Under the pieces are notes generated by a model that saw nothing but the letters and a program-made list of their open reading frames with translations, searched no databases and was not told where the DNA came from. A DNA stretch of 64,000 nt from Mycobacterium decipiens (lineage in GTDB: Bacteria > Actinomycetota > Actinomycetes > Mycobacteriales > Mycobacteriaceae). The position numbers were made by a program, and so were the translations under genes. Location of the stretch: NCBI RefSeq assembly GCF_963853665.1, contig NZ_OY970459.1, positions 1,364,001-1,428,000 of the forward strand, read 5' to 3'. Below, one piece after another: positions 1 through 64,000 of this stretch. Position 1 is the stretch's first letter. Each line of letters starts with the position of its first letter.

Positions 1-429
1 GTGGGTGATTGACTGCAGCGGGTAGACGGCGTGCAGTTCTCGACCCGTCTCGTGCGGGTAGTGCACCCCGTTCACGCCGAGGCACAGCTCGAAGCGCAGT
101 TCGGGTTCGTCGCGAAGTCGTTGGGCGACCTGCGCAAGCAGTTCCCGGCGGACGTGCAGGGTCAGTTCGTCGCGGTAGACGACGACTTTCTCGATGGCAT
201 CGTCGAATTCGACACCGGTGCGCTGCAGCGCCTCGGCCAGCCGGTCGGCGACGTCGTCGAAGTAGCCTCCGTAGGGCCGGGGGCTGCTGCCCGGCAGCGT
301 GACTTCGCGAACCAGCCTCCCGTATCCGGAGGTGTCGCCGGTGCCGGACACCCCGAACATGCCGCGGCGAACTTCGACCACTTCCGCATCGCTGGTTGTT
401 TCCGGTGGGGTTGGGTCGGCAGGGTTCAT
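1..429 (-). CDS. nuoC: NADH-quinone oxidoreductase subunit C (3' part outside window)
   Basis: Subunit of the peripheral arm of complex I (NDH-1), which passes electrons from NADH to menaquinone at the inner face of the membrane. The minus-strand frame is open from the ATG at 429 to the window edge, so only about the first 143 residues are present. The visible protein has the mycobacterial NuoC landmarks [19 protein letters not shown] near residue 21 and [20 protein letters not shown] near the edge. The start is supported by the ATGA overlap with the nuoB stop codon, a sign of translational coupling in the nuoA-nuoB-nuoC order. The assignment is certain; nothing can be said of the missing C-terminus. 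Confidence 0.96.
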
Positions 430-980
430 CGCAGCAGTCCGCGCATCTCGATCGTGGGCCGGGCCAACAAGGCCGCCTCTTCGGCCTCGGCGATGGCACG
501 CTCCCGGTTGACTCCCAACGGCATTTCCTGAATCTTTTCGTGCAGCTTCAGGATTGCGTACAGCAGCATCTCCGGGCGCGGCGGGCAGCCGGGCAGGTAG
601 ATGTCGACCGGAACGACATGGTCGACGCCCTGCACGATCGCGTAGTTGTTGAACATCCCGCCCGAAGAGGCGCACACGCCCATGGCCAGAACCCATTTCG
701 GCTCGGCCATCTGATCGTAGATCTGCCGTAGTACCGGCGCCATCTTCTGGCTGACCCGGCCCGCCACGATCATCAGATCGGCCTGTCGCGGTGTGGCCGA
801 GAACCGTTCCATCCCGAACCGCGCTATGTCGAACCGCGGTCCCGCGGTGGCCATCATCTCGATTGCGCAGCATGCCAACCCGAACGTCGCCGGCCACAGT
901 GAGTTCTTGCGGACATAGCCCGCCACCTTCTCGACCGTGGACAGCAGGATTCCGCCGGGCAACTGTTCTTCCAGTCCCAC
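426..980 (-). CDS. nuoB: NADH-quinone oxidoreductase subunit B
   Basis: Subunit of complex I that carries the terminal iron-sulfur cluster N2, next to the quinone-binding site. The 184-residue product has the four conserved cysteines of the family: the tandem pair C37-C38 (LACCAIEMM), C103 (GVCASSGG) and C132 (LPGCPPRPE). Length is normal for the family. It starts 8 bases after the nuoA stop, and its TGA overlaps the nuoC ATG, so nuoA-nuoB-nuoC form the beginning of one operon on the minus strand. Nothing is unusual. Confidence 0.98.
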
Positions 981-988
981 GTCCTACC

Positions 989-1375
989 TCAATCCCACGT
1001 CAGGCCCCCGCGGCGCCACACATACGCGTAGGCCACGAACACCGTGAGCATGAATATCACCATTTCGACCAGTGCGAACGTGCCCAACGAGTCGTAGCTG
1101 ACCGCCCACGGGTAAAGGAACACGATCTCGATGTCGAAAACGATGAACAACATTGCGGTCAGGTAATACTTGATCGGAAAGCGCTGCCCGCTCGCCGCAT
1201 GCGGGCCGTTGGCCGAGCCGGCCTGGGTGTCGGCGGGTTCGATGCCGCATTCGTAGGCGGCTTGTTTTGACCGGTTGAACCGCGATGGGCCGACCAGGCT
1301 CGCGATCACAACCGACACCACGGCAAAGGCAGCGGCCAGCGCCGCCAGCACCAGGATGGGTATGTAGACGTTCAA
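989..1375 (-). CDS. nuoA: NADH-quinone oxidoreductase subunit A
   Basis: Small membrane subunit of complex I, first gene of the nuo operon. The frame is open further upstream, but the product that matches the known 128-residue mycobacterial NuoA begins (L/M)[16 protein letters not shown] at a TTG at 1375, preceded by GGAGCGAG as ribosome-binding site. Upstream in-frame residues (rich in Pro, Ser, Gln) do not look like NuoA. Three hydrophobic segments are visible, with the conserved [20 protein letters not shown] stretch in the middle. The 350 bases upstream, shared with the divergent PPE52 gene, should hold the nuo promoter. Confidence 0.95.
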
Positions 1376-1722
1376 CTCGCTCCATGATCCGTCGTACGGG
1401 GCCGCCAGCGTAGCGGCCGGGCGGTGACCGGGCTGCTGTGACGAACCGGGGCTTCGGGCCATCACAGTGACCTTCAACATAGTCTCGCAACGGCCGAAGC
1501 ACTTGCCCGGGGGTCGGCGCAGAACTCCTGGCCGGGTCCGGCGTCGGTCGCCGCCGTTCGGCGGAACAAGCTGACGATTGCGCGTCTCGGCGAATTATGT
1601 GAATGTTGGTTTAACCCGCCGATAAGCGCAGCATTTGTTGTTAATCTCAGCATTCGCCGGTTAGTCGCAGGGCTGCATTGAGGTCGGCGTGAAACCGCGG
1701 GCGATGCGGAAGGACGGAAGCT

Positions 1723-2985
1723 GTGAGTTTCGTTGTGCTGCCGCCGGAGATAAATTCCTTGCGAATGTTCATCGGTGCGGGCACAGCGCCAATGTTGACC
1801 GCAGCGGCGGCCTGGCAGGGGCTTGCCGAGGAGTTGGGGATTGCGGCGCAATCGTTTGCGTCCGTGACGGCCGGGTTGGCGGGCCAGGCGTGGCAGGGTC
1901 CCGCGGCGCGGGCGATGGCGGCCGCGGCGGCCCCCTACGCCGGGTGGCTGGCCGCGGCGGCCGCTCAGTCTGCTGGGGCGGCCGGCCAGGCGCGGGCCGT
2001 GGCCAGCATGTTTGAGGCGGCGCAAGCGGCGACGGTGCTTCCGGCGGCGGTGGCCGCCAACCGCGATGCGTTCGTGCAGCTGGTGATGACGAACTTGTTC
2101 GGGCAGAACGCGCCGTTGATAGCGGCCGCTGAGGGCGTGTACGAGGAGATGTGGGCCGCGGATGTGGCCGCTATGTCCGGGTACTACTCCGGGGCGTCGG
2201 CGGTGGCCGCGCAGGTGGTGCCATGGGGGAGCGTGCTGCAGAGATTTCCGGGTTTGGGCGGCGGCGCTGTCGGCGAAAACGTCGGCAGTAGCGACACCAG
2301 CGTCGGTAGTGGCAGCGGCGGCGGTGCGAGCGTCGGCAGTGGTAGCGGCGGCGGTGAGAGCGTTGGCAGTGGCAGCGCAGCCGTTGGCGGCGGGGGCGCC
2401 GACCACGTCGGAAGCGGCATCGCCGGCGGTGGGGTCGCGCAGGGCGATCCGGCGTATGCCACCGGCGGCCAGACAAACATCGGCGGTGGCGAGGTTGGCA
2501 CCGGGGACGCCGTCGGTGCCAGCGCTAGCAGCGCCAATGCCGGCGTCGTGGGCTCCGGATTCATGGCCGCCCCGATCGCGTTGGCCGCTCTGGGCCAGGC
2601 GGCACGTGCCGGCACGAACTCTGCCGGCCGAAATGCCACCGGTCCAGCTCGGGCGCCGGAACCAGCGGCTGCCGCGCCGCCGGCGGCCGAACCAGCGGCT
2701 GCCGCGCCCCCGGAGGCCGAACCAACGGTTCCAGAAATGGGGGCGCTGTCCACAGTGGATCCCGAAATTGCAGCCAAGGCCGCTGCGGTCTCGGCCACGC
2801 GGGTGACCCAATCCACCGGTTCTGGCATTCCGGAGTCGACACTTCGTACAGCGCAGGGTCAGCAGGCTTCGGAGACCGCGGCGGAGGAGGAAGAAACAGC
2901 GCCGTCCTTGCGGCCGGAAGCGGCAACGGGGCAGTTGCGACCTCGGGTAAAGCAGGACCCGAGGATTCAAATGCGGGGTGGCTGA
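1723..2985 (+). CDS. PPE52: PPE family protein PPE52
   Basis: PPE proteins are substrates of ESX (type VII) secretion; this one sits at the PPE52 (Rv3144c) position. A GTG start with upstream GGAAGGACGGAAG gives 420 residues. The first about 175 residues form the PPE domain: VLPPEINS near residue 4 and a WQGPAA motif near residue 46 between helices. After residue 185 the protein becomes a low-complexity Gly/Ser/Val region with 10-residue repeats, then an Ala/Pro/Glu repeat region and a charged tail. No PE partner gene is adjacent, so it probably pairs with a PE encoded elsewhere. It is divergent from nuoA. Confidence 0.93.
2301..2385 (+). repeat. 30-bp tandem repeat in PPE52 (Gly/Ser region)
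   Basis: Nearly three copies of a 30-base unit encode the 10-residue repeat [11 protein letters not shown]. Copies differ at a few third positions and one codon. Such in-frame 30-base arrays can change copy number by slippage without breaking the frame. Confidence 0.8.
2659..2724 (+). repeat. 30-bp tandem repeat in PPE52 (Ala/Pro/Glu region)
   Basis: Two adjacent 30-base copies plus the start of a third encode EPAAAAPP(A/E)A. The copies are almost identical, differing by two bases, which suggests a recent duplication. Confidence 0.85.
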
Positions 2986-3019
2986 CCACTCGCCCCGAGA
3001 TTGCCGTGAGCGCCGCTGG

Positions 3020-3421
3020 TCAGTGCGCGGGCGCGCGGAGCAGTCCGAGCACCGTGCGGCCCAGCACGATGGGGTCGACGGGATGCGGAACCGCGGCCTC
3101 GGCCCGCGACCAGCTGGCCAGCCAGGCATCGTCGGGGCGGCCGGTGAGCACCAGGATCGGCGGGCAGGTGGCAAGTTCGTCTTTGAGCTGTTTGGCGATT
3201 CCCATGCCTCCGGTCGGTGTCGCCTCACCGTCGAGGATGGCCAAGTCGATGCCCCCCTGATCCATCTGTCGTAGCACCATCGGGCCGGTCGCCACCTCTA
3301 GGTAGGTCAACTCGGGTAGATCCGGATGCAACCGTTTGCCCAGGGCACGCATCACCCGTTCGCGGGTCTGGACGTTGTCGCTGTAGACGAGGATCCGCAG
3401 GTCGCTGCTGGAGTCGGGCAC
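3020..3421 (-). CDS. Stand-alone receiver-domain protein (Rv3143 orthologue)
   Basis: Single-domain response-regulator-like protein of 133 residues with no output domain. The frame is open upstream, but homology to Rv3143 begins at a GTG at 3421 (product begins MPDSSSDLRILVYSDN). The extra N-terminal residues from the longer frame are arginine-rich and non-native. The candidate phospho-acceptor lies in LAILDGEATPTGG near residue 71, and the switch threonine in ILVLTGRPDD. Acidic residues at the N-terminal pocket are reduced to YSDN, so it may be an atypical receiver. In M. tuberculosis it lies beside the nuo operon with the same orientation. Its partner kinase is unknown. Confidence 0.9.
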   Translation of the reverse strand: MPDSSSDLRILVYSDNVQTRERVMRALGKRLHPDLPELTYLEVATGPMVLRQMDQGGIDLAILDGEATPTGGMGIAKQLKDELATCPPILVLTGRPDDAWLASWSRAEAAVPHPVDPIVLGRTVLGLLRAPAH

Positions 3422-3443
3422 GGTGCGATGGTACTGGCCCCGG

Positions 3444-3998
3444 CTATTGGGCTCCGCGTCGTACCGACCGCGCCCGCGCAAACACGGCCTCCGCCGACGC
3501 CGTCGCGGTCGCACCCATCACACCGAACCTGTTCCAGCCCAGCCCGAACTGGGCCCGCTCGATCTCGGCTTCGGCGGATATCCGCACGGAGTCGTCACCC
3601 AGCCGGGTAACCGTGACGGGCAGGGGCACCGGGTCGGCGATGCCTTTGATGGTGAAGTTCGCCCGTAGGTCGGCGCTTTTGCCCTTGGTCGGGTGCAGTG
3701 CGGTGATGACGATACGGATCTGTGGGAAGTGTTCGGCATCGAAGAAGTCGGCCGAAAGTAGGTGCTTGTCGCGCAGGCCGATACCGGTGCGCAGCGACGC
3801 GACGTCGATTTCGAGGTGGCCGGAGACTGCGCCGTCGCTGGTCAGCTCACCGTATCCACTGAACTCGGTGAACTCGCCCGTGACGGTTAGCAGCCCCCAC
3901 ATGTTCTTGATCTTGAAGGTGATAGTCGAGTCGTCCCCGACGAGATTCCATGACCCGGCGGCGTCGGGATCGGTCAGCAGTGTTTCCAGGGTCGTCAT
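3444..3998 (-). CDS. YceI-like lipocalin-fold protein
   Basis: A 184-residue protein with the pattern of the YceI family (beta-barrel that binds long isoprenoid or other amphiphilic lipids): GSWNLVGDDSTITFKIKNMWGL at the N-terminus, a central HLEIDVASLRTGIGLRDKHLLSADFFDAEHFP block and a C-terminal LGWNRFGVMG. No signal peptide is visible, so it would be cytosolic. It is the last gene of the minus-strand cluster that starts near 9.2 kb, 9 bases after the SnoaL-like gene. M. tuberculosis does not have it at this site as far as I recall. Function in the cluster is unknown; lipid carrier is an inference. Confidence 0.85.
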   Translation of the reverse strand: MTTLETLLTDPDAAGSWNLVGDDSTITFKIKNMWGLLTVTGEFTEFSGYGELTSDGAVSGHLEIDVASLRTGIGLRDKHLLSADFFDAEHFPQIRIVITALHPTKGKSADLRANFTIKGIADPVPLPVTVTRLGDDSVRISAEAEIERAQFGLGWNRFGVMGATATASAEAVFARARSVRRGAQ

Positions 3999-4007
3999 CG
4001 TGGTGCC

Positions 4008-4433
4008 TCACTGTCTATCGACCTTCGTCGAGCTTCGCAGCAGGGGTGCCAGCTCGGCGGGGTCGAAGTACTCGTCGATACGGTTGATCAGACCACCTAT
4101 GTCCAGCTTGATCACGATGCAAACCCGCATGGCGATCGACTGGCCGGCTTGGCTGTTCGCATGCAACATGTGCTGCTGAACGAAACCCCTGCTGGATCCA
4201 TCGTCGAACACCTGACGGTCCAGGAGCTCGTAGCGACGCACGGTGGTGGCCGAGATGAACCAACCGATCACCCGCACTGCGCGGGCCTTGTCGTCATCAC
4301 GGCGGGCGCCGGTCCGCCAGACGGCGATGTCGTCGCTGCAGAGACGATCAACCGCCGCCAGATCGCCGCTCTCGATCGCGGCGAACAGCCGGTCGGCCAC
4401 CTCGATGATGGCCTCGGCAGTGCTACTGGGCAT
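4008..4433 (-). CDS. SnoaL/NTF2-like protein
   Basis: A 141-residue protein of the SnoaL-like/NTF2 alpha+beta barrel type, shown by the N-terminal helix (AIIEVADRLFAAIESGDLAAVDRLCSDD), the following strand VWRTG and the late IVIKLDIGGLINRIDEYFDP segment. Members of this group are often isomerases, dehydratases or accessory proteins of unknown role. I chose the ATG at 4433 because AGGA stands 8 bases upstream. An earlier ATG at 4472 would overlap the preceding gene by 29 bases and adds non-native residues. It lies between the phosphotransferase-like gene and the YceI-like gene in the same operon. Confidence 0.8.
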   Translation of the reverse strand: MPSSTAEAIIEVADRLFAAIESGDLAAVDRLCSDDIAVWRTGARRDDDKARAVRVIGWFISATTVRRYELLDRQVFDDGSSRGFVQQHMLHANSQAGQSIAMRVCIVIKLDIGGLINRIDEYFDPAELAPLLRSSTKVDRQ

Positions 4434-4443
4434 CAGGCGATTC

Positions 4444-5823
4444 CTATTCGCCCTCGTATCCAGGGTGGGCAACCGTCAACCGATGTCGAACCAGTGTCCG
4501 CAGGCAGGCGATCACCTCGGCGGCGCGCCCATCGCACTCGCCGGCCCGGATCGCGGCGGCGAGTGCGGCCTCGTCGACAAAGCCCAGATTTGCTAGTGCC
4601 GCGCGGACGTCGGCGTCGCCCGGGCCGAGCAATTCGCGTTCGACAATGCGCAACGCGTTGGCGGCCACCCGGGCCGCAAAATTGACCCGGACGTTGGCCT
4701 GCCCGCTGGTCGCCTCCCGCACATCGCTTTCCAGGAACTCGGCCACCGCCGCCACCAGCTCGGCGGCCGTCGGGCGGCCATGGGCGCCGGTCGGGTCCGA
4801 TTGACCGGCCGCTGCTCGGGCTGGGGCGGCGCCCCCGTCGTCGCCCGCGGGCGGCGCCCCAGCCAGCAGGGTGAGCAGGTCCCACTCGTTCTCGCAGACC
4901 CGGCGCCCGATCGTCGCAAGTTCCACCGAGCGAACCTGCCCGCTCAAGTGGCGTTGTGCTTGGTAACGGCAAATGACTCCCCAGCGCAGCGTGGCCAGCA
5001 GCAGCCACCAGCGAAACACCGCTCGATCGACGGTCCTGCCGCTGGCTTCCCGGTAGGCCTGCAAAAAGTTCTCGATACTGCCCAGACCGCCGGCGCCGTG
5101 GCTGGCCGGCGCACCGAACCGCCACGCACGTACGCAGAACCAGGCCAGATCTTCGAATGCCGCACCGATGTGGACCAGCTCCCAGTCCAGGACCGCGGCA
5201 AGATCGGATCCGTCGACGATGAGGTTTCCCATCCGGTAGTCGCCGTGCACCAGAACTTCGGGGGTGGGCGATGGCCTCTGGGCGGCCAGCCAGCGGAATG
5301 CCCATTCGAAGGTGGCGGTGGTGTCACCCATGGCGTCCAGTCGTGTCCGCCACTGCACAAGTGGATCCTCGCGGGCCAAGCCGGGGTCGCCGGAATCGGC
5401 CCGGTGAATTGTGGCCAGCGCTTGTGCGCACTGGCGCAGCAGCCGCCCCCGGCCCGCCTCATCAAGTCCGCGCTGGATGCGCCGGACGATGGTTTCACCC
5501 TTGACTTCCTCGCATACCAGAAACGGATTGCCAAGTGCCGCAGGGGAATCGTCGGCAACCAATACGGGCGGAACCGGAGTCCCAGCGGCTGCGGCGGCGG
5601 CCTGGACCCGGGCTTCCAGCTCCATGCCGGCATGGACGTCGTCGGGCGGCCCGATGCGCAGGATCAGCGACCGGCGCCCGTCGCTGGTGATGGCGTCGAA
5701 CGCCCACGTGCTGCGACTGGCCCCGCCGGTGAGTGCGCGCAGATTGCCGACCGTCACCCCGGCGCCCAGCACCGGGCCCAACACCGCGGGCAAGCTGTCC
5801 AGTAGCCGCTGCGCTTCGTTCAC
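4444..5823 (-). CDS. Aminoglycoside-phosphotransferase-like kinase fused to DUF6285-type domain
   Basis: N-terminal about 330 residues are an APH/choline-kinase-type fold: a glycine-rich N-lobe (LRALTGGASRSTWAFD), the catalytic loop VLVHGDYRMGN and the metal-binding VLDWELVHIG. In acyl-CoA dehydrogenase operons such proteins (related to the N-terminal part of ACAD10/11) are thought to phosphorylate hydroxyacyl-CoA substrates. The C-terminal about 110 residues (RPTAAELVAAVAEFLESDVREATSG...) look like the small DUF6285 protein usually encoded separately beside such kinases, so this is a fusion. It overlaps the upstream dehydrogenase by ATGA. The exact substrate is unknown. Confidence 0.85.
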   Translation of the reverse strand: MNEAQRLLDSLPAVLGPVLGAGVTVGNLRALTGGASRSTWAFDAITSDGRRSLILRIGPPDDVHAGMELEARVQAAAAAAGTPVPPVLVADDSPAALGNPFLVCEEVKGETIVRRIQRGLDEAGRGRLLRQCAQALATIHRADSGDPGLAREDPLVQWRTRLDAMGDTTATFEWAFRWLAAQRPSPTPEVLVHGDYRMGNLIVDGSDLAAVLDWELVHIGAAFEDLAWFCVRAWRFGAPASHGAGGLGSIENFLQAYREASGRTVDRAVFRWWLLLATLRWGVICRYQAQRHLSGQVRSVELATIGRRVCENEWDLLTLLAGAPPAGDDGGAAPARAAAGQSDPTGAHGRPTAAELVAAVAEFLESDVREATSGQANVRVNFAARVAANALRIVERELLGPGDADVRAALANLGFVDEAALAAAIRAGECDGRAAEVIACLRTLVRHRLTVAHPGYEGE

Positions 5824-7058
5824 TTCTTGCCGAACTTGAACAGCCGCTGGGCTACCCGCCGAATCTGAATTTCCTCCGCGCCCTCGGTTATTCGGTAACG
5901 ACGGTGGTGGCGGTAGATGTGCTCGAACGGCTCGTGGCGGCTGTAGCCGACACCGCCGAACACTTGCATGGCGCGGTCGGCAGCCTCACACACCAACCGA
6001 TTGGCACGATAGTTGGCCATCGACACTTTGTCGGACACTTCCATGTGATGGTTGTGGTCCAGGTGCGAGGCCGCGTAGTACACGAGCAACCGCACCATCT
6101 GGGCCTCGGTCTGCAGTTCGACAAGCGGCCACTGGACGGCCTGGTTCACCGACAGCGGCTTGCCGAACACGGTGCGGTCGTTGGCGTAGGCCACCGCCCG
6201 GTCGATGCAGTATTGGGCCGCGCCCAGGCTGCTGGCGGCTTGGCGAATCCTGTTCTCGTGCAGGAAGGTTTGGCCGACATCGAGGCCGTGGTCGACCTCC
6301 CCGAGCACCGCGTCGACCGGCACTGCGACGTCGCTGAGCTCCACCTCGCCGTGATCGGTGGGCATGTTGAATGTCCACCAGTAGTAGGGCACGTTGAAGC
6401 CGGGGGCATCGGTCGGTACCAGGAACGCGGTGATACCGCGGGCCTGGCCCGGGTCGCCCGAGGTGCGGGCGAAAACCAGGTCGTGGGTGGCGCGATGGAC
6501 ACCGGTGTTGAACCGCTTGGCGCCGTTGATGACCCAGCCGTCGCCGTCCGGTTCCGCGTGGGTCTCCAGCCAGGTTGCGTCCGACCCGTGCCTCGGCTCG
6601 GTCAGTCCGAACGCCATCGAGCGCTCCCCGGTGATGAGGGCCTCGGTCCATTCCTTCCGCTGGGCGTCGGTGCCGAACCGGTCCATCATGATGACCTGTG
6701 GGAAGTTGCCGACGATCGACGACTCGTCCTGCAGGTCGTTATGCAGCCCGAGCCCTTTGTGCGCCAGGTGTTCCCGGATGACGGCCATGTCGATGTTGGT
6801 TCCGTCGCGGCCGCCGAACTGCGCCGGTAGGCCGTAGCGCAGCCAGCCCGCCTTGTCGGCGCGCCTGCGCATCTCGCCGAGCAGGTCCTCCCACTCCCGT
6901 CGTGGGATGCCGCCGTTGTCCCAGTCGGTGCGGGCATGTTCTCGACGATGATCGAAGTACTCGATGTTGTCCCGTTCCAGCGGCTTGATCTCGGTCTCGA
7001 TGAACTCGTCCATCTCGGCGAGCAAACCCGGAAGATGTTCTGGCAAGTCGAAATCCAT
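5820..7058 (-). CDS. Acyl-CoA dehydrogenase
   Basis: A 412-residue FAD-dependent acyl-CoA dehydrogenase: AFGLTEPRHGSDATW (flavin-contact segment) near the middle, TGVHRATHDLVFARTSG, and the C-terminal QVFGGVGYSRHEPFEHIYR followed by RITEGAEEIQIRRVAQRL. It would oxidise an acyl-CoA to the 2,3-enoyl-CoA, passing electrons to ETF. The ATG at 7058 has a strong AAGGAG 7 bases upstream; the longer frame starting at 7127 overlaps the TetR gene and is rejected. The ATGA overlap with the kinase-like gene argues for coupled function, which fits the ACAD10/11 type of hydroxyacyl-CoA metabolism (inference). Confidence 0.93.
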   Translation of the reverse strand: MDFDLPEHLPGLLAEMDEFIETEIKPLERDNIEYFDHRREHARTDWDNGGIPRREWEDLLGEMRRRADKAGWLRYGLPAQFGGRDGTNIDMAVIREHLAHKGLGLHNDLQDESSIVGNFPQVIMMDRFGTDAQRKEWTEALITGERSMAFGLTEPRHGSDATWLETHAEPDGDGWVINGAKRFNTGVHRATHDLVFARTSGDPGQARGITAFLVPTDAPGFNVPYYWWTFNMPTDHGEVELSDVAVPVDAVLGEVDHGLDVGQTFLHENRIRQAASSLGAAQYCIDRAVAYANDRTVFGKPLSVNQAVQWPLVELQTEAQMVRLLVYYAASHLDHNHHMEVSDKVSMANYRANRLVCEAADRAMQVFGGVGYSRHEPFEHIYRHHRRYRITEGAEEIQIRRVAQRLFKFGKK

Positions 7059-7068
7059 GGTCGTCTCC

Positions 7069-7680
7069 TTAAGTGCCGTACAGAGTCTTCTTCCAGATTG
7101 TCGACAATGTCTTGACGGCATCCGCATCGCTGATGTCCAGCCCCAAGCCGGATGGTCCGACGAACACGGTGGTGAAATTCTCGAACAGCAAGGCGATGGC
7201 GGCGGCGGTGTGCTCGGGATGAAGATCGGCGCCGTAGCCGTGGTCTTGGGCGCGTCGTACGGATGCGGCGACGATGTCCATGCCGAAACGCCGAAATTCG
7301 TTCTGCACGGCCGCGAAGCGCTGCTGGGTAGCGGCCAGCTGGGCGACGGCGATCATGATGCCGATGTTCTGTTTGAACATGTTCCAGTAGCCGGTGACCA
7401 CCGCGGTGAAGAACGCCTCGTCGTCCGGCGACTCCGGCAGGTGCACACTCCACCCTGACGGCGTCACCACATCGTGCAGGAACGACTCTGCCAGTGCGGC
7501 CAGCAGGTCTTCCTTGTCGGTGAAATACCGGTAGAAGACCGCCGGCGATTTTCCCGCGGCCGAGGTGATGTCGGCCAGAGTGGTGCCGTGAAAACCGTGC
7601 TCGGCGAACAGTTTCCGTGCGGCCTGTTCGATGGCCTGTCGGGTCTGGCGGCCCTTGGTGCTGACGAGTTCGGCGGGCAT
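7069..7680 (-). CDS. TetR family transcriptional regulator
   Basis: A 203-residue TetR repressor. The N-terminal helix-turn-helix runs over about residues 9-55 (TRQAIEQAARKLFAEHGFHGTTLADITSAAG then SPAVFYRYFTDKEDLL). The rest is a ligand-binding helical domain without clear homology that I can name. It sits inside the operon between the HMG-CoA-lyase-like gene (one base shared) and the acyl-CoA dehydrogenase (10-base gap), so it is probably autoregulated with the operon and senses an acyl-CoA or its precursor (inference). Confidence 0.92.
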   Translation of the reverse strand: MPAELVSTKGRQTRQAIEQAARKLFAEHGFHGTTLADITSAAGKSPAVFYRYFTDKEDLLAALAESFLHDVVTPSGWSVHLPESPDDEAFFTAVVTGYWNMFKQNIGIMIAVAQLAATQQRFAAVQNEFRRFGMDIVAASVRRAQDHGYGADLHPEHTAAAIALLFENFTTVFVGPSGLGLDISDADAVKTLSTIWKKTLYGT

Positions 7681-8576
7681 CAGCTGCGGATACGGTCTCC
7701 GGCGCGCAGCAGCGCGCTTGGTAGGTCATGCCCGACGACCGATTTCGCCAGATCCGCCGCCGCGATGGCCGCCTGCAGGTCGATGTCGACATCGATACCG
7801 CTGTCGGTCAGCAGATACACCAGATCCTCGGTTGCGATATTGCCGGTGGCCCCCGGCGCGAACGGACAACCACCCAGCCCGCCGACCGAGGCGTCCAACC
7901 GGGTGACGCTGGAACTGACGGCGGCATAGGCACTGGCCAGCCCGGCGCCGCGGGTGTTGTGGAAGTGCGCGCCCAGCGGAAGGTCGCCAATCACCGGACG
8001 TAGTTGTGCGATCAGTGAGGTCACCCGTCCTGGGGTGGCGGTGCCGATGGTGTCGGCGATCGAGAAGCGATCGGCGCCCTGGTCGCGGGCGGCCGCCGCG
8101 ATGTCGAGGACGCGCTGGGGCGGGGTAGGCCCTTCGAAGGGGGAATCCCACGCGGTGGCGACGATGACCTCGACGGTGACGTCTCCGCCGTGCGCTATGG
8201 TGACGATGTCGCCGATCTGGTCGGTGGCCTCAGCACTGGTCCGCCCGACGTTGGCGGTGCTGAATCCGTCGTCGGCTGCCACTACGTATTCGATTGCGCG
8301 CAGTCCCGCCGCGATCGCCCGCCTGGCGCCGCCCCGACTGGCCACCAGCGCGGAGAATTCGATGTCGGGGTAATTGTGCAATTCGGCGGCGAGCTCAGCG
8401 GCGTCCGCCATCGACGGCACCTTCGATGGGGACACGAACGCCGTGGCTTCTACCTCGCGCACACCGGTGGCGGCCACCGCGGCGAGTAGTTCCAGCTTGG
8501 CCGACAACGGAATTGGTGTCTCGATCTGCAAACCGTCGCGCAGTGACACTTCGCGAATATCTACATGCTGGGTCAT
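7680..8576 (-). CDS. Hydroxymethylglutaryl-CoA-lyase-like enzyme (DRE-TIM family)
   Basis: A 298-residue DRE-TIM metallolyase. REVSLRDGLQ near residue 8 holds the metal-binding Asp, HFHNTRG carries metal-binding histidines, and GLGGCPFAPGATGN is the HMG-CoA lyase signature with its catalytic Cys. The family cleaves 3-hydroxy-3-methylglutaryl-CoA, or related tertiary 3-hydroxyacyl-CoAs, to acetyl-CoA and a keto acid. The ATG at 8576 follows AAAGGAG with good spacing; the longer frame reads back through the CoA-transferase remnant. The context suggests degradation of a branched-chain acid, terpenoid or leucine-like carbon skeleton. The true substrate cannot be read from sequence. Confidence 0.88.
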   Translation of the reverse strand: MTQHVDIREVSLRDGLQIETPIPLSAKLELLAAVAATGVREVEATAFVSPSKVPSMADAAELAAELHNYPDIEFSALVASRGGARRAIAAGLRAIEYVVAADDGFSTANVGRTSAEATDQIGDIVTIAHGGDVTVEVIVATAWDSPFEGPTPPQRVLDIAAAARDQGADRFSIADTIGTATPGRVTSLIAQLRPVIGDLPLGAHFHNTRGAGLASAYAAVSSSVTRLDASVGGLGGCPFAPGATGNIATEDLVYLLTDSGIDVDIDLQAAIAAADLAKSVVGHDLPSALLRAGDRIRS

Positions 8577-8591
8577 GGCACCGCTCCTTTC

Positions 8592-8616
8592 CATCGCTTC
8601 GCCCTGCATCGTCGCC
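8592..8616 (-). repeat. Short dispersed mycobacterial repeat, copy A
   Basis: A 25-base segment that differs at one position from the segment at 16541-16565. On the minus strand its core reads GATGCAGGGCGAAGCGATGG. Related GATGCAGAGCGAAGCGATGAG words are frequent just upstream of start codons in mycobacterial genomes (from memory). Here it lies immediately 5' of the HMG-CoA-lyase-like gene. Confidence 0.7.
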
Positions 8617-8622
8617 AGGCGG

Positions 8623-9205
8623 TCATACGATCTCCTTGGCGCGCAGTTCGGCGAGTTCTTCCGCGGTCTTGCCGAGCAGCCCCGCATAGACGTCGTCGTT
8701 GTGCTGTCCCGGCCGTGCGGGCCCGCCGTTGCGGACATGGCCCGGGGATTCGGAGAGCACCGGCACGATCCCCGGTCCGAGCACGTTGCGACCGAAGCGT
8801 TCGTCGTAGTGCTCGACCAGCATGCCGCGCGCCCGCAGCTGCGGGTCGTTGACCACCTCGGCCACCGTGTTGATCGGCCCGGCGATCACCCCTGCTGTGG
8901 AAAGGGTTTTCGATGATCTCACCGGGCTGCCGCTCGGCAGCCCACGCGCCGATGATGTTGTCGAGTTCGTCCTGGCTGCGGCCGCGAGCAACATGGGTGG
9001 CGAACCGGTCGTCGGTGGCCAGCTCGGGGCGTCCCATCGCTTGACACAGCCGCGCGAACACGGTGTTCTGGTTGGCCGCGATCACCACCCAGGAACCGTC
9101 TGCGCTGCGGTAGATGTTGGACGGCGCGATACCTTCCAACCGGGTGCCCGACGGGCCGCAAACTACCCCGCCGACGTCGTAATCCGGAATCGTGGATTCC
9201 TGCAC
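8623..9205 (-). pseudogene. CaiB/BaiF-type CoA transferase, 5'-truncated and frameshifted
   Basis: The remains of a class III CoA transferase. The first readable part (QESTIPDYDVGG through ERQPGEIIE, 9205 to about 8911) corresponds to the middle of the family. After a four-A run on the minus strand (bases 8907-8910), where three would keep the frame, the rest (LSTAGVIAGPINTVAEVVNDPQLRARGM to the stop at 8623) continues in another frame. The first about 200 residues, with the catalytic Asp region, are missing: an in-frame TAG lies just upstream, next to an AT-rich segment. It heads the catabolic operon, so loss of this activation step may disable it or be covered by a paralogue. Confidence 0.85.
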
Positions 9206-9289
9206 CCCCGGGGAACTCTGCTATGAAACTAAAAGTGACACTACTTTTTCTTTTGATGGGGCACAAGGGCTGTCGCAGCGGCCAGGTGC

Positions 9290-10260
9290 TTAGTCGCGGA
9301 CACGCAGGACGACCTTTCCTCTGGCGCTCCGATTTTCCAGCGATGCGATGGCGGCGGCGGCCTGCTCGAGCGGGTAGACCACTGGCTCGGGCGGGGACAA
9401 CTTGCCCGACGCGAGCAGCTGCTCAAGTGCGGCCCACTGTTCGGTCAGCGCGCCGGGATGCGTCCCGGCCCAGGCGCCCCAGCCAACACCGACCACGTCA
9501 ATGTTGTTGAGTAACAGGCGGTTTACCTTCACCGTGGGGATCTCACCGCCGGTGAAGCCGATGACCAGTAGCCGTCCCCCGGGGCAAGCGAGCGCAGCGA
9601 ATCGGTGAACCGGTCACCGCCGACCGGGTCGACCACGATGTCGACGCCACGACCGTTGGTCAGCTCCTTGGCCGCGTTCTTGAAACCCTCGGCCAGCACC
9701 ACGTCAGTTGCCCCGGCAGTCGTTGCGATGTGCGCTTTCTCCTCGGTGCTGACCACGGCGATGACGCGGGACGCTCCGAGCACCGACGCCAATCGCAGTG
9801 CGGACGTGCCGATCCCACCGGCGGCCCCGTGCACCAGCACCGTCTCGCCTGCCTGCAATCGGCCGCGCACGGTCAGCGCGAAATACACGGTCAGGTCGTT
9901 GAACAGTACGCCGGCACCCGATTCGAAGCTCACGTTGTCCGGGAGCTTGAACGCCCGGTCGGGTGCCAGCATCGCGACCTCGGCCATGCCGCCGGTGAGC
10001 ATGGTCAGGCCGGCCACACGATCGCCGGGTTGCACATGGGCGTCAGTCGGCGCCGAACGAACCACCCCCGCGATCTCGGCGCCCAGTACGAACGGCGGCT
10101 CCGGCCGGTACTGGTAGAGGCCGCGGGTGAGCAGCGCGTCCGGGAAGGCCACCCCGGCGGCGTGCACCTCGACGACGACGCCGTCGCCGGCGGGTTCGTC
10201 GACGTCTGTCACCTCCACAGCGTCCGGACCATCCAGTCGAGTCACCCGTGCCGCGCGCAT
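9290..10260 (-). pseudogene. fadB4: Quinone oxidoreductase-like dehydrogenase FadB4, single-base frameshift
   Basis: Zinc-less medium-chain dehydrogenase/reductase matching FadB4 (Rv3141), an NADPH:quinone-reductase-like enzyme of about 323 residues. Residues 1 to about 225 are read from 10260 and include the Rossmann motif VHGAAGGIGTSALR and DIVVDPVGGDRF. At LRSLAPG the frame breaks; the C-terminal 80 residues (VNRLLLNNIDVVGVGWG to GKVVLRVRD) are encoded in a different frame down to 9290. The break is a five-C run on the plus strand (9576-9580); a sixth base there restores the family sequence GGRLLVIGFTGGEIP. It may be a true inactivating mutation or a homopolymer sequencing error. Confidence 0.85.
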
Positions 10261-10338
10261 GCCACCTCCGTTGTCAACTCCTGCCGCCTCAATCTAGCGC
10301 TTGAAACGTCTCCATCGGCTCGACGCTAGCCTCGTTCT

Positions 10339-11199
10339 ATGGACCCCTTTCCACTTGGCAGCTTTTCGGTCGCCCGCATCGGCTTCGGCGCGATGCAACT
10401 GCCCGGTCCCGGTGTCATGGGGCCACCGCGGGACCACGACGAGGCGCTGGCCGTGCTACGGCGGGCGGTCGAACTCGGCGTGAACCACATCGACACCGCC
10501 CAGTTCTACGGGCCGGACGTCGCCAACGAACTGATCCGGGAGGCGCTGTATCCGTACCCGGATAACCTGGCGTTGGTGAGCAAGGTCGGCGGGCGTCGCG
10601 ATGACGCCGGCGCCTGGCTGCCGCTGTCCGATCCCGCCGACTTGCGCAAAGACCTCGAGGCGAACCTGCGTACCCTCGGCGTCGACCAATTGGCTGCGGT
10701 CAATCTGCGACTGTTTGAGAGTGCAGCGCCGGATCGACTGTTCGACGATCAGCTTTCGGTCATGATCGCCGCCCGAGACGAAGGGCTGATTGGCGGCATC
10801 GGCCTCAGCGAGATCACCCGCGAGCACCTGTTGCGCGCACTAGAAGTTACTGAAATCGTCTGTGTACAAAACGCTTTTAACCTAGTCCATCGGGCTTCGA
10901 CCGCGGTGCTGGACGAATGCGGCGCGCGCGGCATTGCCTTTGTGCCATTTTTCCCGCTGGGAGCGGCGTTTACCGGACCGAACAATCCGGTGCTGGGCAA
11001 TGTGTTGGTCCAGCGCGAGGCGGAGCGACTCGGCCGCACCCCGGCACAGGTCGCCTTGGCGTGGACGCTGAGTGTGGCGCCCAATGTGTTGCTGATCCCA
11101 GGTACCTCGTCGGTGCGGCACCTCGAGGAGAACCTGGCCGCCGCCGACATCGAACTCGACGACGAGACCCGCCAGCAGCTGAACGCAGTCGCTGGATAA
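10339..11199 (+). CDS. Aldo/keto reductase
   Basis: A 286-residue NADPH-dependent aldo/keto reductase with a TIM-barrel fold. IGFGAMQLPG opens the first strand. D52 and Y57 (NHIDTAQFYGP) and K82 (LVSKVGG) form the catalytic core. The usual catalytic His position is occupied in VNLRLFE by Asn, as in the E. coli YdbC-like subgroup. IPGTSSVRHLEENLAA near the C-terminus binds the 2'-phosphate end of NADPH. It is divergent from fadB4 with 78 bases between starts. It is not at this place in M. tuberculosis as I recall, so it is an accessory gene. Substrate unknown. Confidence 0.92.
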   Translation: MDPFPLGSFSVARIGFGAMQLPGPGVMGPPRDHDEALAVLRRAVELGVNHIDTAQFYGPDVANELIREALYPYPDNLALVSKVGGRRDDAGAWLPLSDPADLRKDLEANLRTLGVDQLAAVNLRLFESAAPDRLFDDQLSVMIAARDEGLIGGIGLSEITREHLLRALEVTEIVCVQNAFNLVHRASTAVLDECGARGIAFVPFFPLGAAFTGPNNPVLGNVLVQREAERLGRTPAQVALAWTLSVAPNVLLIPGTSSVRHLEENLAAADIELDDETRQQLNAVAG

Positions 11200-11908
11200 T
11201 GCCGCCGGTCGTCGGTCCCCGCGACGGCGCGACATGGTGACCTTCCAGACCTAGGCGCCGACGGTCGAGGACAAGGCAGGTGTCGAAGTAGAAACTCGAG
11301 AGTTCGTGGAGCGACTCCCCGCGGTCGCGACCCATGTCCGTCTGTGGCGCTTTGCCGAGCCGCGACCTAGCCCTAGCGAACATAAAGGCGTGCGCATGGT
11401 AGTGGCACAGCGAGTTTTGGGAAGTGGCACCTCGCGCTCGGCTGGGCACCGTTGGGAGCCAGCTTTTTTGGATCGAGATGAGCTCATGACGAAGGAAGTC
11501 AAGCAGACACCACACGCGGTCGCGGAGGCGACTGGGCGTATGCCTGCTACGTCCGGGTGTTGCGGCGCCTGGGGCACTACCGTTGGTTTGCGCTCTATGT
11601 GAAGCCACGGGGTCACCAGGTTGGACCGAGCGCTGATCCGCGCGAGCCGTGGCCGGTTGTCGTCAACGGGTCCGACCATGGCGACGATGCTTCTCACGAC
11701 GACGGGCAGGGAAAACCGGTAAGCAGCTGGCCAAAGAATTTGCCCGAGCAGGACTGCCCCAAATCCCTTGCGGCGCATCGCTGTGGAGTTCGACAACGAC
11801 GAACTACGCTGACCATTCTCAAGAGTGCGCGAATGGCTACTGCGTGCACACTAGTTTCCGGCTGCTTGTGAGCTCGGAGCGGGCACGGGCGTCGAATGAA
11901 CCCGGCCG
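11200..11908. other. 709-base stretch without a convincing gene
   Basis: Open frames exist on both strands, but none has recognisable motifs, a good ribosome-binding site or mycobacterial codon bias. The segment has the look of decayed coding DNA: patches such as RRLGHYRWFALYVKPRGHQ in one plus frame do not continue. It separates the added aldo/keto reductase from the 3' end of fadE23. Confidence 0.5.
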
Positions 11909-13114
11909 CTATTTGAGTTCCGACGACGACAGGCCCAGTAGTCGGCGGGCGACCACCAGCTGCTGGATCTGCTGGGTGCCCTCGAAGATGTCCAGGATCT
12001 TGGAGTCGCGTGCCCACTTCTCCAGCAGTGATTGCTCGGAATATCCTGTGGTTCCTGCTAATTCGACGGTCTTGCAGGTAACGTCGCTGGCCATCCGGCC
12101 GGCCTTGGCCTTGCTCATCGAGGCTTCTTTGGAGTTGGGGATGCTGTTGTCGGCCTGCCAAGCCGCGCGCAGGGAGAGCAGGTAGCTGGCCTCCCAGTCG
12201 GCCTCCATCCGCAGGAACTCGGCGGCCGCAGCGCTCTGGGCGTGCGCGGGTTTGTCGTAGCAGATCTCGACCCCGGCGTTGGTGAGGATGGTGCGGATTT
12301 CCTCCAGCGCGGCGCGGCCGATCCCGACGGCCATCGCGGCAACGATCGGCCGGGTGTTGTCGAAGGTCTCCATTACCCCGGCAAAGCCTTTGCCGACTTC
12401 AATTTCCGGGTTCCCCAGCAGGTTGTCCTTGGGGATCCGGGCGTTGTCCAAGCGGATGACCGCGGTATCAGAACCCTTGATGCCAAGTTTGTGCTCGAGT
12501 CGTTCGACTGTTACACCGGGATGTTCCCGCGGCACGATGAACGACTTGATCGCCGGACGGCCCAGGGACTTGTCCAGCGTGGCCCACACCACGATGTGGG
12601 AGGCGCGCGAACCGGCAGTGACAAAGATCTTCTCGCCGTTGAGTACGTACTCGTCGCCGTCCAGGGTGGCGGTCGTCGACACGGCCGCCGAGTCCGACCC
12701 GAATTCAGGTTCGGTGATGGCCATCGCCGCCCACACTTTGCCCAGGCGCTGCAGCTGCTCGTCGGTGGCGACCCCGGAGATGGCCGCGTTGCCCAGGCCC
12801 TGATAGGGCAGTGACAACATCATCGCGACATCGCCCCAGCTGGCTTCCATGGTCTGCACCAGCGCGGCCATGTTGGGGCCGTTGTGGTTTTCGTCCTTGC
12901 GTTCACTCTCGCCCCGGAATGCTTCGGTGCCAGCGAAATTGAACGATTCGGCAGCACCTTCGAACAGATTGATCAGGGTGTCGAGTTCTACCGGATAGGC
13001 GTGTTCCTTGAGGTCGTATTTGCGGGCGATCGGCCGCATCATCTCAGCGGCACCCTGATGTGTCTTGACGATCACCGCTTGTAGCTTGCGCGGTAGCTCC
13101 AGATTGATTGCCAT
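11909..13114 (-). CDS. fadE23: Acyl-CoA dehydrogenase FadE23
   Basis: A 401-residue acyl-CoA dehydrogenase, the same length as M. tuberculosis FadE23. Landmarks: AAMAITEPEFGSDSAA (FAD/substrate segment), TAGSRASHIVVWATLDKS, ELAGTTGYSEQSLLEKWARD and the C-terminal ILDIFEGTQQIQQLVVARRLLG, in which the Glu of FEGTQQ is at the usual catalytic or adjacent position. It is the second gene after fadE24, with 29 bases between them. Such pairs in mycobacteria often form heteromeric dehydrogenases, so FadE23-FadE24 may act as an alpha2beta2 enzyme (inference). Confidence 0.95.
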   Translation of the reverse strand: MAINLELPRKLQAVIVKTHQGAAEMMRPIARKYDLKEHAYPVELDTLINLFEGAAESFNFAGTEAFRGESERKDENHNGPNMAALVQTMEASWGDVAMMLSLPYQGLGNAAISGVATDEQLQRLGKVWAAMAITEPEFGSDSAAVSTTATLDGDEYVLNGEKIFVTAGSRASHIVVWATLDKSLGRPAIKSFIVPREHPGVTVERLEHKLGIKGSDTAVIRLDNARIPKDNLLGNPEIEVGKGFAGVMETFDNTRPIVAAMAVGIGRAALEEIRTILTNAGVEICYDKPAHAQSAAAAEFLRMEADWEASYLLSLRAAWQADNSIPNSKEASMSKAKAGRMASDVTCKTVELAGTTGYSEQSLLEKWARDSKILDIFEGTQQIQQLVVARRLLGLSSSELK

Positions 13115-13143
13115 GATTGATCTTTCGCTTGGAGAAGTGCTGA

Positions 13144-14553
13144 CTAGATGACGACAACGCCCTCGGCGACGCCGATGACCCGCAGATCGCGGTACCAGCG
13201 CTCGACCGGGTGCTCCTTGGTGTAGCCGTGGCCGCCAAGCAGCTGCACGCCGTCCAGGCCGATTTGCATGCCCTTGTCGGAGCCGAGCCGCTTGGCCAGT
13301 GCTGCTTCACGTGCGAATGGAAGACCCTGTTCGGCGCGGGATGCGCCACGCCAGGTGATCAGCCGCAGCCCGTCCAACTCGATGGCGATGTTGGCGCACA
13401 TGAACGCCACGGCTTGACGGCGGGCGATGGGCTCGCCAAAGGCCTCGCGTTGTTTGACATACGGCACGACGTAGTCGAGCACCGCGTGGGAGGTGCCGAC
13501 CGCCAGCGCCGCCCAGCCCAGCCGGGACAGCGCGATGGCCTCCGAATAGGCGGTGTCGTAGTCGTTGTCGGGGGCATCCTCTTCCCCCAGCCGGGCATGT
13601 AGCGGCACCGACACATTGGAGAGCTCGACTTGGCCCAAGGCTGCGGCGCGAATCCCCATGCTCGGGTCGGCCCTGACGGTGAGGCCGGGGGCGGATGACT
13701 CGACAATGAACAGCGTCGGCTTGCCGGCGAGCTGCGCGCCGACGATGAACAGCTCGGCGTCGGCGGCCGCCGGGACCAGCGACTTCACGCCGTTAATCCG
13801 GTAACCCGACGGAGTACGCACCGCGGTGGTCTTCAGCCGGGTGGGGTCGAACAACGGCTGCGGCTCGGCGATGGCGACGCAGGCCTGCGGAACGTTGTCG
13901 CCGGCGAACTCCTTGAGATAGGCGGCCTGCTGGTCGGCGCTACCCCAATGGGTAAGCGCCGACGCCACCCCGCCGGGCGCCAGTATCGGCAGTGCCAGCC
14001 CCATGTCGCCGTAGGCCAGTGCCTCGGCCACCAGCACGTTGGTCACGCTGGAGCGGTGTTCGGCGATGCCGTCGAAGTCCTCGGGGATGTTGATCGCGGT
14101 AATGCCCAGTTCGGCGGCCTTGGCGATCAAATCGGACGGGTAGGCCGCGGCTTCGTCGGCGTCGTGTGCGGCGGGCCGCAGTATCTCTTCGGCGAACTCG
14201 TCAACGGTCTCGACGATCAGCTTCTGGTCGTCGTCGGGCGTCAGATCGAAGTAGTCCCGGCCGCTGGACTTGAGCCGGGTTGGTCCGCCACGCAGGCTCT
14301 GGACCCGTTTGAACTGACGAGTTGCGGCGCCGGCGGTGGAAAACATCGTCTTCGCCCCGTAGCGCAGGGACCGGTTCAGCGGATCGCGCAGGTGGTATTT
14401 GTCCAGGAACTCCTGGCCGACGATCGGGGTGAGCAGCGCCAGTGCGACGTCGATGCCGGTCCGCTTGTGCGGCTGCAGCCCGACCCCGGTCTTGCGGCCG
14501 CGTCGCTTGGTGCGCGGGCCGGAGGGTTCTGTGGCAGAGGTGGTGTTGGTCAT
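13144..14553 (-). CDS. fadE24: Acyl-CoA dehydrogenase FadE24
   Basis: A 469-residue acyl-CoA dehydrogenase with a family-atypical basic N-terminus (TKRRGRKTGVGLQPHKRTG) and then the usual fold: FDLTPDDDQKLIVETVDEFAEEIL, ACVAIAEPQPLFDPTRLKTTA in place of the standard TEPxxGSD loop, and VQLLGGHGYTKEHPVERWYRDLRVIGVAEG at the end. Lack of the normal TEPxxGSD loop here and its presence in FadE23 supports a two-subunit enzyme. The product ends shortly after the last helix. A perfect palindrome lies 38 bases upstream of its ATG and probably controls both genes. Confidence 0.95.
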   Translation of the reverse strand: MTNTTSATEPSGPRTKRRGRKTGVGLQPHKRTGIDVALALLTPIVGQEFLDKYHLRDPLNRSLRYGAKTMFSTAGAATRQFKRVQSLRGGPTRLKSSGRDYFDLTPDDDQKLIVETVDEFAEEILRPAAHDADEAAAYPSDLIAKAAELGITAINIPEDFDGIAEHRSSVTNVLVAEALAYGDMGLALPILAPGGVASALTHWGSADQQAAYLKEFAGDNVPQACVAIAEPQPLFDPTRLKTTAVRTPSGYRINGVKSLVPAAADAELFIVGAQLAGKPTLFIVESSAPGLTVRADPSMGIRAAALGQVELSNVSVPLHARLGEEDAPDNDYDTAYSEAIALSRLGWAALAVGTSHAVLDYVVPYVKQREAFGEPIARRQAVAFMCANIAIELDGLRLITWRGASRAEQGLPFAREAALAKRLGSDKGMQIGLDGVQLLGGHGYTKEHPVERWYRDLRVIGVAEGVVVI

Positions 14554-14590
14554 GTCGGCAGCCTCGGTCGTTGGGGCGATGCGGGTGATC

Positions 14591-14614
14591 CTATCTTACT
14601 CCGGAGTAAGATAG
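14591..14614. promoter_or_regulatory. Perfect 24-bp palindrome upstream of fadE24 (probable operator)
   Basis: Half-site CTATCTTACTCC is followed directly by its exact reverse complement with no spacer. It lies between the fadE24 ATG (14553) and the 3' end of pflA (14632), the position of a promoter-overlapping repressor site. TetR-type regulators of fatty-acid genes use sites of this size. The regulator is not identifiable from the window. Confidence 0.8.
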
Positions 14615-14631
14615 GGCGCTTGTTAATTTGT

Positions 14632-15720
14632 TCACATCCGGGACAGGTTGGTCAACAAGGGCAGCCGTCGGCGTCCCCAGTGTCCGGCCGGTCCGTCGAA
14701 GACACCAGACAACCGACAGCCGCATGCCTGGCAGCGCCCGTCCCCGGTGAGGGCGTAGTAGCGCATCGCGTACCAGTCGCGAACGACCACCGTGGTCCCG
14801 CATCCTGGGCACAACGTGCTGCCGCCCTCGGCATCGTGAACGTTTCCGGTGTAGACGAAGTGCAGGCCTTCACCAATGCCGATATGGCGGGCGCGCGTCA
14901 GCGTCGCGGGCGGTGTAGGCGGCGTGTCCGTCATCTTGTAGTCGGGATGGAACGCGGTGAAATGCACCGGCACGTCGACGCCAAGGTTTTCGCGGATCCA
15001 TCTGCATTCGGCGGCGACTTCCGCGTCGCTGTCATTGCGTCCGGGAATCAGCAGGGTGGTGATCTCCAACCACACATTCGTCTGGTGCCGCAGGTAGGTC
15101 AGGGTATCCAAGACGTTGCGCAGGTGACCAACGCAAACCTTGCGGTAAAAGTCTTCGGTGAATGCCTTCAGGTCGACGTTGGCGGCATCGACGTGTCGGT
15201 AGAACTCCGCGCGGGGCTCGGGACACATGTACCCGGCGGTCACCGCGACGGATTTGATGCCCCGGTCGTGGCAGACGTCGGCGACGTCGGCGGCGTACTC
15301 CCAGAAGATGGTCGGGTCGTTGTAGGTGAATGCCACGCTGCGACAACCCAATTCGTCAGCGGTTTGTGCGATGTCCGCGGGCGTGGCTCGGCGGGCAAGG
15401 GTGTCGATCTCGCGGGACTTCGAGATGTCCCAGTTCTGACAAAAGCGGCATGCCAGGTTGCACCCGGCGGTGCCGAAGGATAGCGTCGCCGAACCGGGCA
15501 AGAAGTGGTTGAGCGGCTTTTTCTCGATCGGATCGACACAGAACCCGCTAGAGCGTCCGTAACTGGTGAGCTTCACCTGACCGTCAAACCTGCCGCGGAC
15601 AAAGCACAGGCCACGCTGGCCCTCGTGCAGCTTGCACGCGCGCGGACATACGTCGCACTGGATCCGGTCGTCTTCGAGTCGGTGCCAGTGTTTCGTCGCG
15701 ATGGTGAATGGGTCGCTCAT
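14632..15720 (-). CDS. pflA: Radical SAM protein annotated as pyruvate formate-lyase-activating-like PflA
   Basis: A 362-residue radical SAM enzyme. The [4Fe-4S]-binding cysteines are C87, C91 and C94 in GCNLACRFCQNWD. An N-terminal CDVCPRACKL and a C-terminal pair of CxxC motifs (CPGCGT and CQACGC) add possible zinc or cluster sites. The architecture is that of the AmrS/AmmeMemoRadiSam radical SAM group rather than of true formate-lyase activase, and no pyruvate formate-lyase gene is nearby. The role is therefore unknown in spite of the name. It lies 21 bases after hisN on the same strand. Length equals that of Rv3138. Confidence 0.92.
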   Translation of the reverse strand: MSDPFTIATKHWHRLEDDRIQCDVCPRACKLHEGQRGLCFVRGRFDGQVKLTSYGRSSGFCVDPIEKKPLNHFLPGSATLSFGTAGCNLACRFCQNWDISKSREIDTLARRATPADIAQTADELGCRSVAFTYNDPTIFWEYAADVADVCHDRGIKSVAVTAGYMCPEPRAEFYRHVDAANVDLKAFTEDFYRKVCVGHLRNVLDTLTYLRHQTNVWLEITTLLIPGRNDSDAEVAAECRWIRENLGVDVPVHFTAFHPDYKMTDTPPTPPATLTRARHIGIGEGLHFVYTGNVHDAEGGSTLCPGCGTTVVVRDWYAMRYYALTGDGRCQACGCRLSGVFDGPAGHWGRRRLPLLTNLSRM

Positions 15721-15741
15721 GGCGCGCTCTTGAGCGCCAGG

Positions 15742-16530
15742 TTACCCGGCATTGAGCCGGATCAGCACCTCTTCGTGCAGCAGGCCGTTGGTTGCTACGG
15801 CGTTGCCACCGTGCGGTCCGGTGGTGCCGTCCAGGCTGGTCATCCGCCCGCCCGCTTCACGCACCAGGATGTCCAGCGCCGCCAGATCCCATACCGACAC
15901 CTCCGGCTCGGTGGCAACATCGACGGCGCCCTCGGCCACCAGGCAGTACGACAGGAAGTCGCCGTAGGCACGCACCCGCCAGACGGTATCGGTCAACTCG
16001 ATGAAACGTTCGCGCAGACCGAGCTGCGCCCACCCCGACAGACTGGAGAACGACAAGCTCGCCGAATTCAGCTCTGCCACAGAGGAAACCGACAGCCGTC
16101 GGGGCCGCGCGCCGTCGACCGAGGCGAACGCGCCCCGTCCGCGCGCCGCCCACCACCGTCGTTGCAACGCCGGTGCACTCACCACACCGACCGAGGGGAC
16201 ACCATCTTCAAGCAGCGCGATCAAACTGGCCCATACCGGCACCCCGCGGACAAAGTTCTTGGTGCCGTCGATCGGGTCGACGATCCACTGCCGTCCAGTG
16301 AAGGTCGTCGATCCGCCGAACTCTTCCCCCACGACGCTGTCGCCGGGCCGGTCGCGCGCCAATGCCTCGCGCACGTCGGATTCGACCGCCCGATCGGCGT
16401 CGGTCACCGGGGTCAGATCCGGTTTGGTGTCGATGCGCAGGTCGAGCGCCCCGAACCGGGCCCGAGTCAGCACGTCCGCACGGTCGGCCAGCGCCAGCGC
16501 GAGGATCAGATCGTCGTCGTTCATATGCAC
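15742..16530 (-). CDS. hisN: Inositol-monophosphatase-family histidinol-phosphate phosphatase
   Basis: A metal-dependent phosphatase of the IMPase superfamily, orthologue of Rv3137, which is known to act as histidinol-phosphate phosphatase in histidine synthesis (older name impC). Metal-binding motifs are visible: VVGEEFGG near residue 69, [12 protein letters not shown] near residue 83 (Asp85, Asp88) and [16 protein letters not shown] in the C-terminal part. Two starts are possible six bases apart: GTG at 16530 and ATG at 16524. GAGGAA upstream, at the end of the dispersed repeat, suits the GTG better. It probably forms an operon with pflA. Confidence 0.94.
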
Positions 16531-16540
16531 CGCTGTTCCT

Positions 16541-16565
16541 CATCGCTTCGCTCTGCATCGTCGCC
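16541..16565 (-). repeat. Short dispersed mycobacterial repeat, copy B
   Basis: Differs at a single base from copy A at 8592-8616. On the minus strand the core GATGCAGAGCGAAGCGATGA runs into the GAGGAA that acts as ribosome-binding site of hisN, so the repeat contributes the translation signal. Confidence 0.7.
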
Positions 16566-16600
16566 GGTGCGGCTCATGCCAGCAGTCCTACCATGGCCGG

Positions 16601-16930
16601 ATGGGATGGGAATTTGGCGTGCTGCTCATACTGGTCGCGGTCCTGGCGGTACTTCTTGCTCAGCGGCTTATCCCGCGCGGTCCGCGCAAAGATCTGGCGA
16701 GCGGCACGCTATTGGTCACCGGGGTCAGCCCACGACCGGACGCCGACGGCGAGCAGTATGTCACCATCGCCGGGATCATCAACGGGCCCACGGTCAATGA
16801 GCACGCCGTGTATCAACGCATGGCCGTCGACGTCGACCAATGGCCCACCGTCGGCCAAATACTTCCGGTGGTGTATTCGCCGAAGAATCCGGACAACTGG
16901 AGGTTCGCACCGACCGAGCCGACTGGTTAG
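16601..16930 (+). CDS. Small membrane-anchored hypothetical protein (Rv3136A-like)
   Basis: A 109-residue protein that begins at the ATG at 16601. The N-terminal segment FGVLLILVAVLAVLLAQRL is one transmembrane helix, followed by a soluble domain of about 80 residues with YVTIAGIINGPTVNEHAVYQRMAVDVDQWPTVGQILPVVYSPKNPDNW. This resembles small mycobacterial proteins of unknown function in which a beta domain faces one side of the membrane. The frame is open far upstream, but that part overlaps hisN antisense. It ends 8 bases before the convergent PPE51 gene. Confidence 0.85.
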   Translation: MGWEFGVLLILVAVLAVLLAQRLIPRGPRKDLASGTLLVTGVSPRPDADGEQYVTIAGIINGPTVNEHAVYQRMAVDVDQWPTVGQILPVVYSPKNPDNWRFAPTEPTG

Positions 16931-16938
16931 GGCCCGTG

Positions 16939-18087
16939 TCATCCGGCCGCGGGCGGATGCGCCATCACCGTGAGCCGGACCCCGTATCGGGGTAGGACGC
17001 CGGAGGCTCGCCCCGCCGCCACTGGCACCCCCGGTACGCCCGGCATCCCGTGCTCGGCCACATCGGTCCCCGGGAGTGTGGTCAAGCCGGCGGGCGACAA
17101 TGCCGCGACAGTGCGCGCCGACGGTGCGGCCCAGCTGGGCGGTACCGACAGTTGCCCGATCGAGCCCGCCCGGCCGACACTCGCGAGCACCGCATTGCCC
17201 AGGCCCGCGCCGCCGCCCGACGCAGACACCGCACCGGCCGGACTGGTCGCCGAGAAGAACGAGCCGATCCCAAAGTCGAGCGGCGCCAACTCCGCGGGAT
17301 TCTCGCTGCTACCCAACATGCCCTGTATCGTGCTGTCGGTCGAAATGAGCCCGCTAACCATCGACTGCAGATCCTGGGTCACGCCGACCGTCGCGTAGAC
17401 CGCAAACACTTCGTCAAGGAAGGTGAAGTCGTCCGGGACGATCGGTGGCAACCCCGGTATCTGCTGCAACAAACTGGCGATCAGCTGCGACACCACGTCG
17501 ATAACCTGGGCGCTACCGACAGCTTGGTCGACAGCCGCGCTCTGAGCGGCTATCCCGGCCGGGTCGGTGGTCTGCTGTGGGGCGGAGAACGGCGTCAACT
17601 GCGCCGCCGTCGCGGCGGCGGTGGCGTAGCCGTACATCGCGGCGGCGTCCTGGGCCCACATCTCGGCGTACTGCGCCTCGAGAGCCGCGATCGCCGCGGT
17701 GTTCTGGCCGAAGAAGTTCGTCGCGATCAGCGTTAGCAGCTGCGTCCGGTTGGCCGCGACCAGTGGTGGTGGCACGGTCATGGCATGTGCTTGCTCAAAG
17801 GCCATCGCTGCCGCTCTGGCTTGGAATGCAGTTTGCTGTGTCTGTTCGGCGGTCGCATACAGCCAGCCGATATAGGGAGCGGCCGTGGCCGTCATCAACT
17901 CCGATGCCGGTCCGCGCCAGTTCAAGCTGCTGAGGCCGGAAATGACCGACCCATATGTCTCGGCCGTCGTGCCCAACTCAGCGGCCAGCGCGTCCCAGCT
18001 GCCAGCGGCGGCCAACATTGATCCTGACCCGGGGCCCGTGTACATCCGGGCAGAGTTGACCTCTGGCGGCAATAGTGCGAAATCCAT
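16939..18087 (-). CDS. PPE51: PPE family protein PPE51
   Basis: A 382-residue PPE protein ending in the PPE51-like C-terminus GVLPRYGVRLTVMAHPPAAG. The PPE domain covers about residues 1-175 (FALLPPEVNSARMYTGPGSG, LNWRGPASELM with the WxG-type turn, and the YAEMWAQDAAAMYGY helix). PPE51 of M. tuberculosis is exported and is implicated in uptake of glycerol, glucose and other small solutes through the outer membrane. The C-terminal SVPPSWAAP motif marks the PPE-SVP subgroup. A good ribosome-binding site (AAGGAG) precedes the ATG. It is tandem with the paralogue at 18870. Confidence 0.94.
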   Translation of the reverse strand: MDFALLPPEVNSARMYTGPGSGSMLAAAGSWDALAAELGTTAETYGSVISGLSSLNWRGPASELMTATAAPYIGWLYATAEQTQQTAFQARAAAMAFEQAHAMTVPPPLVAANRTQLLTLIATNFFGQNTAAIAALEAQYAEMWAQDAAAMYGYATAAATAAQLTPFSAPQQTTDPAGIAAQSAAVDQAVGSAQVIDVVSQLIASLLQQIPGLPPIVPDDFTFLDEVFAVYATVGVTQDLQSMVSGLISTDSTIQGMLGSSENPAELAPLDFGIGSFFSATSPAGAVSASGGGAGLGNAVLASVGRAGSIGQLSVPPSWAAPSARTVAALSPAGLTTLPGTDVAEHGMPGVPGVPVAAGRASGVLPRYGVRLTVMAHPPAAG

Positions 18088-18869
18088 TGTGTCACAGCTC
18101 CTTAACTAGATATTGATGTGGTGTCCCGAGCGCTCCGAATAACGCCGCTCATCGTGGGTGCCCGCAGTCTGGCACAGGTCAGCGCTTGTTTTTGGCGTTT
18201 CCGTGCGTGCTCGTCACTGTCGCGTGGTGGGTGGGCGCGTCGCAGACCAGGTCAAGGTGGAGTGCCGGCGGCGCTACTCGGACCGACTATCTCGACGCCG
18301 ACGAGGCTGCCCCGGGCGCCTGACAAGCCTGGCCGCCGAGTCAAAATGGCTGTGGCCCAAGTCATATAGGGGCTCGCGGCGATTGAGCGCCAGTGGCTCG
18401 GGTCTGGTTACGGGCGGGTCCGAGTACACGTTCGGGGTTTCGGTGCTCGGATAGCGGCTGACGCGCTGGACACCGTGCCGTGGGATCGTGCCGTGCCGTG
18501 CCGTCAGAGGAACTCGCTGCAGGCAACAACTGATCGGGTATCCAGGCATGCACAAGGGGCATCTCGGGTTGCCTTCGGTGACGGCGTGTCCTAAAACTTG
18601 CAAAGGTATCCGGGTGCCGGGCGAAGATTCGAGTGAATTCCAGGCAGCTATTCAGTGAATTCCTGGGGCACGGCGAATCGCCGAAATCATTGAGCGCCTA
18701 GTAGATTGCAGCGCGGTCGGCGAAGGGAAATACCTAGGGTGTGGTGCAGGTCGCCGCGAGAACCGGCGCGCGGACATTTGACTCGTGTATCGACGAAAGC
18801 CGCAGTCACACAGCTGAATTCACTAGCGGCACGCTACCGGTGATCGGGGTCAGCGCGCCCGTAGCCGCG
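18088..18869. other. 782-base gap between the two PPE genes
   Basis: No open frame here has coding character. Presumably it holds the PPE51 promoter. A small (GTGCC)3 repeat occurs near 18488-18504. I see no other structure. Confidence 0.5.
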
Positions 18870-20006
18870 TTACCCGGCCGCGGGTGGACGCGACATCACG
18901 GTGAGCCGGACCCCGTATCGGGGGATGACACCCGAGGCTCGCCTTCCTTCCCCTCCCGGCACCCCGGGGAAGCCGGGCGTGCCATGTTCGGCTACGTCGG
19001 CCCCGTCGAGCGTGGTCATGCCGGCGCCCGACAACGCCGAGACCGGGCTGGCCGTCGGTGCGGCCCACGACGGTGGTACGGACATCGGCCCAATCGAACC
19101 CGCTCGGCCGGCACTCGCGAGCACCGCATCGTGCATGCCCGCAGCAACGCCTTTTTCCGCCGAGCTGAGCGCCGCGCCGAGGCCAAGCGCGCCCGGCGCC
19201 ATCTCCGCTGGATTCTCGCTGGCGGCGCCCAGCATGCCCAGGTTGTTCTCGGCCCCGATGATCCCGGCGCATATCGACTCGATGTCCTGTGTCACGCCGA
19301 CCGTCGCGTATCCAGCGAATATGGCGTCCAGGATGGAGAAGTCATCAGGGAGGATATTTGGCCACGCCCCTACTGCCTGGGACGCCGACGAGGCAAGTTG
19401 CGACAACACCGAAGCCGCATTTCCGGCGGAGTTGGCGGCGGCCTGGCTGACCGCGGCGTTCTGGGCGGTTAGCCCCGCCGGGTTGGTGGTCTGTAGTGGG
19501 GTGGAGAACGGCGTTAACTGTCTCGCGGCCGCTGAGGTGGTGGCGTAGCCGTACATCGCGGCGGCATCTTGTGCCCACATCTCGGCGTATTGCGCCTCGA
19601 GAGCGGCGATCGCCGCGGTGTTCTGGCCCAGGAGGTTCGAAGCAATCAGCGCTTTCTGCTCGAGCCGGTTGGCTGTGACCACCGCTGGGGGCACCGTCAT
19701 CGCAAACGCCTGCTCGAACGCCGCGGCTGCCGCCCTGGCTTGGGTGGCGGTCTGTTTCGTCTGCGCGGCGGTCGTCTCCAGCCATTCCACGTACGGGGCC
19801 GAGATGGCCAGCATCGAAGCGGACGCCGGGCCCCACCAGTGCATGCCGGTCAGATGGGTAATCACCAAGCCGTAGTTTTCGGCCGCTGATGCCAACTCGG
19901 CGGCGAGCCCATCCCAACTGCCCGCGGCAACCAGTATGGAACTCGGTCCGGGACCGCTGTATATCCGTGCGGAGTTGATCTCCGGCGGTAGGAACGCGTA
20001 CTCCAT
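18870..20006 (-). CDS. PPE50: PPE family protein (PPE50-position paralogue of PPE51), full length
   Basis: A 378-residue PPE-SVP protein. PPE domain: FLPPEINSARIYSGPGPSS at the start, MHWWGPASASML at the WxG-type turn and YAEMWAQDAAAMYGY at about residue 147. The SVP motif SVPPSWAAPT and the C-terminus GVIPRYGVRLTVMSRPPAAG are nearly the same as in the neighbouring PPE51, so the pair arose by tandem duplication. At this position M. tuberculosis H37Rv has Rv3135 (PPE50), which as I recall is only about 130 residues long; this copy is intact. No PE partner is adjacent. Confidence 0.88.
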   Translation of the reverse strand: MEYAFLPPEINSARIYSGPGPSSILVAAGSWDGLAAELASAAENYGLVITHLTGMHWWGPASASMLAISAPYVEWLETTAAQTKQTATQARAAAAAFEQAFAMTVPPAVVTANRLEQKALIASNLLGQNTAAIAALEAQYAEMWAQDAAAMYGYATTSAAARQLTPFSTPLQTTNPAGLTAQNAAVSQAAANSAGNAASVLSQLASSASQAVGAWPNILPDDFSILDAIFAGYATVGVTQDIESICAGIIGAENNLGMLGAASENPAEMAPGALGLGAALSSAEKGVAAGMHDAVLASAGRAGSIGPMSVPPSWAAPTASPVSALSGAGMTTLDGADVAEHGTPGFPGVPGGEGRRASGVIPRYGVRLTVMSRPPAAG

Positions 20007-20630
20007 ACTCCGCAGGCCCCTAACGTTCGTTGCTCGCCCGACCCCATTGACTGGTCGGTGTGGGCATGCGGGAGACGGCAGTGGCTCCCCGGATGAATCA
20101 CAAGCGGTTCCCGAGGTGGCCCCCGCCCGCGCAGACCGCCTGATAGTTGTTGACCAGTACGGTAAGTCGTGCCGCGGTCAGTGTATAACTGGGCGGGGTC
20201 CGTCGCATGGTGCCGAATTGGCGAATGATCGACGTCTCGCCATCTGAATCCGCGCCACGATTCGCAGCGCGATTGGGGCGAAAAGCCATGTGGGACAATC
20301 GATATGCGGTGAAAGGATCATCGCCGGCCCGGCAAACCTGGACCATTCCTGGACTATTTCTGGGATGTTCCTGTGAAAGTTTGCAGGGGCCGGTTGTGGC
20401 AAAGATTCTTTCTCGCCCTGACGGGTTGCGGCCATCAGATGGGCGATTTCGCGCCCGTCCGCAATCGTTCACGTTTTCGACGGCGCCCTGCAAATGTTTC
20501 CGATTGTTACGGGAGTGGTGCGCCGGTGTCGACCGGCAGCGGAACGCCATCGTCGAGTTCAGTTTTGCGGCTAACTCCAACAGCGTTTCTAGATCTGTAC
20601 CAACCGTCGTCTTCGCCATCGCCGGTTCAT

Positions 20631-20646
20631 AGGGACTAATGGCCCT
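20631..20646. promoter_or_regulatory. Dos box 1 upstream of Rv3134c-dosR-dosS
   Basis: AGGGACTAATGGCCCT matches the core of the DosR-binding consensus (GGGACT-n-n-n-GTCCC type) as an imperfect palindrome about 105 bases upstream of the Rv3134c ATG. DosR bound here is expected to activate its own operon. Confidence 0.8.
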
Positions 20647-20649
20647 CGA

Positions 20650-20668
20650 TTGGGGACCAATGCCCCTG
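20650..20668. promoter_or_regulatory. Dos box 2 upstream of Rv3134c-dosR-dosS
   Basis: TTGGGGACCAATGCCCCTG is the best Dos box in the window. It keeps the flanking TTG, the GGGAC half and a GCCCC half with the proper spacing. Centre-to-centre distance to box 1 is about two helical turns, as expected for cooperative DosR binding. Confidence 0.88.
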
Positions 20669-20747
20669 GGAGACAGGGGTCCCCGGCCAATAGCGTGGGG
20701 ATCAACCAACGGGATATGCCCGCCACCGCTGAGAATAGGAGAAGGCG

Positions 20748-21554
20748 ATGAGCGCTCTTCGTACAGCTCCGGCAGTCGTTGTTGGCATCGACGGGTCAAG
20801 GGCGGCAACGCATGCGGCTCTGTGGGCGATCGATGAGGCGGTCAAACGAGACATTCCGCTACGACTCGTGTACGTCATCGATCCGTCCGAAACATCCGCG
20901 GCTGGCGGGGACGGGGGCCGACAATCAGCCGCCCGCGCGGCGCTGTACGAGGCCTACCGGGCGGTCGACGCCATGGGGCGACCGGTCAAGATCGAAACGG
21001 AGATCCTGCGTGGAAGGCCGCTCACCAAGCTGATGCACGAGTCCAGGTCGGCGGCGATGCTGTGTGTCGGTTCGGTCGGGCTCAATCACGTCCGCCGTGG
21101 CCGCGGTTCGGTTGCGGCGACCCTGGCCGGGTCGGCCCTGTGCCCGGTGGCTGTGATCCTGCCGGACTCGGGTGGACCGGCGACCCCCCAGGTCAGCGAG
21201 GTCGTCACCGAGGTGGACAATGGTGGCGTGCTGCGACACGCATTCGAGGAGGCGAGACTGCGGGGAGTTCCGGTGCGGGCGGTCGCTGCCCACGTTGCCG
21301 AAACACCCGAGGACGTCGAAGACGGAAACCGCTTGGCGCAAGCGCAACTGAGCCGCCGGCTCGCCCGCTGGACCCGGTTGTATCCCGACGTGCGGGTCGA
21401 GTCGGCCATCGTCCGCGGAAGTGCGTGCCGCCATCTGGCCGCCAACGCAAAGCCGGGCCAGCTGTTCGTCACCGACTCGCGCTCCGCGCACGAATTGTGT
21501 GGCGCATACCAGGCGGGATGCTCAGTACTGACGGTACGTAGTGCCAACTTGTAG
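20748..21554 (+). CDS. Tandem universal stress protein (Rv3134c orthologue)
   Basis: A 268-residue protein with two USP domains, first gene of the dos operon. Domain 1 begins VVVGIDGSRAATHAALWAIDEA and ends with the nucleotide-loop motif VGSVGLNHVRRGRGSVAATLAGSALCPVAVI, which is of the ATP-binding GxGxxxG-like kind. Domain 2 (from about residue 145) is more degenerate and ends VTDSRSAHELCGAYQAGCSVLTVR. GGAGAAGG stands before the ATG. It is co-transcribed with dosR (24-base gap). It is induced by hypoxia and nitric oxide in M. tuberculosis; its biochemical role is not settled. Confidence 0.95.
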   Translation: MSALRTAPAVVVGIDGSRAATHAALWAIDEAVKRDIPLRLVYVIDPSETSAAGGDGGRQSAARAALYEAYRAVDAMGRPVKIETEILRGRPLTKLMHESRSAAMLCVGSVGLNHVRRGRGSVAATLAGSALCPVAVILPDSGGPATPQVSEVVTEVDNGGVLRHAFEEARLRGVPVRAVAAHVAETPEDVEDGNRLAQAQLSRRLARWTRLYPDVRVESAIVRGSACRHLAANAKPGQLFVTDSRSAHELCGAYQAGCSVLTVRSANL

Positions 21555-21578
21555 GTAGCGGATCGCGGGAGTGGTGCC

Positions 21579-24931
<3,353 letters not shown>

Positions 24932-25001
24932 GGCTGCCGGGCCCTTCCGATCGACGACTGTGGTCATACCTCAAGGATCGCGCGACCACAGCTGCGGTGG
25001 C

Positions 25002-25019
25002 AGGGCACGAAGGCCCCCG
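25002..25019. promoter_or_regulatory. Possible Dos box between Rv3131 and tgs1 (distal)
   Basis: AGGGCACGAAGGCCCCCG keeps the two GGG...CCC arms of a Dos box but is less regular than the box at 25026. It lies in the shared promoter of the divergent pair, about 70 bases from the Rv3131 ATG. Confidence 0.55.
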
Positions 25020-25025
25020 CAGCGG

Positions 25026-25041
25026 AGGACCTTTGGCCCTG
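25026..25041. promoter_or_regulatory. Dos box between Rv3131 and tgs1 (proximal)
   Basis: AGGACCTTTGGCCCTG is an imperfect palindrome fitting the DosR consensus, about 80 bases upstream of tgs1. With the preceding site it makes the double-box arrangement known at the tgs1 promoter of M. tuberculosis. Confidence 0.8.
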
Positions 25042-25116
25042 CTTCACGCACCCCTAGCAGCGGATAGTGGTACTGCGGGTTGCAGATAAACCGCGGATAG
25101 CTGGGAGGGGCTGATC

Positions 25117-26520
25117 ATGAATCACCTGACGACACTGGACGCCGGGTTCCTCGAGGCGGAGGACGTGGATCGGCACGTCAGTCTGGCAATCGGCGGTCTG
25201 GCGATCATCGAGGGGCCGGCGCCCGATCAGGATTCGTTCCTGTCGTCGCTTGCCCAGCGTATCGGTGCCTGTCCCCGGTTCGGCCAGCGGTTGCGACTGC
25301 ACCCGCTCGACCTCGGTGCGCCCGAATGGGTGGACGATCCCGACTTCGATCTTGCTCGTCATGTGCGGCGCACCGCATTGCCGCGGCCTGGCGCCGAAGG
25401 CGACCTATTCGAGCTGATCGCCGATTTGATGGCACGTCGTTTGGACCGGGATCGACCGCTGTGGGAGGTCTGGGTTATCGAGGGCCTGGCTGACAACAGG
25501 TGGGCCATATTGACCAAGCTTCATCACTGCATGGCCGATGGAATCGCGGCTACTCACGTGCTGGCCGGGCTGTCCGACGAAGGCGTCGGCGATAGCTTCG
25601 CGAGCAACATCCACGCGGCCCGGGAGTCGGAATCCCCAAGTGCGCAGCGGGGCGGATTCAGGATCAATCCGATAAGCGCGCTGGGCGGGGTGTGGAACGC
25701 GTCAACCACCATCGCGGCGGGCGTTGTCCGCGCGGCCCAGGGGGCCGGTGAGATCGCGGCCGGCCTGCTTAGTCCCGCCGCGTCGTCGCTGACCGGGCCG
25801 ATCAGCGATTTGCGTCGCTACAGCGCGGCACGCGTCGCGCTTGCCGACGTCGAACAGGTCTGCCGAAAATTCGACGTGACCGTCAATGATGTTGCACTCA
25901 CTGCGATTACGGAAAGCTACCGCAATATCCTCATTCAGCGAGGTGAGCGGCCTCGGTTTGATTCGCTGCGTACGCTCGTGCCGGTTTCGACGCGCTCCAA
26001 CGGCGCTCTCGGGGAGACGGATAACCGTGTCTCGTTGATGCTGCCCTATCTGCCGGTGGATGAGGAGGACCCGGTTCAGCGATTGCGCATCGTGCACTCG
26101 AGGCTGACACGGACCAAGACGAGCGGACAGAGCCAAGCCGGAAATGCGTTGATGACGATGGCCAACCGCCTTCCGTTCCCCTTGACCGCGTGGGCGGTCA
26201 GGCTGTTGATGCGGCTGCCGCAGCGCGGTGTCGTCACCGTGGCGACAAATGTGCCCGGTCCACGTCGGCCGCTGCAGATCATGGGCAGACGGGTGCTTGG
26301 CCTATACCCGGTTCCACCGATCGCGATGCAACTGCGCACCGCTGTCGCGATGCTCAGCTACGCCGACGACTTGTACTTCGGGATCCTGGCAGACTATGAC
26401 GTGGTGGCCGATGTGGACCAGCTTGGGTGGGGAATCGAAGCCGCCGTCGCACGACTGGTGGCGATCAGCAAGCGGCGCAAGGTCCCTCGCGCTCGCGGAG
26501 CATTGTCCCTGGTTGTGTGA
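25117..26520 (+). CDS. tgs1: Triacylglycerol synthase Tgs1 (wax ester synthase/DGAT family)
   Basis: A 467-residue WS/DGAT acyltransferase that transfers a long acyl group from acyl-CoA to diacylglycerol, storing triacylglycerol in dormancy. The catalytic HHxxxDG motif is intact at H136-H137-D141 (KLHHCMADG). Other landmarks are LDAGFLEAEDVDRHVS at the start, PLWEVWVIEGL, VNDVALTAITESYR and the late NVPGPRRPLQIMGRRV. The length is near that of Rv3130c (463). GGGAGGGG precedes the ATG. Expression should be strongly DosR-dependent through the upstream boxes. Confidence 0.97.
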   Translation: MNHLTTLDAGFLEAEDVDRHVSLAIGGLAIIEGPAPDQDSFLSSLAQRIGACPRFGQRLRLHPLDLGAPEWVDDPDFDLARHVRRTALPRPGAEGDLFELIADLMARRLDRDRPLWEVWVIEGLADNRWAILTKLHHCMADGIAATHVLAGLSDEGVGDSFASNIHAARESESPSAQRGGFRINPISALGGVWNASTTIAAGVVRAAQGAGEIAAGLLSPAASSLTGPISDLRRYSAARVALADVEQVCRKFDVTVNDVALTAITESYRNILIQRGERPRFDSLRTLVPVSTRSNGALGETDNRVSLMLPYLPVDEEDPVQRLRIVHSRLTRTKTSGQSQAGNALMTMANRLPFPLTAWAVRLLMRLPQRGVVTVATNVPGPRRPLQIMGRRVLGLYPVPPIAMQLRTAVAMLSYADDLYFGILADYDVVADVDQLGWGIEAAVARLVAISKRRKVPRARGALSLVV

Positions 26521-26534
26521 CAGCGCGATAATCG

Positions 26535-26963
26535 TCATGCAAAGGTATCGCTGCGGTCCGGTTCCGGACCGAACCTGAAGTGGCGGCCGCTGATCTCCGA
26601 CGGGATCACCCGCACGTAGTGAAGTTTTAGCGTCGCGGTCCACGGCAGCAGCTGGGCGCCCTCGGCCTCGCGGATCTCTGCATCGGTTTTCAGCACCTGG
26701 GCGCGACCTTTGATGATCACACTCCAGCCCTCGGCGACGTTGTGGTCGTCTGCCTCGAATACCACGGTGCTCTTGGCGACGGCCGAAAACAGTTTGGTGC
26801 CCTCCGCGGTGCGAAACAGCACGGTACGGCCTTGCACAACGAAGTTGACCGGGAAGATCTCGGGTTCGCCGGCGAAGGCGGTAACCAGCCGGCCCAGCGC
26901 GACGCTGCTCAGCCGATCCCAACTCTGGCCGTCTGACAGCAAGGAAACGGGCTCATCGGTCAT
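26535..26963 (-). CDS. Pyridoxamine-5'-phosphate-oxidase-like split-barrel protein (Rv3129 orthologue)
   Basis: A 142-residue flavin/F420-type split beta-barrel protein: ALGRLVTAFAGEPEIFPVNFVVQGRTVLFRTAEGTKLFSAV, then VVFEADDHN and GWSVIIKGRAQVL are typical of the PNPOx-like family. Rv3129 is part of the DosR regulon. AGAAAGG upstream of the ATG is a fair ribosome-binding site. The start lies only 3 bases after the end of the nitroreductase-like gene, so both should form one operon run from the Dos box near 28.0 kb. The 3' end is convergent with tgs1, 14 bases apart. Cofactor and substrate are unknown. Confidence 0.87.
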   Translation of the reverse strand: MTDEPVSLLSDGQSWDRLSSVALGRLVTAFAGEPEIFPVNFVVQGRTVLFRTAEGTKLFSAVAKSTVVFEADDHNVAEGWSVIIKGRAQVLKTDAEIREAEGAQLLPWTATLKLHYVRVIPSEISGRHFRFGPEPDRSDTFA

Positions 26964-26966
26964 GGC

Positions 26967-27962
26967 TCAACCTTTCTCGGGCATCTGACGAATCTCTAGA
27001 ACGCCGTCCAGCGGACGCCGCGGGCTGGGGGCGGGAGCATCTTCCAGTGGCGGCGCTGTCCCTACCCGGATCAAGGCCTGCGGCTCGCCGCGCTGTCCGA
27101 TCAGGCCGCGCACGATGTCGCGACTCTCGCGCGATTCGATCAAATGGGTCAACGTGCAGGTGGCCATACCGGACATGGTGCATTCGAGTAGGACGGTCGA
27201 CAGCACTTCGCCACACCTCAACACGTCGGTCCGGGTGTCCTCAGGTGTCGACAGGACAAGGATTTTCGACCGGTCGGCCGTGATCGGTGCCCGGCGATCC
27301 TGATGGCCTCGGACTGGGAAGCTTCGGCCCACGTCAACCCGCAAGCGTTCGGCATCTGACGCCAGCGCGTCCGGCGGCACGCCCTGGGCCAGCGCGAACG
27401 GTGAAGTCCACCATTCGAGTTCGGCATGGTAGTACGGATCGTCACGTCGCAGGGCTTCGCTGAGTTGTGACGCTTCCACCAGTCGTGTTCGTTGAACATC
27501 AGACAGGACATCAAGCATCGCAACGTTTTTGTCGAAGGCGTCTCTCAGGATGGGCTCAAACAGGTGCCAGTAGGTGGGACGGTCAAACGGAAGTCGATCG
27601 GTTCTGCGTTGCAGAATCGCCTGGGCGCGATTGCGCTGCGCTGCGCTGCCCTGATCGATGGGACTGAATTCGACGGTGGCCAACTGATCGGGCCTGCTCG
27701 GATTGGGAAAACGAGTGATATTCGCTTGCCAATGCGCTGCCGCCATGGTGATCCTTAGGTGATCCAGTACGGCACCACAACTGATGATCGCATCCCGGCC
27801 GGAATGGTCTGTGGCCGGCACTATTCGGCGACGATCGACGAATAGGTGGACAGTCCTATTCTCGGGGCCGCCTTCTGCCACCCAACGCCAGGGTTGGCTG
27901 TTGTGCACTGAGGGCGCGCGGCAGGCCAACAGCACCGCCCACTTAAGCACGTCCATGTCCAC
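26967..27962 (-). CDS. Nitroreductase-family protein (Rv3127 orthologue), DosR regulon
   Basis: A second Acg/Rv3131-like nitroreductase-fold protein, about 331 residues: VLLACRAPSVHNSQPWRWVAEGG, VPATDHSGRDAIISCGAVLDHLRI, ILQRRTDRLPFDRP, TVLLECTMSGMATCTLTHLIESRESRDIV and ALIRVGTAPP near the end. It resembles Rv3131 at the same motifs, so the two are ancient paralogues. The start is uncertain: GTG at 27962, ATG at 27956 or GTG at 27950 are in phase. A Dos box lies 35-50 bases upstream, so hypoxic induction is expected. Flavin binding is likely from the family. Confidence 0.9.
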   Translation of the reverse strand: MDMDVLKWAVLLACRAPSVHNSQPWRWVAEGGPENRTVHLFVDRRRIVPATDHSGRDAIISCGAVLDHLRITMAAAHWQANITRFPNPSRPDQLATVEFSPIDQGSAAQRNRAQAILQRRTDRLPFDRPTYWHLFEPILRDAFDKNVAMLDVLSDVQRTRLVEASQLSEALRRDDPYYHAELEWWTSPFALAQGVPPDALASDAERLRVDVGRSFPVRGHQDRRAPITADRSKILVLSTPEDTRTDVLRCGEVLSTVLLECTMSGMATCTLTHLIESRESRDIVRGLIGQRGEPQALIRVGTAPPLEDAPAPSPRRPLDGVLEIRQMPEKG

Positions 27963-27997
27963 GACTTGACGCTACGGCGAAACATCTTGAGCCAGTA

Positions 27998-28014
27998 GAG
28001 CCTTTGGTCCTCGG
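27998..28014. promoter_or_regulatory. Dos box upstream of the Rv3127-like gene
   Basis: On the minus strand CGAGGACCAAAGGCTCT is an imperfect Dos palindrome, 36-52 bases before the start of the nitroreductase-like gene. Placement and sequence agree with a single strong DosR site. Confidence 0.75.
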
Positions 28015-28094
28015 TGCTAAACCCCTTGTGTCACAGTAGTTTCAGCCGCCTCAGGGCGGCGATTCTTGTCGGTAACCCCGCATAGTATTCAGGC

Positions 28095-29459
28095 ATGGGT
28101 TCGAGTAGTCGTGAGGAGATCGTCGAGGTCTTCGACACACTCGATGCCGATCTGGACCGTGTCTGCGAGTTGACGTTTGATGCGTTGACGACCCCAGAGC
28201 GATTAGCGCTGTTGGAGCGCCTGCAGCGGGTGGCGCGCCGGCTGCCGGTGCCCCAACACGCGCTGATCAATCAGATCGCCGAGCAGGCGGGCGAAACCGA
28301 GTTGGGCGGCACATTGTCCCGGGTGTTGGCCGATCGGTTGCGCATTACCCGCGGCGAAGCCGGCCGGCGGGTGGCCGAGGCCGCCGAGCTCGGGGAGCGC
28401 CGAGCCTTGACAGGTCAGCCGTTGCCGCCGGTGCTGACCGCGACCGCCGCGGCGCAGCGCGACGGAAGAATCGGGGCGGCGCACGTGCAGGTGATCCGCG
28501 GGTTCGTACACCGGTTACCGGCCGATATCGACGTCGAGACGGGCGAGAAGGCCGAAGCCCATCTGGCCAAGCTGGCCAGCCAGTTTCGGCCCGATCAGCT
28601 CACCAAACTGGCCCAGCGGCTCACCGACTGCCTGAACCCCGACGGCGAGTACACCGAGGAGGATCGGGCCCGCCGGCGTGGGCTGACGTTAGGGAAGCAG
28701 GATGTCGATGGGATGTCGCGGTTCAGCGGCTGGTTGACTCCCGAGGCGCGCGCCACCGTGGAGGCGGTGTTGGCCAAACTGGCGGCCCCGGGCATGTGCA
28801 ATCCCGCCGACGACACCGCCTGCGTGGACGGCCCACCGTCCCACCAGGTCATCGGGCGTGATACCCGCAGCGCCGGTCAGCGCAATCATGACGGGCTCAA
28901 TGCCGCGCTGCGTGCACTGCTGGCCAGCGGCACGCTTGGGCAGCACAACGGATTACCGGCGAGCATCATCGTGTCCACCACGCTCAAGGACCTGGAAGCC
29001 GCGGCGGGCACAGCTCTTACCGGGGGCGGCACGCTGCTGCCCATGAACGATGTGATCCGGCTGGCCCGCCATGCGAATCACTACTTGGCGATTTTCGACC
29101 AGGGCAAGGCCATCGGGCTCTACCACACCAAGCGGTTGGCGTCCCCAGGGCAGCGAATCGTGTTGTACGCCAAGGACCGCGGTTGCACCCGCCCCGGGTG
29201 CGACGTGCCCGGGTATGAGTGCGAGGTCCACCACCTGACCCCCTACGCCCAATGCCGCACCACCGACGTCAACCACCTCAGCTTCGCCTGCGGCCAAGAC
29301 CATCCGCTGGCCGAACAGGGCTGGACCACCCGAAAAAACGCCCACGGCCACACCGAGTGGATCCCGCCGCCCCACCTCGACCACGGCCAACCCCGAACCA
29401 ACACCTACTTCCACCCGGAGAAACTGCTCGCAGGAGACGACGACGAAGACGACCGCTGA
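28095..29459 (+). CDS. 13E12-repeat-family protein with HNH nuclease domain (Rv3128c-like), intact
   Basis: A 454-residue protein of the DUF222/HNH type that is repeated many times in mycobacterial genomes (REP13E12 family). The DUF222 region spans about residues 15-330. The C-terminal HNH domain has zinc-ligand cysteines in [18 protein letters not shown], the HH of the active site, and a second half [10 protein letters not shown]. The M. tuberculosis counterpart Rv3128c is, as I recall, interrupted by a stop codon; this copy reads through. These genes are thought to be mobile or subject to recombination. Biological target unknown. Confidence 0.9.
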
Positions 29460-29500
29460 TCGCTGCTTGCATTGTGGTAGTCAGCTGGCATCCTGAAGGC

Positions 29501-29704
29501 ATGCCAGGCAAGGAAATCGATCGGGTCCGGGCGACCAGTGCGCTCGCAGTGATCAGGCAGCACCCGGTAATGGTGTTATTCGTGCTGTCGCCGGTGCTCG
29601 CCGGATTGGGTGTCATCTGGTGGCTCGCCGGCGCTGGCTGGGCTATCGCGGCGGCCCTGGTGCTGCTGGTCGCCGGCGGAGCCATGGTCGTCCTCAAGCG
29701 CTGA
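29501..29704 (+). CDS. Small two-helix membrane protein
   Basis: A 67-residue protein from the ATG at 29501, with AAGG just before and a 41-base gap from the HNH gene. A basic N-terminus (KEIDRVRATSALAVIRQHP) precedes two hydrophobic segments: VMVLFVLSPVLAGLGVIWWLA and GWAIAAALVLLVAGGAMVVL. There are no motifs to suggest function. It is followed at once (10 bases) by agpS, with which it may be co-transcribed. Confidence 0.7.
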   Translation: MPGKEIDRVRATSALAVIRQHPVMVLFVLSPVLAGLGVIWWLAGAGWAIAAALVLLVAGGAMVVLKR

Positions 29705-29714
29705 CACCGTCGGC

Positions 29715-31298
29715 ATGCGTTCCTGGTGGGGTTGGGGCACGGTCGAGGACGCGCTCTCCGAGCGCGAGACGCGCGAACTAGTGTCCCGGGTCGCCGCGTT
29801 GCTGTCCGGAGCGGACCTGACCGACCACCCGCCGCCGGACCCGACCGCGCTCGGCGTCGCGGCCCCACGGATCACCCCGCCGGCATCGCTGGCCGCGCTC
29901 TGCTCGACTGATCCTGTCGACCGGGCTGGACACGCCCGCGGCAAGGCGTTTCGCGACGTCGCACGCAACCTGCAGGGCCAGCTTGAGCACCTCCCCGACC
30001 TGATCGCCCGACCGCGCAGCGAGCAAGACCTGGTTGACGTGCTCGATTGGTGTGCGTGCGGGGAAATTTCGGTCATCCCGTACGGCGGCGGCAGCTCAGT
30101 GGTCGGCGGCGTCGAGCCACGCTTCGACGAGCCGGCGGTCACGATGGACGTCACCGCCATGGGCGCGGTGCTGGAGATCGATCGCGTCAGCCGCGCTGCG
30201 CGCATCCAGGCGGGTGCGCTCGGTCCGGCGCTCGAGGACCAGCTTCGCCCCCACGATCTGACCCTGCGTCACTTCCCACAGTCCTTCGGGTTCTCGACTC
30301 TCGGCGGTTGGTTGGCCACCCGCGCCGGCGGGCATTTCGCCACGCTCTATACCCACATCGACGACCTGACCGAATCGCTGCGGGTCGTCACTCCGGCCGG
30401 AATCAGCGAATCGCGGCGGCTGCCCGGATCCGGCGCTGGGCCATCCCATGACCGGCTGTTCCTCGGGTCCGAGGGGACGCTCGGCATCATCACCGAGGCG
30501 TGGATGCGGTTGCAAAACCGTCCCCGGTGGCAGGTCACGGCGTCAGTGGCGTTCGACGATTGGGCCGCCGCGGTCACCGCGACCCGAACGATTGCGCAGG
30601 CCGGGCTTTACCCGGCGAACTGCCGGCTGCTGGATCCGGCCGAGGCGTTCCTGAACGCCGGCACGCCGGTCGGCGGCGGGCTGTTAGTGCTGGCGTTCGA
30701 ATCGGCTGACCACCCTATTGACCCGTGGCTTGACCGCGCCGTGGTGATCACCGCCGAACACGGCGGCACCGTGATCGCGCGGCGCAGTCGCGAAACTACA
30801 AGTGACGCAACCGAACACGACGCCGCTACGAACTGGCGCTCCGCTTTTCTGCGGATGCCGTATCAACGAGACGCGCTGGCCCGCCGCGCAGTCATCGCCG
30901 AGACGTTCGAAACCGCGTGCACCTGGGCCGGATTCGATGCGCTGCATGCCGCAGTGACCGATGCCGCCCGGGCGGCGATCGGAAAGGTCTGCGGGACCGG
31001 GGCGGTGACCTGCCGGTTCACCCATGTCTACCCCGACGGACCGGCGCCCTACTACGGCATCTACGCCGGTGGGAGTTGGGGATCGCTCGACGTGCAGTGG
31101 GACGAGATCAAGGCCGCCGTGTCGGAGGCGATCAGCGCCACCGGCGGTACCATCACCCACCACCACGCGGTCGGTCGCGACCATCGCCCCTGGTACGACC
31201 GGCAGCGTCCCGACCCGTTCGCCGCAGCCCTGCGGGCAGCGAAGTCCGCACTCGACCCGGCCGGGATCCTCAACCCGGGGGTGCTGTTCGGTCCCTGA
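29715..31298 (+). CDS. agpS: FAD-linked oxidase of the alkyldihydroxyacetonephosphate synthase type
   Basis: A 527-residue FAD enzyme of the VAO/PCMH family, same length as Rv3107c. FAD-binding segment: VIPYGGGSSVVGGVEP near residue 118 and SFGFSTLGGWLATRAGGHFA near residue 195. The C-terminal cap includes CRFTHVYPDGPAPYYGIYAGG and THHHAVGRDHRPW, where the HHH motif matches the active-site histidines of AGPS. In eukaryotes the enzyme forms the ether bond of plasmalogens; whether mycobacteria make ether lipids with it is unproven. I chose the ATG at 29715 because MRSWWGWGTVEDAL is the family start. Convergent with fprA, whose stop is at the next base. Confidence 0.93.
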   Translation: MRSWWGWGTVEDALSERETRELVSRVAALLSGADLTDHPPPDPTALGVAAPRITPPASLAALCSTDPVDRAGHARGKAFRDVARNLQGQLEHLPDLIARPRSEQDLVDVLDWCACGEISVIPYGGGSSVVGGVEPRFDEPAVTMDVTAMGAVLEIDRVSRAARIQAGALGPALEDQLRPHDLTLRHFPQSFGFSTLGGWLATRAGGHFATLYTHIDDLTESLRVVTPAGISESRRLPGSGAGPSHDRLFLGSEGTLGIITEAWMRLQNRPRWQVTASVAFDDWAAAVTATRTIAQAGLYPANCRLLDPAEAFLNAGTPVGGGLLVLAFESADHPIDPWLDRAVVITAEHGGTVIARRSRETTSDATEHDAATNWRSAFLRMPYQRDALARRAVIAETFETACTWAGFDALHAAVTDAARAAIGKVCGTGAVTCRFTHVYPDGPAPYYGIYAGGSWGSLDVQWDEIKAAVSEAISATGGTITHHHAVGRDHRPWYDRQRPDPFAAALRAAKSALDPAGILNPGVLFGP

Positions 31299-32675
31299 TC
31301 AGCCGTGCCCAATCCGCAGCAGCTCGGCCAGGCTCGGCAATTTGACCCGGGGACGCCCGTGCGGTTCGCCCGCCGCCCGCTCGAAGTGGTCGATGGCCTG
31401 CCAGTGCTCGGAGGTCACCAGTTTCGGTTGGCGTGCGGCCAGCCAATCGATCAGCTTGTCGGCATGGTCGGCAGCGAAATCGGCCAGGCCGTTGTCCCCG
31501 GCACCGGCAAGATCCTTGATCAAGGTGTCCACGGTGTCCTGGGAGTCCTTCTTGTTGGTCCCGATCACTCCGGTCGGCCCGCGCTTGATCCACCCGACGA
31601 CGTATTCGTTGCGGCTGCCGTCGATTCGGCCGCCGGTGTTGGGGATGGTCCCGCTCTTGTCGTCGAAGGGCAGCCCGGGCGTGGGCACACCGCGGTAGCC
31701 GACCGACCGCACGACGAGCTGAACCGGCAGCTCCTCGCGTTCGCCGGTGTCCTTGGCTGCCACCCGCCCGCTGCTGTCGGAGACCAGCTCGTTGCGGCCC
31801 AGCACGATCCGCTCCACCTTGCCGTCGCCTCGGATCTCGATCGGAGAGGTCAGGAACCGGAACACCATGCGGCGGTGTCCCGGGCGGGGTTCGCGGCCCG
31901 CATAGCCGCGCAACACCTTGATGTTTTGCTTGCAGACCTTGCCCACCGCGGCCGCGTCCTCGTCGGTAATGCCGTCCAGGTCCGCCGGGTCGATCACCAC
32001 GTCAACCCCGTCGAGGTCGGCCAGCTCGCGCAGCTCCAGCGTGGTGAACGCGGCCTGTAGCGGGCCTCGCCGGCCGACGATCACCACTTCCTCCACACCG
32101 CGTGGGCGCAGCGACGCCAAGGCGTGGTCGGCGATATCGGTGCGGGCCAGCTCTTCGGGATCGGTGATCAGAATGCGTGCGACGTCCAGCGCGACGTTTC
32201 CATTGCCAATGACGACGGCTCGGGCACCCGACAGATCCGGTGCCACCCGCTCAAAACTTGGGTGCGCGTTGTACCAGCCCACGAAGTCGACCGCGGCGAT
32301 ACTGCCCGGCAGGTCCTCGCCGGGGATGTGCAACGCACGATCGGACTGCGCGCCGACAGCGTAGATCACGGCGTCGTAGTGCTCGGCCAGTTCGGCGGAC
32401 TGGACGTGTTCGCCCACGACCACGTTGCCGAAAAAGCGGAAGCGGGGGTCTTCGGCCGTGTTCTCGAACTGTTTGCTGATCGACTTGATCTTGGGGTGAT
32501 CCGGCGCGACCCCGGAGCGCACCAGCCCCCAGGGCGTCGGCAACATCTCCAGCATGTCGACGGCCACGTCGATCTCCTCGGACGTGTCGGCGGCCTTCAG
32601 CAAAGATGCCGCGGCGAAGAACCCCGACGGTCCGGAGCCGACGATGGCTATGTGATACGGGTGGTACTGGCGCAT
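31299..32675 (-). CDS. fprA: NADPH-ferredoxin reductase FprA
   Basis: A 458-residue adrenodoxin-reductase-type flavoenzyme that passes electrons from NADPH through FAD to ferredoxins, for example for cytochromes P450. The FAD Rossmann motif is HIAIVGSGPSGFFAAASLL at the N-terminus, MLPTPWGLVRSGVAPDHPKIK follows, and the NADPH Rossmann motif is RAVVIGNGNVALDVARIL near residue 160, with RRGPLQAAFT after it. The start is the ATG at 32675 (MRQYHPYH). The open frame continues to 32978 but overlaps the divergent prfB. Only about 100 bases separate the two starts. Confidence 0.96.
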   Translation of the reverse strand: MRQYHPYHIAIVGSGPSGFFAAASLLKAADTSEEIDVAVDMLEMLPTPWGLVRSGVAPDHPKIKSISKQFENTAEDPRFRFFGNVVVGEHVQSAELAEHYDAVIYAVGAQSDRALHIPGEDLPGSIAAVDFVGWYNAHPSFERVAPDLSGARAVVIGNGNVALDVARILITDPEELARTDIADHALASLRPRGVEEVVIVGRRGPLQAAFTTLELRELADLDGVDVVIDPADLDGITDEDAAAVGKVCKQNIKVLRGYAGREPRPGHRRMVFRFLTSPIEIRGDGKVERIVLGRNELVSDSSGRVAAKDTGEREELPVQLVVRSVGYRGVPTPGLPFDDKSGTIPNTGGRIDGSRNEYVVGWIKRGPTGVIGTNKKDSQDTVDTLIKDLAGAGDNGLADFAADHADKLIDWLAARQPKLVTSEHWQAIDHFERAAGEPHGRPRVKLPSLAELLRIGHG

Positions 32676-32777
32676 ACGCGAGCCTTCTGTTTGTGCCCGG
32701 CTGCGGCGCATGGGGCTGTGAAACGGATGGGCCGCAGTCGCGCGGTGCACACGATGGTCATCTGATGCTAAACGCTG

Positions 32778-33914
32778 ATGCCGGTAACGTTGGCGGCTGT
32801 GGACCCAGATCGTCAAGCCGACATCGCCGCCCTTGACTCCACCCTGACCACGGTGGAGCGGGTGCTCGATGTGGACGGTCTGCGCAGCCGCATCGAGAAG
32901 CTGGAGCACGAGGCGTCCGATCCAAAGTTGTGGGACGACCAAGCCCGCGCGCAGCGGGTGACCAGTGAGCTGTCCCACACCCAGGGGGAGCTGCGGCGCG
33001 TCGAGGACCTACGGCGCCGCCTGGACGACCTGCCGGTGCTCTACGAGCTGGCCGCCGAGGAAGAAGGTGCGGCCGCCACCGAAGCGCTCGCGGAGGCCGA
33101 CGCGGAGCTCACGGCGCTGCGCGCCGACATCGAGGCCACCGAGGTTCGCACCCTGCTGTCGGGTGAATACGACGAGCGTGAGGCGCTGGTCACAATCCGG
33201 TCCGGCGCGGGCGGCGTGGATGCCGCCGACTGGGCCGAGATGCTGCTGCGGATGTATATCCGATGGGCCGAGCAGCACAAATACGCCGTCGAGGTGTTCG
33301 ATACCTCCTACGCGGAGGAAGCCGGGATCAAAAGCGCCACATTTGCCGTGCACGCACCCTTCGCATACGGGACGTTGTCGGTCGAACATGGCACCCACCG
33401 GCTGGTGCGGATCAGCCCGTTCGACAACCAGAGCCGGCGACAGACGTCGTTCGCCGAAGTCGAAGTGCTGCCGGTGGTGGAGACCACCGACCACATCGAC
33501 ATCCCCGAGGGTGACGTCCGGGTCGACGTGTACCGCTCCAGCGGGCCCGGTGGGCAGTCGGTGAACACGACGGATTCGGCGGTGCGGCTCACCCACATTC
33601 CCACCGGTATCGTGGTCACCTGCCAGAACGAGAAATCGCAGCTGCAGAACAAGGTGGCGGCGATGCGGGTTCTTCAGGCAAAGTTGTTGGAACGCAAGCG
33701 CTCAGAAGAACGCGCGGAGCTCGACGCATTGAAGGGGGAGGGCGGCAGCTCCTGGGGTAACCAGATGCGTTCCTACGTGCTGCACCCCTATCAGATGGTC
33801 AAGGATCTGCGAACCGAGTTCGAGGTCGGCAATCCGGCGGCGGTTCTGGACGGAGACATCGACGGATTCCTGGAAGCGGGGATCCGCTGGCGCAATCGAC
33901 GAGATGACGATTAG
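32778..33914 (+). CDS. prfB: Peptide chain release factor 2
   Basis: Class I release factor that recognises UGA/UAA. 378 residues. The stop-codon-recognition SPF motif is in [15 protein letters not shown] and the peptidyl-hydrolysis GGQ motif in [19 protein letters not shown]. The N-terminus ([23 protein letters not shown]) is the family helix. The start could be the ATG at 32778 or the GTG at 32799, just before DPDRQ; the first gives the M. tuberculosis length. There is no in-frame UGA or programmed frameshift such as in E. coli prfB. The TAG overlaps the start of the channel gene. Confidence 0.97.
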
Positions 33915-34875
33915 CAGCACTACCCTTGCCGCCTCGATTGCGCAGGGTTGGCATGACTTCTGGCACGGTGCGATAGGCGAATGGATCCTCAACCGGGGTT
34001 TGCGCATCGCCATGCTGCTGATCGCGGCGGTGCTGGCGGCCCGCTTCGTGACCTGGGTTGCCAACCGGGTGAGCCAGCGCCTCGATCTGGGGTTCGCCGA
34101 AAGTGATGCGTTGGTGCGCTCGGAGGCGACCAAGCACCGCCAGGCCGTCGCGTCGGTGATCTCGTGGGTGTCGATAGTTCTCATCTATGTCGTCGTCGTG
34201 TACGAGATCATCGATATCTTGCCGGTTCCGGTCGGTTCGTTGGTGGGGCCGGCGGCCGTGTTGGGCGCAGCGCTGGGCTTCGGCGCCCAGCGCGTGGTGC
34301 AGGACCTGCTGGCCGGGTTCTTCATCATCGTGGAGAAGCAGTACGGATTCGGTGATCTGGTCGAACTCAGCATGGTGGGTTCGCCGGAGAATGCCGCCGG
34401 CACGGTCGAGGAAGTCACGCTGCGGGTGACCAAGCTGCGTTCCAGCGACGGCGAGGTCTTCACCGTACCCAACGGCAACATTGTCAAGTCCATCAACCTG
34501 TCCAAGGACTGGGCACGCGCGGTCGTGGACATCCCCGTCCCGACCGGCGCCGATCTCGGCCGGGTCAACGAGGTCCTACACCAGGAGTGTGGGCACGCCC
34601 GCGACGACGAACTACTGGGCGAGCTGTTGTTGGATGAGCCCACAGTGATGGGCGTGGAGCGGATCGAGGTGGACACCGTCACCCTCCGGTTGGTGGCCCG
34701 CACCCTGCCCGGCAAGCAGTTCGAGGCGGGCCGGCAGTTGCGAGTGTTGGTGATCCGCGCGCTCTCCCGCGCCGGTATCGTCACCGCGGCCGATGCGCAG
34801 GCCGAGGTGAGAGCCATCGTCCATCCGGCCACCGCTGCCGGCGCGGCGGACCAGACTGCGGGCCCGGAGCAGTAG
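33904..34875 (+). CDS. Mechanosensitive ion channel (MscS family; Rv3104c orthologue)
   Basis: A 323-residue MscS-type channel. Hydrophobic segments at about residues 34-52 ([21 protein letters not shown]), 80-100 ([21 protein letters not shown]) and 110-130 ([37 protein letters not shown]). The third is the pore helix with its conserved GAALGFGAQ motif. The following beta domain is typical ([26 protein letters not shown]). The start overlaps the prfB stop by 11 bases. It probably releases solutes on hypo-osmotic shock. Start and end match the conserved prfB-mscS-ftsE order of mycobacteria. Confidence 0.94.
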
Positions 34876-34877
34876 CG

Positions 34878-35300
34878 GTGAAGCTCAGCAACCAGAAACG
34901 GCGCTGGCCGGGCTACCTGTTCGGCCGGGTGCGCACGTCGACCCTGGTGTTGATCGTGGCGTTCCTGGCAGTTTGGTGGGTCTACGAGACGTACGGGCCG
35001 CAGCAACCGGCTCCCAAGGACACCGCGCCGACCCAGGTGGTGCCGCCGGGCTTCGTGCCCGATCCCGACTACACCTGGGTGCCGCGCACCCGAGTGCAAC
35101 CACCCACCGTCAAGGTGACGCCGACCACCACGCCCAGCCCGCCGGAAACTCCGACCAGCCCGCCGGAAACCACGCCCAGCCCGCCGCCGTTTGGGCCGCT
35201 GCCGTTTGAGCTGCCGCCGCCGTTCGGCCCGGGCCCCACGACCCCAACATCACCGGCACCGCTACCGCAGCCCGAACCGGGTCCGGCGGGCAACTCCTAG
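34878..35300 (+). CDS. Proline-rich membrane-anchored protein (Rv3103c orthologue)
   Basis: A 140-residue protein with a GTG start, two bases after the MscS gene. A short basic N-terminus ([19 protein letters not shown]) is followed by one transmembrane segment ([18 protein letters not shown]) and a long tail rich in Pro, Thr and Ser with (S/T)PPET repeats. The tail is likely extracytoplasmic and may reach into the cell wall. It is conserved next to ftsEX in mycobacteria, so a cell-wall role is plausible but unproven. Confidence 0.88.
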
Positions 35301-35370
35301 CTCAACCACGGGCCACCGGCCCGTTAATTTCGCCTACCAGCGAAAGTCACCGCTACACTGGCGTGCCGTG

Positions 35371-36060
35371 ATGATCACCCTGGACCATGTCACCAAGCAG
35401 TACAAGTCGTCGGCGCGTCCCGCGTTGGACGACATCAACGTCAAGATCGACAAGGGTGAGTTCGTCTTCCTGATCGGCCCGTCGGGTTCGGGCAAGTCGA
35501 CCTTCATGCGGCTGCTGCTGGCCGCGGAGACGCCGACCAGCGGTGATGTCCGGGTCTCGAAGTTTCATGTCAACAAACTCCGCGGTCGCCACGTACCGAA
35601 GCTGCGTCAGGTGATTGGCTGCGTCTTCCAGGACTTTCGGTTGTTGCAGCAGAAGACGGTGTACGACAACGTGGCCTTCGCACTGGAGGTGATCGGCAAA
35701 CGCACCGACGCGATCAACCGGGTGGTGCCCGAGGTGCTCGAGACGGTCGGTCTGTCCGGCAAAGCCAACCGGCTGCCCGACGAGTTGTCAGGCGGCGAGC
35801 AACAGCGCGTTGCGATTGCCCGCGCATTTGTCAACCGGCCTTTGGTACTACTGGCCGACGAGCCCACGGGCAACCTCGACCCGGAAACCAGTAAGGACAT
35901 CATGGATTTATTGGAGCGAATCAACCGCACCGGCACGACGGTGCTGATGGCTACCCACGACCACCACATCGTCGACTCGATGCGGCAGCGAGTGGTTGAG
36001 CTGTCGCTGGGCCGGCTGGTGCGTGACGAACAGCGTGGCGTCTACGGGATGGATCGCTAA
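35371..36060 (+). CDS. ftsE: Cell-division ATP-binding protein FtsE
   Basis: ABC ATPase of the FtsEX complex, which couples ATP hydrolysis at the septum to activation of peptidoglycan hydrolases (RipC in M. tuberculosis). 229 residues from the ATG at 35371. Walker A is GPSGSGKST near residue 38, the Q-loop is VFQDFRLL, the ABC signature is [14 protein letters not shown], Walker B is [13 protein letters not shown] and the switch His is in [10 protein letters not shown]. The frame is open upstream, but that part lies in the Rv3103c gene region and has no ABC character. The stop is immediately followed by the ftsX GTG. Confidence 0.98.
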
Positions 36061-36954
36061 GTGCGCTTCGGTTTCCTACTCAACGAGGTCCTTACCGGCT
36101 TTCGTCGCAATGTCACCATGACGATCGCGATGATCGTGACGACCGCGATCTCGATCGGCTTGTTCGGTGGTGGTTTGTTGGTCGTCCGGTTGGCCGATAG
36201 CTCCCGAGCCATCTATCTCGACCGGGTCGAATCCCAGGTCTTTCTCACCGACGATGTCTCCGCCAACGACCCGACCTGCGATGCCAACCCGTGTAAGGCG
36301 CTGCGGGCGCAGATCGAAAAGCGATCCGACGTCAAAGCGGTGCGTTTCCTCAACCGCCAGCAGGCCTACGACGACGCAATCCGCAAGTTCCCGCAGTTCA
36401 AGGACGTGGCGGGCAAGGATTCGTTCCCGGCGTCGTTCATCGTCAAGCTGGACAACCCCGAGCAGCATAAAGACTTTGACACCGCCATGCGGGGGCAGCC
36501 CGGCGTTCTCGACGTGCTCAATCAAAAAGAGCTGATCGACCGGCTGTTCGCGGTCCTGGACGGTTTGAGCAAAGCCGCGTTCGCCGTCGCGCTGGTGCAG
36601 GCCGTCGGGGCGATTCTGTTGATCGCCAATATGGTTCAGGTGGCCGCGTATACGCGGCGCACCGAGATCGGCATCATGCGCTTGGTCGGCGCCAGCCGCT
36701 GGTATACCCAGCTGCCCTTCCTGTTGGAGGCGATGCTGGCCGCGACGGTGGGGGTCGGCATCGCCGTCGCGGGCTTGATCGTGGTGCGGGCGATGTTCCT
36801 GGAGAATGCGCTGAACCAGTTCTATCAAGCCAATCTCGTTGCCAAGGTCGACTTTGCGGACATCCTGTTCATTTCCCCGTGGCTGTTGCTGGTGGGCGTG
36901 GCGATGTCCGGGTTGACGGCATACGTAACGTTGCGCATCTACGTGCGGCGCTAG
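36061..36954 (+). CDS. ftsX: Cell-division membrane protein FtsX
   Basis: Membrane partner of FtsE, 297 residues, GTG start directly after the ftsE TAA. Four transmembrane segments: about residues 22-42 ([22 protein letters not shown]), 175-195 ([21 protein letters not shown]), 222-245 ([23 protein letters not shown]) and the C-terminal [22 protein letters not shown]. The large extracellular loop between the first and second carries the pair of Cys in [13 protein letters not shown], typical of mycobacterial FtsX, which may form a disulfide. The [15 protein letters not shown] motif is typical of the family. Confidence 0.98.
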
Positions 36955-36956
36955 CC

Positions 36957-37439
36957 GTGTCCAAGTCGTCGCATGGCGGCAGACGAATCGTCGCCACCAA
37001 TCGCAAAGCCCGGCACAACTATTCGATCATCGAGGTGTTCGAGGCCGGGGTAGCGCTGCAAGGCACCGAGGTGAAGAGCCTGCGGGAAGGGCAGGCGTCG
37101 CTGGCCGATTCGTTCGCCACCGTCGACGACGGCGAAGTGTGGCTGCGCAACGTGCACATTCCCGAATACCGGCACGGCAGCTGGACCAACCACGAGCCGC
37201 GACGCAACCGCAAGCTGCTGTTGCATCGCCGCCAGATCGACACCCTGATCGGCAAGATCCGCGAAGGCAACTTTGCCCTGGTGCCGTTGGCGCTGTACTT
37301 CTCCGAGGGCAAGGTCAAGGTCGAGCTTGCGTTGGCACGAGGCAAGCAAGCCCGCGACAAACGCCAGGACATGGCCCGTCGCGATGCCCAGCGCGAAGTG
37401 CTGCGCGAGTTGGGTCGCCGCGCCAAGGGCATGACCTGA
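36957..37439 (+). CDS. smpB: SsrA-binding protein SmpB
   Basis: Protein partner of tmRNA in trans-translation. The product begins at the GTG at 36957 ([22 protein letters not shown]), 2 bases after the ftsX stop, and is 160 residues long like the M. tuberculosis protein. The OB-fold core shows [28 protein letters not shown] and [10 protein letters not shown]. The basic C-terminal tail ([26 protein letters not shown]) enters the mRNA channel of the ribosome. The gene for its RNA partner, ssrA, lies one gene downstream. Confidence 0.98.
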
Positions 37440-37476
37440 TCGAGCGCTCGGCGAGGCGAGGTTTAGCATCGCTTTC

Positions 37477-38328
37477 GTGACCAAACCGGGCCGTCCCCTT
37501 ACCGAGCTCGACAAGTCCGAGGTGCTGGGCGGGCTGTTCGCCGTATGGGATTCCCTCGATGCGCTGCTTGATGGACTGTCTGAGCCGGACTGGCGGGTGA
37601 CGAGTCCGCTGCCCGGTTGGGATGTCAAGGCGGTGGTGGCACACATCGTCGGTACCGAGTCGTTTCTGCTCGGCATCGCCGCACCCGAACCAGACGTCGA
37701 CGTCTCCGCGCTGGGGCATGTGCGCAACCCCATCGGCGTGATGAACGAGTGCTGGGTGCGACATCTCAGCGCAGAATCGGGTGCCGGCGTACTCGCGCGG
37801 TTTCGCGAAGTGACTGGTAGGCGGCGCAAGGCATTGGCGGGCCTTTCCGATGACGAATGGAACGCGGCGACTACGACGCCCTCCGGCCCGGACAGCTACG
37901 GGCGGTTCATGCGGATACGCACCTTCGACTGCTGGATGCACGAGCAGGACATCCGTGCTGCCCTGCAGCGCCCCTCTTCCGACGGTGACCTCGACGGGCC
38001 GGCGCCGCGACTGGCCCTTGATGAGATCGCGGCAACCATGGGGTTCGTCGTCGGCAAGCTGGCCAAAGCGCCCGACGGCTCCCGCGTGCTGTTCGAGCTG
38101 ACCGGCCCGCTGGCCCGTAGCATGCGCGTTGCTGTTGATGGTCGCGCCCAGGTGGTCGACGACTTCGGCGGGGCAGAGCCGACGGCGACGATCCGGCTGG
38201 ACGGGTTGCAGTTCACCCGGCTGGCCGGTGGGCGCCCGATGAGCCCGGCCCGCGACCAGGACGTGGAATTCGGCGGCGACAAAGACCTGGCAGCTCATAT
38301 CGTCGAGCGCCTGAACTTCGTGATCTGA
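37477..38328 (+). CDS. Mycothiol-dependent maleylpyruvate-isomerase-like DinB-fold protein (Rv3099c orthologue)
   Basis: A 283-residue protein with an N-terminal DinB four-helix-bundle domain of the MDMPI type (LFAVWDSLDALLDGLSEPDWRVTSPLPGWDVKAVVAHIVGTESFLLG). The conserved His in HIVGTE and the later His in DCWMHEQDIRAAL fit the metal site. A C-terminal sterol-carrier-like domain follows (VLFELTGPLARSMRVAVDGRAQVV ... TIRLDGLQFTRLAGGR). The family has mycothiol-dependent enzymes and many members of unknown role. GTG start. It lies between smpB and ssrA, as in M. tuberculosis. Confidence 0.9.
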   Translation: MTKPGRPLTELDKSEVLGGLFAVWDSLDALLDGLSEPDWRVTSPLPGWDVKAVVAHIVGTESFLLGIAAPEPDVDVSALGHVRNPIGVMNECWVRHLSAESGAGVLARFREVTGRRRKALAGLSDDEWNAATTTPSGPDSYGRFMRIRTFDCWMHEQDIRAALQRPSSDGDLDGPAPRLALDEIAATMGFVVGKLAKAPDGSRVLFELTGPLARSMRVAVDGRAQVVDDFGGAEPTATIRLDGLQFTRLAGGRPMSPARDQDVEFGGDKDLAAHIVERLNFVI

Positions 38329-38417
38329 TCGGGAAGTTTATTCAGTCGCCACTGGTTGTAATCGGCGTACTATGGGTTGTCCTGCCGAAGGTCGGCGGGA
38401 TGCGCAAAATCAGACAA

Positions 38418-38784
38418 GGGGCTGAACGGTTTCGACTTCGCGCATCGAATCAAGGGAAGCGTGCCGGTGCAGGCAAGAGACCACCGTAAGCGTCGTTGCA
38501 ACCATATAAGCGCCGATTCACATCAGCGCGACTACGCTCTCGCTGCCTAAGCGACGGCTAGTCTGTCAGACCGGGAACGCCCTCGGCCCGGACCCTGGCA
38601 TCAGCTAGAGGGATCCACCGATGAGTTCGGTCGCGGGACTCATCGGGACAACCACAGCGACTGGGATCGTCATCCTGGCTAGTTCGCGTGACCGGGAGAT
38701 CCGAGTAGAGGCATAGCGAACTGCGCACGGAGAAGCCTTGAGGGAATGCCGTAGGACCCGGGTTCGATTCCCGGCAGCTCCACC
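38418..38784 (+). ncRNA. ssrA: Transfer-messenger RNA (tmRNA)
   Basis: Rescues stalled ribosomes with SmpB. The 5' end GGGGCTGAACGG pairs with the 3' end CAGCTCC to form the tRNA-like acceptor stem, and the T-arm GGGTTCGATTCCC is present at the 3' side. The internal reading frame at 38512-38550 begins after AAGC and encodes the tag ADSHQRDYALAA followed by TAA, ending in the AA protease signal. The tRNA-like 3' end is the integration site of the adjoining element; integration kept the gene intact. The CCA end is not fully encoded (ACC then G). Confidence 0.97.
38769..38783 (+). repeat. attL: 15-bp direct repeat within the tmRNA 3' end
   Basis: TCCCGGCAGCTCCAC is repeated exactly at 41038-41052. 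This copy is the functional tmRNA 3' end. A duplication of a tRNA or tmRNA 3' end is the usual footprint of a tyrosine integrase. Confidence 0.85.
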
Positions 38785-39248
38785 GACTTCACCAGCACTT
38801 ATAAGGTCACCCTAAGACACCGTGTACACATGGTCTGCGAATTGTTTGATCGTCCATCGCCAGATGCCGCAACGGCGGGCCCTCGATGGCCCAGGAGAAA
38901 TGCCGGGAAGCGCTATCGGGGCCTATGTACGCAGAAGGCGGACGGAGTCCCAGTCGCAGGCCCGAGTCGGCGGTTGACTAGCAAACATTTCAGTCGAGAC
39001 TGCGACGAGTGCCGCCGCGACCAATGTAACGGTGTCCATGGGTTAGAGTGGCGGCGATTCGCCGCCCTTCACCACGCGGGGGCGCCAGTGTTCGGGTGGT
39101 CGCGATGCAACAGGCGTCGAACTTCGAGGTCGAACATTTCGGACCAGTACGAGTATGAAGACACGCGCGTCGGGACCCGCATGCAGCGGAGATCGTCGGA
39201 GTACTGTTTGGTCCGACGAAGTTTGTCGTTCATAGGGGTTCTGCGCAG
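38785..39248. other. 464 bases between ssrA and the ATPase gene
   Basis: No convincing gene. A 140-codon plus-strand frame (38830-39252) has no motifs and no clear ribosome-binding site. The segment should contain the promoter of the ATPase gene. A 17-codon frame near 39104 reads MQQASNFEVEHFGPVRV, which resembles the start of SMC-like ATPases but stops at once; probably chance or a decayed start. Confidence 0.45.
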
Positions 39249-40736
39249 TTGACCGAGATTAAGAGTGAGATCCGCACTAGCACGATCCATGCTCTTGAGG
39301 AGAAGGTTTCAAAGGGAAACTACGGGAAGTATCTGAGCAGACTCGTGCTCAAACGAGTGCGTGGCTTTACGGATCGCGAAGTCACATTTGACTTTCCAGT
39401 TACCGCTCTGGTGGGACCGAATGGTGGAGGCAAGACAACGATACTCGGCGCAGCCGGACTCATCTATCGCGATGTGCCGCCAAGGCGATTTTTTGCTAAG
39501 AGTGGCAAATATGACAGCAGTATGAAGGACTGGACTGTTGAATATCAGCTCATCGACAAGGAGATAAATCCAAGAATTCCGGTTCCACGTACAGCAAGTT
39601 ACCTTAAAGCAAAATGGAACCGCTCTGCTGTTGAACGGGAAGTATTGATATTTGGCGTCGAGCGCACCGTGCCTGCAACGGAACGCAGAGAGTTGGTCAG
39701 AGCAGTAGGCGGTAAGTTTATGGCTTTCCAAGAGATTGCATTGACAGACATTGTTTCGGAAAACGTTGCGCGAATATTAGGGAAGCCTATTGAAGGTTTT
39801 AATCGGCTGTCTGTGGACCAATCCGGCAAAGTCACAATGTATGCAGGCCAGACTAATAAAGGGGCCGAATACTCTGAATTTCACTTCGGGGCTGGTGAAG
39901 CCAGCGTCATCCGGATTGTTAGTGACATCGAGAACGCGTCAGAAAACGCCTTGATTCTAGTGGAAGAAATTGAGAACGGGCTTCATCCCGTTGCGACTAG
40001 ACGGATGGTCGAGTATCTAATCGACGTCGCAGCGAGAAAGGCCTGCCAAGTTATCTTCACTACCCATTCGAATGATGCTTTAGCGCCTTTACCATCTCGC
40101 GCTATATGGGCTGCTTACAACGGAGAAGTCCTGCAAGGTAAGTTGGATATTGCCGCCCTGCGAACGATCACGGGTCAAATAGATGCGAGTCTCGCAATCT
40201 TTGTGGAGGACGCGTACGCCGAGTTGTTAACAGCGACGGTGCTGCGGTATACGAAAGGCGTCGAGTTATCCGCCATTAAAATCCACCGCATGGGTGGTGC
40301 AAGTCCGGCGCTGAAGGTGAATGAGCAACACAATCTCGACCCGACCTCGACGTTTCCGTCTGTCTGCTTATTGGATGCCGACCACTCGGCCGGCGCAGAT
40401 GCAGAAAAGAAGGTATTTGTACTTCCCGGAAGTGGGCACCCCGAAGCGCATATTCTGGATCGTGTCGTCAGCCGACTTGATACCGTTGCTGCGAAATTGA
40501 CAGTATCTATGCAGTTACCCCCAAACCAACAAGTACGCGTAAAAGACGTCATCAATGCGCGAATGCTGACAAATTACGACGTCCACGTCATCTGGGAACA
40601 AATAGGCGAAGATCTCGATTTTACGTCTGGCCAAACGGTAGCAACGGCTTTTATGGCGATCTGGGCTCAGGAGTTCCCGGACGAGGTCACTCAACTTGTC
40701 GATCAATTTCGCAATCTAGTGCCGGTCGCTACGTAG
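39249..40736 (+). CDS. OLD/ABC-type ATPase with probable TOPRIM-like C-terminus (candidate defence protein)
   Basis: A 495-residue protein with a TTG start. The N-terminal ATPase is SMC/OLD-like: Walker A GPNGGGKTT near residue 57 after a LKRVRGFTDREVTFDF strand, an ABC-signature-like FGAGEASVIRI near residue 217, Walker B ALILVEEIENGLHP near residue 234 and the H-loop VIFTTHSNDAL. After residue 310, AIFVEDAYAELLTATVL and SVCLLDADHSAG fit the Glu and DxD signature of TOPRIM nucleases in OLD, GajA and related proteins. The gene is alone in a low-GC element. Phage defence is an inference from family and context. It could instead be a DNA-repair type ATPase or an inactive fragment. Confidence 0.75.
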   Translation: MTEIKSEIRTSTIHALEEKVSKGNYGKYLSRLVLKRVRGFTDREVTFDFPVTALVGPNGGGKTTILGAAGLIYRDVPPRRFFAKSGKYDSSMKDWTVEYQLIDKEINPRIPVPRTASYLKAKWNRSAVEREVLIFGVERTVPATERRELVRAVGGKFMAFQEIALTDIVSENVARILGKPIEGFNRLSVDQSGKVTMYAGQTNKGAEYSEFHFGAGEASVIRIVSDIENASENALILVEEIENGLHPVATRRMVEYLIDVAARKACQVIFTTHSNDALAPLPSRAIWAAYNGEVLQGKLDIAALRTITGQIDASLAIFVEDAYAELLTATVLRYTKGVELSAIKIHRMGGASPALKVNEQHNLDPTSTFPSVCLLDADHSAGADAEKKVFVLPGSGHPEAHILDRVVSRLDTVAAKLTVSMQLPPNQQVRVKDVINARMLTNYDVHVIWEQIGEDLDFTSGQTVATAFMAIWAQEFPDEVTQLVDQFRNLVPVAT

Positions 40737-41037
40737 GATACGACATCGTGCGCCGCGATAATTCCCGGCTGGCCGCCGCTTCGAGTTGCGAAGTGCAAAT
40801 TCTGGAATCGTAGGCACGGCGTGTACGCTATCCGGCCGACGACCGATGATTTGAGCTGTCGGGAGTTGTTCGGGGCATAGCAAACCCCGTCGTGAAGCTG
40901 CCGGGAATATGTGCGCGGTGGGTACACGTACACACCCGACCTCCGAAAACGCCGTAATACCAGGCAATTTCTCGGAACGCTACGTAGGCCAATAGCCAGG
41001 TCAGGGGGTGTTTCCCAGCGCAACGGCGTAATTCTAC
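40737..41037. other. 301 bases between the ATPase gene and attR
   Basis: No gene with coding character on either strand. The GC content rises back to the host level. It may hold integrase arm-type sites, but none can be recognised by eye. Confidence 0.4.
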
Positions 41038-41052
41038 TCCCGGCAGCTCCAC
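41038..41052 (+). repeat. attR: 15-bp direct repeat of the tmRNA 3' end
   Basis: Exact copy of bases 38769-38783. It is not part of a tmRNA-like fold here: the upstream T-arm sequence is absent. It therefore marks the distal end of the integrated segment. Confidence 0.8.
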
Positions 41053-41137
41053 AGAGTGAGCAGCATGAATAGTACAAATATCGGCCACATCAGCACCGCG
41101 TCAGCACGATTCGACGCTAGGATGCCCGGCGTGGCCC

Positions 41138-41371
41138 TTGTTCGTGAACGCAGCGAAAGGACGATCGCCCTACTTCTCGGTGGCCTACCGGATAGGCGGG
41201 CGGGGTAGTCGCCAGACCTCTACCTCCTTCCCGGACGCAGGGCAGGCCGACAAGTTCTGTGCCTTGGTCGATGCGTTCGGGCCGGAGCAAGCTCCAGAGA
41301 AGGCCGATATTGCCGACACCCCGCAACGCGCCATAACAGTCCGCTGGGGAAGCTCACCCGCGACGACGTAG
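41138..41371 (+). pseudogene. Phage-type integrase N-terminal fragment
   Basis: A 77-codon frame whose first part, KGRSPYFSVAYRIGGRGSRQTSTSFPDAGQADKFCALVDAFGPE, looks like the N-terminal arm-binding/SAM-like region of actinobacterial tyrosine integrases. No core-binding or catalytic domain (R-H-R-Y) follows. It lies 85 bases after attR, the usual position for an integrase next to its attachment site, so it is probably the relic of the recombinase that used ssrA. The exact start of the original gene cannot be told. Confidence 0.6.
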
Positions 41372-41561
41372 CCGTGTGGGTTAACGCCGTGCGCGGAGCC
41401 GGAGCAGCGGGCGGCTGCGCGAATGTCCCGTGGAGTGCCGCAGGCGGGGCATCGGGCGTTGTCGGGGCCACCCCCCAGGAACCGGCAAGCTTCCACGCCC
41501 GCCAATACGCCACCCGTCCGGAACAGATCAAGCCGGCGCACTGCCGGGTGACGACGCTCAC

Positions 41562-42230
41562 CTAGTCAAATTGGGAAGCCTCCGGGATAAGGATTGTCAC
41601 ACGTGCCCGGATGATCCCGTCATCGCTCTTCACCCAAATCCTCGCCTCACCTGTTGCCAGACTGCCCCGCCGCGCGATGCGTTGGAGGCCATCGGTGTAC
41701 GACGCAGCAAGGCCGGCGGCGAGGTAGCCGACGTGGTTCTGCCCGATCATCACAGCGACCGCGTTCGGGTCGTGCTCGTTCCATGGCTCGGGGACGAGGA
41801 TGCAGCGGACCGACTTGAGGGTCACACCACATTCGGTGATCGGCACACCGGCTTCCTGGAAAACCCGGCGAATGTCTTTGGTGCGGTAAGTCTCCCCGAC
41901 AACTTCGATCTGCTCTTCGAGAGGATAGCGGGGCTCCTCAAGTGTCGCCGCTGCGACGACATCGGCAAGTGGAGATGAGTTTCGACCGTTCGCCCCTCTA
42001 GGGGCCATTGCCGGCTTTCCGGTCGGCCGAAGCGTGTAGTCAGTGACCAACGATGAATTGTGCGTGGCAGATCGAGCGGGCACAGCCGATACGGCGGGCT
42101 CTGGCGCGGGAATTTGCGCGTAATGCTCGGTCCACTTGGAGCCGTCCCACCAGCGGAGCCGGTTGGTGCCTGCCGGGTCCGGACACCACATAGGCGGAGG
42201 CAACGACTGCGGGTATTGGTTGGGCTCCAC
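41562..42230 (-). CDS. DUF2510-HIRAN domain protein
   Basis: A 222-residue protein. The N-terminal motif PPMWCPDPAGTNRLRWWDGSKWTEHY is a DUF2510 domain, common in actinobacterial membrane-associated proteins. The C-terminal half (EQIEVVGETYRTKDIRRVF ... EPWNEHDPNAVAVMIGQNHVGYLAAGLAASY) is a HIRAN domain, which in eukaryotic HLTF binds 3' ends of DNA and in bacteria is often found with nucleases, helicases or phage-related genes. No transmembrane segment is seen. It stands alone on the minus strand between the integrase relic and the phenolic-lipid operon. Role unknown; a DNA-end sensor is conceivable. Confidence 0.78.
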   Translation of the reverse strand: MEPNQYPQSLPPPMWCPDPAGTNRLRWWDGSKWTEHYAQIPAPEPAVSAVPARSATHNSSLVTDYTLRPTGKPAMAPRGANGRNSSPLADVVAAATLEEPRYPLEEQIEVVGETYRTKDIRRVFQEAGVPITECGVTLKSVRCILVPEPWNEHDPNAVAVMIGQNHVGYLAAGLAASYTDGLQRIARRGSLATGEARIWVKSDDGIIRARVTILIPEASQFD

Positions 42231-42677
42231 GTCGCCTCCTTAGCGCTTGGATCGAAGCGAAGTATCTGCCAATGCTACGAGCAGCCACGAGATTCCGTGA
42301 GCGGTATGGCGAACTGTCGGGAGTACCTTCCCGCGTGCGCCACCGGACACCCGCATGGGGTGTGCTCGATACCGGTCCAGCGGTTTCATCGCACGCACCG
42401 ATGGGCTTCGAGCATTCCCTCGTCTACCACTCCTGGGCAGACCAGGCCGCGTTTGATCTCAATTCCGCGCACGTGCACGGCGGACCCACCGCAGATCTCA
42501 GCCGGCAAGTCGCCGACATGTCGACCCAGTGCGTTGGTGACAACCCAGACCGAGTGGTCCTGGGCAAGTTCGACGGCCACGAAGACGGCTACGTCGGGGT
42601 GAGTTCGCATCCATGCTGAAGCGTCGTGGCGGCGACGCATGCACCAGCGCCGCCGCTTCGGCTGCCGCGAGCAATGG
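42231..42677. other. 447 bases without a recognised gene
   Basis: Overlapping frames exist on both strands: 42272-42619 plus and 42386-42640 minus. The minus frame (THPDVAVFVAVELAQDHSVWVVTNALGRH...) is the more protein-like, but I recognise neither. If real it would be an about 70-residue hypothetical protein. Confidence 0.35.
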
Positions 42678-43694
42678 CTACTCGGCGAGCCGGTTCACGA
42701 GAGCGCTGAAGACGGTGGGCAGCCGCGTTGCGGCCGGCACGATCCGGGAGCGCACCGCCGGGTAGGCGCTGGCGTGCAGCGCCGCCGCCGTCAGCATGCG
42801 GTACCGGCGGGACATGCGGCGCCATCGGCGTTCATAGGCGGCGGGCCGGTCGGCGGCGACGCACCCGACCAGCAACTCGGCGCCCCCGAACGCAATGCCC
42901 AGCCCCTCGCCGGTCAGCGCGTCGACGTATCCTGCTGCGTCACCGACCAACAACACCCGGCCGGCAACCCGGCTGCGTACCTTCTGCCGTAGCGGGCCCG
43001 CGGCGCGGTCGCGGCTGTGCGGCCGGCCTGCTACCCGGTCGTCCAGCGACGGGAACGATTCGAGGTGCCGGTCGAATCGCCCGCGGCGGGAGGTGAGGAT
43101 CGTGATGCCGACGCACTCGTCGGACACCGGGGTGACGTACGCCTCTTCGTCGTCGGACCAGTGCACCTCGATGTTCTCCTGCCAGGGAGCGATCTGGACG
43201 TGGCGGCGAATTCCCCACCGGCGCCGGTCATTTGTTGGCATAGCCAGCCCGAGCGCGGTGCGGATCGGCGAGTGCAGCCCGTCTGCGGCGGCGAGGTAGC
43301 GGGCGCGAAAGCCGCCGCACCGCACCGACATCGCATCCTGACTGACCTCGCCGACGTCGCCTTGCACGACCTTCACACCGGCGGCTGCCACCGCGTCCAG
43401 GAGTGCGCCGTGCAATGCCGATCGCTGTACTCCGCGCCCAACACCGGATCGAAACGCCGCGCTGACGCTCCGACGTCCGTCGTGATAGCTAATGCCGTGG
43501 AACAGTTTACCCGGGGGATCTACGCCAAGGCGGTTGAGATGTGCCAAGGAATGCGGCATCAATCCTTCACCGCAGGCCTTGTCTATTGTCCCCGAGCGCT
43601 TTTCGATCACGACGACCTCGAGTCCGGCCTTGGCGCCGTATAGCGCCGTCGTGAGTCCGGCCGGGCCTCCACCTGCCACCAGGAGGTCAATCAT
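42678..43694 (-). CDS. FAD-dependent oxidoreductase (geranylgeranyl-reductase/SrsC-like flavoprotein)
   Basis: A 338-residue flavoprotein that begins DLLVAGGGPAGLTTALYGAKAGLEVVVIEKR (FAD Rossmann fold). The aromatic-hydroxylase-like second FAD motif is VLLVGDAAGYVDALTGEGLGIAFGGAELL. ACGEGLMPHSLAHLNRLG resembles the geranylgeranyl-reductase/FixC-type group. Start at the ATG at 43694, overlapping the methyltransferase stop by ATGA; the longer frame to 44120 overlaps that gene entirely. Last gene of the operon MmpL-T3PKS-methyltransferase-oxidoreductase. By analogy with Streptomyces SrsC it may hydroxylate a methylated alkylresorcinol to give a quinone (inference). Confidence 0.85.
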   Translation of the reverse strand: MIDLLVAGGGPAGLTTALYGAKAGLEVVVIEKRSGTIDKACGEGLMPHSLAHLNRLGVDPPGKLFHGISYHDGRRSVSAAFRSGVGRGVQRSALHGALLDAVAAAGVKVVQGDVGEVSQDAMSVRCGGFRARYLAAADGLHSPIRTALGLAMPTNDRRRWGIRRHVQIAPWQENIEVHWSDDEEAYVTPVSDECVGITILTSRRGRFDRHLESFPSLDDRVAGRPHSRDRAAGPLRQKVRSRVAGRVLLVGDAAGYVDALTGEGLGIAFGGAELLVGCVAADRPAAYERRWRRMSRRYRMLTAAALHASAYPAVRSRIVPAATRLPTVFSALVNRLAE

Positions 43695-44200
43695 TTCAGG
43701 CCTGCAAGGGCAGCGTTTTCGACACCGATCCGCGTGCGCAACAATGCGGCGTTGAGCACGGTGAACACGAGTGCTGTGATCCATGCGCCGTGCAGCAATG
43801 GCAGCGCGATTCCCTCGACCACCACGGCGACATAGTTCGGGTGTGAGAAGAACCGGTATGGGCCGCCAGTGACCCGGGGTGCATCGGGTATGACGACGAC
43901 TCGGGTGTTCCACTGCGGGCCCAACGTGGTGATGCACCGCCACCGCAGGACCTGAGCCCCGACCACCAGCGCCAACATCGGCCAGCCGAGCGCTCCAACG
44001 AATGGACGGTGCAGCGCAAGCACTTCCACCAGGCATCCCATCAGCAAACCGATGTGCAGTGTGACCATGGTCGGGTAGTGGCGAGCGCCGAATTCGATGC
44101 CGCCACGGGCGCGGCTCCACGCGAGGTTACGGTTCGAGACGACCAGTTCAACGACGCGCTCGACCGCGACCGCGACGATCAGCAATATGTACCAGGACAT
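43691..44200 (-). CDS. Isoprenylcysteine carboxyl-methyltransferase-family membrane protein (SrsB-like)
   Basis: A 169-residue integral membrane protein with four or five hydrophobic helices. The C-terminal SAM-binding pattern of ICMT-like enzymes is present: RWRCITTLGPQWNTRVVVIPDAPRVTGGPYRFFSHPNYVAVVVEGIALPLLHGAW, where GPYRFFSHPNY is diagnostic. Bacterial members next to type III polyketide synthases O-methylate phenolic lipids (SrsB in Streptomyces griseus). It starts 12 bases after the polyketide synthase and overlaps the oxidoreductase, so co-expression is nearly certain. The protein would act in the plasma membrane on a lipid substrate. Confidence 0.88.
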   Translation of the reverse strand: MSWYILLIVAVAVERVVELVVSNRNLAWSRARGGIEFGARHYPTMVTLHIGLLMGCLVEVLALHRPFVGALGWPMLALVVGAQVLRWRCITTLGPQWNTRVVVIPDAPRVTGGPYRFFSHPNYVAVVVEGIALPLLHGAWITALVFTVLNAALLRTRIGVENAALAGLK

Positions 44201-44212
44201 GGGCGGCGAAGG

Positions 44213-45277
44213 TCAGTGCCACCGCAGCAGCACGAGCTCTGCGCAGAAACCGGGACCCATTGCCATCAGCATCCCTGGACTGCCGCTGGCCGGCTGCTTT
44301 TTTACAAGCGTGTCGCGCAATACGTGCAGCACCGACGACGACGACAGGTTTCCGACCTCGCTCAACGAACGCCACGTCAGCTCGAGCGCCTCATCGGGCA
44401 ACACCAGGGATTTGTTGATCGCCTCGATGACCTTCGGGCCGCCCGGGTGGCTCACCCAAACGCCGATGTCGTCGATCGTCAGCCCATGGCCGGACAGGAA
44501 TCCGGTCAGGTCGTCGGCCAGGTGCCGCTCAATGAGGGTGGCAACGTTGGGAGACAGGACAAGCGAGAGTCCGGACGCGCCGAAGTTCCACCCCATCGTG
44601 GTCAGGGAGTCCGGGTACAGCCGGCTTCGCGAGTCCACGACAGTTGGCCCACGCACACCGATCCGCTCGGCGCGTTGATCGCCCACGGCGACCACCGCCG
44701 CGGCGCCGTCAGCGAACAGCGCACTTCCGACCATGGTGGCGACCGTAGGCTCGGCACCGGGGTAAGTCAGCGAGCACAACTCGACTGACACCAGTACCGC
44801 CACATCGTTCGGCGCACCTCGCAGGTAGTCGTTCAACCGCGCGACGCCGGCCGCTCCGGCGACGCAGCCCAGGCCGAACAGCGGCATACGGCGCACATCT
44901 GGCCGCAGACCCAGGCGGCCGGCAATGCGGGCGTCCAACGACGGCACCGCCAAGCCGGTCACCGTGGTCGTGACGATCAGATCGACGTCCTCCGGCTTGA
45001 GGCCCGCCTCGTCGAGCGCACGAGACAGGGCGGCAGATCCGAGCTCGACCGCGTTCTCGATGAAGATGTCGTTCGCCTCACCGAAATCGGTAAGGGAGGA
45101 GTATCTCTCCAGTGGAAGAACGAAATGGCGACTGTCGACTTTGGCATGCGCGTGTAGTTTCCGGACGAGATCCTCATGGGGTGCGTAACCCGGAAGCCGG
45201 ACGAACGCTTCGGTGATCTCCTCTTGGGCGTAGCGGTGCGGCGGTAACGCACCCTGCACTCCTGCGATAACACTCAT
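44213..45277 (-). CDS. Type III polyketide synthase (chalcone/alkylresorcinol synthase-like)
   Basis: A 354-residue homodimeric ketosynthase that extends an acyl-CoA starter with malonyl-CoA and cyclises the product. The catalytic triad is complete: C138 ([12 protein letters not shown]), H277 ([14 protein letters not shown]) and N310 ([13 protein letters not shown]). The C-terminal [14 protein letters not shown] is the family GFGPG-like loop. The ATG at 45277 has AGGGAAAG upstream; the frame runs 11 codons further but without a site. Mycobacterial relatives (Pks10/11/18 and the M. marinum enzymes) use long-chain acyl-CoAs, so an alkylpyrone, alkylresorcinol or benzoquinone lipid is the likely product. 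Confidence 0.92.
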
Positions 45278-45315
45278 ATCAACTTTCCCTAGAACGTGGT
45301 TGTGGCGCAATTCGG

Positions 45316-47607
45316 TTAGACGCGCAACCCATTGGTCAATTCGGCATTGAATTGTTGGTCGGTTGGGCCCGTGGCCAACCCTTGCTCGGGTATCGCGACG
45401 GAGTCACCGTCGTTGAGCCCGAGAAGCTTGTGCACGCGGACCAGGGCCGCGGGAGCCCACCAGTTTCGTCGTCCGAGGATGTGCATGAATGCCGGCACCA
45501 GAACCATTCGCACCAAAGTGGCGTCGACGAGGACGGCCACCGTGAGGCCAAGGCCGAACATCCGCAAGAACGACACGTTGGACGCAATCAGCGCAGCGAA
45601 GGAGATCGACATGATCAATGCGGCAGCGGTAACGACCCGACCGGTGCGGGCGATTCCGCGGGCCACACTCTCGTCGTTGTCGGCGGCTCCGGATGCCAGC
45701 CAGAACTCGCGGATTCTGGAGACCAGGAACACCTCGTAGTCCATCGACAAGCCGAAAGCGATACAGAACAGCAGCACCGGGATGTTGGCGACCAAGATCC
45801 CGCTGGGCGTCGTTCCGAACGCGCCGAGGTGCCCATCCTGGAAGATCCACACCACCGCGCCGAAAGCGGCAGTGAGCGAAAGGACGTTGAGCACCAACGC
45901 TTTCAGCGGCATCACGACGCTGCCCGTCAACAGGAAGAGCAGGACGAACATGATGCTGGCGATCAGCCCGAGCACCAGTGGCAAACGTGATGCGATGGCG
46001 TCGACACTGTCTCGATTGGTCTGGGCGGTGCCGGCGAAATCGACTTTCGTGCCACCCGGGGTGGGGACCGCGTGCAGGCGGTCGAGCTGGGTTTCGGAGC
46101 GGTCGGAGAACAGCGGAGCTGTGCTGTCGACGGTAAGGAACGCGCTGCCTCGGGTCTGGCCCGCCGGGGCAGACTGTTGTCCGACGGCGGCGCCAGCGAT
46201 GTAGGTTGCGGTCGGGGTGGAGACCGCGGAGACCTCGGGCACCCGCGACAGGTCAACGGCGTATTCCTCAATCTCGCTGCGGGTTAGATCGTCTGTGTCG
46301 GGAATGACGATGGTCACCGCGGTCTCGGAATTGATGGCGAAGTTGTCGCGCAGTTGGTCGCCGACCTGGTGCGCGGAGGCCGAGGTAGGCAGCACGCGGT
46401 AGTCGGGGAAGCCCCATTTGACGCTGAGGAACGGCAGACCAAGGAACACCAGGACGGCGACGCCTCCCAGTCCGACCGGCGCGGCACGGCGGATGACAAA
46501 CTTCGTCCAGCGGTACCAGAACTGCCGCTGGACGGGCTGCGGGGCGGGCTCGGGCCGGCCCAGCGGGCGGCGAACGAGCCGACGGATGTTGAAGGAATCC
46601 AGCCGGTCGCCGAGCACGACCAGCGCGGCGGGCGTGACAACCACGGCGGCGAAGGCGGCGAACGTAACGACGGCGACACCCGCGTAGGCGAAGGACTTTA
46701 GGAAATGCATCGGGAACAACACCATGACCGCCATTGAGAGGGCGACCGTTGTGGCCGAGAACAATACGGTGCGACCCGCCGTGACCACGGTGCGAACCAC
46801 GGCAACCTCGCGGTCTGCGCCGTCAGCCAACTCGTCGCGGTAGCGGCTGATTATCAACAGCGTGTAGTCGATGGCCAGCGCCAAACCCATGGCGGTGGTG
46901 AGGTTGAGTGCGAATATCGACACGTCGGTGGCGAACGAGATCGCACGCAGCACCGCAAGGGCGCCGAAAATCGCCATTCCGCCGATGGCCACGGGCAGGG
47001 CTGCTGCGATCAGACCGCCAAATACCCAGACCAGCACGAGGAAGCTGAGTGGGATCGCGATCGATTCCATCAACAGCAGGTCGCGCTGCGACTGCTTGGT
47101 GATCTGAACGTTGACCATTGCGGCGCCGCCCGTCCGCACGGTCGCGCCGCTACGGTCGTGCGTCACCTGGGTGGCGAGCTCGTCGGCGTACTTCTGCTGG
47201 TCGCTTTCGTTTCCCGTGATGCCCGCGACGATTAGCCCCGTGTTTCGATCCTTGCTAACCAGATCGATGGCGGCCTGCGGTGCTGTCCACGGCGAGGCCA
47301 CATCGACCACATGTGGCGAGCTTCTCAGTTGGTCGGCAATTTCAGTGCCCGCGGCCCGAGCGGCCGGGCTGTCGACGCCATCTGGTGTGGAGACGGTGAC
47401 GAGCAGCTGTGTGTCACCCTGGCTGAACTTGTCCGTCAGGAGCTGGCTCGCCCTCGCCGATTCCGACGTCGGATCTTGAAATCCACTGACGGACAGGCTG
47501 TTTGCTACTGGGATACCAAAGATGGCCAGGGCCAATGTGAGGAGGGCTGCCGCGACGATGACGCGTCGTGGACCGGTGATCGCCATCCTCGCAATCTGGT
47601 TTAGCAA
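45316..47607 (-). CDS. MmpL family RND transporter
   Basis: A 763-residue MmpL-type lipid exporter with two repeats, each of one transmembrane helix, a periplasmic porter domain and a bundle of five helices. The proton-relay DY pairs are in [19 protein letters not shown] (first repeat) and [19 protein letters not shown] (second repeat). It lacks the long C-terminal tail of MmpL3 and resembles the MmpL13-like short group. It is the first gene of the operon, 38 bases before the polyketide synthase, so it presumably exports that product to the outer membrane. No MmpS gene is present. Confidence 0.92.
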
Positions 47608-47990
47608 GGTTCTCTCTTCTGTCAGGATTGAACTTGATTCGATTAACTAGCCGCTGCTTTGACAGGGAGTCCCACTGCACTTCTCCTTGTCGGTGTCGAT
47701 ATCGGGACGGTCGCCGCCGCCCGGCTTCGTTCGAAGTTACGGATTGGCGGTGATCGTGGCTCGCTTGTGCGCAATACCCACGCAACCGCCGATTTTGAGC
47801 TTTTGCGCATTGTGCTCAGGATGCGGCGGCGGTGCGGATGGCAGATGCTTCCCTATCCCTCACGTGGCTTGTGGAGTGGTGCGCAGTGGGGCGCCGCGGC
47901 AGCACGCCGATATGACGGGGGACGCCGGATCGATGCCATGCCAGCGGACGGTAGCGGGCTTTTGCTCAGGTCAGAGTCCATCACCGTCTG
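47608..47990. other. 383-base gap upstream of the MmpL operon
   Basis: No coding sequence supported. It probably contains the promoter of the MmpL-type III PKS operon. I see no strong inverted repeat. Confidence 0.45.
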
Positions 47991-48680
47991 CTAGTCATCG
48001 CTCATGCGGGTCTTGATCGCGTCCTGGGAGATGTAGACGTCGTATTCACCGGGCGCAGAGATGACGGCGTTGCCGTATGCCGACCGCACGAACGGCTTGG
48101 TCCACCACTTGCCCCCGCGCATGTCGGCGAAAAAGCTCGCGTCACCGCCGTTCAGCAAGATGTGGTGCTGTGTCGGCGCAACCCCGTCGAGGCGTTCACC
48201 AAACAGGCGGGTCACCTTGTAGCCGGAATGCACCCCCAGGACATTCACCCAGTGGTGGAGCTCGACGATGTTGGCTTGCAGCACCCACAGGTCGCCTTCG
48301 ACCTGATAGGTCTGGTGCGCGTATGCGTTGCCGTCATCGTCGTAGAGCGTGAGATCCACGTTCAGGCGGTGTGTGGCGTTGCTGACCGGAGTCGCCAGCA
48401 CGTGGGCGGCTTTGACTTCGCCAGTCAGACCCAAATAGGTCTGCACCAGCGTGGCGAACCAGAGCAGCAGAAGCGAAACAATCAGCAGTGCAACGCCGCT
48501 CACCGCTCGTGCGGGCCGGAATCGCAGTCGGCGCCCCCGCTGCGCCGACTGCGCAGAACTGTCGCTGGATTTCATCATCCGGCGTCGCCCGACCACCGAC
48601 GACAGCAACATCACCAGAGCGCCGACGGCCACACCTGCCAGCACAATCTGCGGCACGCCAAACTGGTGAGGATAAGTCAT
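47991..48680 (-). CDS. Membrane protein of unknown function
   Basis: A 229-residue protein from the ATG at 48680 (MTYPHQFGVPQIVLAGVAVGALVMLLSSVVGRRR). Two transmembrane segments: about residues 11-31 and 57-77 (AVSGVALLIVSLLLLWFATLV). Between them is a basic cytosolic loop; the C-terminal about 150 residues are extracytoplasmic and hold VDLTLYDDDGNAYAHQTYQVEGDLWVLQANIVELHHWVNVLGVHSGYKVTRLFGE. The last part resembles uncharacterised proteins also found in proteobacteria, whose function I cannot name. It is not at this place in M. tuberculosis as I recall. Divergent from lipY with about 200 bases between. Confidence 0.8.
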   Translation of the reverse strand: MTYPHQFGVPQIVLAGVAVGALVMLLSSVVGRRRMMKSSDSSAQSAQRGRRLRFRPARAVSGVALLIVSLLLLWFATLVQTYLGLTGEVKAAHVLATPVSNATHRLNVDLTLYDDDGNAYAHQTYQVEGDLWVLQANIVELHHWVNVLGVHSGYKVTRLFGERLDGVAPTQHHILLNGGDASFFADMRGGKWWTKPFVRSAYGNAVISAPGEYDVYISQDAIKTRMSDD

Positions 48681-48886
48681 AGCCTCTAGTTGTACCCGCC
48701 GCGGTTGACCGTAGCTGCGGCAGCTGCGGCTTGCGAATCTTGGGCTCGGGCAAGTCCGAATCCGACGGCGCGAGTTCGGTGCAAACTGCTTCGCGATTCC
48801 TCGGCGCGGGCATAGGCTCCGACTACTCGGCGATCTGTATCGGCTGGGCAACTTGGGAGGTTGTCTGGGGTGGCGGGAGCGGCGCG

Positions 48887-50293
48887 GTGCCTTATCTTTT
48901 TGCATTGCCGGAGGTGATGTCCGCCGCGGCCACGGATGTGGCCGCAATTGGTTCGTTGGTCGCGACGGCGAACCAGGGCGTGGCGGGTGCCACCACGGGA
49001 GTTTTAGCCGCTGCCGAAGACGAGGTGTCGACGGCGATCGCGGCGTTGTTTTCCGCCCACGGCCAGAGCTATCAAGCTGTTAGCGCACAGGTAGCGGCTT
49101 TTCATCAGCGGTTTGTGCAGGCATTGACCGGCGCTGCGGGGGTATATACCGCTGCCGAGGTGGGCAACGCTGCGCTGTTGGAGGGCGGGTTCGCCGGAGC
49201 TATCGGTAACGGTTTGGCCTTCGTTCAGCAGGAAATTCAGCAGACCCCTACGACGCTGGCCACTGGTTTCACCCGGTTGACCAACACGGCGTTCACCGAA
49301 ATATTCGGAGCGCCGGCTGCTGGGCCCTTCCCGGCAACGCAGGAAGGGACCTTCACCGGCACACCATCCCTGGTAACCAGGTTGGAAACCGCCGCGCTGT
49401 GGCCGGTGAAACCGCTGCTCAGCTTGTCCGGACTCGAAACTCAACTTGCTGTGCCAGGCAACCCCCTATTGTCGCTGATTGCCAGCGACATCCCGCCGAT
49501 ATCGTGGATTGTCGGGAACTCTCCGCCACCGTTGTTGAACTTGCTGCTGGGACAAACGGTCCAGTACACCGCATATGACGGGATGAGCGTCGTGCAGATC
49601 ACGCCGATCAGTCCCACCGGCGAACACGTGGTCGCCATTCACGGTGGCGGGTTTGTCCTTCCGCCTTCATTTCTCCACTGGATCAACTACTCGGTGATGG
49701 CCCACCAGACCGGCGCGACCGTTCAAGTGCCGATTTACCCGTTGGTCCAGGAAGGTGGAACCGCTGGCATTGTGGTACCCCAGATGGCGGGCCTCATCTC
49801 CGCCCAAATCGCTCAACACGGGGCGTCCAATGTCAGCGTGATCGGTGACTCCGCGGGCGGCAACCTCGCATTAGCGGCCGTTCAGCACATGGTGGGCCAG
49901 GGCAACCCCGTACCCGAGTCGATGGTTCTGCTGTCCCCGTGGCTGGACGTAGGGATGACCAATCCAAACATCGCGTTGGTCGCCGATCCACTGCTGCCGG
50001 TTGGGCCTGCCCAACAGATCGGCAAGGTGTGGGCAGGCGATCTTGCGGTAACCGACCCGCTGGTGAGTCCGCTGTATGGGTCGCTTAGCGGACTCCCGCC
50101 GACGTATGTCTATGCGGGCAACCTGGACATACTCGCACCCGACGTGTTCGTCCTCCAACAAGCGGCCGTAGACCAAGGGGCTCCGATCAGCTTCGTACTG
50201 GCCAACGGCCAAATTCACGATTGGGTTCTGCTCACCTTGGACGGTTTGCGATACCTCCCGCAGATCAACCAGCAACTCGGCATCGCGGCCTGA
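48887..50293 (+). CDS. lipY: PE-domain triacylglycerol lipase LipY
   Basis: A 468-residue lipase with an N-terminal PE domain (about residues 1-100: [50 protein letters not shown]) that directs ESX-5 export, then a hormone-sensitive-lipase domain. Oxyanion motif HGGGFVLPP, nucleophile Ser in [12 protein letters not shown], Asp in [11 protein letters not shown] and His in GQIHDWVLL are all present. LipY hydrolyses stored triacylglycerol. A GTG start at 48887 with GGGAG upstream gives the proper PE N-terminus; the frame is open earlier. It has about 18 residues after WLDVGM that M. tuberculosis LipY seems to lack. Confidence 0.93.
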
Positions 50294-50374
50294 GCGGGAG
50301 TCACGCAGAGATGCGGCCCGGTTGTCCAGGAGTCCGGTTGCGGCCGAAGACTGGCTCCCCAAAGAATCGTGTGG

Positions 50375-51511
50375 CTAATCCTGGCTCTGCGCGCCGGTCA
50401 GCTTGCGAATCGTGTGAACTTCGTCGTCGTGATAGGGCCGCCCATTGGGTTGTAGCAGGTCGCTGAACCACACTTTCGGGGGCGCTTTGTACGGGTGATC
50501 CCACGAGTCCCACGGCAGGTACGTCTGAGTCTTTCCAGCGACCAAACCCCAATTGAATGCGCCAACGTTGTGTCGCTTGGCGATTGGCAGGATGCCTTCA
50601 ACTGTGCTGCCCCGGGACCGAGCCAGGTACTCGGTGCATAGGATCGGTCGCCCCAGCGGGGCAAGTTCAGCGATCCGGGCTTCGAAGTCGGCCGGGGCGG
50701 CGTAGCTATGGAAGGTGATCACGTCGGCGTTGTCGAGCTGAATGCCTCCGATTGTGCTGCGGTGCCCGGGATCCGCCCAGTTCCCCTGCCAGACGCCACT
50801 TGTCAACGGCTGACTCGGATCGACCGCACGCGCCCACCGGAACACTTGCGGAAGCAGCTCTGCGACCCGCTCCAGCTTGTCCTTCCTTTCCACCTTGCGA
50901 TACACGCGCGCGGGATTGTCGGGCTCATTCCACAGGTCCCATCCCAACACGCGATCATCATTGCGGAACTGACTCAAGACCGCGGTGACGTAGTCGCACA
51001 GAATCCGTTGGTAGCGCCGGTCATCGAGGTGTTCGGCGCCCGGGCTCTGCACCCAACCGGAGTTGTGCACCCCGGGTCTGGGCGCGCGTTGACGACCTGG
51101 CCTGGGGATCGGATCCCAACAGGAGTCGAACAAGACAAAGAGTGGCTTGATGCCGTGCTGCGCCGCGATGCCGACAAACTGCGCGAGACGGCCTTGGAAG
51201 CCGCGTGGATCCTGGGCCCACAGCAGATCGTGGAGGAAGACGCGCACCGTGTTGAACCCGTGAAACCGGGCCACACCCAGCTCGCTGTCGATGCGCCGCG
51301 GGTCATAGGTGCCCGGCTGAAACATCTCGAGCTGATTGATGGCGGTTGAGGTGATGTAGTTCGCGCCGACGAGCCAGCCGTGCGCCCGATACCAGTTGTT
51401 GGCACGGTCAGCCGACCACCGGCCTGGTTCGGCTGCGGCACGGGGCGCGCGGGCCAGTGCCGTGCCGGCCGCCAGCAGCAGCGGCAGTTTCAGGGTCGTT
51501 CGACGATGCAC
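50375..51511 (-). CDS. Secreted glycoside hydrolase family 5-like protein (Rv3096 orthologue)
   Basis: A 378-residue cellulase/mannanase-type (beta/alpha)8 barrel. The N-terminus MHRRTTLKLPLLLAAGTALARAPRAAAEPG is a signal sequence with an RR pair, perhaps Tat. The acid/base Glu is in GWDLWNEPDNPARVYRK and the nucleophile Glu in PILCTEYLARS; both catalytic residues are in place. Other GH5-like features are FNTVRVFLHDLLW and VITFHSYAA. The substrate is unknown: mannan-type or plant-type glycans are possible. Convergent with lipY. Confidence 0.9.
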   Translation of the reverse strand: MHRRTTLKLPLLLAAGTALARAPRAAAEPGRWSADRANNWYRAHGWLVGANYITSTAINQLEMFQPGTYDPRRIDSELGVARFHGFNTVRVFLHDLLWAQDPRGFQGRLAQFVGIAAQHGIKPLFVLFDSCWDPIPRPGRQRAPRPGVHNSGWVQSPGAEHLDDRRYQRILCDYVTAVLSQFRNDDRVLGWDLWNEPDNPARVYRKVERKDKLERVAELLPQVFRWARAVDPSQPLTSGVWQGNWADPGHRSTIGGIQLDNADVITFHSYAAPADFEARIAELAPLGRPILCTEYLARSRGSTVEGILPIAKRHNVGAFNWGLVAGKTQTYLPWDSWDHPYKAPPKVWFSDLLQPNGRPYHDDEVHTIRKLTGAQSQD

Positions 51512-51606
51512 GAAGCGACGATAGATTTCGCGGGCGATGTGTTCGCCTTGCGCGGCGCCGTGTTTGGGCTTGCTTATCGATTCGCAATACTTGAGGTTGG
51601 GAATCG

Positions 51607-52083
51607 TTACGACGACGCCGGTTTGGCGCGGAAGCCCGGGCCCGGTTCGGGCGTCACATTTCGCGCGGTGATCTCATCGCCGCAGTGGGTGCAGATCAGG
51701 CGGGGATCGGCATCCTCGCCGCAGGTGTGGTGGCGCAGCACGATCGGTGGCCCTTCCGGCTGCGCCAAGTGCTCGTCCCCCCACCGCATGAGGACGACGA
51801 TCGCGGCGAACAGATCGCGGCCCGCCTCGGTGAGCCGGTACTCGTGGCGCTCGGGATCGGAGGAATACGGCACCCGGTCGAGCAGGCCCACGTTCACAAG
51901 CATCCGCAGCCGCGACGACAGCGTGGGTCGCGGAATGCTGAGGTTGCGCGCGAACTGACCGAAGCGCCGCACCCCGAAGAACGCCTCACGCAGGATGAGG
52001 AGTGTCCAGCGCTCACCGACCAGCTCGAGTGCCCGGCCGACCGACTCCCCGTCGAAGCGGTGGGAGAGATCGGTAACGGCCAT
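51607..52083 (-). CDS. HxlR family transcriptional regulator (Rv3095 orthologue)
   Basis: A 158-residue winged-helix regulator of the HxlR group: ALELVGERWTLLILREAFFGVRRFGQFARNLSIPRPTLSSRLRMLVNVGLLDRVPY is the DNA-binding domain. A C-terminal extension has Cys residues in HTCGEDADPRLICTHCGDEI, a possible zinc-ribbon or redox switch. It is divergent from Rv3094c with 79 bases between starts and an inverted repeat in that gap, so it most likely controls itself and the oxidoreductase operon. Confidence 0.93.
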   Translation of the reverse strand: MAVTDLSHRFDGESVGRALELVGERWTLLILREAFFGVRRFGQFARNLSIPRPTLSSRLRMLVNVGLLDRVPYSSDPERHEYRLTEAGRDLFAAIVVLMRWGDEHLAQPEGPPIVLRHHTCGEDADPRLICTHCGDEITARNVTPEPGPGFRAKPASS

Positions 52084-52101
52084 GGTTCACCAACTGTACC
52101 C

Positions 52102-52118
52102 GGTTCAATCACTGAACC
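52102..52118. promoter_or_regulatory. Inverted repeat in the HxlR/oxidoreductase intergenic region
   Basis: GGTTCA-ATCAC-TGAACC is a perfect 6-base inverted repeat with a 5-base spacer. Partial copies of the half-site occur at 52084 (GGTTCA) and 52135 (TTGAAC). It lies between the divergent starts, so it is the probable operator of the HxlR regulator. Confidence 0.75.
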
Positions 52119-52162
52119 AGGGGTGGTAACTTCATTGAACCGTCCGTACCCAGGAGCCGCCG

Positions 52163-53293
52163 ATGAAGCAGAGCGACACCGAGATCGAGATCCTCGCCGA
52201 GAAGATCGCGCTTTCGGCCCGGGAGTTATCCGCGCAGATCGACCGGGATCGCGGGCTGCCCGACGAGCTGGTGACCCGGCTGCGCGAGGCGGGGCTGCTG
52301 CGGGCCACCATGCCTGCAGAGGTTGAGGCGCTGGAGCTGGCGCCCGGACCGGCATTGCGGTGTGCCGAAACGGTGGCGCGTGGCGACGCCTCGGCGGGCT
52401 GGTGCGTGTCGATCGCGATCACCAGTGCCCTGCTGGTCGCCTACCTGCCGGCGTCCAGCCGCGCGGAAATGTTCGGCGACGGGCGGGGTGTCGCGGCGGG
52501 GGTGTGGGCTCCGCGTGGCACGGCAAGATCGGTCGATGGCGGTGTTGTGGTGTCCGGGCGCTGGCCATTCTGCAGCGGGATCAACGACGCCGACATGATG
52601 TTCGCCGGCTGCTTCGTGGACGAGCGGTCGGGGCCTTCTGTGGTTGCACTACCCAAAGGGGACCTGCGGGTCCTCGACACCTGGCACACGCTGGGTCTGC
52701 GCGGCACCGGCAGCCATGACTGCGTTGCCGATAATGTCTTCGTGCCCGCCGATCGCGTGTTCTCGGTGTTCGACGGGCCGAGGGTGGACCGGCCGCTGTA
52801 TCGCTTTCCGGTGTTCGGATTCTTCGCGTTGTCGATCGGTGCCGCCGCGCTGGGGAACGCTCGTGCGGCCATCGACGACCTCATCGAGCTGGCCGGTGGC
52901 AAGAAAGGGCTTGGATCGACGCGCACCTTGGCGCAACGCTCAGCGACCCAAGCGGCGGTGGCCACGGCCGAGTCGGCTTTGAGCGGCGCTCGCGCGCTGT
53001 GCTACGAGGCGATCGAGGCGGCCTGGCAGGCCAGCCACGAGGCTGAGGTGGTGCCGGTGGCGATGCGCAACCGGCTACGTCTGGCGGCCACCCACGCGGT
53101 ACGGACCTCGGCCGACGTGGCGCGCACCATGTATGACCTGGGGGGCGGCAGCGCCATCTACGACGGCTCACCGCTGCAGCGTCGGTTCCGCGACGCATTC
53201 ACGGCGACCGCCCACTTCCAGGTCAACGAGGCATCACGAGAGCTGCCCGGCCGCGTCCTGCTCGACCAACCGGCCGACGTGTCGATGCTGTGA
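52163..53293 (+). CDS. Acyl-CoA-dehydrogenase-fold flavin monooxygenase (Rv3094c orthologue)
   Basis: A 376-residue protein of the ACAD fold, of the kind that uses reduced flavin as a co-substrate (HsaA/DszC group). LREAGLLRATMPAEVEALELAPGPALRCAETVARGDASAGWCVSIAITSALLVAYLP, GRWPFCSGINDADMMFAGCF and TLGLRGTGSHDCVADNVFVPADRVF are typical of that group; the catalytic Glu of true dehydrogenases is not evident. AGGAG precedes the ATG. It overlaps Rv3093c by GTGA and heads the operon under HxlR control. Possible role: hydroxylation of a small aromatic or other substrate. Confidence 0.9.
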   Translation: MKQSDTEIEILAEKIALSARELSAQIDRDRGLPDELVTRLREAGLLRATMPAEVEALELAPGPALRCAETVARGDASAGWCVSIAITSALLVAYLPASSRAEMFGDGRGVAAGVWAPRGTARSVDGGVVVSGRWPFCSGINDADMMFAGCFVDERSGPSVVALPKGDLRVLDTWHTLGLRGTGSHDCVADNVFVPADRVFSVFDGPRVDRPLYRFPVFGFFALSIGAAALGNARAAIDDLIELAGGKKGLGSTRTLAQRSATQAAVATAESALSGARALCYEAIEAAWQASHEAEVVPVAMRNRLRLAATHAVRTSADVARTMYDLGGGSAIYDGSPLQRRFRDAFTATAHFQVNEASRELPGRVLLDQPADVSML

Positions 53294-54264
53294 CCGGGAT
53301 GGAAGTCGCCCTACCGTTCTGGCTGGACCGGCCCGACGGCGAGGCGATGGATGTCGCGCTGGCGGCGGCCGACACCGGCTTCGAGGCGGTGTGGATTGGC
53401 GAGATGGCCAGCTACGATGCGTTCGCGCTCGCGACCGCAATCGGGCTCCGAGCGCCCGAGATGGCCTTGAAGATCGGCCCGCTGCCCGTCGGCGTTCGTG
53501 GCCCGGTGGGGCTGGCGCTGGGGGTAAGTTCGGTCGCCTCTCTCACCGGCAGCCGGGTCGACGTCGGGTTGGGGGCCTCCAGTCCGACCATCGTGACGGG
53601 CTGGCATGACCGACGATGGGCGCACCACGTGCCGGTCATGCGCGAAACCATCGAATGCTTGCGGTCGATACTCACCGGTGCGCGCGTCGAGTACAGTGGC
53701 AAGCACGTCGAAAGCCGCGGATTCCGGTTGCGCGGTGCGGCACCCGACACTCGAATTGCGTTGGGGGCGTTCGGTCCTGGCATGATTCGGTTGGCGGCGC
53801 GGCACGCCGATGAAATCGTGCTCAATCTGGCATCGCCGTCTCGGGTCGGGCAGGTTCGGGCGGCCGTTGACACCGCAGCCGCGGCGGCCGGTCGCGCCGC
53901 GCCCCGGCTCACGGTGTGGGTGCCGGTCGCCGTCAACCCCGGCGCTGCCGCGCACACCCAACTGGCATCGCAGTTGGCCGTGTATCTCGCCCCGCCCGGC
54001 TACGGAGAAATGTTCGGCGCGATGGGTTTTGCCGACTTGGTCCGCACGGCCCGTGCCGGAGCGAGTCGTCGTGACCTGGCGGCCGCCGTCCCCATCGAAC
54101 TGCTCGACAGGGTGTCCGCGTTGGGCAGCGCCGATCGAGTCGCGGCACGGCTGGCTGCCTACGCCGAAGCCGGCGCCGACTGTGTTGCGGTCGTGCCCGT
54201 CACGGCCGAGGACCCGGGCGGCCGCGCGACCCTGCACGCGCTGACCGGAAAGGGTGCATCATGA
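53290..54264 (+). CDS. F420-dependent LLM-class oxidoreductase (Rv3093c orthologue)
   Basis: A 324-residue luciferase-like monooxygenase fold (TIM barrel) protein of the F420-binding type: AAADTGFEAVWIGEMASYDAFALATAIG near the start, GLGASSPTIVTGWHDRRW with its conserved loop, and VPVMRETIECLRSILTGARVEYSGKHV. It starts at a GTG that overlaps the previous stop codon, and its own TGA overlaps the next ATG, so translation is coupled. It may supply a reductive partner step to the flavin monooxygenase or act on the same substrate. Substrate unknown. Confidence 0.92.
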   Translation: MTGMEVALPFWLDRPDGEAMDVALAAADTGFEAVWIGEMASYDAFALATAIGLRAPEMALKIGPLPVGVRGPVGLALGVSSVASLTGSRVDVGLGASSPTIVTGWHDRRWAHHVPVMRETIECLRSILTGARVEYSGKHVESRGFRLRGAAPDTRIALGAFGPGMIRLAARHADEIVLNLASPSRVGQVRAAVDTAAAAAGRAAPRLTVWVPVAVNPGAAAHTQLASQLAVYLAPPGYGEMFGAMGFADLVRTARAGASRRDLAAAVPIELLDRVSALGSADRVAARLAAYAEAGADCVAVVPVTAEDPGGRATLHALTGKGAS

Positions 54265-55277
54265 CGCTGGTCAACACCGTGTGCCGGCTGGCCGCCCGGC
54301 CGACCGGCCTACCCCAGCCCTCGGATTGGCGGGTCGCCGACGAGCCCGCCGCGAGCCCGGCCGACGGCGAGTTCCTGGTGCGGGTGGAGTATCTATCGGT
54401 CGATCCGGCGATGCGGACGTGGATGAACGCGGGTCGGTCGTACGTGCCGCCGGTCGAGGTCGGCGAGGTAATGCGGGCGGGCGGCATCGGGCGCGTCATC
54501 GACTCGCGTCACCCGGATTTCGTAGCGGGCGATCAGGTGCACGGCCTGTTCGGGGTGCAGCGGTACGCCCTTTCCGACGGTGGCGGTGTGACGCCGGTCG
54601 ACACCACCCTGGCGCCCGCTCCGGTACATCTCGGTGCACTCGGCATCAGCGGGCTGACGGCCTACTTCGGGCTACTCGATGTTGGCCGGCCGCGGCCCGG
54701 CCAGACCGTCGTCGTCTCCGGAGCCGCCGGTTCGGTGGGCAGCATCGCCGGGCAAATTGCGCGGATCAACGGGTGCCGGGCGATCGGCATCGCCGGCGGC
54801 GAGGACAAGTGCCGCTGGTTGGTCGAGGAGCTGGGATTCGACGCCGCCATCGACTACAAGGTCGGCGATCTACGCAAGCGGCTAAAGGCGCACGCACCCA
54901 ACGGCATTGATGTTTTCTTCGACAACGTCGGGGGCGAGGCGCTGGAGGCTGGGCTGTCGCGGCTGGCTCATGGCGCGCGCGTCGTACTCTGTGGGGCCAT
55001 CTCGCAGTACAACGCGACCGGCGAGCTGCGCGGGCCGGCCAACTACATGCAGCTGCTGGTGGCACGGGCCTCGATGACGGGCTTTGTGATCTTCGACTAC
55101 GCCGACCGCTACGGCGAAGCCGTTGTGCAGCTGGCGACTTGGTTGGGCAGTGGCGAGTTGCACTCGCGTGAACAGGTCGTCCACGGCGACGTCGGCGACT
55201 TTCCTGAGGCGCTATTGGCGTTGTTTCGTGGTCGAAACACCGGCAAACTGGTTCTCGCGCTCGACGGCGCTTCCTAG
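54261..55277 (+). CDS. NADPH-dependent medium-chain reductase (prostaglandin reductase/curcumin reductase-like)
   Basis: A 338-residue zinc-independent MDR protein. LSVDPAMRTWMNAGRSYVPPVEVGEVMRAGGIGRVIDSRHPDF is the N-terminal substrate domain. The NADPH Rossmann motif is VVVSGAAGSVGSIAGQIARINGCRAIGIAGGEDKC, and the late GIDVFFDNVGGEALEAGLSRL is typical of double-bond reductases such as leukotriene B4 dehydrogenase. It would reduce an alpha,beta-unsaturated carbonyl. Overlap by ATGA with the LLM gene puts it in the HxlR-linked operon. In M. tuberculosis this place is taken by other genes (Rv3092c), as I recall. Confidence 0.93.
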   Translation: MTLVNTVCRLAARPTGLPQPSDWRVADEPAASPADGEFLVRVEYLSVDPAMRTWMNAGRSYVPPVEVGEVMRAGGIGRVIDSRHPDFVAGDQVHGLFGVQRYALSDGGGVTPVDTTLAPAPVHLGALGISGLTAYFGLLDVGRPRPGQTVVVSGAAGSVGSIAGQIARINGCRAIGIAGGEDKCRWLVEELGFDAAIDYKVGDLRKRLKAHAPNGIDVFFDNVGGEALEAGLSRLAHGARVVLCGAISQYNATGELRGPANYMQLLVARASMTGFVIFDYADRYGEAVVQLATWLGSGELHSREQVVHGDVGDFPEALLALFRGRNTGKLVLALDGAS

Positions 55278-55313
55278 CCGACCAGGCTTAGGTATTCCTG
55301 TGGGGAGGGAACC

Positions 55314-57689
55314 ATGGCAACGTCATCAGCCCCGGGCAACCGGCGTGACATTCTGCCCATTCCAGATGTCGGTCATGTCGGTCTGACTACTTACGACGCA
55401 AAAGACCCAGATACCAGCTATCCGCCGATCAGGGATGTGCGGCCGCCCGAGGAAGCGCCGAACGTGGTGGTGGTCTTGATCGATGATGTTGGGTTTGGCG
55501 CCAGCAGTGCGTTCGGGGGGCCATGCCAGACTCCGAATTTCGAGAAGCTCGCCTCCGGTGGCCTGAAGTACACCCGATTGCATACCACGGCGTTGTGCTC
55601 GCCAACCCGGCAGGCACTGCTCACCGGCCGCAACCATCATTCGGTGGGTATGGGAAACATCACCGAGACCGCCACTGCCGCACCGGGATACACCTCGGTA
55701 CTGCCGAACACGAAAGCACCACTCGCGTTGACGCTAAAGCTCAACGGCTATTCGACCGCGCAGTTCGGCAAGTGCCATGAGGTCCCCGTCTGGCAGACCA
55801 GCCCGGCGGGGCCGTTCACCGCGTGGCCGACGGGCGGCGGTGGCTTCGAGTACTTCTACGGCTTCATCGGCGGGGAGAACAATCAATTCGACCCCGCCCT
55901 TTATGAGGGCACTACCCCGATCGAGCCCCCGAAGACGCCGGCCGACGGCTATCACCTGACCGAGGACCTGGCGGACAAGGCCATCAACTGGGTGCGCCAG
56001 CAGAAGGCACTCTTGCCGGACAAACCGTTCTTCATGTACTTTGCGCCGGGCGCCACGCACGCACCCCATCAGGTGCCGAAGGAGTGGATCGAGAAATACC
56101 GGGGCAAGTTTGCCCACGGCTGGGACCGCCAACGCGAGATCACCTTCGAGCGGCAGAAGGAACTCGGCGTCATCCCGCCCGACGCGGTGCTCACCCCGCG
56201 TCACGCAGAAATCCCCGCCTGGGACGACATGGATCCCCAACTCAAACCGGTGCTGGAACGCGAAATGGAGGTGTACGCCGCCTTCCTCGAGCACACCGAC
56301 TATCACGTCGGTAGGTTGCTCGATGCTCTCGAACCGATACTGGACGACACACTCATCTACGTCATCGTCGGCGACAACGGCGCATCGGCGGAGGGCACGC
56401 TGCAGGGCGCGTTCAACGAGATGGCCAACTTCAACGGGATGGCCGACATGGAGACCCCCGGATTCCTGATGTCCAAACTCGACGATTTCGGTGGCGAAGG
56501 GTCATACGGGCATTACGCGGTGGGTTGGGCGTGGGCGATGGATACTCCCTATCAGTGGACCAAACAGGTGGCCTCGCACTGGGGTGGCACCCGCAACGGC
56601 ACCATCGTGCACTGGCCCAAGGGGATCGAGGAGAAGGGCGGCATACGCAACCAGTTCACCCACGTCATCGATTTGGCGCCTACCGTGTTGGAGGCGGCCG
56701 GGATCCCGCAGCCGACGATCGTCAATGGAGTACTACAGAGTCCGTACGAGGGCACGAGCATGTTCTACAGCTTCAACGACGCCGCGGCGCCCGAGCGGCA
56801 CGAGACCCAGTATTTCGAAATGTTCTGCAACCGCGGCATCTATCACAAGGGCTGGAGCGCGGTGACCAAGCATCGCACACCCTGGGAGATGAGCGGGCAG
56901 GCCATGCCTGCCTTTGATGACGACGTCTGGGAACTCTACGACGGCAACTCGGACTGGACGCAGTCCAACGACCTCGCCAAAGAGAACCCGGACAAATTGC
57001 ATGAATTGCAGCGCCTTTGGCTGATCGAGGCGGTCAAGTACAACGTGCTCCCGCTCGACGACCGGCAAATCGAACGCATCAACCCCACTTTGGCGGGCCG
57101 GCCCAGCCTGATCAAGGGCAACTCGCAACTGCTATTTGCTGGGATGGGCCGCCTGTCGGAAAACAGCGTGCTCGACATCAAGAACAAGTCGTTCGCCATC
57201 ACGTCAGAGGTGGAGGTGCCGTCGGAGAGTGCCCAAGGCGTAATCATCGCCCAGGGCGGGCGTTTTGGCGGCTGGAGCTTGTACATCAGAGACGGCAGAG
57301 TCAAGTTCCATTACAACGTGCTGGGCATCAAGGCATACGACATCGAAGCGACCGGGAAGATTCCGGCCGGTGTGACGCAGCTACGTATGGAGTTCGCCTA
57401 TGATGGCGGCGGCATGGGCAAGGGTGGTGACGTCACCCTCTTCTACGACGGCAAGCACGTCGGCGCGGGGCGCGTCGAGCAGACCCAAGGCTTCATATTC
57501 TCCGCCGACGAAACCACCGATATCGGCTACGAGTCGGGCACCACCGTCAGCCCCGACTACACCGCCCATACCAGCAGATTCAGCGGCAAAATCAACTGGG
57601 TCCGAATCGATCTCGGCGAGGACGCCAAAGACGCCGATCACTACATCGAACCCGATGAACGCTTCCGGATCGCGATGGCGCGCCAGTAG
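55314..57689 (+). CDS. Type I arylsulfatase
   Basis: A 791-residue sulfatase near the usual length of mycobacterial AtsA/AtsD (about 787). Metal-binding DDVGFG is at residues 57-62. The formylglycine signature CSPTRQALLTGR starts at C95, to be converted by formylglycine-generating enzyme. GDNGAS and the KQVASHWGGTRNG region supply other active-site residues. No signal peptide is visible, so it is probably cytosolic. It has a C-terminal beta domain from about residue 600. It starts 36 bases after the reductase and may join that operon. Sulfate release from an organic sulfate ester is the expected reaction. Confidence 0.93.
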   Translation: MATSSAPGNRRDILPIPDVGHVGLTTYDAKDPDTSYPPIRDVRPPEEAPNVVVVLIDDVGFGASSAFGGPCQTPNFEKLASGGLKYTRLHTTALCSPTRQALLTGRNHHSVGMGNITETATAAPGYTSVLPNTKAPLALTLKLNGYSTAQFGKCHEVPVWQTSPAGPFTAWPTGGGGFEYFYGFIGGENNQFDPALYEGTTPIEPPKTPADGYHLTEDLADKAINWVRQQKALLPDKPFFMYFAPGATHAPHQVPKEWIEKYRGKFAHGWDRQREITFERQKELGVIPPDAVLTPRHAEIPAWDDMDPQLKPVLEREMEVYAAFLEHTDYHVGRLLDALEPILDDTLIYVIVGDNGASAEGTLQGAFNEMANFNGMADMETPGFLMSKLDDFGGEGSYGHYAVGWAWAMDTPYQWTKQVASHWGGTRNGTIVHWPKGIEEKGGIRNQFTHVIDLAPTVLEAAGIPQPTIVNGVLQSPYEGTSMFYSFNDAAAPERHETQYFEMFCNRGIYHKGWSAVTKHRTPWEMSGQAMPAFDDDVWELYDGNSDWTQSNDLAKENPDKLHELQRLWLIEAVKYNVLPLDDRQIERINPTLAGRPSLIKGNSQLLFAGMGRLSENSVLDIKNKSFAITSEVEVPSESAQGVIIAQGGRFGGWSLYIRDGRVKFHYNVLGIKAYDIEATGKIPAGVTQLRMEFAYDGGGMGKGGDVTLFYDGKHVGAGRVEQTQGFIFSADETTDIGYESGTTVSPDYTAHTSRFSGKINWVRIDLGEDAKDADHYIEPDERFRIAMARQ

Positions 57690-57697
57690 TCACCGCA

Positions 57698-59221
57698 TCA
57701 CGTCGGGACGCTCACCGAATACTGTTCGCGCAGTATCCTTTTGAGGATCTTGCCAGTCGGGTTGCGGGGAATGGTCTCGGCGAAGATCACCTTCTTCGGC
57801 AACTTGTAGCGCGCGAGTCTGGCTCCGCAGAACTCGACGATCTGTTGCTCGCTGACCTCGCTCTGATCGGCAACGACAATGGCGCAAGCGATCTCGCCCC
57901 ACTTCTCGTCGGTCAAGCCAATGACCGCCACCTCGCTGACCCCGGGAATGCCGATGATTACGCTTTCGATCTCGGCCGGGTAGACGTTCTCGCCACCGGA
58001 AATAATCATGTCCTTCAGACGGTCCTTAATGTAGAGGTAGCCCTCTTCATCGATTTCGCCGATATCGCCGGTACGGAACCAGCCGTTATCGAAAGCGTCG
58101 CGGGTGGCATCCGGGCGATTCCAGTATTCCTTGAGCAGGATGTCGGACTTGATCACGACTTCGCCTTCGCCCCGCTCGCAGATCACGCCGTCGTCACTGC
58201 GCACGGCCACGTCGGTGAACATGGTGGCGCGGCCGGCCGAGCCGGCCTTGCGCAGCGCGTCTTCGCCGAGCAGCAGGGTGCCGCCGCCACAGGATTCGGT
58301 GAGCGCGTAGCCCTGAACAACCTCGATGCTCTTGGCGGCATACATCTTGATCAGGGCCTCCGGCATGGGCGCACCACCGGTGATGAAGTAGCGGAAGTCG
58401 GGCGCATTGAGTTCGGCGAACTCGGGCACCTGGCGCATGAAGTTGAGGATCGCCGGCACGGCGCCACCAATGCAAACTCGTTCATCGACGATCAGTGACC
58501 ACACCTTCGTCGCATCAAATTGTGGCATCGAGATCAGGCTGACGCCGCGCATGGCGCTGAAGATGACCGTCGTCAACGCCGCCACGTGGAACATCGGCAG
58601 GGGTAGCAGCAGGCGGTCCCGGTAGCGCACATCGACCGTCGAGGACCATGAACTCGCCGCTGCGTGCACCGAGTCGTGGGTATGCACCACTCCCTTCGGA
58701 TTTCCGGTAGTGCCCGACGTGTACATGATGAACAAGTTGTCATCGCCGCCGCAGTCGCAGGTCGGTTCGTTGGCAGCCGCCGACCTCAGACGTTCACCCA
58801 ACGAGTCAATGCCGTCGCCTACCGGTACCCAGTCGGTGACCGTGCGGGGAGGGTCGGTCTCCGCCCTGATGGCGTCAACCACTGTCGCCGAGGCAGCACC
58901 GTAGATCACTACCTTGCTGCCGCTGTCGGACAGAATGAAACTCACCTCAGGCGCCGCGAGGCGTGTGTTGAGGGGGACCGCCACCGCCCCAATCTTGGCT
59001 GCGCCATAGAACAGGCAACAGAACTCGACACTATTAGGCATCAGCAATCCCACGCGGTCGCCTTTGGCGATCCCGAGTGAAGTCAGTACGTTGGCGCACC
59101 GGTTCGCCAGTGCGTTCATCTCTGCATAGTTCATGCGGACGTTGGTTGATGGCTCGACGTAGGCTTCGAGCCGCGGCGAGACGCTTGCGCGTTGTCTGAG
59201 CATGGAGCCAATGTTCTTCAT
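57698..59221 (-). CDS. fadD13: Fatty-acyl-CoA synthetase FadD13
   Basis: Last gene of the mymA operon. A 507-residue acyl-activating enzyme: AMP-binding P-loop LFIMYTSGTTGNPKGVVHTH near residue 164, YALTESCGGGT, GWFRTGDIGEIDEEGYLYIKDRLKDMIISGGENVYPAEIE (hinge and A8 motif) and the catalytic Lys in IPRNPTGKILKRIL. FadD13 of M. tuberculosis activates very-long-chain fatty acids (up to C26) at the membrane surface. The ATG at 59221 overlaps the Rv3088 stop (ATGA). Convergent with the sulfatase, 8 bases apart. M. tuberculosis FadD13 has 503 residues. Confidence 0.96.
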   Translation of the reverse strand: MKNIGSMLRQRASVSPRLEAYVEPSTNVRMNYAEMNALANRCANVLTSLGIAKGDRVGLLMPNSVEFCCLFYGAAKIGAVAVPLNTRLAAPEVSFILSDSGSKVVIYGAASATVVDAIRAETDPPRTVTDWVPVGDGIDSLGERLRSAAANEPTCDCGGDDNLFIMYTSGTTGNPKGVVHTHDSVHAAASSWSSTVDVRYRDRLLLPLPMFHVAALTTVIFSAMRGVSLISMPQFDATKVWSLIVDERVCIGGAVPAILNFMRQVPEFAELNAPDFRYFITGGAPMPEALIKMYAAKSIEVVQGYALTESCGGGTLLLGEDALRKAGSAGRATMFTDVAVRSDDGVICERGEGEVVIKSDILLKEYWNRPDATRDAFDNGWFRTGDIGEIDEEGYLYIKDRLKDMIISGGENVYPAEIESVIIGIPGVSEVAVIGLTDEKWGEIACAIVVADQSEVSEQQIVEFCGARLARYKLPKKVIFAETIPRNPTGKILKRILREQYSVSVPT

Positions 59222-60639
59222 CGGGTTCTCGACTTCGCTGTCGTGCGGTTGATCAGACTCGTTGCCCCAGTTTCGATTTGGAGCGCCGCAAAGGCCCGTT
59301 CCATGAGTTCGGCAAGCCGGAAGGGCTCGTGGACGGCTTCCGGCGCTGCGCCGATGGCGATGCACAGCGCGGTGTTGATGCTTGCGAAGGTGACGTTGAG
59401 TCCGGCGCCCGGCGGCACGATGGGCAGACCACTGAATGCAACCATCGGCGCACCGGCGAGGTAGAGCTGCTCGGTGGGCCCCTTCATGTTTGATATCACC
59501 AGGTTGGCGCTCGGCAGCTTCCCGAGCAGGGGCAGGGTATCCGACATGGTCAGGCTGCTCAGCAGCAGGAGCGCATAGGCCTGGCGCGACGTCGTTTGCA
59601 TGCCGCGCCCCTTGTCCTTGGCGCTCGTGGTCGCTGCGTTTATCTCCTTCAGGCGCTCAATGGGACTCGCCTCGGGTGTACCCATCGGGATCAGTTCGGC
59701 GCTCACCTGGTTGCCTCCGCCCCCGCCCGACTTTTCACGCAGCGACATCGGCTTGAAAGCCACGAGCGGTCGGTCCGTGGGTGCCTGATGTTCGTCGAGG
59801 TAATGATGCAGCGCGTCATCGATGACTGTCATCACTACGTCATTGACGGAGGTGTCGGTCGCCTTGGCGAGGGCCTTTACGTCGGCGAGTGGCAACTCCA
59901 CATTCGCATACGCGCGCGCCGCTGATTTCGCCGTGTTATTGAAGAGAGTGTTTCGCGCCGTGAAGGGCAGAGAAGCCTTGCGTGCCTTCAGGGTCAGCGC
60001 TTGCGCACCAAGGTCTGCCGCGTCCGCACCGACGCCGAAAACGCCTCCCGGCAGCCTACCCAGTCCCTTGACCATTCCTTGTAATTGCGCTCTGCGCGAC
60101 AACGTGGTGTCTGTCCGGCGTGGCCGGTCAGTGCTCTCGAACGACATCCAGGGACCGGCCAGTGTCTTGTCGTCCGGCGAATCGCTGAGAAAGTTGCGCA
60201 TCGCGCGCAGCCCTCCTTCGCCGTCGATGAGCGCGTGGTGCACTTTGAGCAAGACGGCGATCCGGCCGTGCTCGATACCGTCGATGATGTAGCACTCCCA
60301 GAGCGGGTGCCCCCGATCGAGCAGGCTGGTGTTTAGGAACGAGACTGTTTCGTGAAACTGCTGCATGGAACCCGGTGCGGGAAGGGCGATGTGCCGAATG
60401 TGATATTGCATGTCGGGCTCAACCGTTTCCCACGCCGCGACATCTCTGCCCAGCCATTTCAGCTTTTGATTGAAGGGCTTGGCCGCCTGGCTGTGCCGAT
60501 ACGCGTCGAACAGGCGTGGCCCGAACGAAGACTTCTGTCCTCTTGGCTTTTGGAAGATCGTGAAAGCAGCCATGTGATTTGGCCGGTTGGCTCTCTCCAG
60601 CAGCAGGAATGACAGATCAATCGGACTGATGCGAGTCAT
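59218..60639 (-). CDS. tgs4: WS/DGAT-family acyltransferase (Rv3088, Tgs4)
   Basis: A 473-residue wax ester synthase/diacylglycerol acyltransferase. It opens RISPIDLSFLLLERANRPNHMAAF. The active-site HHxxxDG is intact at H134-H135-D139 (LLKVHHALIDGEGG). Later come VNDVVMTVIDDALHHYL and NLVISNMKGPTEQLYLAGAP, the family PLW-like and NVPGP-like equivalents. The ATG at 60639 overlaps the stop of the preceding acyltransferase gene by ATGA; the longer frame is an artefact. In the mymA operon two such acyltransferases lie between adhD and fadD13 and are thought to act in mycolate or wax-type lipid metabolism. Confidence 0.95.
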   Translation of the reverse strand: MTRISPIDLSFLLLERANRPNHMAAFTIFQKPRGQKSSFGPRLFDAYRHSQAAKPFNQKLKWLGRDVAAWETVEPDMQYHIRHIALPAPGSMQQFHETVSFLNTSLLDRGHPLWECYIIDGIEHGRIAVLLKVHHALIDGEGGLRAMRNFLSDSPDDKTLAGPWMSFESTDRPRRTDTTLSRRAQLQGMVKGLGRLPGGVFGVGADAADLGAQALTLKARKASLPFTARNTLFNNTAKSAARAYANVELPLADVKALAKATDTSVNDVVMTVIDDALHHYLDEHQAPTDRPLVAFKPMSLREKSGGGGGNQVSAELIPMGTPEASPIERLKEINAATTSAKDKGRGMQTTSRQAYALLLLSSLTMSDTLPLLGKLPSANLVISNMKGPTEQLYLAGAPMVAFSGLPIVPPGAGLNVTFASINTALCIAIGAAPEAVHEPFRLAELMERAFAALQIETGATSLINRTTAKSRTR

Positions 60640-62057
60640 GTGGCCATCTCCTTGGATGTGGCGTGCGCACGGGCCGCCGCGAGCAGCTCCTCGAGCGAGG
60701 TCGCAAAGCCACGGACCAGCTCCCAGGTGTTCCGAACCGCGACGGCATCGGCAAGGACGCACAGATTGAACTGGTCGCAATAGCTCCAGACGGTCATGTT
60801 GAGCGTGGCGCCATGGGAGATCTGCCCGGTGGAGAACCACTGATCGACGCGCCACCGGCCGAGATACCGCGGCTCACGCGGCCCCGGCACGTTGGACACA
60901 ACCACGTTCTTGAAGGTGTCGAAGCGGCCCTTAGTCCGCGCATTGCCACGCGCCAGGCCCGAGATGAGGCGTTCCGGCAGGAGCTCGACCACCGCGCCGA
61001 GGTCGGCGTCCTTGGTCTGGGCGAAGTGCTGCTTGGTCGCCTCGGCGGCGACGTGTGTCGCGCGCAACCGCTCGATCGGGTCGGCGATCTGAGCGTACAG
61101 CCAGACGTAGTCGACCGACGAGTAGTTGCCCGGGTGGACGCGCTCGGCCGCCGGGGTGACGGCGAGCGGCATCGTGGCCACCATCGCTTCGGTGGGAAGC
61201 GAGCCGAAACGGTCGAGATAGTGGCGAACGCCACCGGCGACACACGCCAGGAAGACGTCGTTGATCGTGACGCCCAGCGTCTTGCTCACCTCGCGAACCT
61301 CGGCGAGCTGGAACGACTCGCAGCTAAACCGCCGGCTGCGCGACAGCCCGCGCTGGAACGGGCCTGGCGGTGCGGAACGGTCGAATGCGGGTGGGACGCG
61401 GCGCGCGCCATCTTTGGCGAACTCGCGTTCGATGCGCACCCGATCCCGCACCGCCCGCACGGTCGGCGCGATCTTGCCCAGCCTGCCGGGCAGGTCTCGC
61501 AGCGCCCAACCCAGTCGCTGCCTTGTCGATGGCAGTGGTGGCGGTTCCCACGCGGGCGCAACCACCCCGGCATCGTCAGGCGTGTCGTTGTAGAACGCGG
61601 CGAGCATGTCCAGGATGCCGACGCCGTCGGAGTAGGCGTGGTGCAGCAGCGTCACCAGGGCGACGCGGCCGCCTTCGAGGCCCTCGACCACCCAGGTCTG
61701 CCACAGCGGGCGGTCGCGATCCAGCGGATGGGCGTAGATCTGCTCGACGAGCTCGCAGAATTCCGCCATCCCGCCGGGAGCGGGACACACGACCCGGCGC
61801 ACGTGCGCGTCGAGATCGAAATCGGGGTCCTCGACCCAGATCGGGTGATGCAGGCCCAGCGGCGTCGGTAGGTACCGCAGCCGGAACACCGGAAGCAGGT
61901 GGGCGCGGTCCGCAAACATCTGCCGCGCCTTCGGCCACGACCAGCCGTCGGGATCCGTCGACGGGTCGAGCACGCTGATCTTGAGTGTGTGGTTGTAGGC
62001 GCTGCCTTTGTCGAGGTACAGCATCAGTGCGTCAACGCCGTTGAGCCTGCGCATCAT
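60636..62057 (-). CDS. WS/DGAT-family acyltransferase (Rv3087 orthologue)
   Basis: A 473-residue paralogue of the next gene: RLNGVDALMLYLDKGSAYNHTLKISVLDP at the N-terminus, DRDRPLWQTWVVEGLEGGRVALVTLLHHAYSDGVG with the catalytic H139-H140-D144, GVTINDVFLACVAGGVRHYLDRFG and VVVSNVPGPREPRYLGRWRVDQWF. AGGAGG stands 4-9 bases upstream of the first of two adjacent ATG codons (62057 and 62054). It follows adhD after about 100 bases, the largest gap inside the operon, and overlaps tgs4 by ATGA. Confidence 0.94.
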   Translation of the reverse strand: MMRRLNGVDALMLYLDKGSAYNHTLKISVLDPSTDPDGWSWPKARQMFADRAHLLPVFRLRYLPTPLGLHHPIWVEDPDFDLDAHVRRVVCPAPGGMAEFCELVEQIYAHPLDRDRPLWQTWVVEGLEGGRVALVTLLHHAYSDGVGILDMLAAFYNDTPDDAGVVAPAWEPPPLPSTRQRLGWALRDLPGRLGKIAPTVRAVRDRVRIEREFAKDGARRVPPAFDRSAPPGPFQRGLSRSRRFSCESFQLAEVREVSKTLGVTINDVFLACVAGGVRHYLDRFGSLPTEAMVATMPLAVTPAAERVHPGNYSSVDYVWLYAQIADPIERLRATHVAAEATKQHFAQTKDADLGAVVELLPERLISGLARGNARTKGRFDTFKNVVVSNVPGPREPRYLGRWRVDQWFSTGQISHGATLNMTVWSYCDQFNLCVLADAVAVRNTWELVRGFATSLEELLAAARAHATSKEMAT

Positions 62058-62160
62058 GTTCGGGCCTCCTGTCGCGCCTGCCGGGCGGTGGGTCCCCAAG
62101 GCCAGCCTAGATACCGGCAGGGGTCTCGTTCAATTGCTTTCAACGCCTTTTCCTGGCTTG

Positions 62161-63267
62161 TCAGTGCACGATCACGCCGCGAATGTTCTTGCCGTCGCGC
62201 AGATCTTGATAGCCCTGGTTCACTTGCTCGATGGTGTAGGTGGTGGTCACGAGCTCGTCGAGCTTCAGCTGGCCGGCGTCGTAGAGCCGCAGCAGCCGCA
62301 CGATGTCGTACTGCGGATTGCAGGATCCGAACAGTGATCCTTTGATCGTCTTCTCGTGCAGCGTCAGGTCGGTTCCGGAGACATGCACCGTGAGTTCGGC
62401 GGGGTCCGCCAGCCCGGTGATGACGACGGTGCCGCCCTTGCCGACGACCGCGGTCGCCGCCGAGACCACCTCTTCGTCGACGGTGCCCACCAGGATCAGC
62501 GCCGCGTCGGCGCCCTTCCCCCAGGTGAGTTCGTCGACCTTCGTTGCGGCGCTGGCGGCATTGGCAAAGGCATGGGTCGCGCCGAACTTGAGCGCGGTCT
62601 CGCGCTTGAACGGCACGGGGTCCACCACTACGACGTACTTGCAGCCGGCGGAGGTTGCGCCCTGGACCGCGTTGATGCCCAAACCTCCGACGCCGTAGAT
62701 GACGGCGGTGTCGCCCGCCCGGAGGTTTCCGGCATTGACCGCGGTGCCCCACCCGGACGGCACACCGCAGCCAACCAGCACCGCCGTCTCCAGCGGTAGC
62801 CATTCGTCCACCTTCACGACCGAGTGCTGGGAGATGGTGGCCCGCTCGGCGAAGGTACCGAGCATGCACATCGCGCCGAAATCTGTTCCCTTGGAATGGA
62901 ATCGGAAACTTCCGTCCGGCATGCAGCCCTCTAGGATGGTGGCACCCATGTCGCACAGATTTTGCCGTCCGGTCGAGCAGTAGCGGCAGGTCCCGCAGTT
63001 CGGGATGAAGCTGCACACCACGTGGTCGCCGGGCTTGACCTTGGTGACCCCGGGGCCCACCTCCTCGATGACCCCGGAACCCTCATGGCCACCCACGATC
63101 GGGAACCGTGGTGGCAGGTCGCCGTCGGTGAGGTGCAGGTCCGAATGGCACAGTCCGGCGGCGGTGTATTTGATCAGCACCTCGCCCGGACCTGGCCCGT
63201 CGAGGTCGAGCTCCATCAGCTCGAACGGCTTGCCCGCTTCAAGCAGCACTGCGGCGGTGGTTTTCAT
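62161..63267 (-). CDS. adhD: Zinc-type alcohol dehydrogenase AdhD
   Basis: A 368-residue zinc-dependent NAD(P) alcohol dehydrogenase of the MDR superfamily, length equal to that of Rv3086. Catalytic zinc ligands are in AAGLCHSDLHLTDGD and GGHEGSGVIEEVG. The structural zinc lobe has four cysteines in CGTCRYCSTGRQNLC. The nucleotide fold is TAVIYGVGGLGINAVQGA. The start at 63267 (MKTTAAVLLEAGKPFE) overlaps the SDR stop by ATGA; the longer frame is spurious. Belongs to the mymA operon, which is acid-induced through VirS in M. tuberculosis. Substrate not known. Confidence 0.96.
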   Translation of the reverse strand: MKTTAAVLLEAGKPFELMELDLDGPGPGEVLIKYTAAGLCHSDLHLTDGDLPPRFPIVGGHEGSGVIEEVGPGVTKVKPGDHVVCSFIPNCGTCRYCSTGRQNLCDMGATILEGCMPDGSFRFHSKGTDFGAMCMLGTFAERATISQHSVVKVDEWLPLETAVLVGCGVPSGWGTAVNAGNLRAGDTAVIYGVGGLGINAVQGATSAGCKYVVVVDPVPFKRETALKFGATHAFANAASAATKVDELTWGKGADAALILVGTVDEEVVSAATAVVGKGGTVVITGLADPAELTVHVSGTDLTLHEKTIKGSLFGSCNPQYDIVRLLRLYDAGQLKLDELVTTTYTIEQVNQGYQDLRDGKNIRGVIVH

Positions 63268-64000
63268 TGGGGTGTCCTCTCCAATTGCTTGGCCCAGGGG
63301 AAGAATTTCGCCACGCCGGCGGCAACCAGCCGCTGATACGGCGAACCCATGATTCGGGCGAGCACATCGACGGCTTTTGCCTCCAAGCCCACCACTACCC
63401 GGGCGCGGCCCTTGGCGACTCCGTTGACGATGGTCTTTGCCGCCATTTCCGGCGAATGGATGAGGAGCCACTTGTCGTAGAACGCCGCAAGGCTCTGCTG
63501 ATCCTCGCCATCGGCGACGGTGGCGTTGCGTGCGACGGCGGTCTTGATACCGCCGGGATGCACGCACGTCACCTTGACCGGGTGCTTGGCGACCAGCATC
63601 TCCTCGCGCAGCGCCTCGGTGAAGCCGCGCACCGCAAACTTGGCGGCGTTGTAAGCGCTCTGCCCGGGTACCGCGATCAGCCCGAACAGACTGGAGATGT
63701 TGACAATGTGCCCGTCCCCGGACGCAATCACATGCGGCAGAAAGGCTTTGGTCCCGTTGACGACGCCCCAGAAGTCGACATCGATGATACGCTCGATGTC
63801 CTTGAACTCGCACCTGTCGACGTTGCCGTTGTATGCGATGCCGGCGTTGTTGTAGATCTGGTTGACCGTGCCGAAATGCGCGACGACCGCGTCGGCGTAG
63901 GCCAGCACGGCCTCCCGCTCGGAGACGTCGAGCCGGTCCGACTTCACCTGCGCGCCGAGTGCCTGGGCTAAGCGCACAGTTTCGGTTAGTCCGTCCGTGT
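63264..64000 (-). CDS. Short-chain dehydrogenase/reductase (Rv3085 orthologue, 5' end outside window)
   Basis: Partial gene: the minus-strand frame is open to the window edge, so about 30 N-terminal residues with the GxxxGxG cofactor motif are missing. Visible are NNAGIAYNG (stabilising motif), the catalytic Ser in NISSLFGLIAVPG and Tyr-Lys in SAYNAAKFAVRGF, and HPGGIKTAVARNA. About 245 residues are present of an expected 276. The stop overlaps the adhD start (ATGA). Part of the mymA operon whose earlier genes (mymA, lipR) lie beyond the edge. Confidence 0.93.
   Translation of the reverse strand, partial: TDGLTETVRLAQALGAQVKSDRLDVSEREAVLAYADAVVAHFGTVNQIYNNAGIAYNGNVDRCEFKDIERIIDVDFWGVVNGTKAFLPHVIASGDGHIVNISSLFGLIAVPGQSAYNAAKFAVRGFTEALREEMLVAKHPVKVTCVHPGGIKTAVARNATVADGEDQQSLAAFYDKWLLIHSPEMAAKTIVNGVAKGRARVVVGLEAKAVDVLARIMGSPYQRLVAAGVAKFFPWAKQLERTPQ

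Follow-up and report, generated by a model that had tools for sequence, protein, structure and literature searches.

An MmpL gene heads a conserved mycobacterial operon whose enzymes probably make a polyketide quinone

Polyketide quinones were reportedly described from Mycobacterium smegmatis by Anand et al. 2015, and an earlier note on the present DNA, which named M. marinum type III polyketide synthase (PKS) clusters as their source, was slightly off in this respect. The M. smegmatis cluster, pkqABC (MSMEG_0808-type), resembles the operon described here in joining a type III PKS, a methyltransferase and an FAD oxidoreductase (as referred to in PMC9927152, PMC8730385 and PMC5916927), and a polyketide quinone is described as an electron carrier in both M. 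smegmatis and Streptomyces MNU77 (PMC9927152). An mmar_4313-type cluster is also in print as a polyketide quinone cluster (PMC5916927), and M. marinum enzymes are reported to make pyrones, resorcinols and phloroglucinols in vitro (Parvez 2018, PMC5916927). According to the same source, MMAR_2474 is a resorcinol/phloroglucinol former, and quinones were undetectable in the biofilm of an M. smegmatis mutant rescued by MMAR_2474. A role as alternative electron carriers in hypoxic biofilms has been proposed for polyketide quinones, and a 2025 review calls the idea that one stands in for menaquinone in M. tuberculosis untested (PMC12680188). The known substrates of MmpL transporters are siderophores and lipids of the envelope, which are carried into the periplasm; the function of MmpL13 (Rv1145/Rv1146) is given as unknown (PMC6463170).

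How does the present locus compare? The window, by which we mean the whole 64,000-nucleotide stretch of M. decipiens DNA that was analysed, carries a four-gene MmpL-PKS-ICMT-FAD set at 42678-47607, and the earlier note was right that these are real open reading frames on one strand, the minus strand. The first gene (45316..47607; 763 aa, TTG start) encodes an RND-family lipid transporter of the MmpL type, MmpL13-like by sequence. It is followed by a type III PKS close to M. tuberculosis Pks11 (44213..45277; 354 aa) and, directly downstream on the same strand, by an ICMT-family membrane methyltransferase with a GPYR...HPNYVAV motif (43691..44200; 169 aa) and an FAD-dependent oxidoreductase/hydroxylase (42678..43694; 338 aa), whose start ATG overlaps the ICMT stop (ATGA). 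The Pfam domains across the four genes are MMPL, Chal_sti_synt_N/C, ICMT and FAD_binding_3. The tight spacing claimed earlier is borne out by intervals of 38 nt (MmpL-PKS), 12 nt (PKS-ICMT) and -4 nt (ICMT/FAD), the "two ATGA-like overlaps or short gaps" then noted being a single ATGA overlap plus two short gaps. We place the PKS start at ATG 45277, with AGGGAAAG upstream, an in-frame TTG at 45310 being a possible alternative; the 480-aa frame of the ORF list begins too early for the FAD gene, for which 338 aa are taken. The operon has a GC content of 0.651 and the window one of 0.648, and a promoter and terminator scan gave no signal exceeding shuffles.

The closest match of the PKS with a solved structure is Pks11 (E 1.9e-169), and its catalytic residues are intact, as had been claimed, Cys138, His277 and Asn310 all being present in numbering from the ATG. 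Trp at the position of ArsB residue 281 and MMAR_2474 residue 230 has been tied to alkylresorcinol formation (PMC5916927); Trp230 occurs in 82 of 82 type A PKSs, the window's included, and in 39 of 39 type B PKSs, and the genome's own pks10-like copy has Tyr there. If equal numbering is assumed, F25, F52, Y59, Y172, W230 and V283 of the window PKS are the residues given for MMAR_2474 in PMC5916927, and there are differences at positions 189 (Ala), 238 (Ser) and 245 (Val). The published products of homologous enzymes, together with the conserved residues, make it likely that the three enzymes yield a quinone. The PKS would extend a long-chain acyl-CoA with malonyl-CoA, and probably methylmalonyl-CoA, and close an alkylresorcinol ring; the ICMT-type membrane methyltransferase would O-methylate this alkylresorcinol; and the FAD enzyme would hydroxylate the ring to give a methoxy-methyl-alkyl-hydroquinone or -benzoquinone.

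Is the four-gene operon unique to this genome? It is not. In a sample of 57 loci with a related methyltransferase across the genus (type A loci), a PKS is present in 57, the FAD gene in 56, and an MmpL gene directly upstream (<400 bp) in 44, and these 44 keep MmpL, PKS, ICMT and FAD in the same order and on the same strand. The loci were chosen by the methyltransferase alone; this arrangement is far from chance, and the MmpL partner that the earlier note assigned to the three enzymes is real and conserved. M. vaccae NBRC 14118 (L081) and M. austroafricanum DSM 44191 (L039) are examples of environmental species with a type A operon. The regions fetched for the other 13, of about 20 kb each, gave no MmpL match, and synthesis of the lipid therefore does not depend on the MmpL. 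These 13 include G077, our proxy for M. smegmatis: the genomes G077 and G369 are nearest the solved MmpL3 chain used as reference, which we take to be the M. smegmatis protein (98 and 96% over 170 aa; none reaches 100%), and each has one type III PKS. The PKS, ICMT and FAD proteins of G077, the proxy by MmpL3, are 69, 67 and 65% identical to the window enzymes, and no MmpL match lies within 20 kb of its cluster. Over 69 operons the MmpL distances track those of the PKS (r=0.856), the FAD protein (0.876) and the ICMT (0.816), with 0 of 999 shuffles as high; correlated distances of this kind also follow from shared species history. In a quick tree of 63 thinned rows the operon MmpLs fall together in a single group (SH-aLRT 97), 30 of whose 31 rows lie beside a PKS. 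Within it the window MmpL pairs with that of M. agri (support 97), and the window PKS pairs weakly with M. agri (86 in one tree; another has just a starred group of 10). The MmpL is probably ancestral and was probably lost more than once. A survey of the flanks around type A operons showed no further constant gene, and the family met most often as a neighbour reached 23 of 82 loci; genes were picked there by codon GC, and short ones may be missed.

The window MmpL scores 266 bits with PF03176 (MMPL fold domain) and has both Asp-Tyr pairs, in TM4 (AIDY) and TM10 (GLSMDYE), to which a proton-relay role is ascribed (PMC10171966) and which are kept in 69 of 69 operons. MmpL3, MmpL11 and MmpL13 (cluster II) carry a large cytoplasmic C-terminal domain (PMC6463170, PMC10171966). 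The alignment of the window MmpL to MmpL3 ends at residue 735 of 763, with just 28 residues beyond; as the protein lacks the large domain, the name MmpL13-like refers to sequence only. The genome's own MmpL13-like gene (C1:4022941-4025202), 64-65% identical to the window MmpL, is linked to mcr and SDR at a different locus, so that the window MmpL is a paralogue, not an orthologue, of MmpL13. We take the adjacent mcr and SDR to be Rv1143/Rv1144-like, and the locus to be Rv1143-Rv1147. In the last step of the pathway the proton-driven MmpL, encoded by the co-directional first gene, would move the lipid through the inner membrane and so bring it to the periplasmic side or farther out. We favour as fairly likely the reading that the operon makes a methylated alkyl-benzoquinone (or quinol) that is translocated by the MmpL. 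That the MmpL acts on the operon's own quinone has, by operon membership and co-divergence, slightly better than even chances, and from there we infer export and an outer-membrane destination. All this suggests that in some mycobacteria a quinone of the respiratory type is moved across the inner membrane or out of it.

Might the product be something else? One unlikely alternative is that the final product is a phenolic lipid, either a methoxy-alkylresorcinol or an acyl-phloroglucinol, that serves the mycomembrane structurally or in antibiotic tolerance, the FAD protein performing another oxidation or reduction and no quinone carrier being formed. The resemblance of the PKS residues to those of the resorcinol/phloroglucinol former MMAR_2474 (PMC5916927) fits such an end product, as do the raised beta-lactam sensitivity reported for S. 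griseus on loss of srsA (PMC10896814) and the best score of the FAD protein, which is with the geranylgeranyl-reductase superfamily (105.7 bits, below the curated cut-off of 158.8 bits). However, the same three-enzyme set has quinone products in print, UbiH-type hydroxylases also match the FAD protein (TIGR01988, 2.3e-11), and its fold matches include aromatic hydroxylases as well as flavoenzymes that act on phenols; its geranylgeranyl-reductase/UbiH-like flavin superfamily would be compatible with a ring hydroxylase. The Foldseek matches were obtained with a predicted structure (pLDDT 76.7), and the best of them are mostly flavin-dependent halogenases, including PltM with phloroglucinol; ChlB4 is, moreover, the top PDB sequence match. 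One might think, therefore, of a phenol halogenase that yields halogenated alkylresorcinols, but this is very improbable: sequence identity is 14-21% among the 50 matches listed, and of the hallmarks of flavin-dependent phenol halogenases, a catalytic Lys and a WxWxIP motif, the motif is absent as judged by eye, and the residue fitting the Lys, also placed by eye, varies (K/R/K/M/R/K in the alignment).

If the product is a quinone, where does the MmpL take it? It is conceivable, if rather unlikely, that the quinone serves inner-membrane respiration, in keeping with the electron-carrier role published for M. smegmatis and Streptomyces MNU77 (PMC9927152), and that the MmpL is a local flippase, for leaflet balance or periplasmic-leaflet loading, with no outer-membrane delivery. 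The missing C-terminal domain of MmpL3/11/13 agrees with this, as do the 13 of 57 clusters without MmpL, yet those clusters also show that quinone synthesis requires no flippase, and MmpLs of known substrate deliver their cargo, envelope lipids or siderophores, to the periplasm (PMC6463170). Alternatively the MmpL would be an unrelated neighbour, fixed by chance or carried along by transfer, that moves another lipid, and MmpL13-type relatives do occur without a nearby quinone cluster, at 14 of 40 SDR-anchored loci. Against this improbable account stand the adjacent, co-directional MmpL of 44 of 57 loci, the grouping of the operon MmpLs beside PKSs (30 of 31 rows), and an MmpL divergence in step with the enzymes.

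Does MmpL13 itself go with quinone clusters? An MmpL13-like gene stands on the strand opposite the ICMT gene, 7-10 kb away, in the present genome and at 17 of 24 type B loci (chosen, like the type A loci, by the methyltransferase). We considered and rejected MmpL13 as a general quinone transporter, since MmpL13 is retained at the 14 SDR-anchored loci although their regions hold no cluster, and the two are thus not generally coupled. One genome with MmpL13 and no nearby cluster (G125) has no ICMT match at all, and at least 4 of the 14 MmpL13-bearing genomes (G098, G156, G039, G081) also carry an MmpL-bearing type A operon. At eight of the 40 loci the region showed no MmpL. Five (G176, G024, G136, G151, G093) belong to genomes with an MmpL-bearing type A operon, L285 represents an additional SDR-mcr copy in G195, L301 (G006) is in a genome whose MmpL lies farther away, and L290 (G083) is the remaining one; the absence of MmpL13 at the SDR locus in genomes with a type A operon is suggestive only. 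Also rejected was the operon as cargo of a tmRNA-site island: the low-GC piece delimited by the 24-nt tmRNA-end repeat at 41032-41055 is 2.3 kb long and does not include the operon, whose GC content matches that of the window. As to the site itself, where the earlier note would have M. tuberculosis carry nothing comparable, 10 relatives' regions were fetched around the homologue of 50375-51511; only that of G023 (L258) keeps the flank order, and there no operon lies between the LipY-like gene and tmRNA.

What might the operon mean for mycobacteria? A consideration against translocation is that a quinone of inner-membrane respiration needs no exporter. If many clusters carry their own MmpL, the quinone's site of action becomes a testable question, and the operon offers an MmpL near MmpL13 with a short list of candidate substrates. 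It also offers a possible origin for Pks10/Pks11: in the tree the pks10/pks11-like pair of this genome falls within the operon PKSs, and no ICMT, FAD or MmpL match was found near this pair in the fetched regions (L136, L137). With these two further genes and a second PKS-ICMT-FAD cluster in the same genome, redundancy is possible. In a broader and unlikely scenario, the quinone of many mycobacteria would not stay in the inner membrane: a dedicated MmpL would actively load it into the envelope or biofilm matrix, where it would shuttle electrons through the envelope or from cell to cell. The three-gene cluster from which the respiratory role is known would be derived, its transporter lost, and the tuberculosis group would have inherited Pks10/Pks11 from a PKS of this transporter-bearing operon.

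How, then, does the operon stand among the known systems? The genome's own type B cluster (C1:4030858-4033416), near echA, mcr, SDR and the MmpL13-like gene, has the same three enzymes, but its PKS is 51-53% identical to the window PKS and its MmpL13-like neighbour stands apart on the opposite strand; by map position, the mmar_4313-type cluster is perhaps of this type B PKS-ICMT-FAD kind. Pks10 and Pks11 of M. tuberculosis and M. marinum, a cluster of two type III PKSs, are described in print with type I PKSs between the two. The srsABC cluster of S. griseus and that of Streptomyces MNU77 resemble the window in having a PKS, a methyltransferase and a hydroxylase/oxidoreductase, and the MNU77 PKS likewise has Trp at the resorcinol position, whereas the word 'transporter' is absent from the main text of PMC9927152. 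The srsABC analogy drawn earlier for the last three genes holds in order, families, active-site residues and the 65-69% identity to G077; the outer-membrane delivery attached to it goes a step beyond these. The hid/planctomycetal alkylresorcinol operons also comprise three genes, for a methyltransferase, an oxidoreductase and a type III PKS, but there the PKS is last, and PMC10896814 as seen describes no MmpL. Finally, the G077 cluster gave no match within 20 kb to the MmpL that is the first gene of the operon here and in 44 of 57 type A loci. Since the enzyme set matches that of pkqABC and srsABC and the cluster of G077, the enzyme recipe is already known, and the novel element is the MmpL.

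Four intact genes occupy the minus strand at 42678-47607. Pfam identifies their products as an MmpL transporter of 763 aa, a 354-aa type III polyketide synthase (PKS; counted from the ATG at 45277), a 169-aa methyltransferase of the ICMT family and a 338-aa FAD oxidoreductase. The tight one-strand spacing described in the earlier note is borne out by gaps of 38 and 12 bases plus one ATGA overlap; 383 bases separate MmpL from the next gene upstream (47991-48680), whose product has no Pfam or NCBIfam match. Operon and window are equal in GC content (0.651 versus 0.648). Of ten regions fetched around homologues of 50375-51511, one, L258, preserves the order from LipY to tmRNA and lacks the operon there, so that operon presence at this position is variable. 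The genes at 48731-53293 (PE-domain lipase, LipY-like; GH5-like; HxlR; acyl-CoA dehydrogenase) stand in the order of Rv3097c-Rv3094c. A separate 2.3-kb low-GC piece (0.535; 38763-41055) is bounded by the tmRNA gene 3' end and a repeat of 24 nt of it (88%; 41032-41055). Its AAA ATPase (39249-40736) aligns with PADLOC HEC-04 along almost all of its length (E 5e-219); no integrase was noticed with the piece, which is a candidate for small putative defence cargo inserted at a tmRNA site.

What might the operon make? The nearest solved structure to its PKS is M. tuberculosis Pks11 (E 1.9e-169), and the catalytic triad is present, as the earlier note had it. The PKS has Trp230 (ATG numbering), and Trp at the equivalent position is tied to alkylresorcinol formation in passages of PMC5916927 and PMC9927152. 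Among the collected loci, Trp occupies this position in all 82 type A PKSs, window included, and all 39 of type B, the types being loci whose ICMT is nearer the window copy and nearer a second M. decipiens copy (C1:4030858), respectively. The window methyltransferase keeps the GPYR...HPNYVAV motif; among 69 complete operons, GPYR is found in 68 and HPNYVA in 63. For the FAD protein the top score is with the geranylgeranyl-reductase superfamily, though it falls short of that family's cut-off; UbiH hydroxylases score lower. By fold, its structure model, built from six sequences (mean pLDDT 76.7), resembles halogenases above all, followed by other flavoenzymes, aromatic hydroxylases among them. 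Despite these matches a halogenase was rejected, as the halogenase motifs are not conserved; a hydroxylase is the putative role best fitting the pathway. From homology and residues, the PKS would convert acyl-CoA to a methylated alkylresorcinol, the ICMT would O-methylate it, and the FAD enzyme would hydroxylate the ring to a quinol or quinone; the operon structure suggests that MmpL would then move the lipid, proton-driven, across the inner membrane. PMC9927152, PMC6305584 and PMC12680188 give such quinones a role in transferring electrons within biofilms short of oxygen. Why a respiratory carrier should have a transporter next to it is a puzzle: does the product work outside the inner membrane, or is MmpL a leaflet flippase?

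Does the MmpL belong with the enzymes? In a quick tree (63 thinned rows) the MmpLs of the operons fall into a single group (SH-aLRT 97), and 30 of its 31 rows adjoin a PKS, L073 being the exception. Over the 69 operons, MmpL distances correlate with those of PKS (0.856), FAD (0.876) and ICMT (0.816) as strongly as enzymes do with one another (0.769-0.885), none of these values being reached in 999 shuffles; shared species history contributes to the MmpL-enzyme values. All 69 MmpLs have the proton-relay pairs. In a careful PKS tree (41 thinned rows), placing the eight MmpL-less operons on one clade is rejected (AU p 0.0002), and MmpL presence and absence needs three changes. Since MmpL is present in the first type A branch (L042) and in L210, beside the M. 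smegmatis-like group, loss among type A operons is likelier than gain, with the caveats that the root is a midpoint one and that one long type B row (L210_Bi) was flagged. In open-access titles, abstract starts and passages no quinone cluster with a type III PKS is described as having an MmpL; this set lacks many papers behind subscription, and we claim no priority.

Of 198 genomes sampled from the genus, 173 contain ICMT relatives. From the matches listed (stronger than about 2e-63) we fetched 80 regions of at most 20 kb, mostly leaving out places near contig ends; these held 81 ICMT matches, 57 type A and 24 type B. Among these listed matches, type A has the PKS upstream in 57/57 (apparently broken in L149, the same place as L021), FAD downstream in 56/57, and MmpL in 44, at most 400 bases ahead of the PKS; the other 13 have no MmpL match within the fetched region. 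Type B has a PKS match in 19/24 of the listed loci, one (L186) a fragment, and type B clusters L198, L203, L204, L207, L209, L291 and L308 retain ICMT and FAD genes with no PKS match, as L186 does with its fragment. Of 80 named loci picked by MmpL, where its presence is by construction, 25 carry a type A operon, among them those of M. agri, moriokaense, rhodesiae, austroafricanum, iranicum, vaccae and parafortuitum; in two (L032, L102) MmpL is 1-1.8 kb away. At L210:4716-11219 a PKS-ICMT pair (48/56% to window) directly precedes a complete operon. Frequent neighbors in the 82 type A loci are an M15 carboxypeptidase-like gene, probably a lipoprotein, upstream of MmpL in 22, an SDR gene immediately after FAD in 11 and, on the upstream side, a membrane protein weakly resembling PEMT in 8, with examples at L179:5558-6322, L148:11384-12247 and L143:13738-14604.

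Might MmpL13 be a general quinone transporter? Among the listed matches it lies, at its own locus, near the type B cluster in 17 of 24 ICMT loci. We dropped the idea because 14 of 40 loci anchored on the SDR gene beside MmpL13 keep MmpL13 with no type B cluster in the region, so the transporter role is not extended to it. Five of the eight SDR-anchored loci with no MmpL match (L295, L303, L304, L310, L317) come from genomes bearing, elsewhere, a type A operon with MmpL, which some genomes with MmpL13 have too.

The M. decipiens genome has five type III PKS genes above the Pfam cut-off: the window copy, two pks10/pks11-like genes that lie 17 kb from each other (C1:2414295-2432649; 71-72% to the window PKS), the type B PKS-ICMT-FAD cluster at C1:4030858 (PKS 53%), and a distant copy (31%), putatively pks18-like. 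The pair (L136, L137) nests inside the operon PKSs on the PKS tree, which suggests that Pks10/Pks11 may derive from such a quinone operon; holding the 30 operon PKSs together without it is rejected moderately (AU p 0.0185), in a test chosen after seeing the tree. Paralogues of the window MmpL are 65% (MmpL13-like), 61% and 47% identical; the last, a fourth MmpL of this type, has a weak match to the ICMT family 3.3 kb away (L135, C1:3683746-3689408), possibly another lipid cluster.

How does the operon compare with known systems? In G077 and G369, two of 396 genomes, 170 residues of MmpL3 are 98% and 96% identical to those of a solved MmpL3, which we take to be that of M. smegmatis. Both genomes have just one match to type III PKSs, like M. 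smegmatis, with its 'sole type III PKS gene, pkqA' in a passage of PMC9927152. The PKS-ICMT-FAD genes of G077, our stand-in for M. smegmatis, are 69/67/65% identical to the window enzymes, with no MmpL match in the surrounding 20 kb; by this proxy pkqABC, the M. smegmatis polyketide quinone cluster, would be a type A cluster without a transporter. The window MmpL differs from MmpL3/11/13 in lacking the large domain that the literature describes as usual at their C-terminus. The pks10-like copy of M. decipiens has Tyr at the 230 position, in contrast to the Trp of the operon PKSs, and resembles MMAR_2470, described in print as a pure pyrone former with Tyr there. Parvez et al. (PMC5916927) call the mmar_4313 cluster an orthologue of pkqABC.
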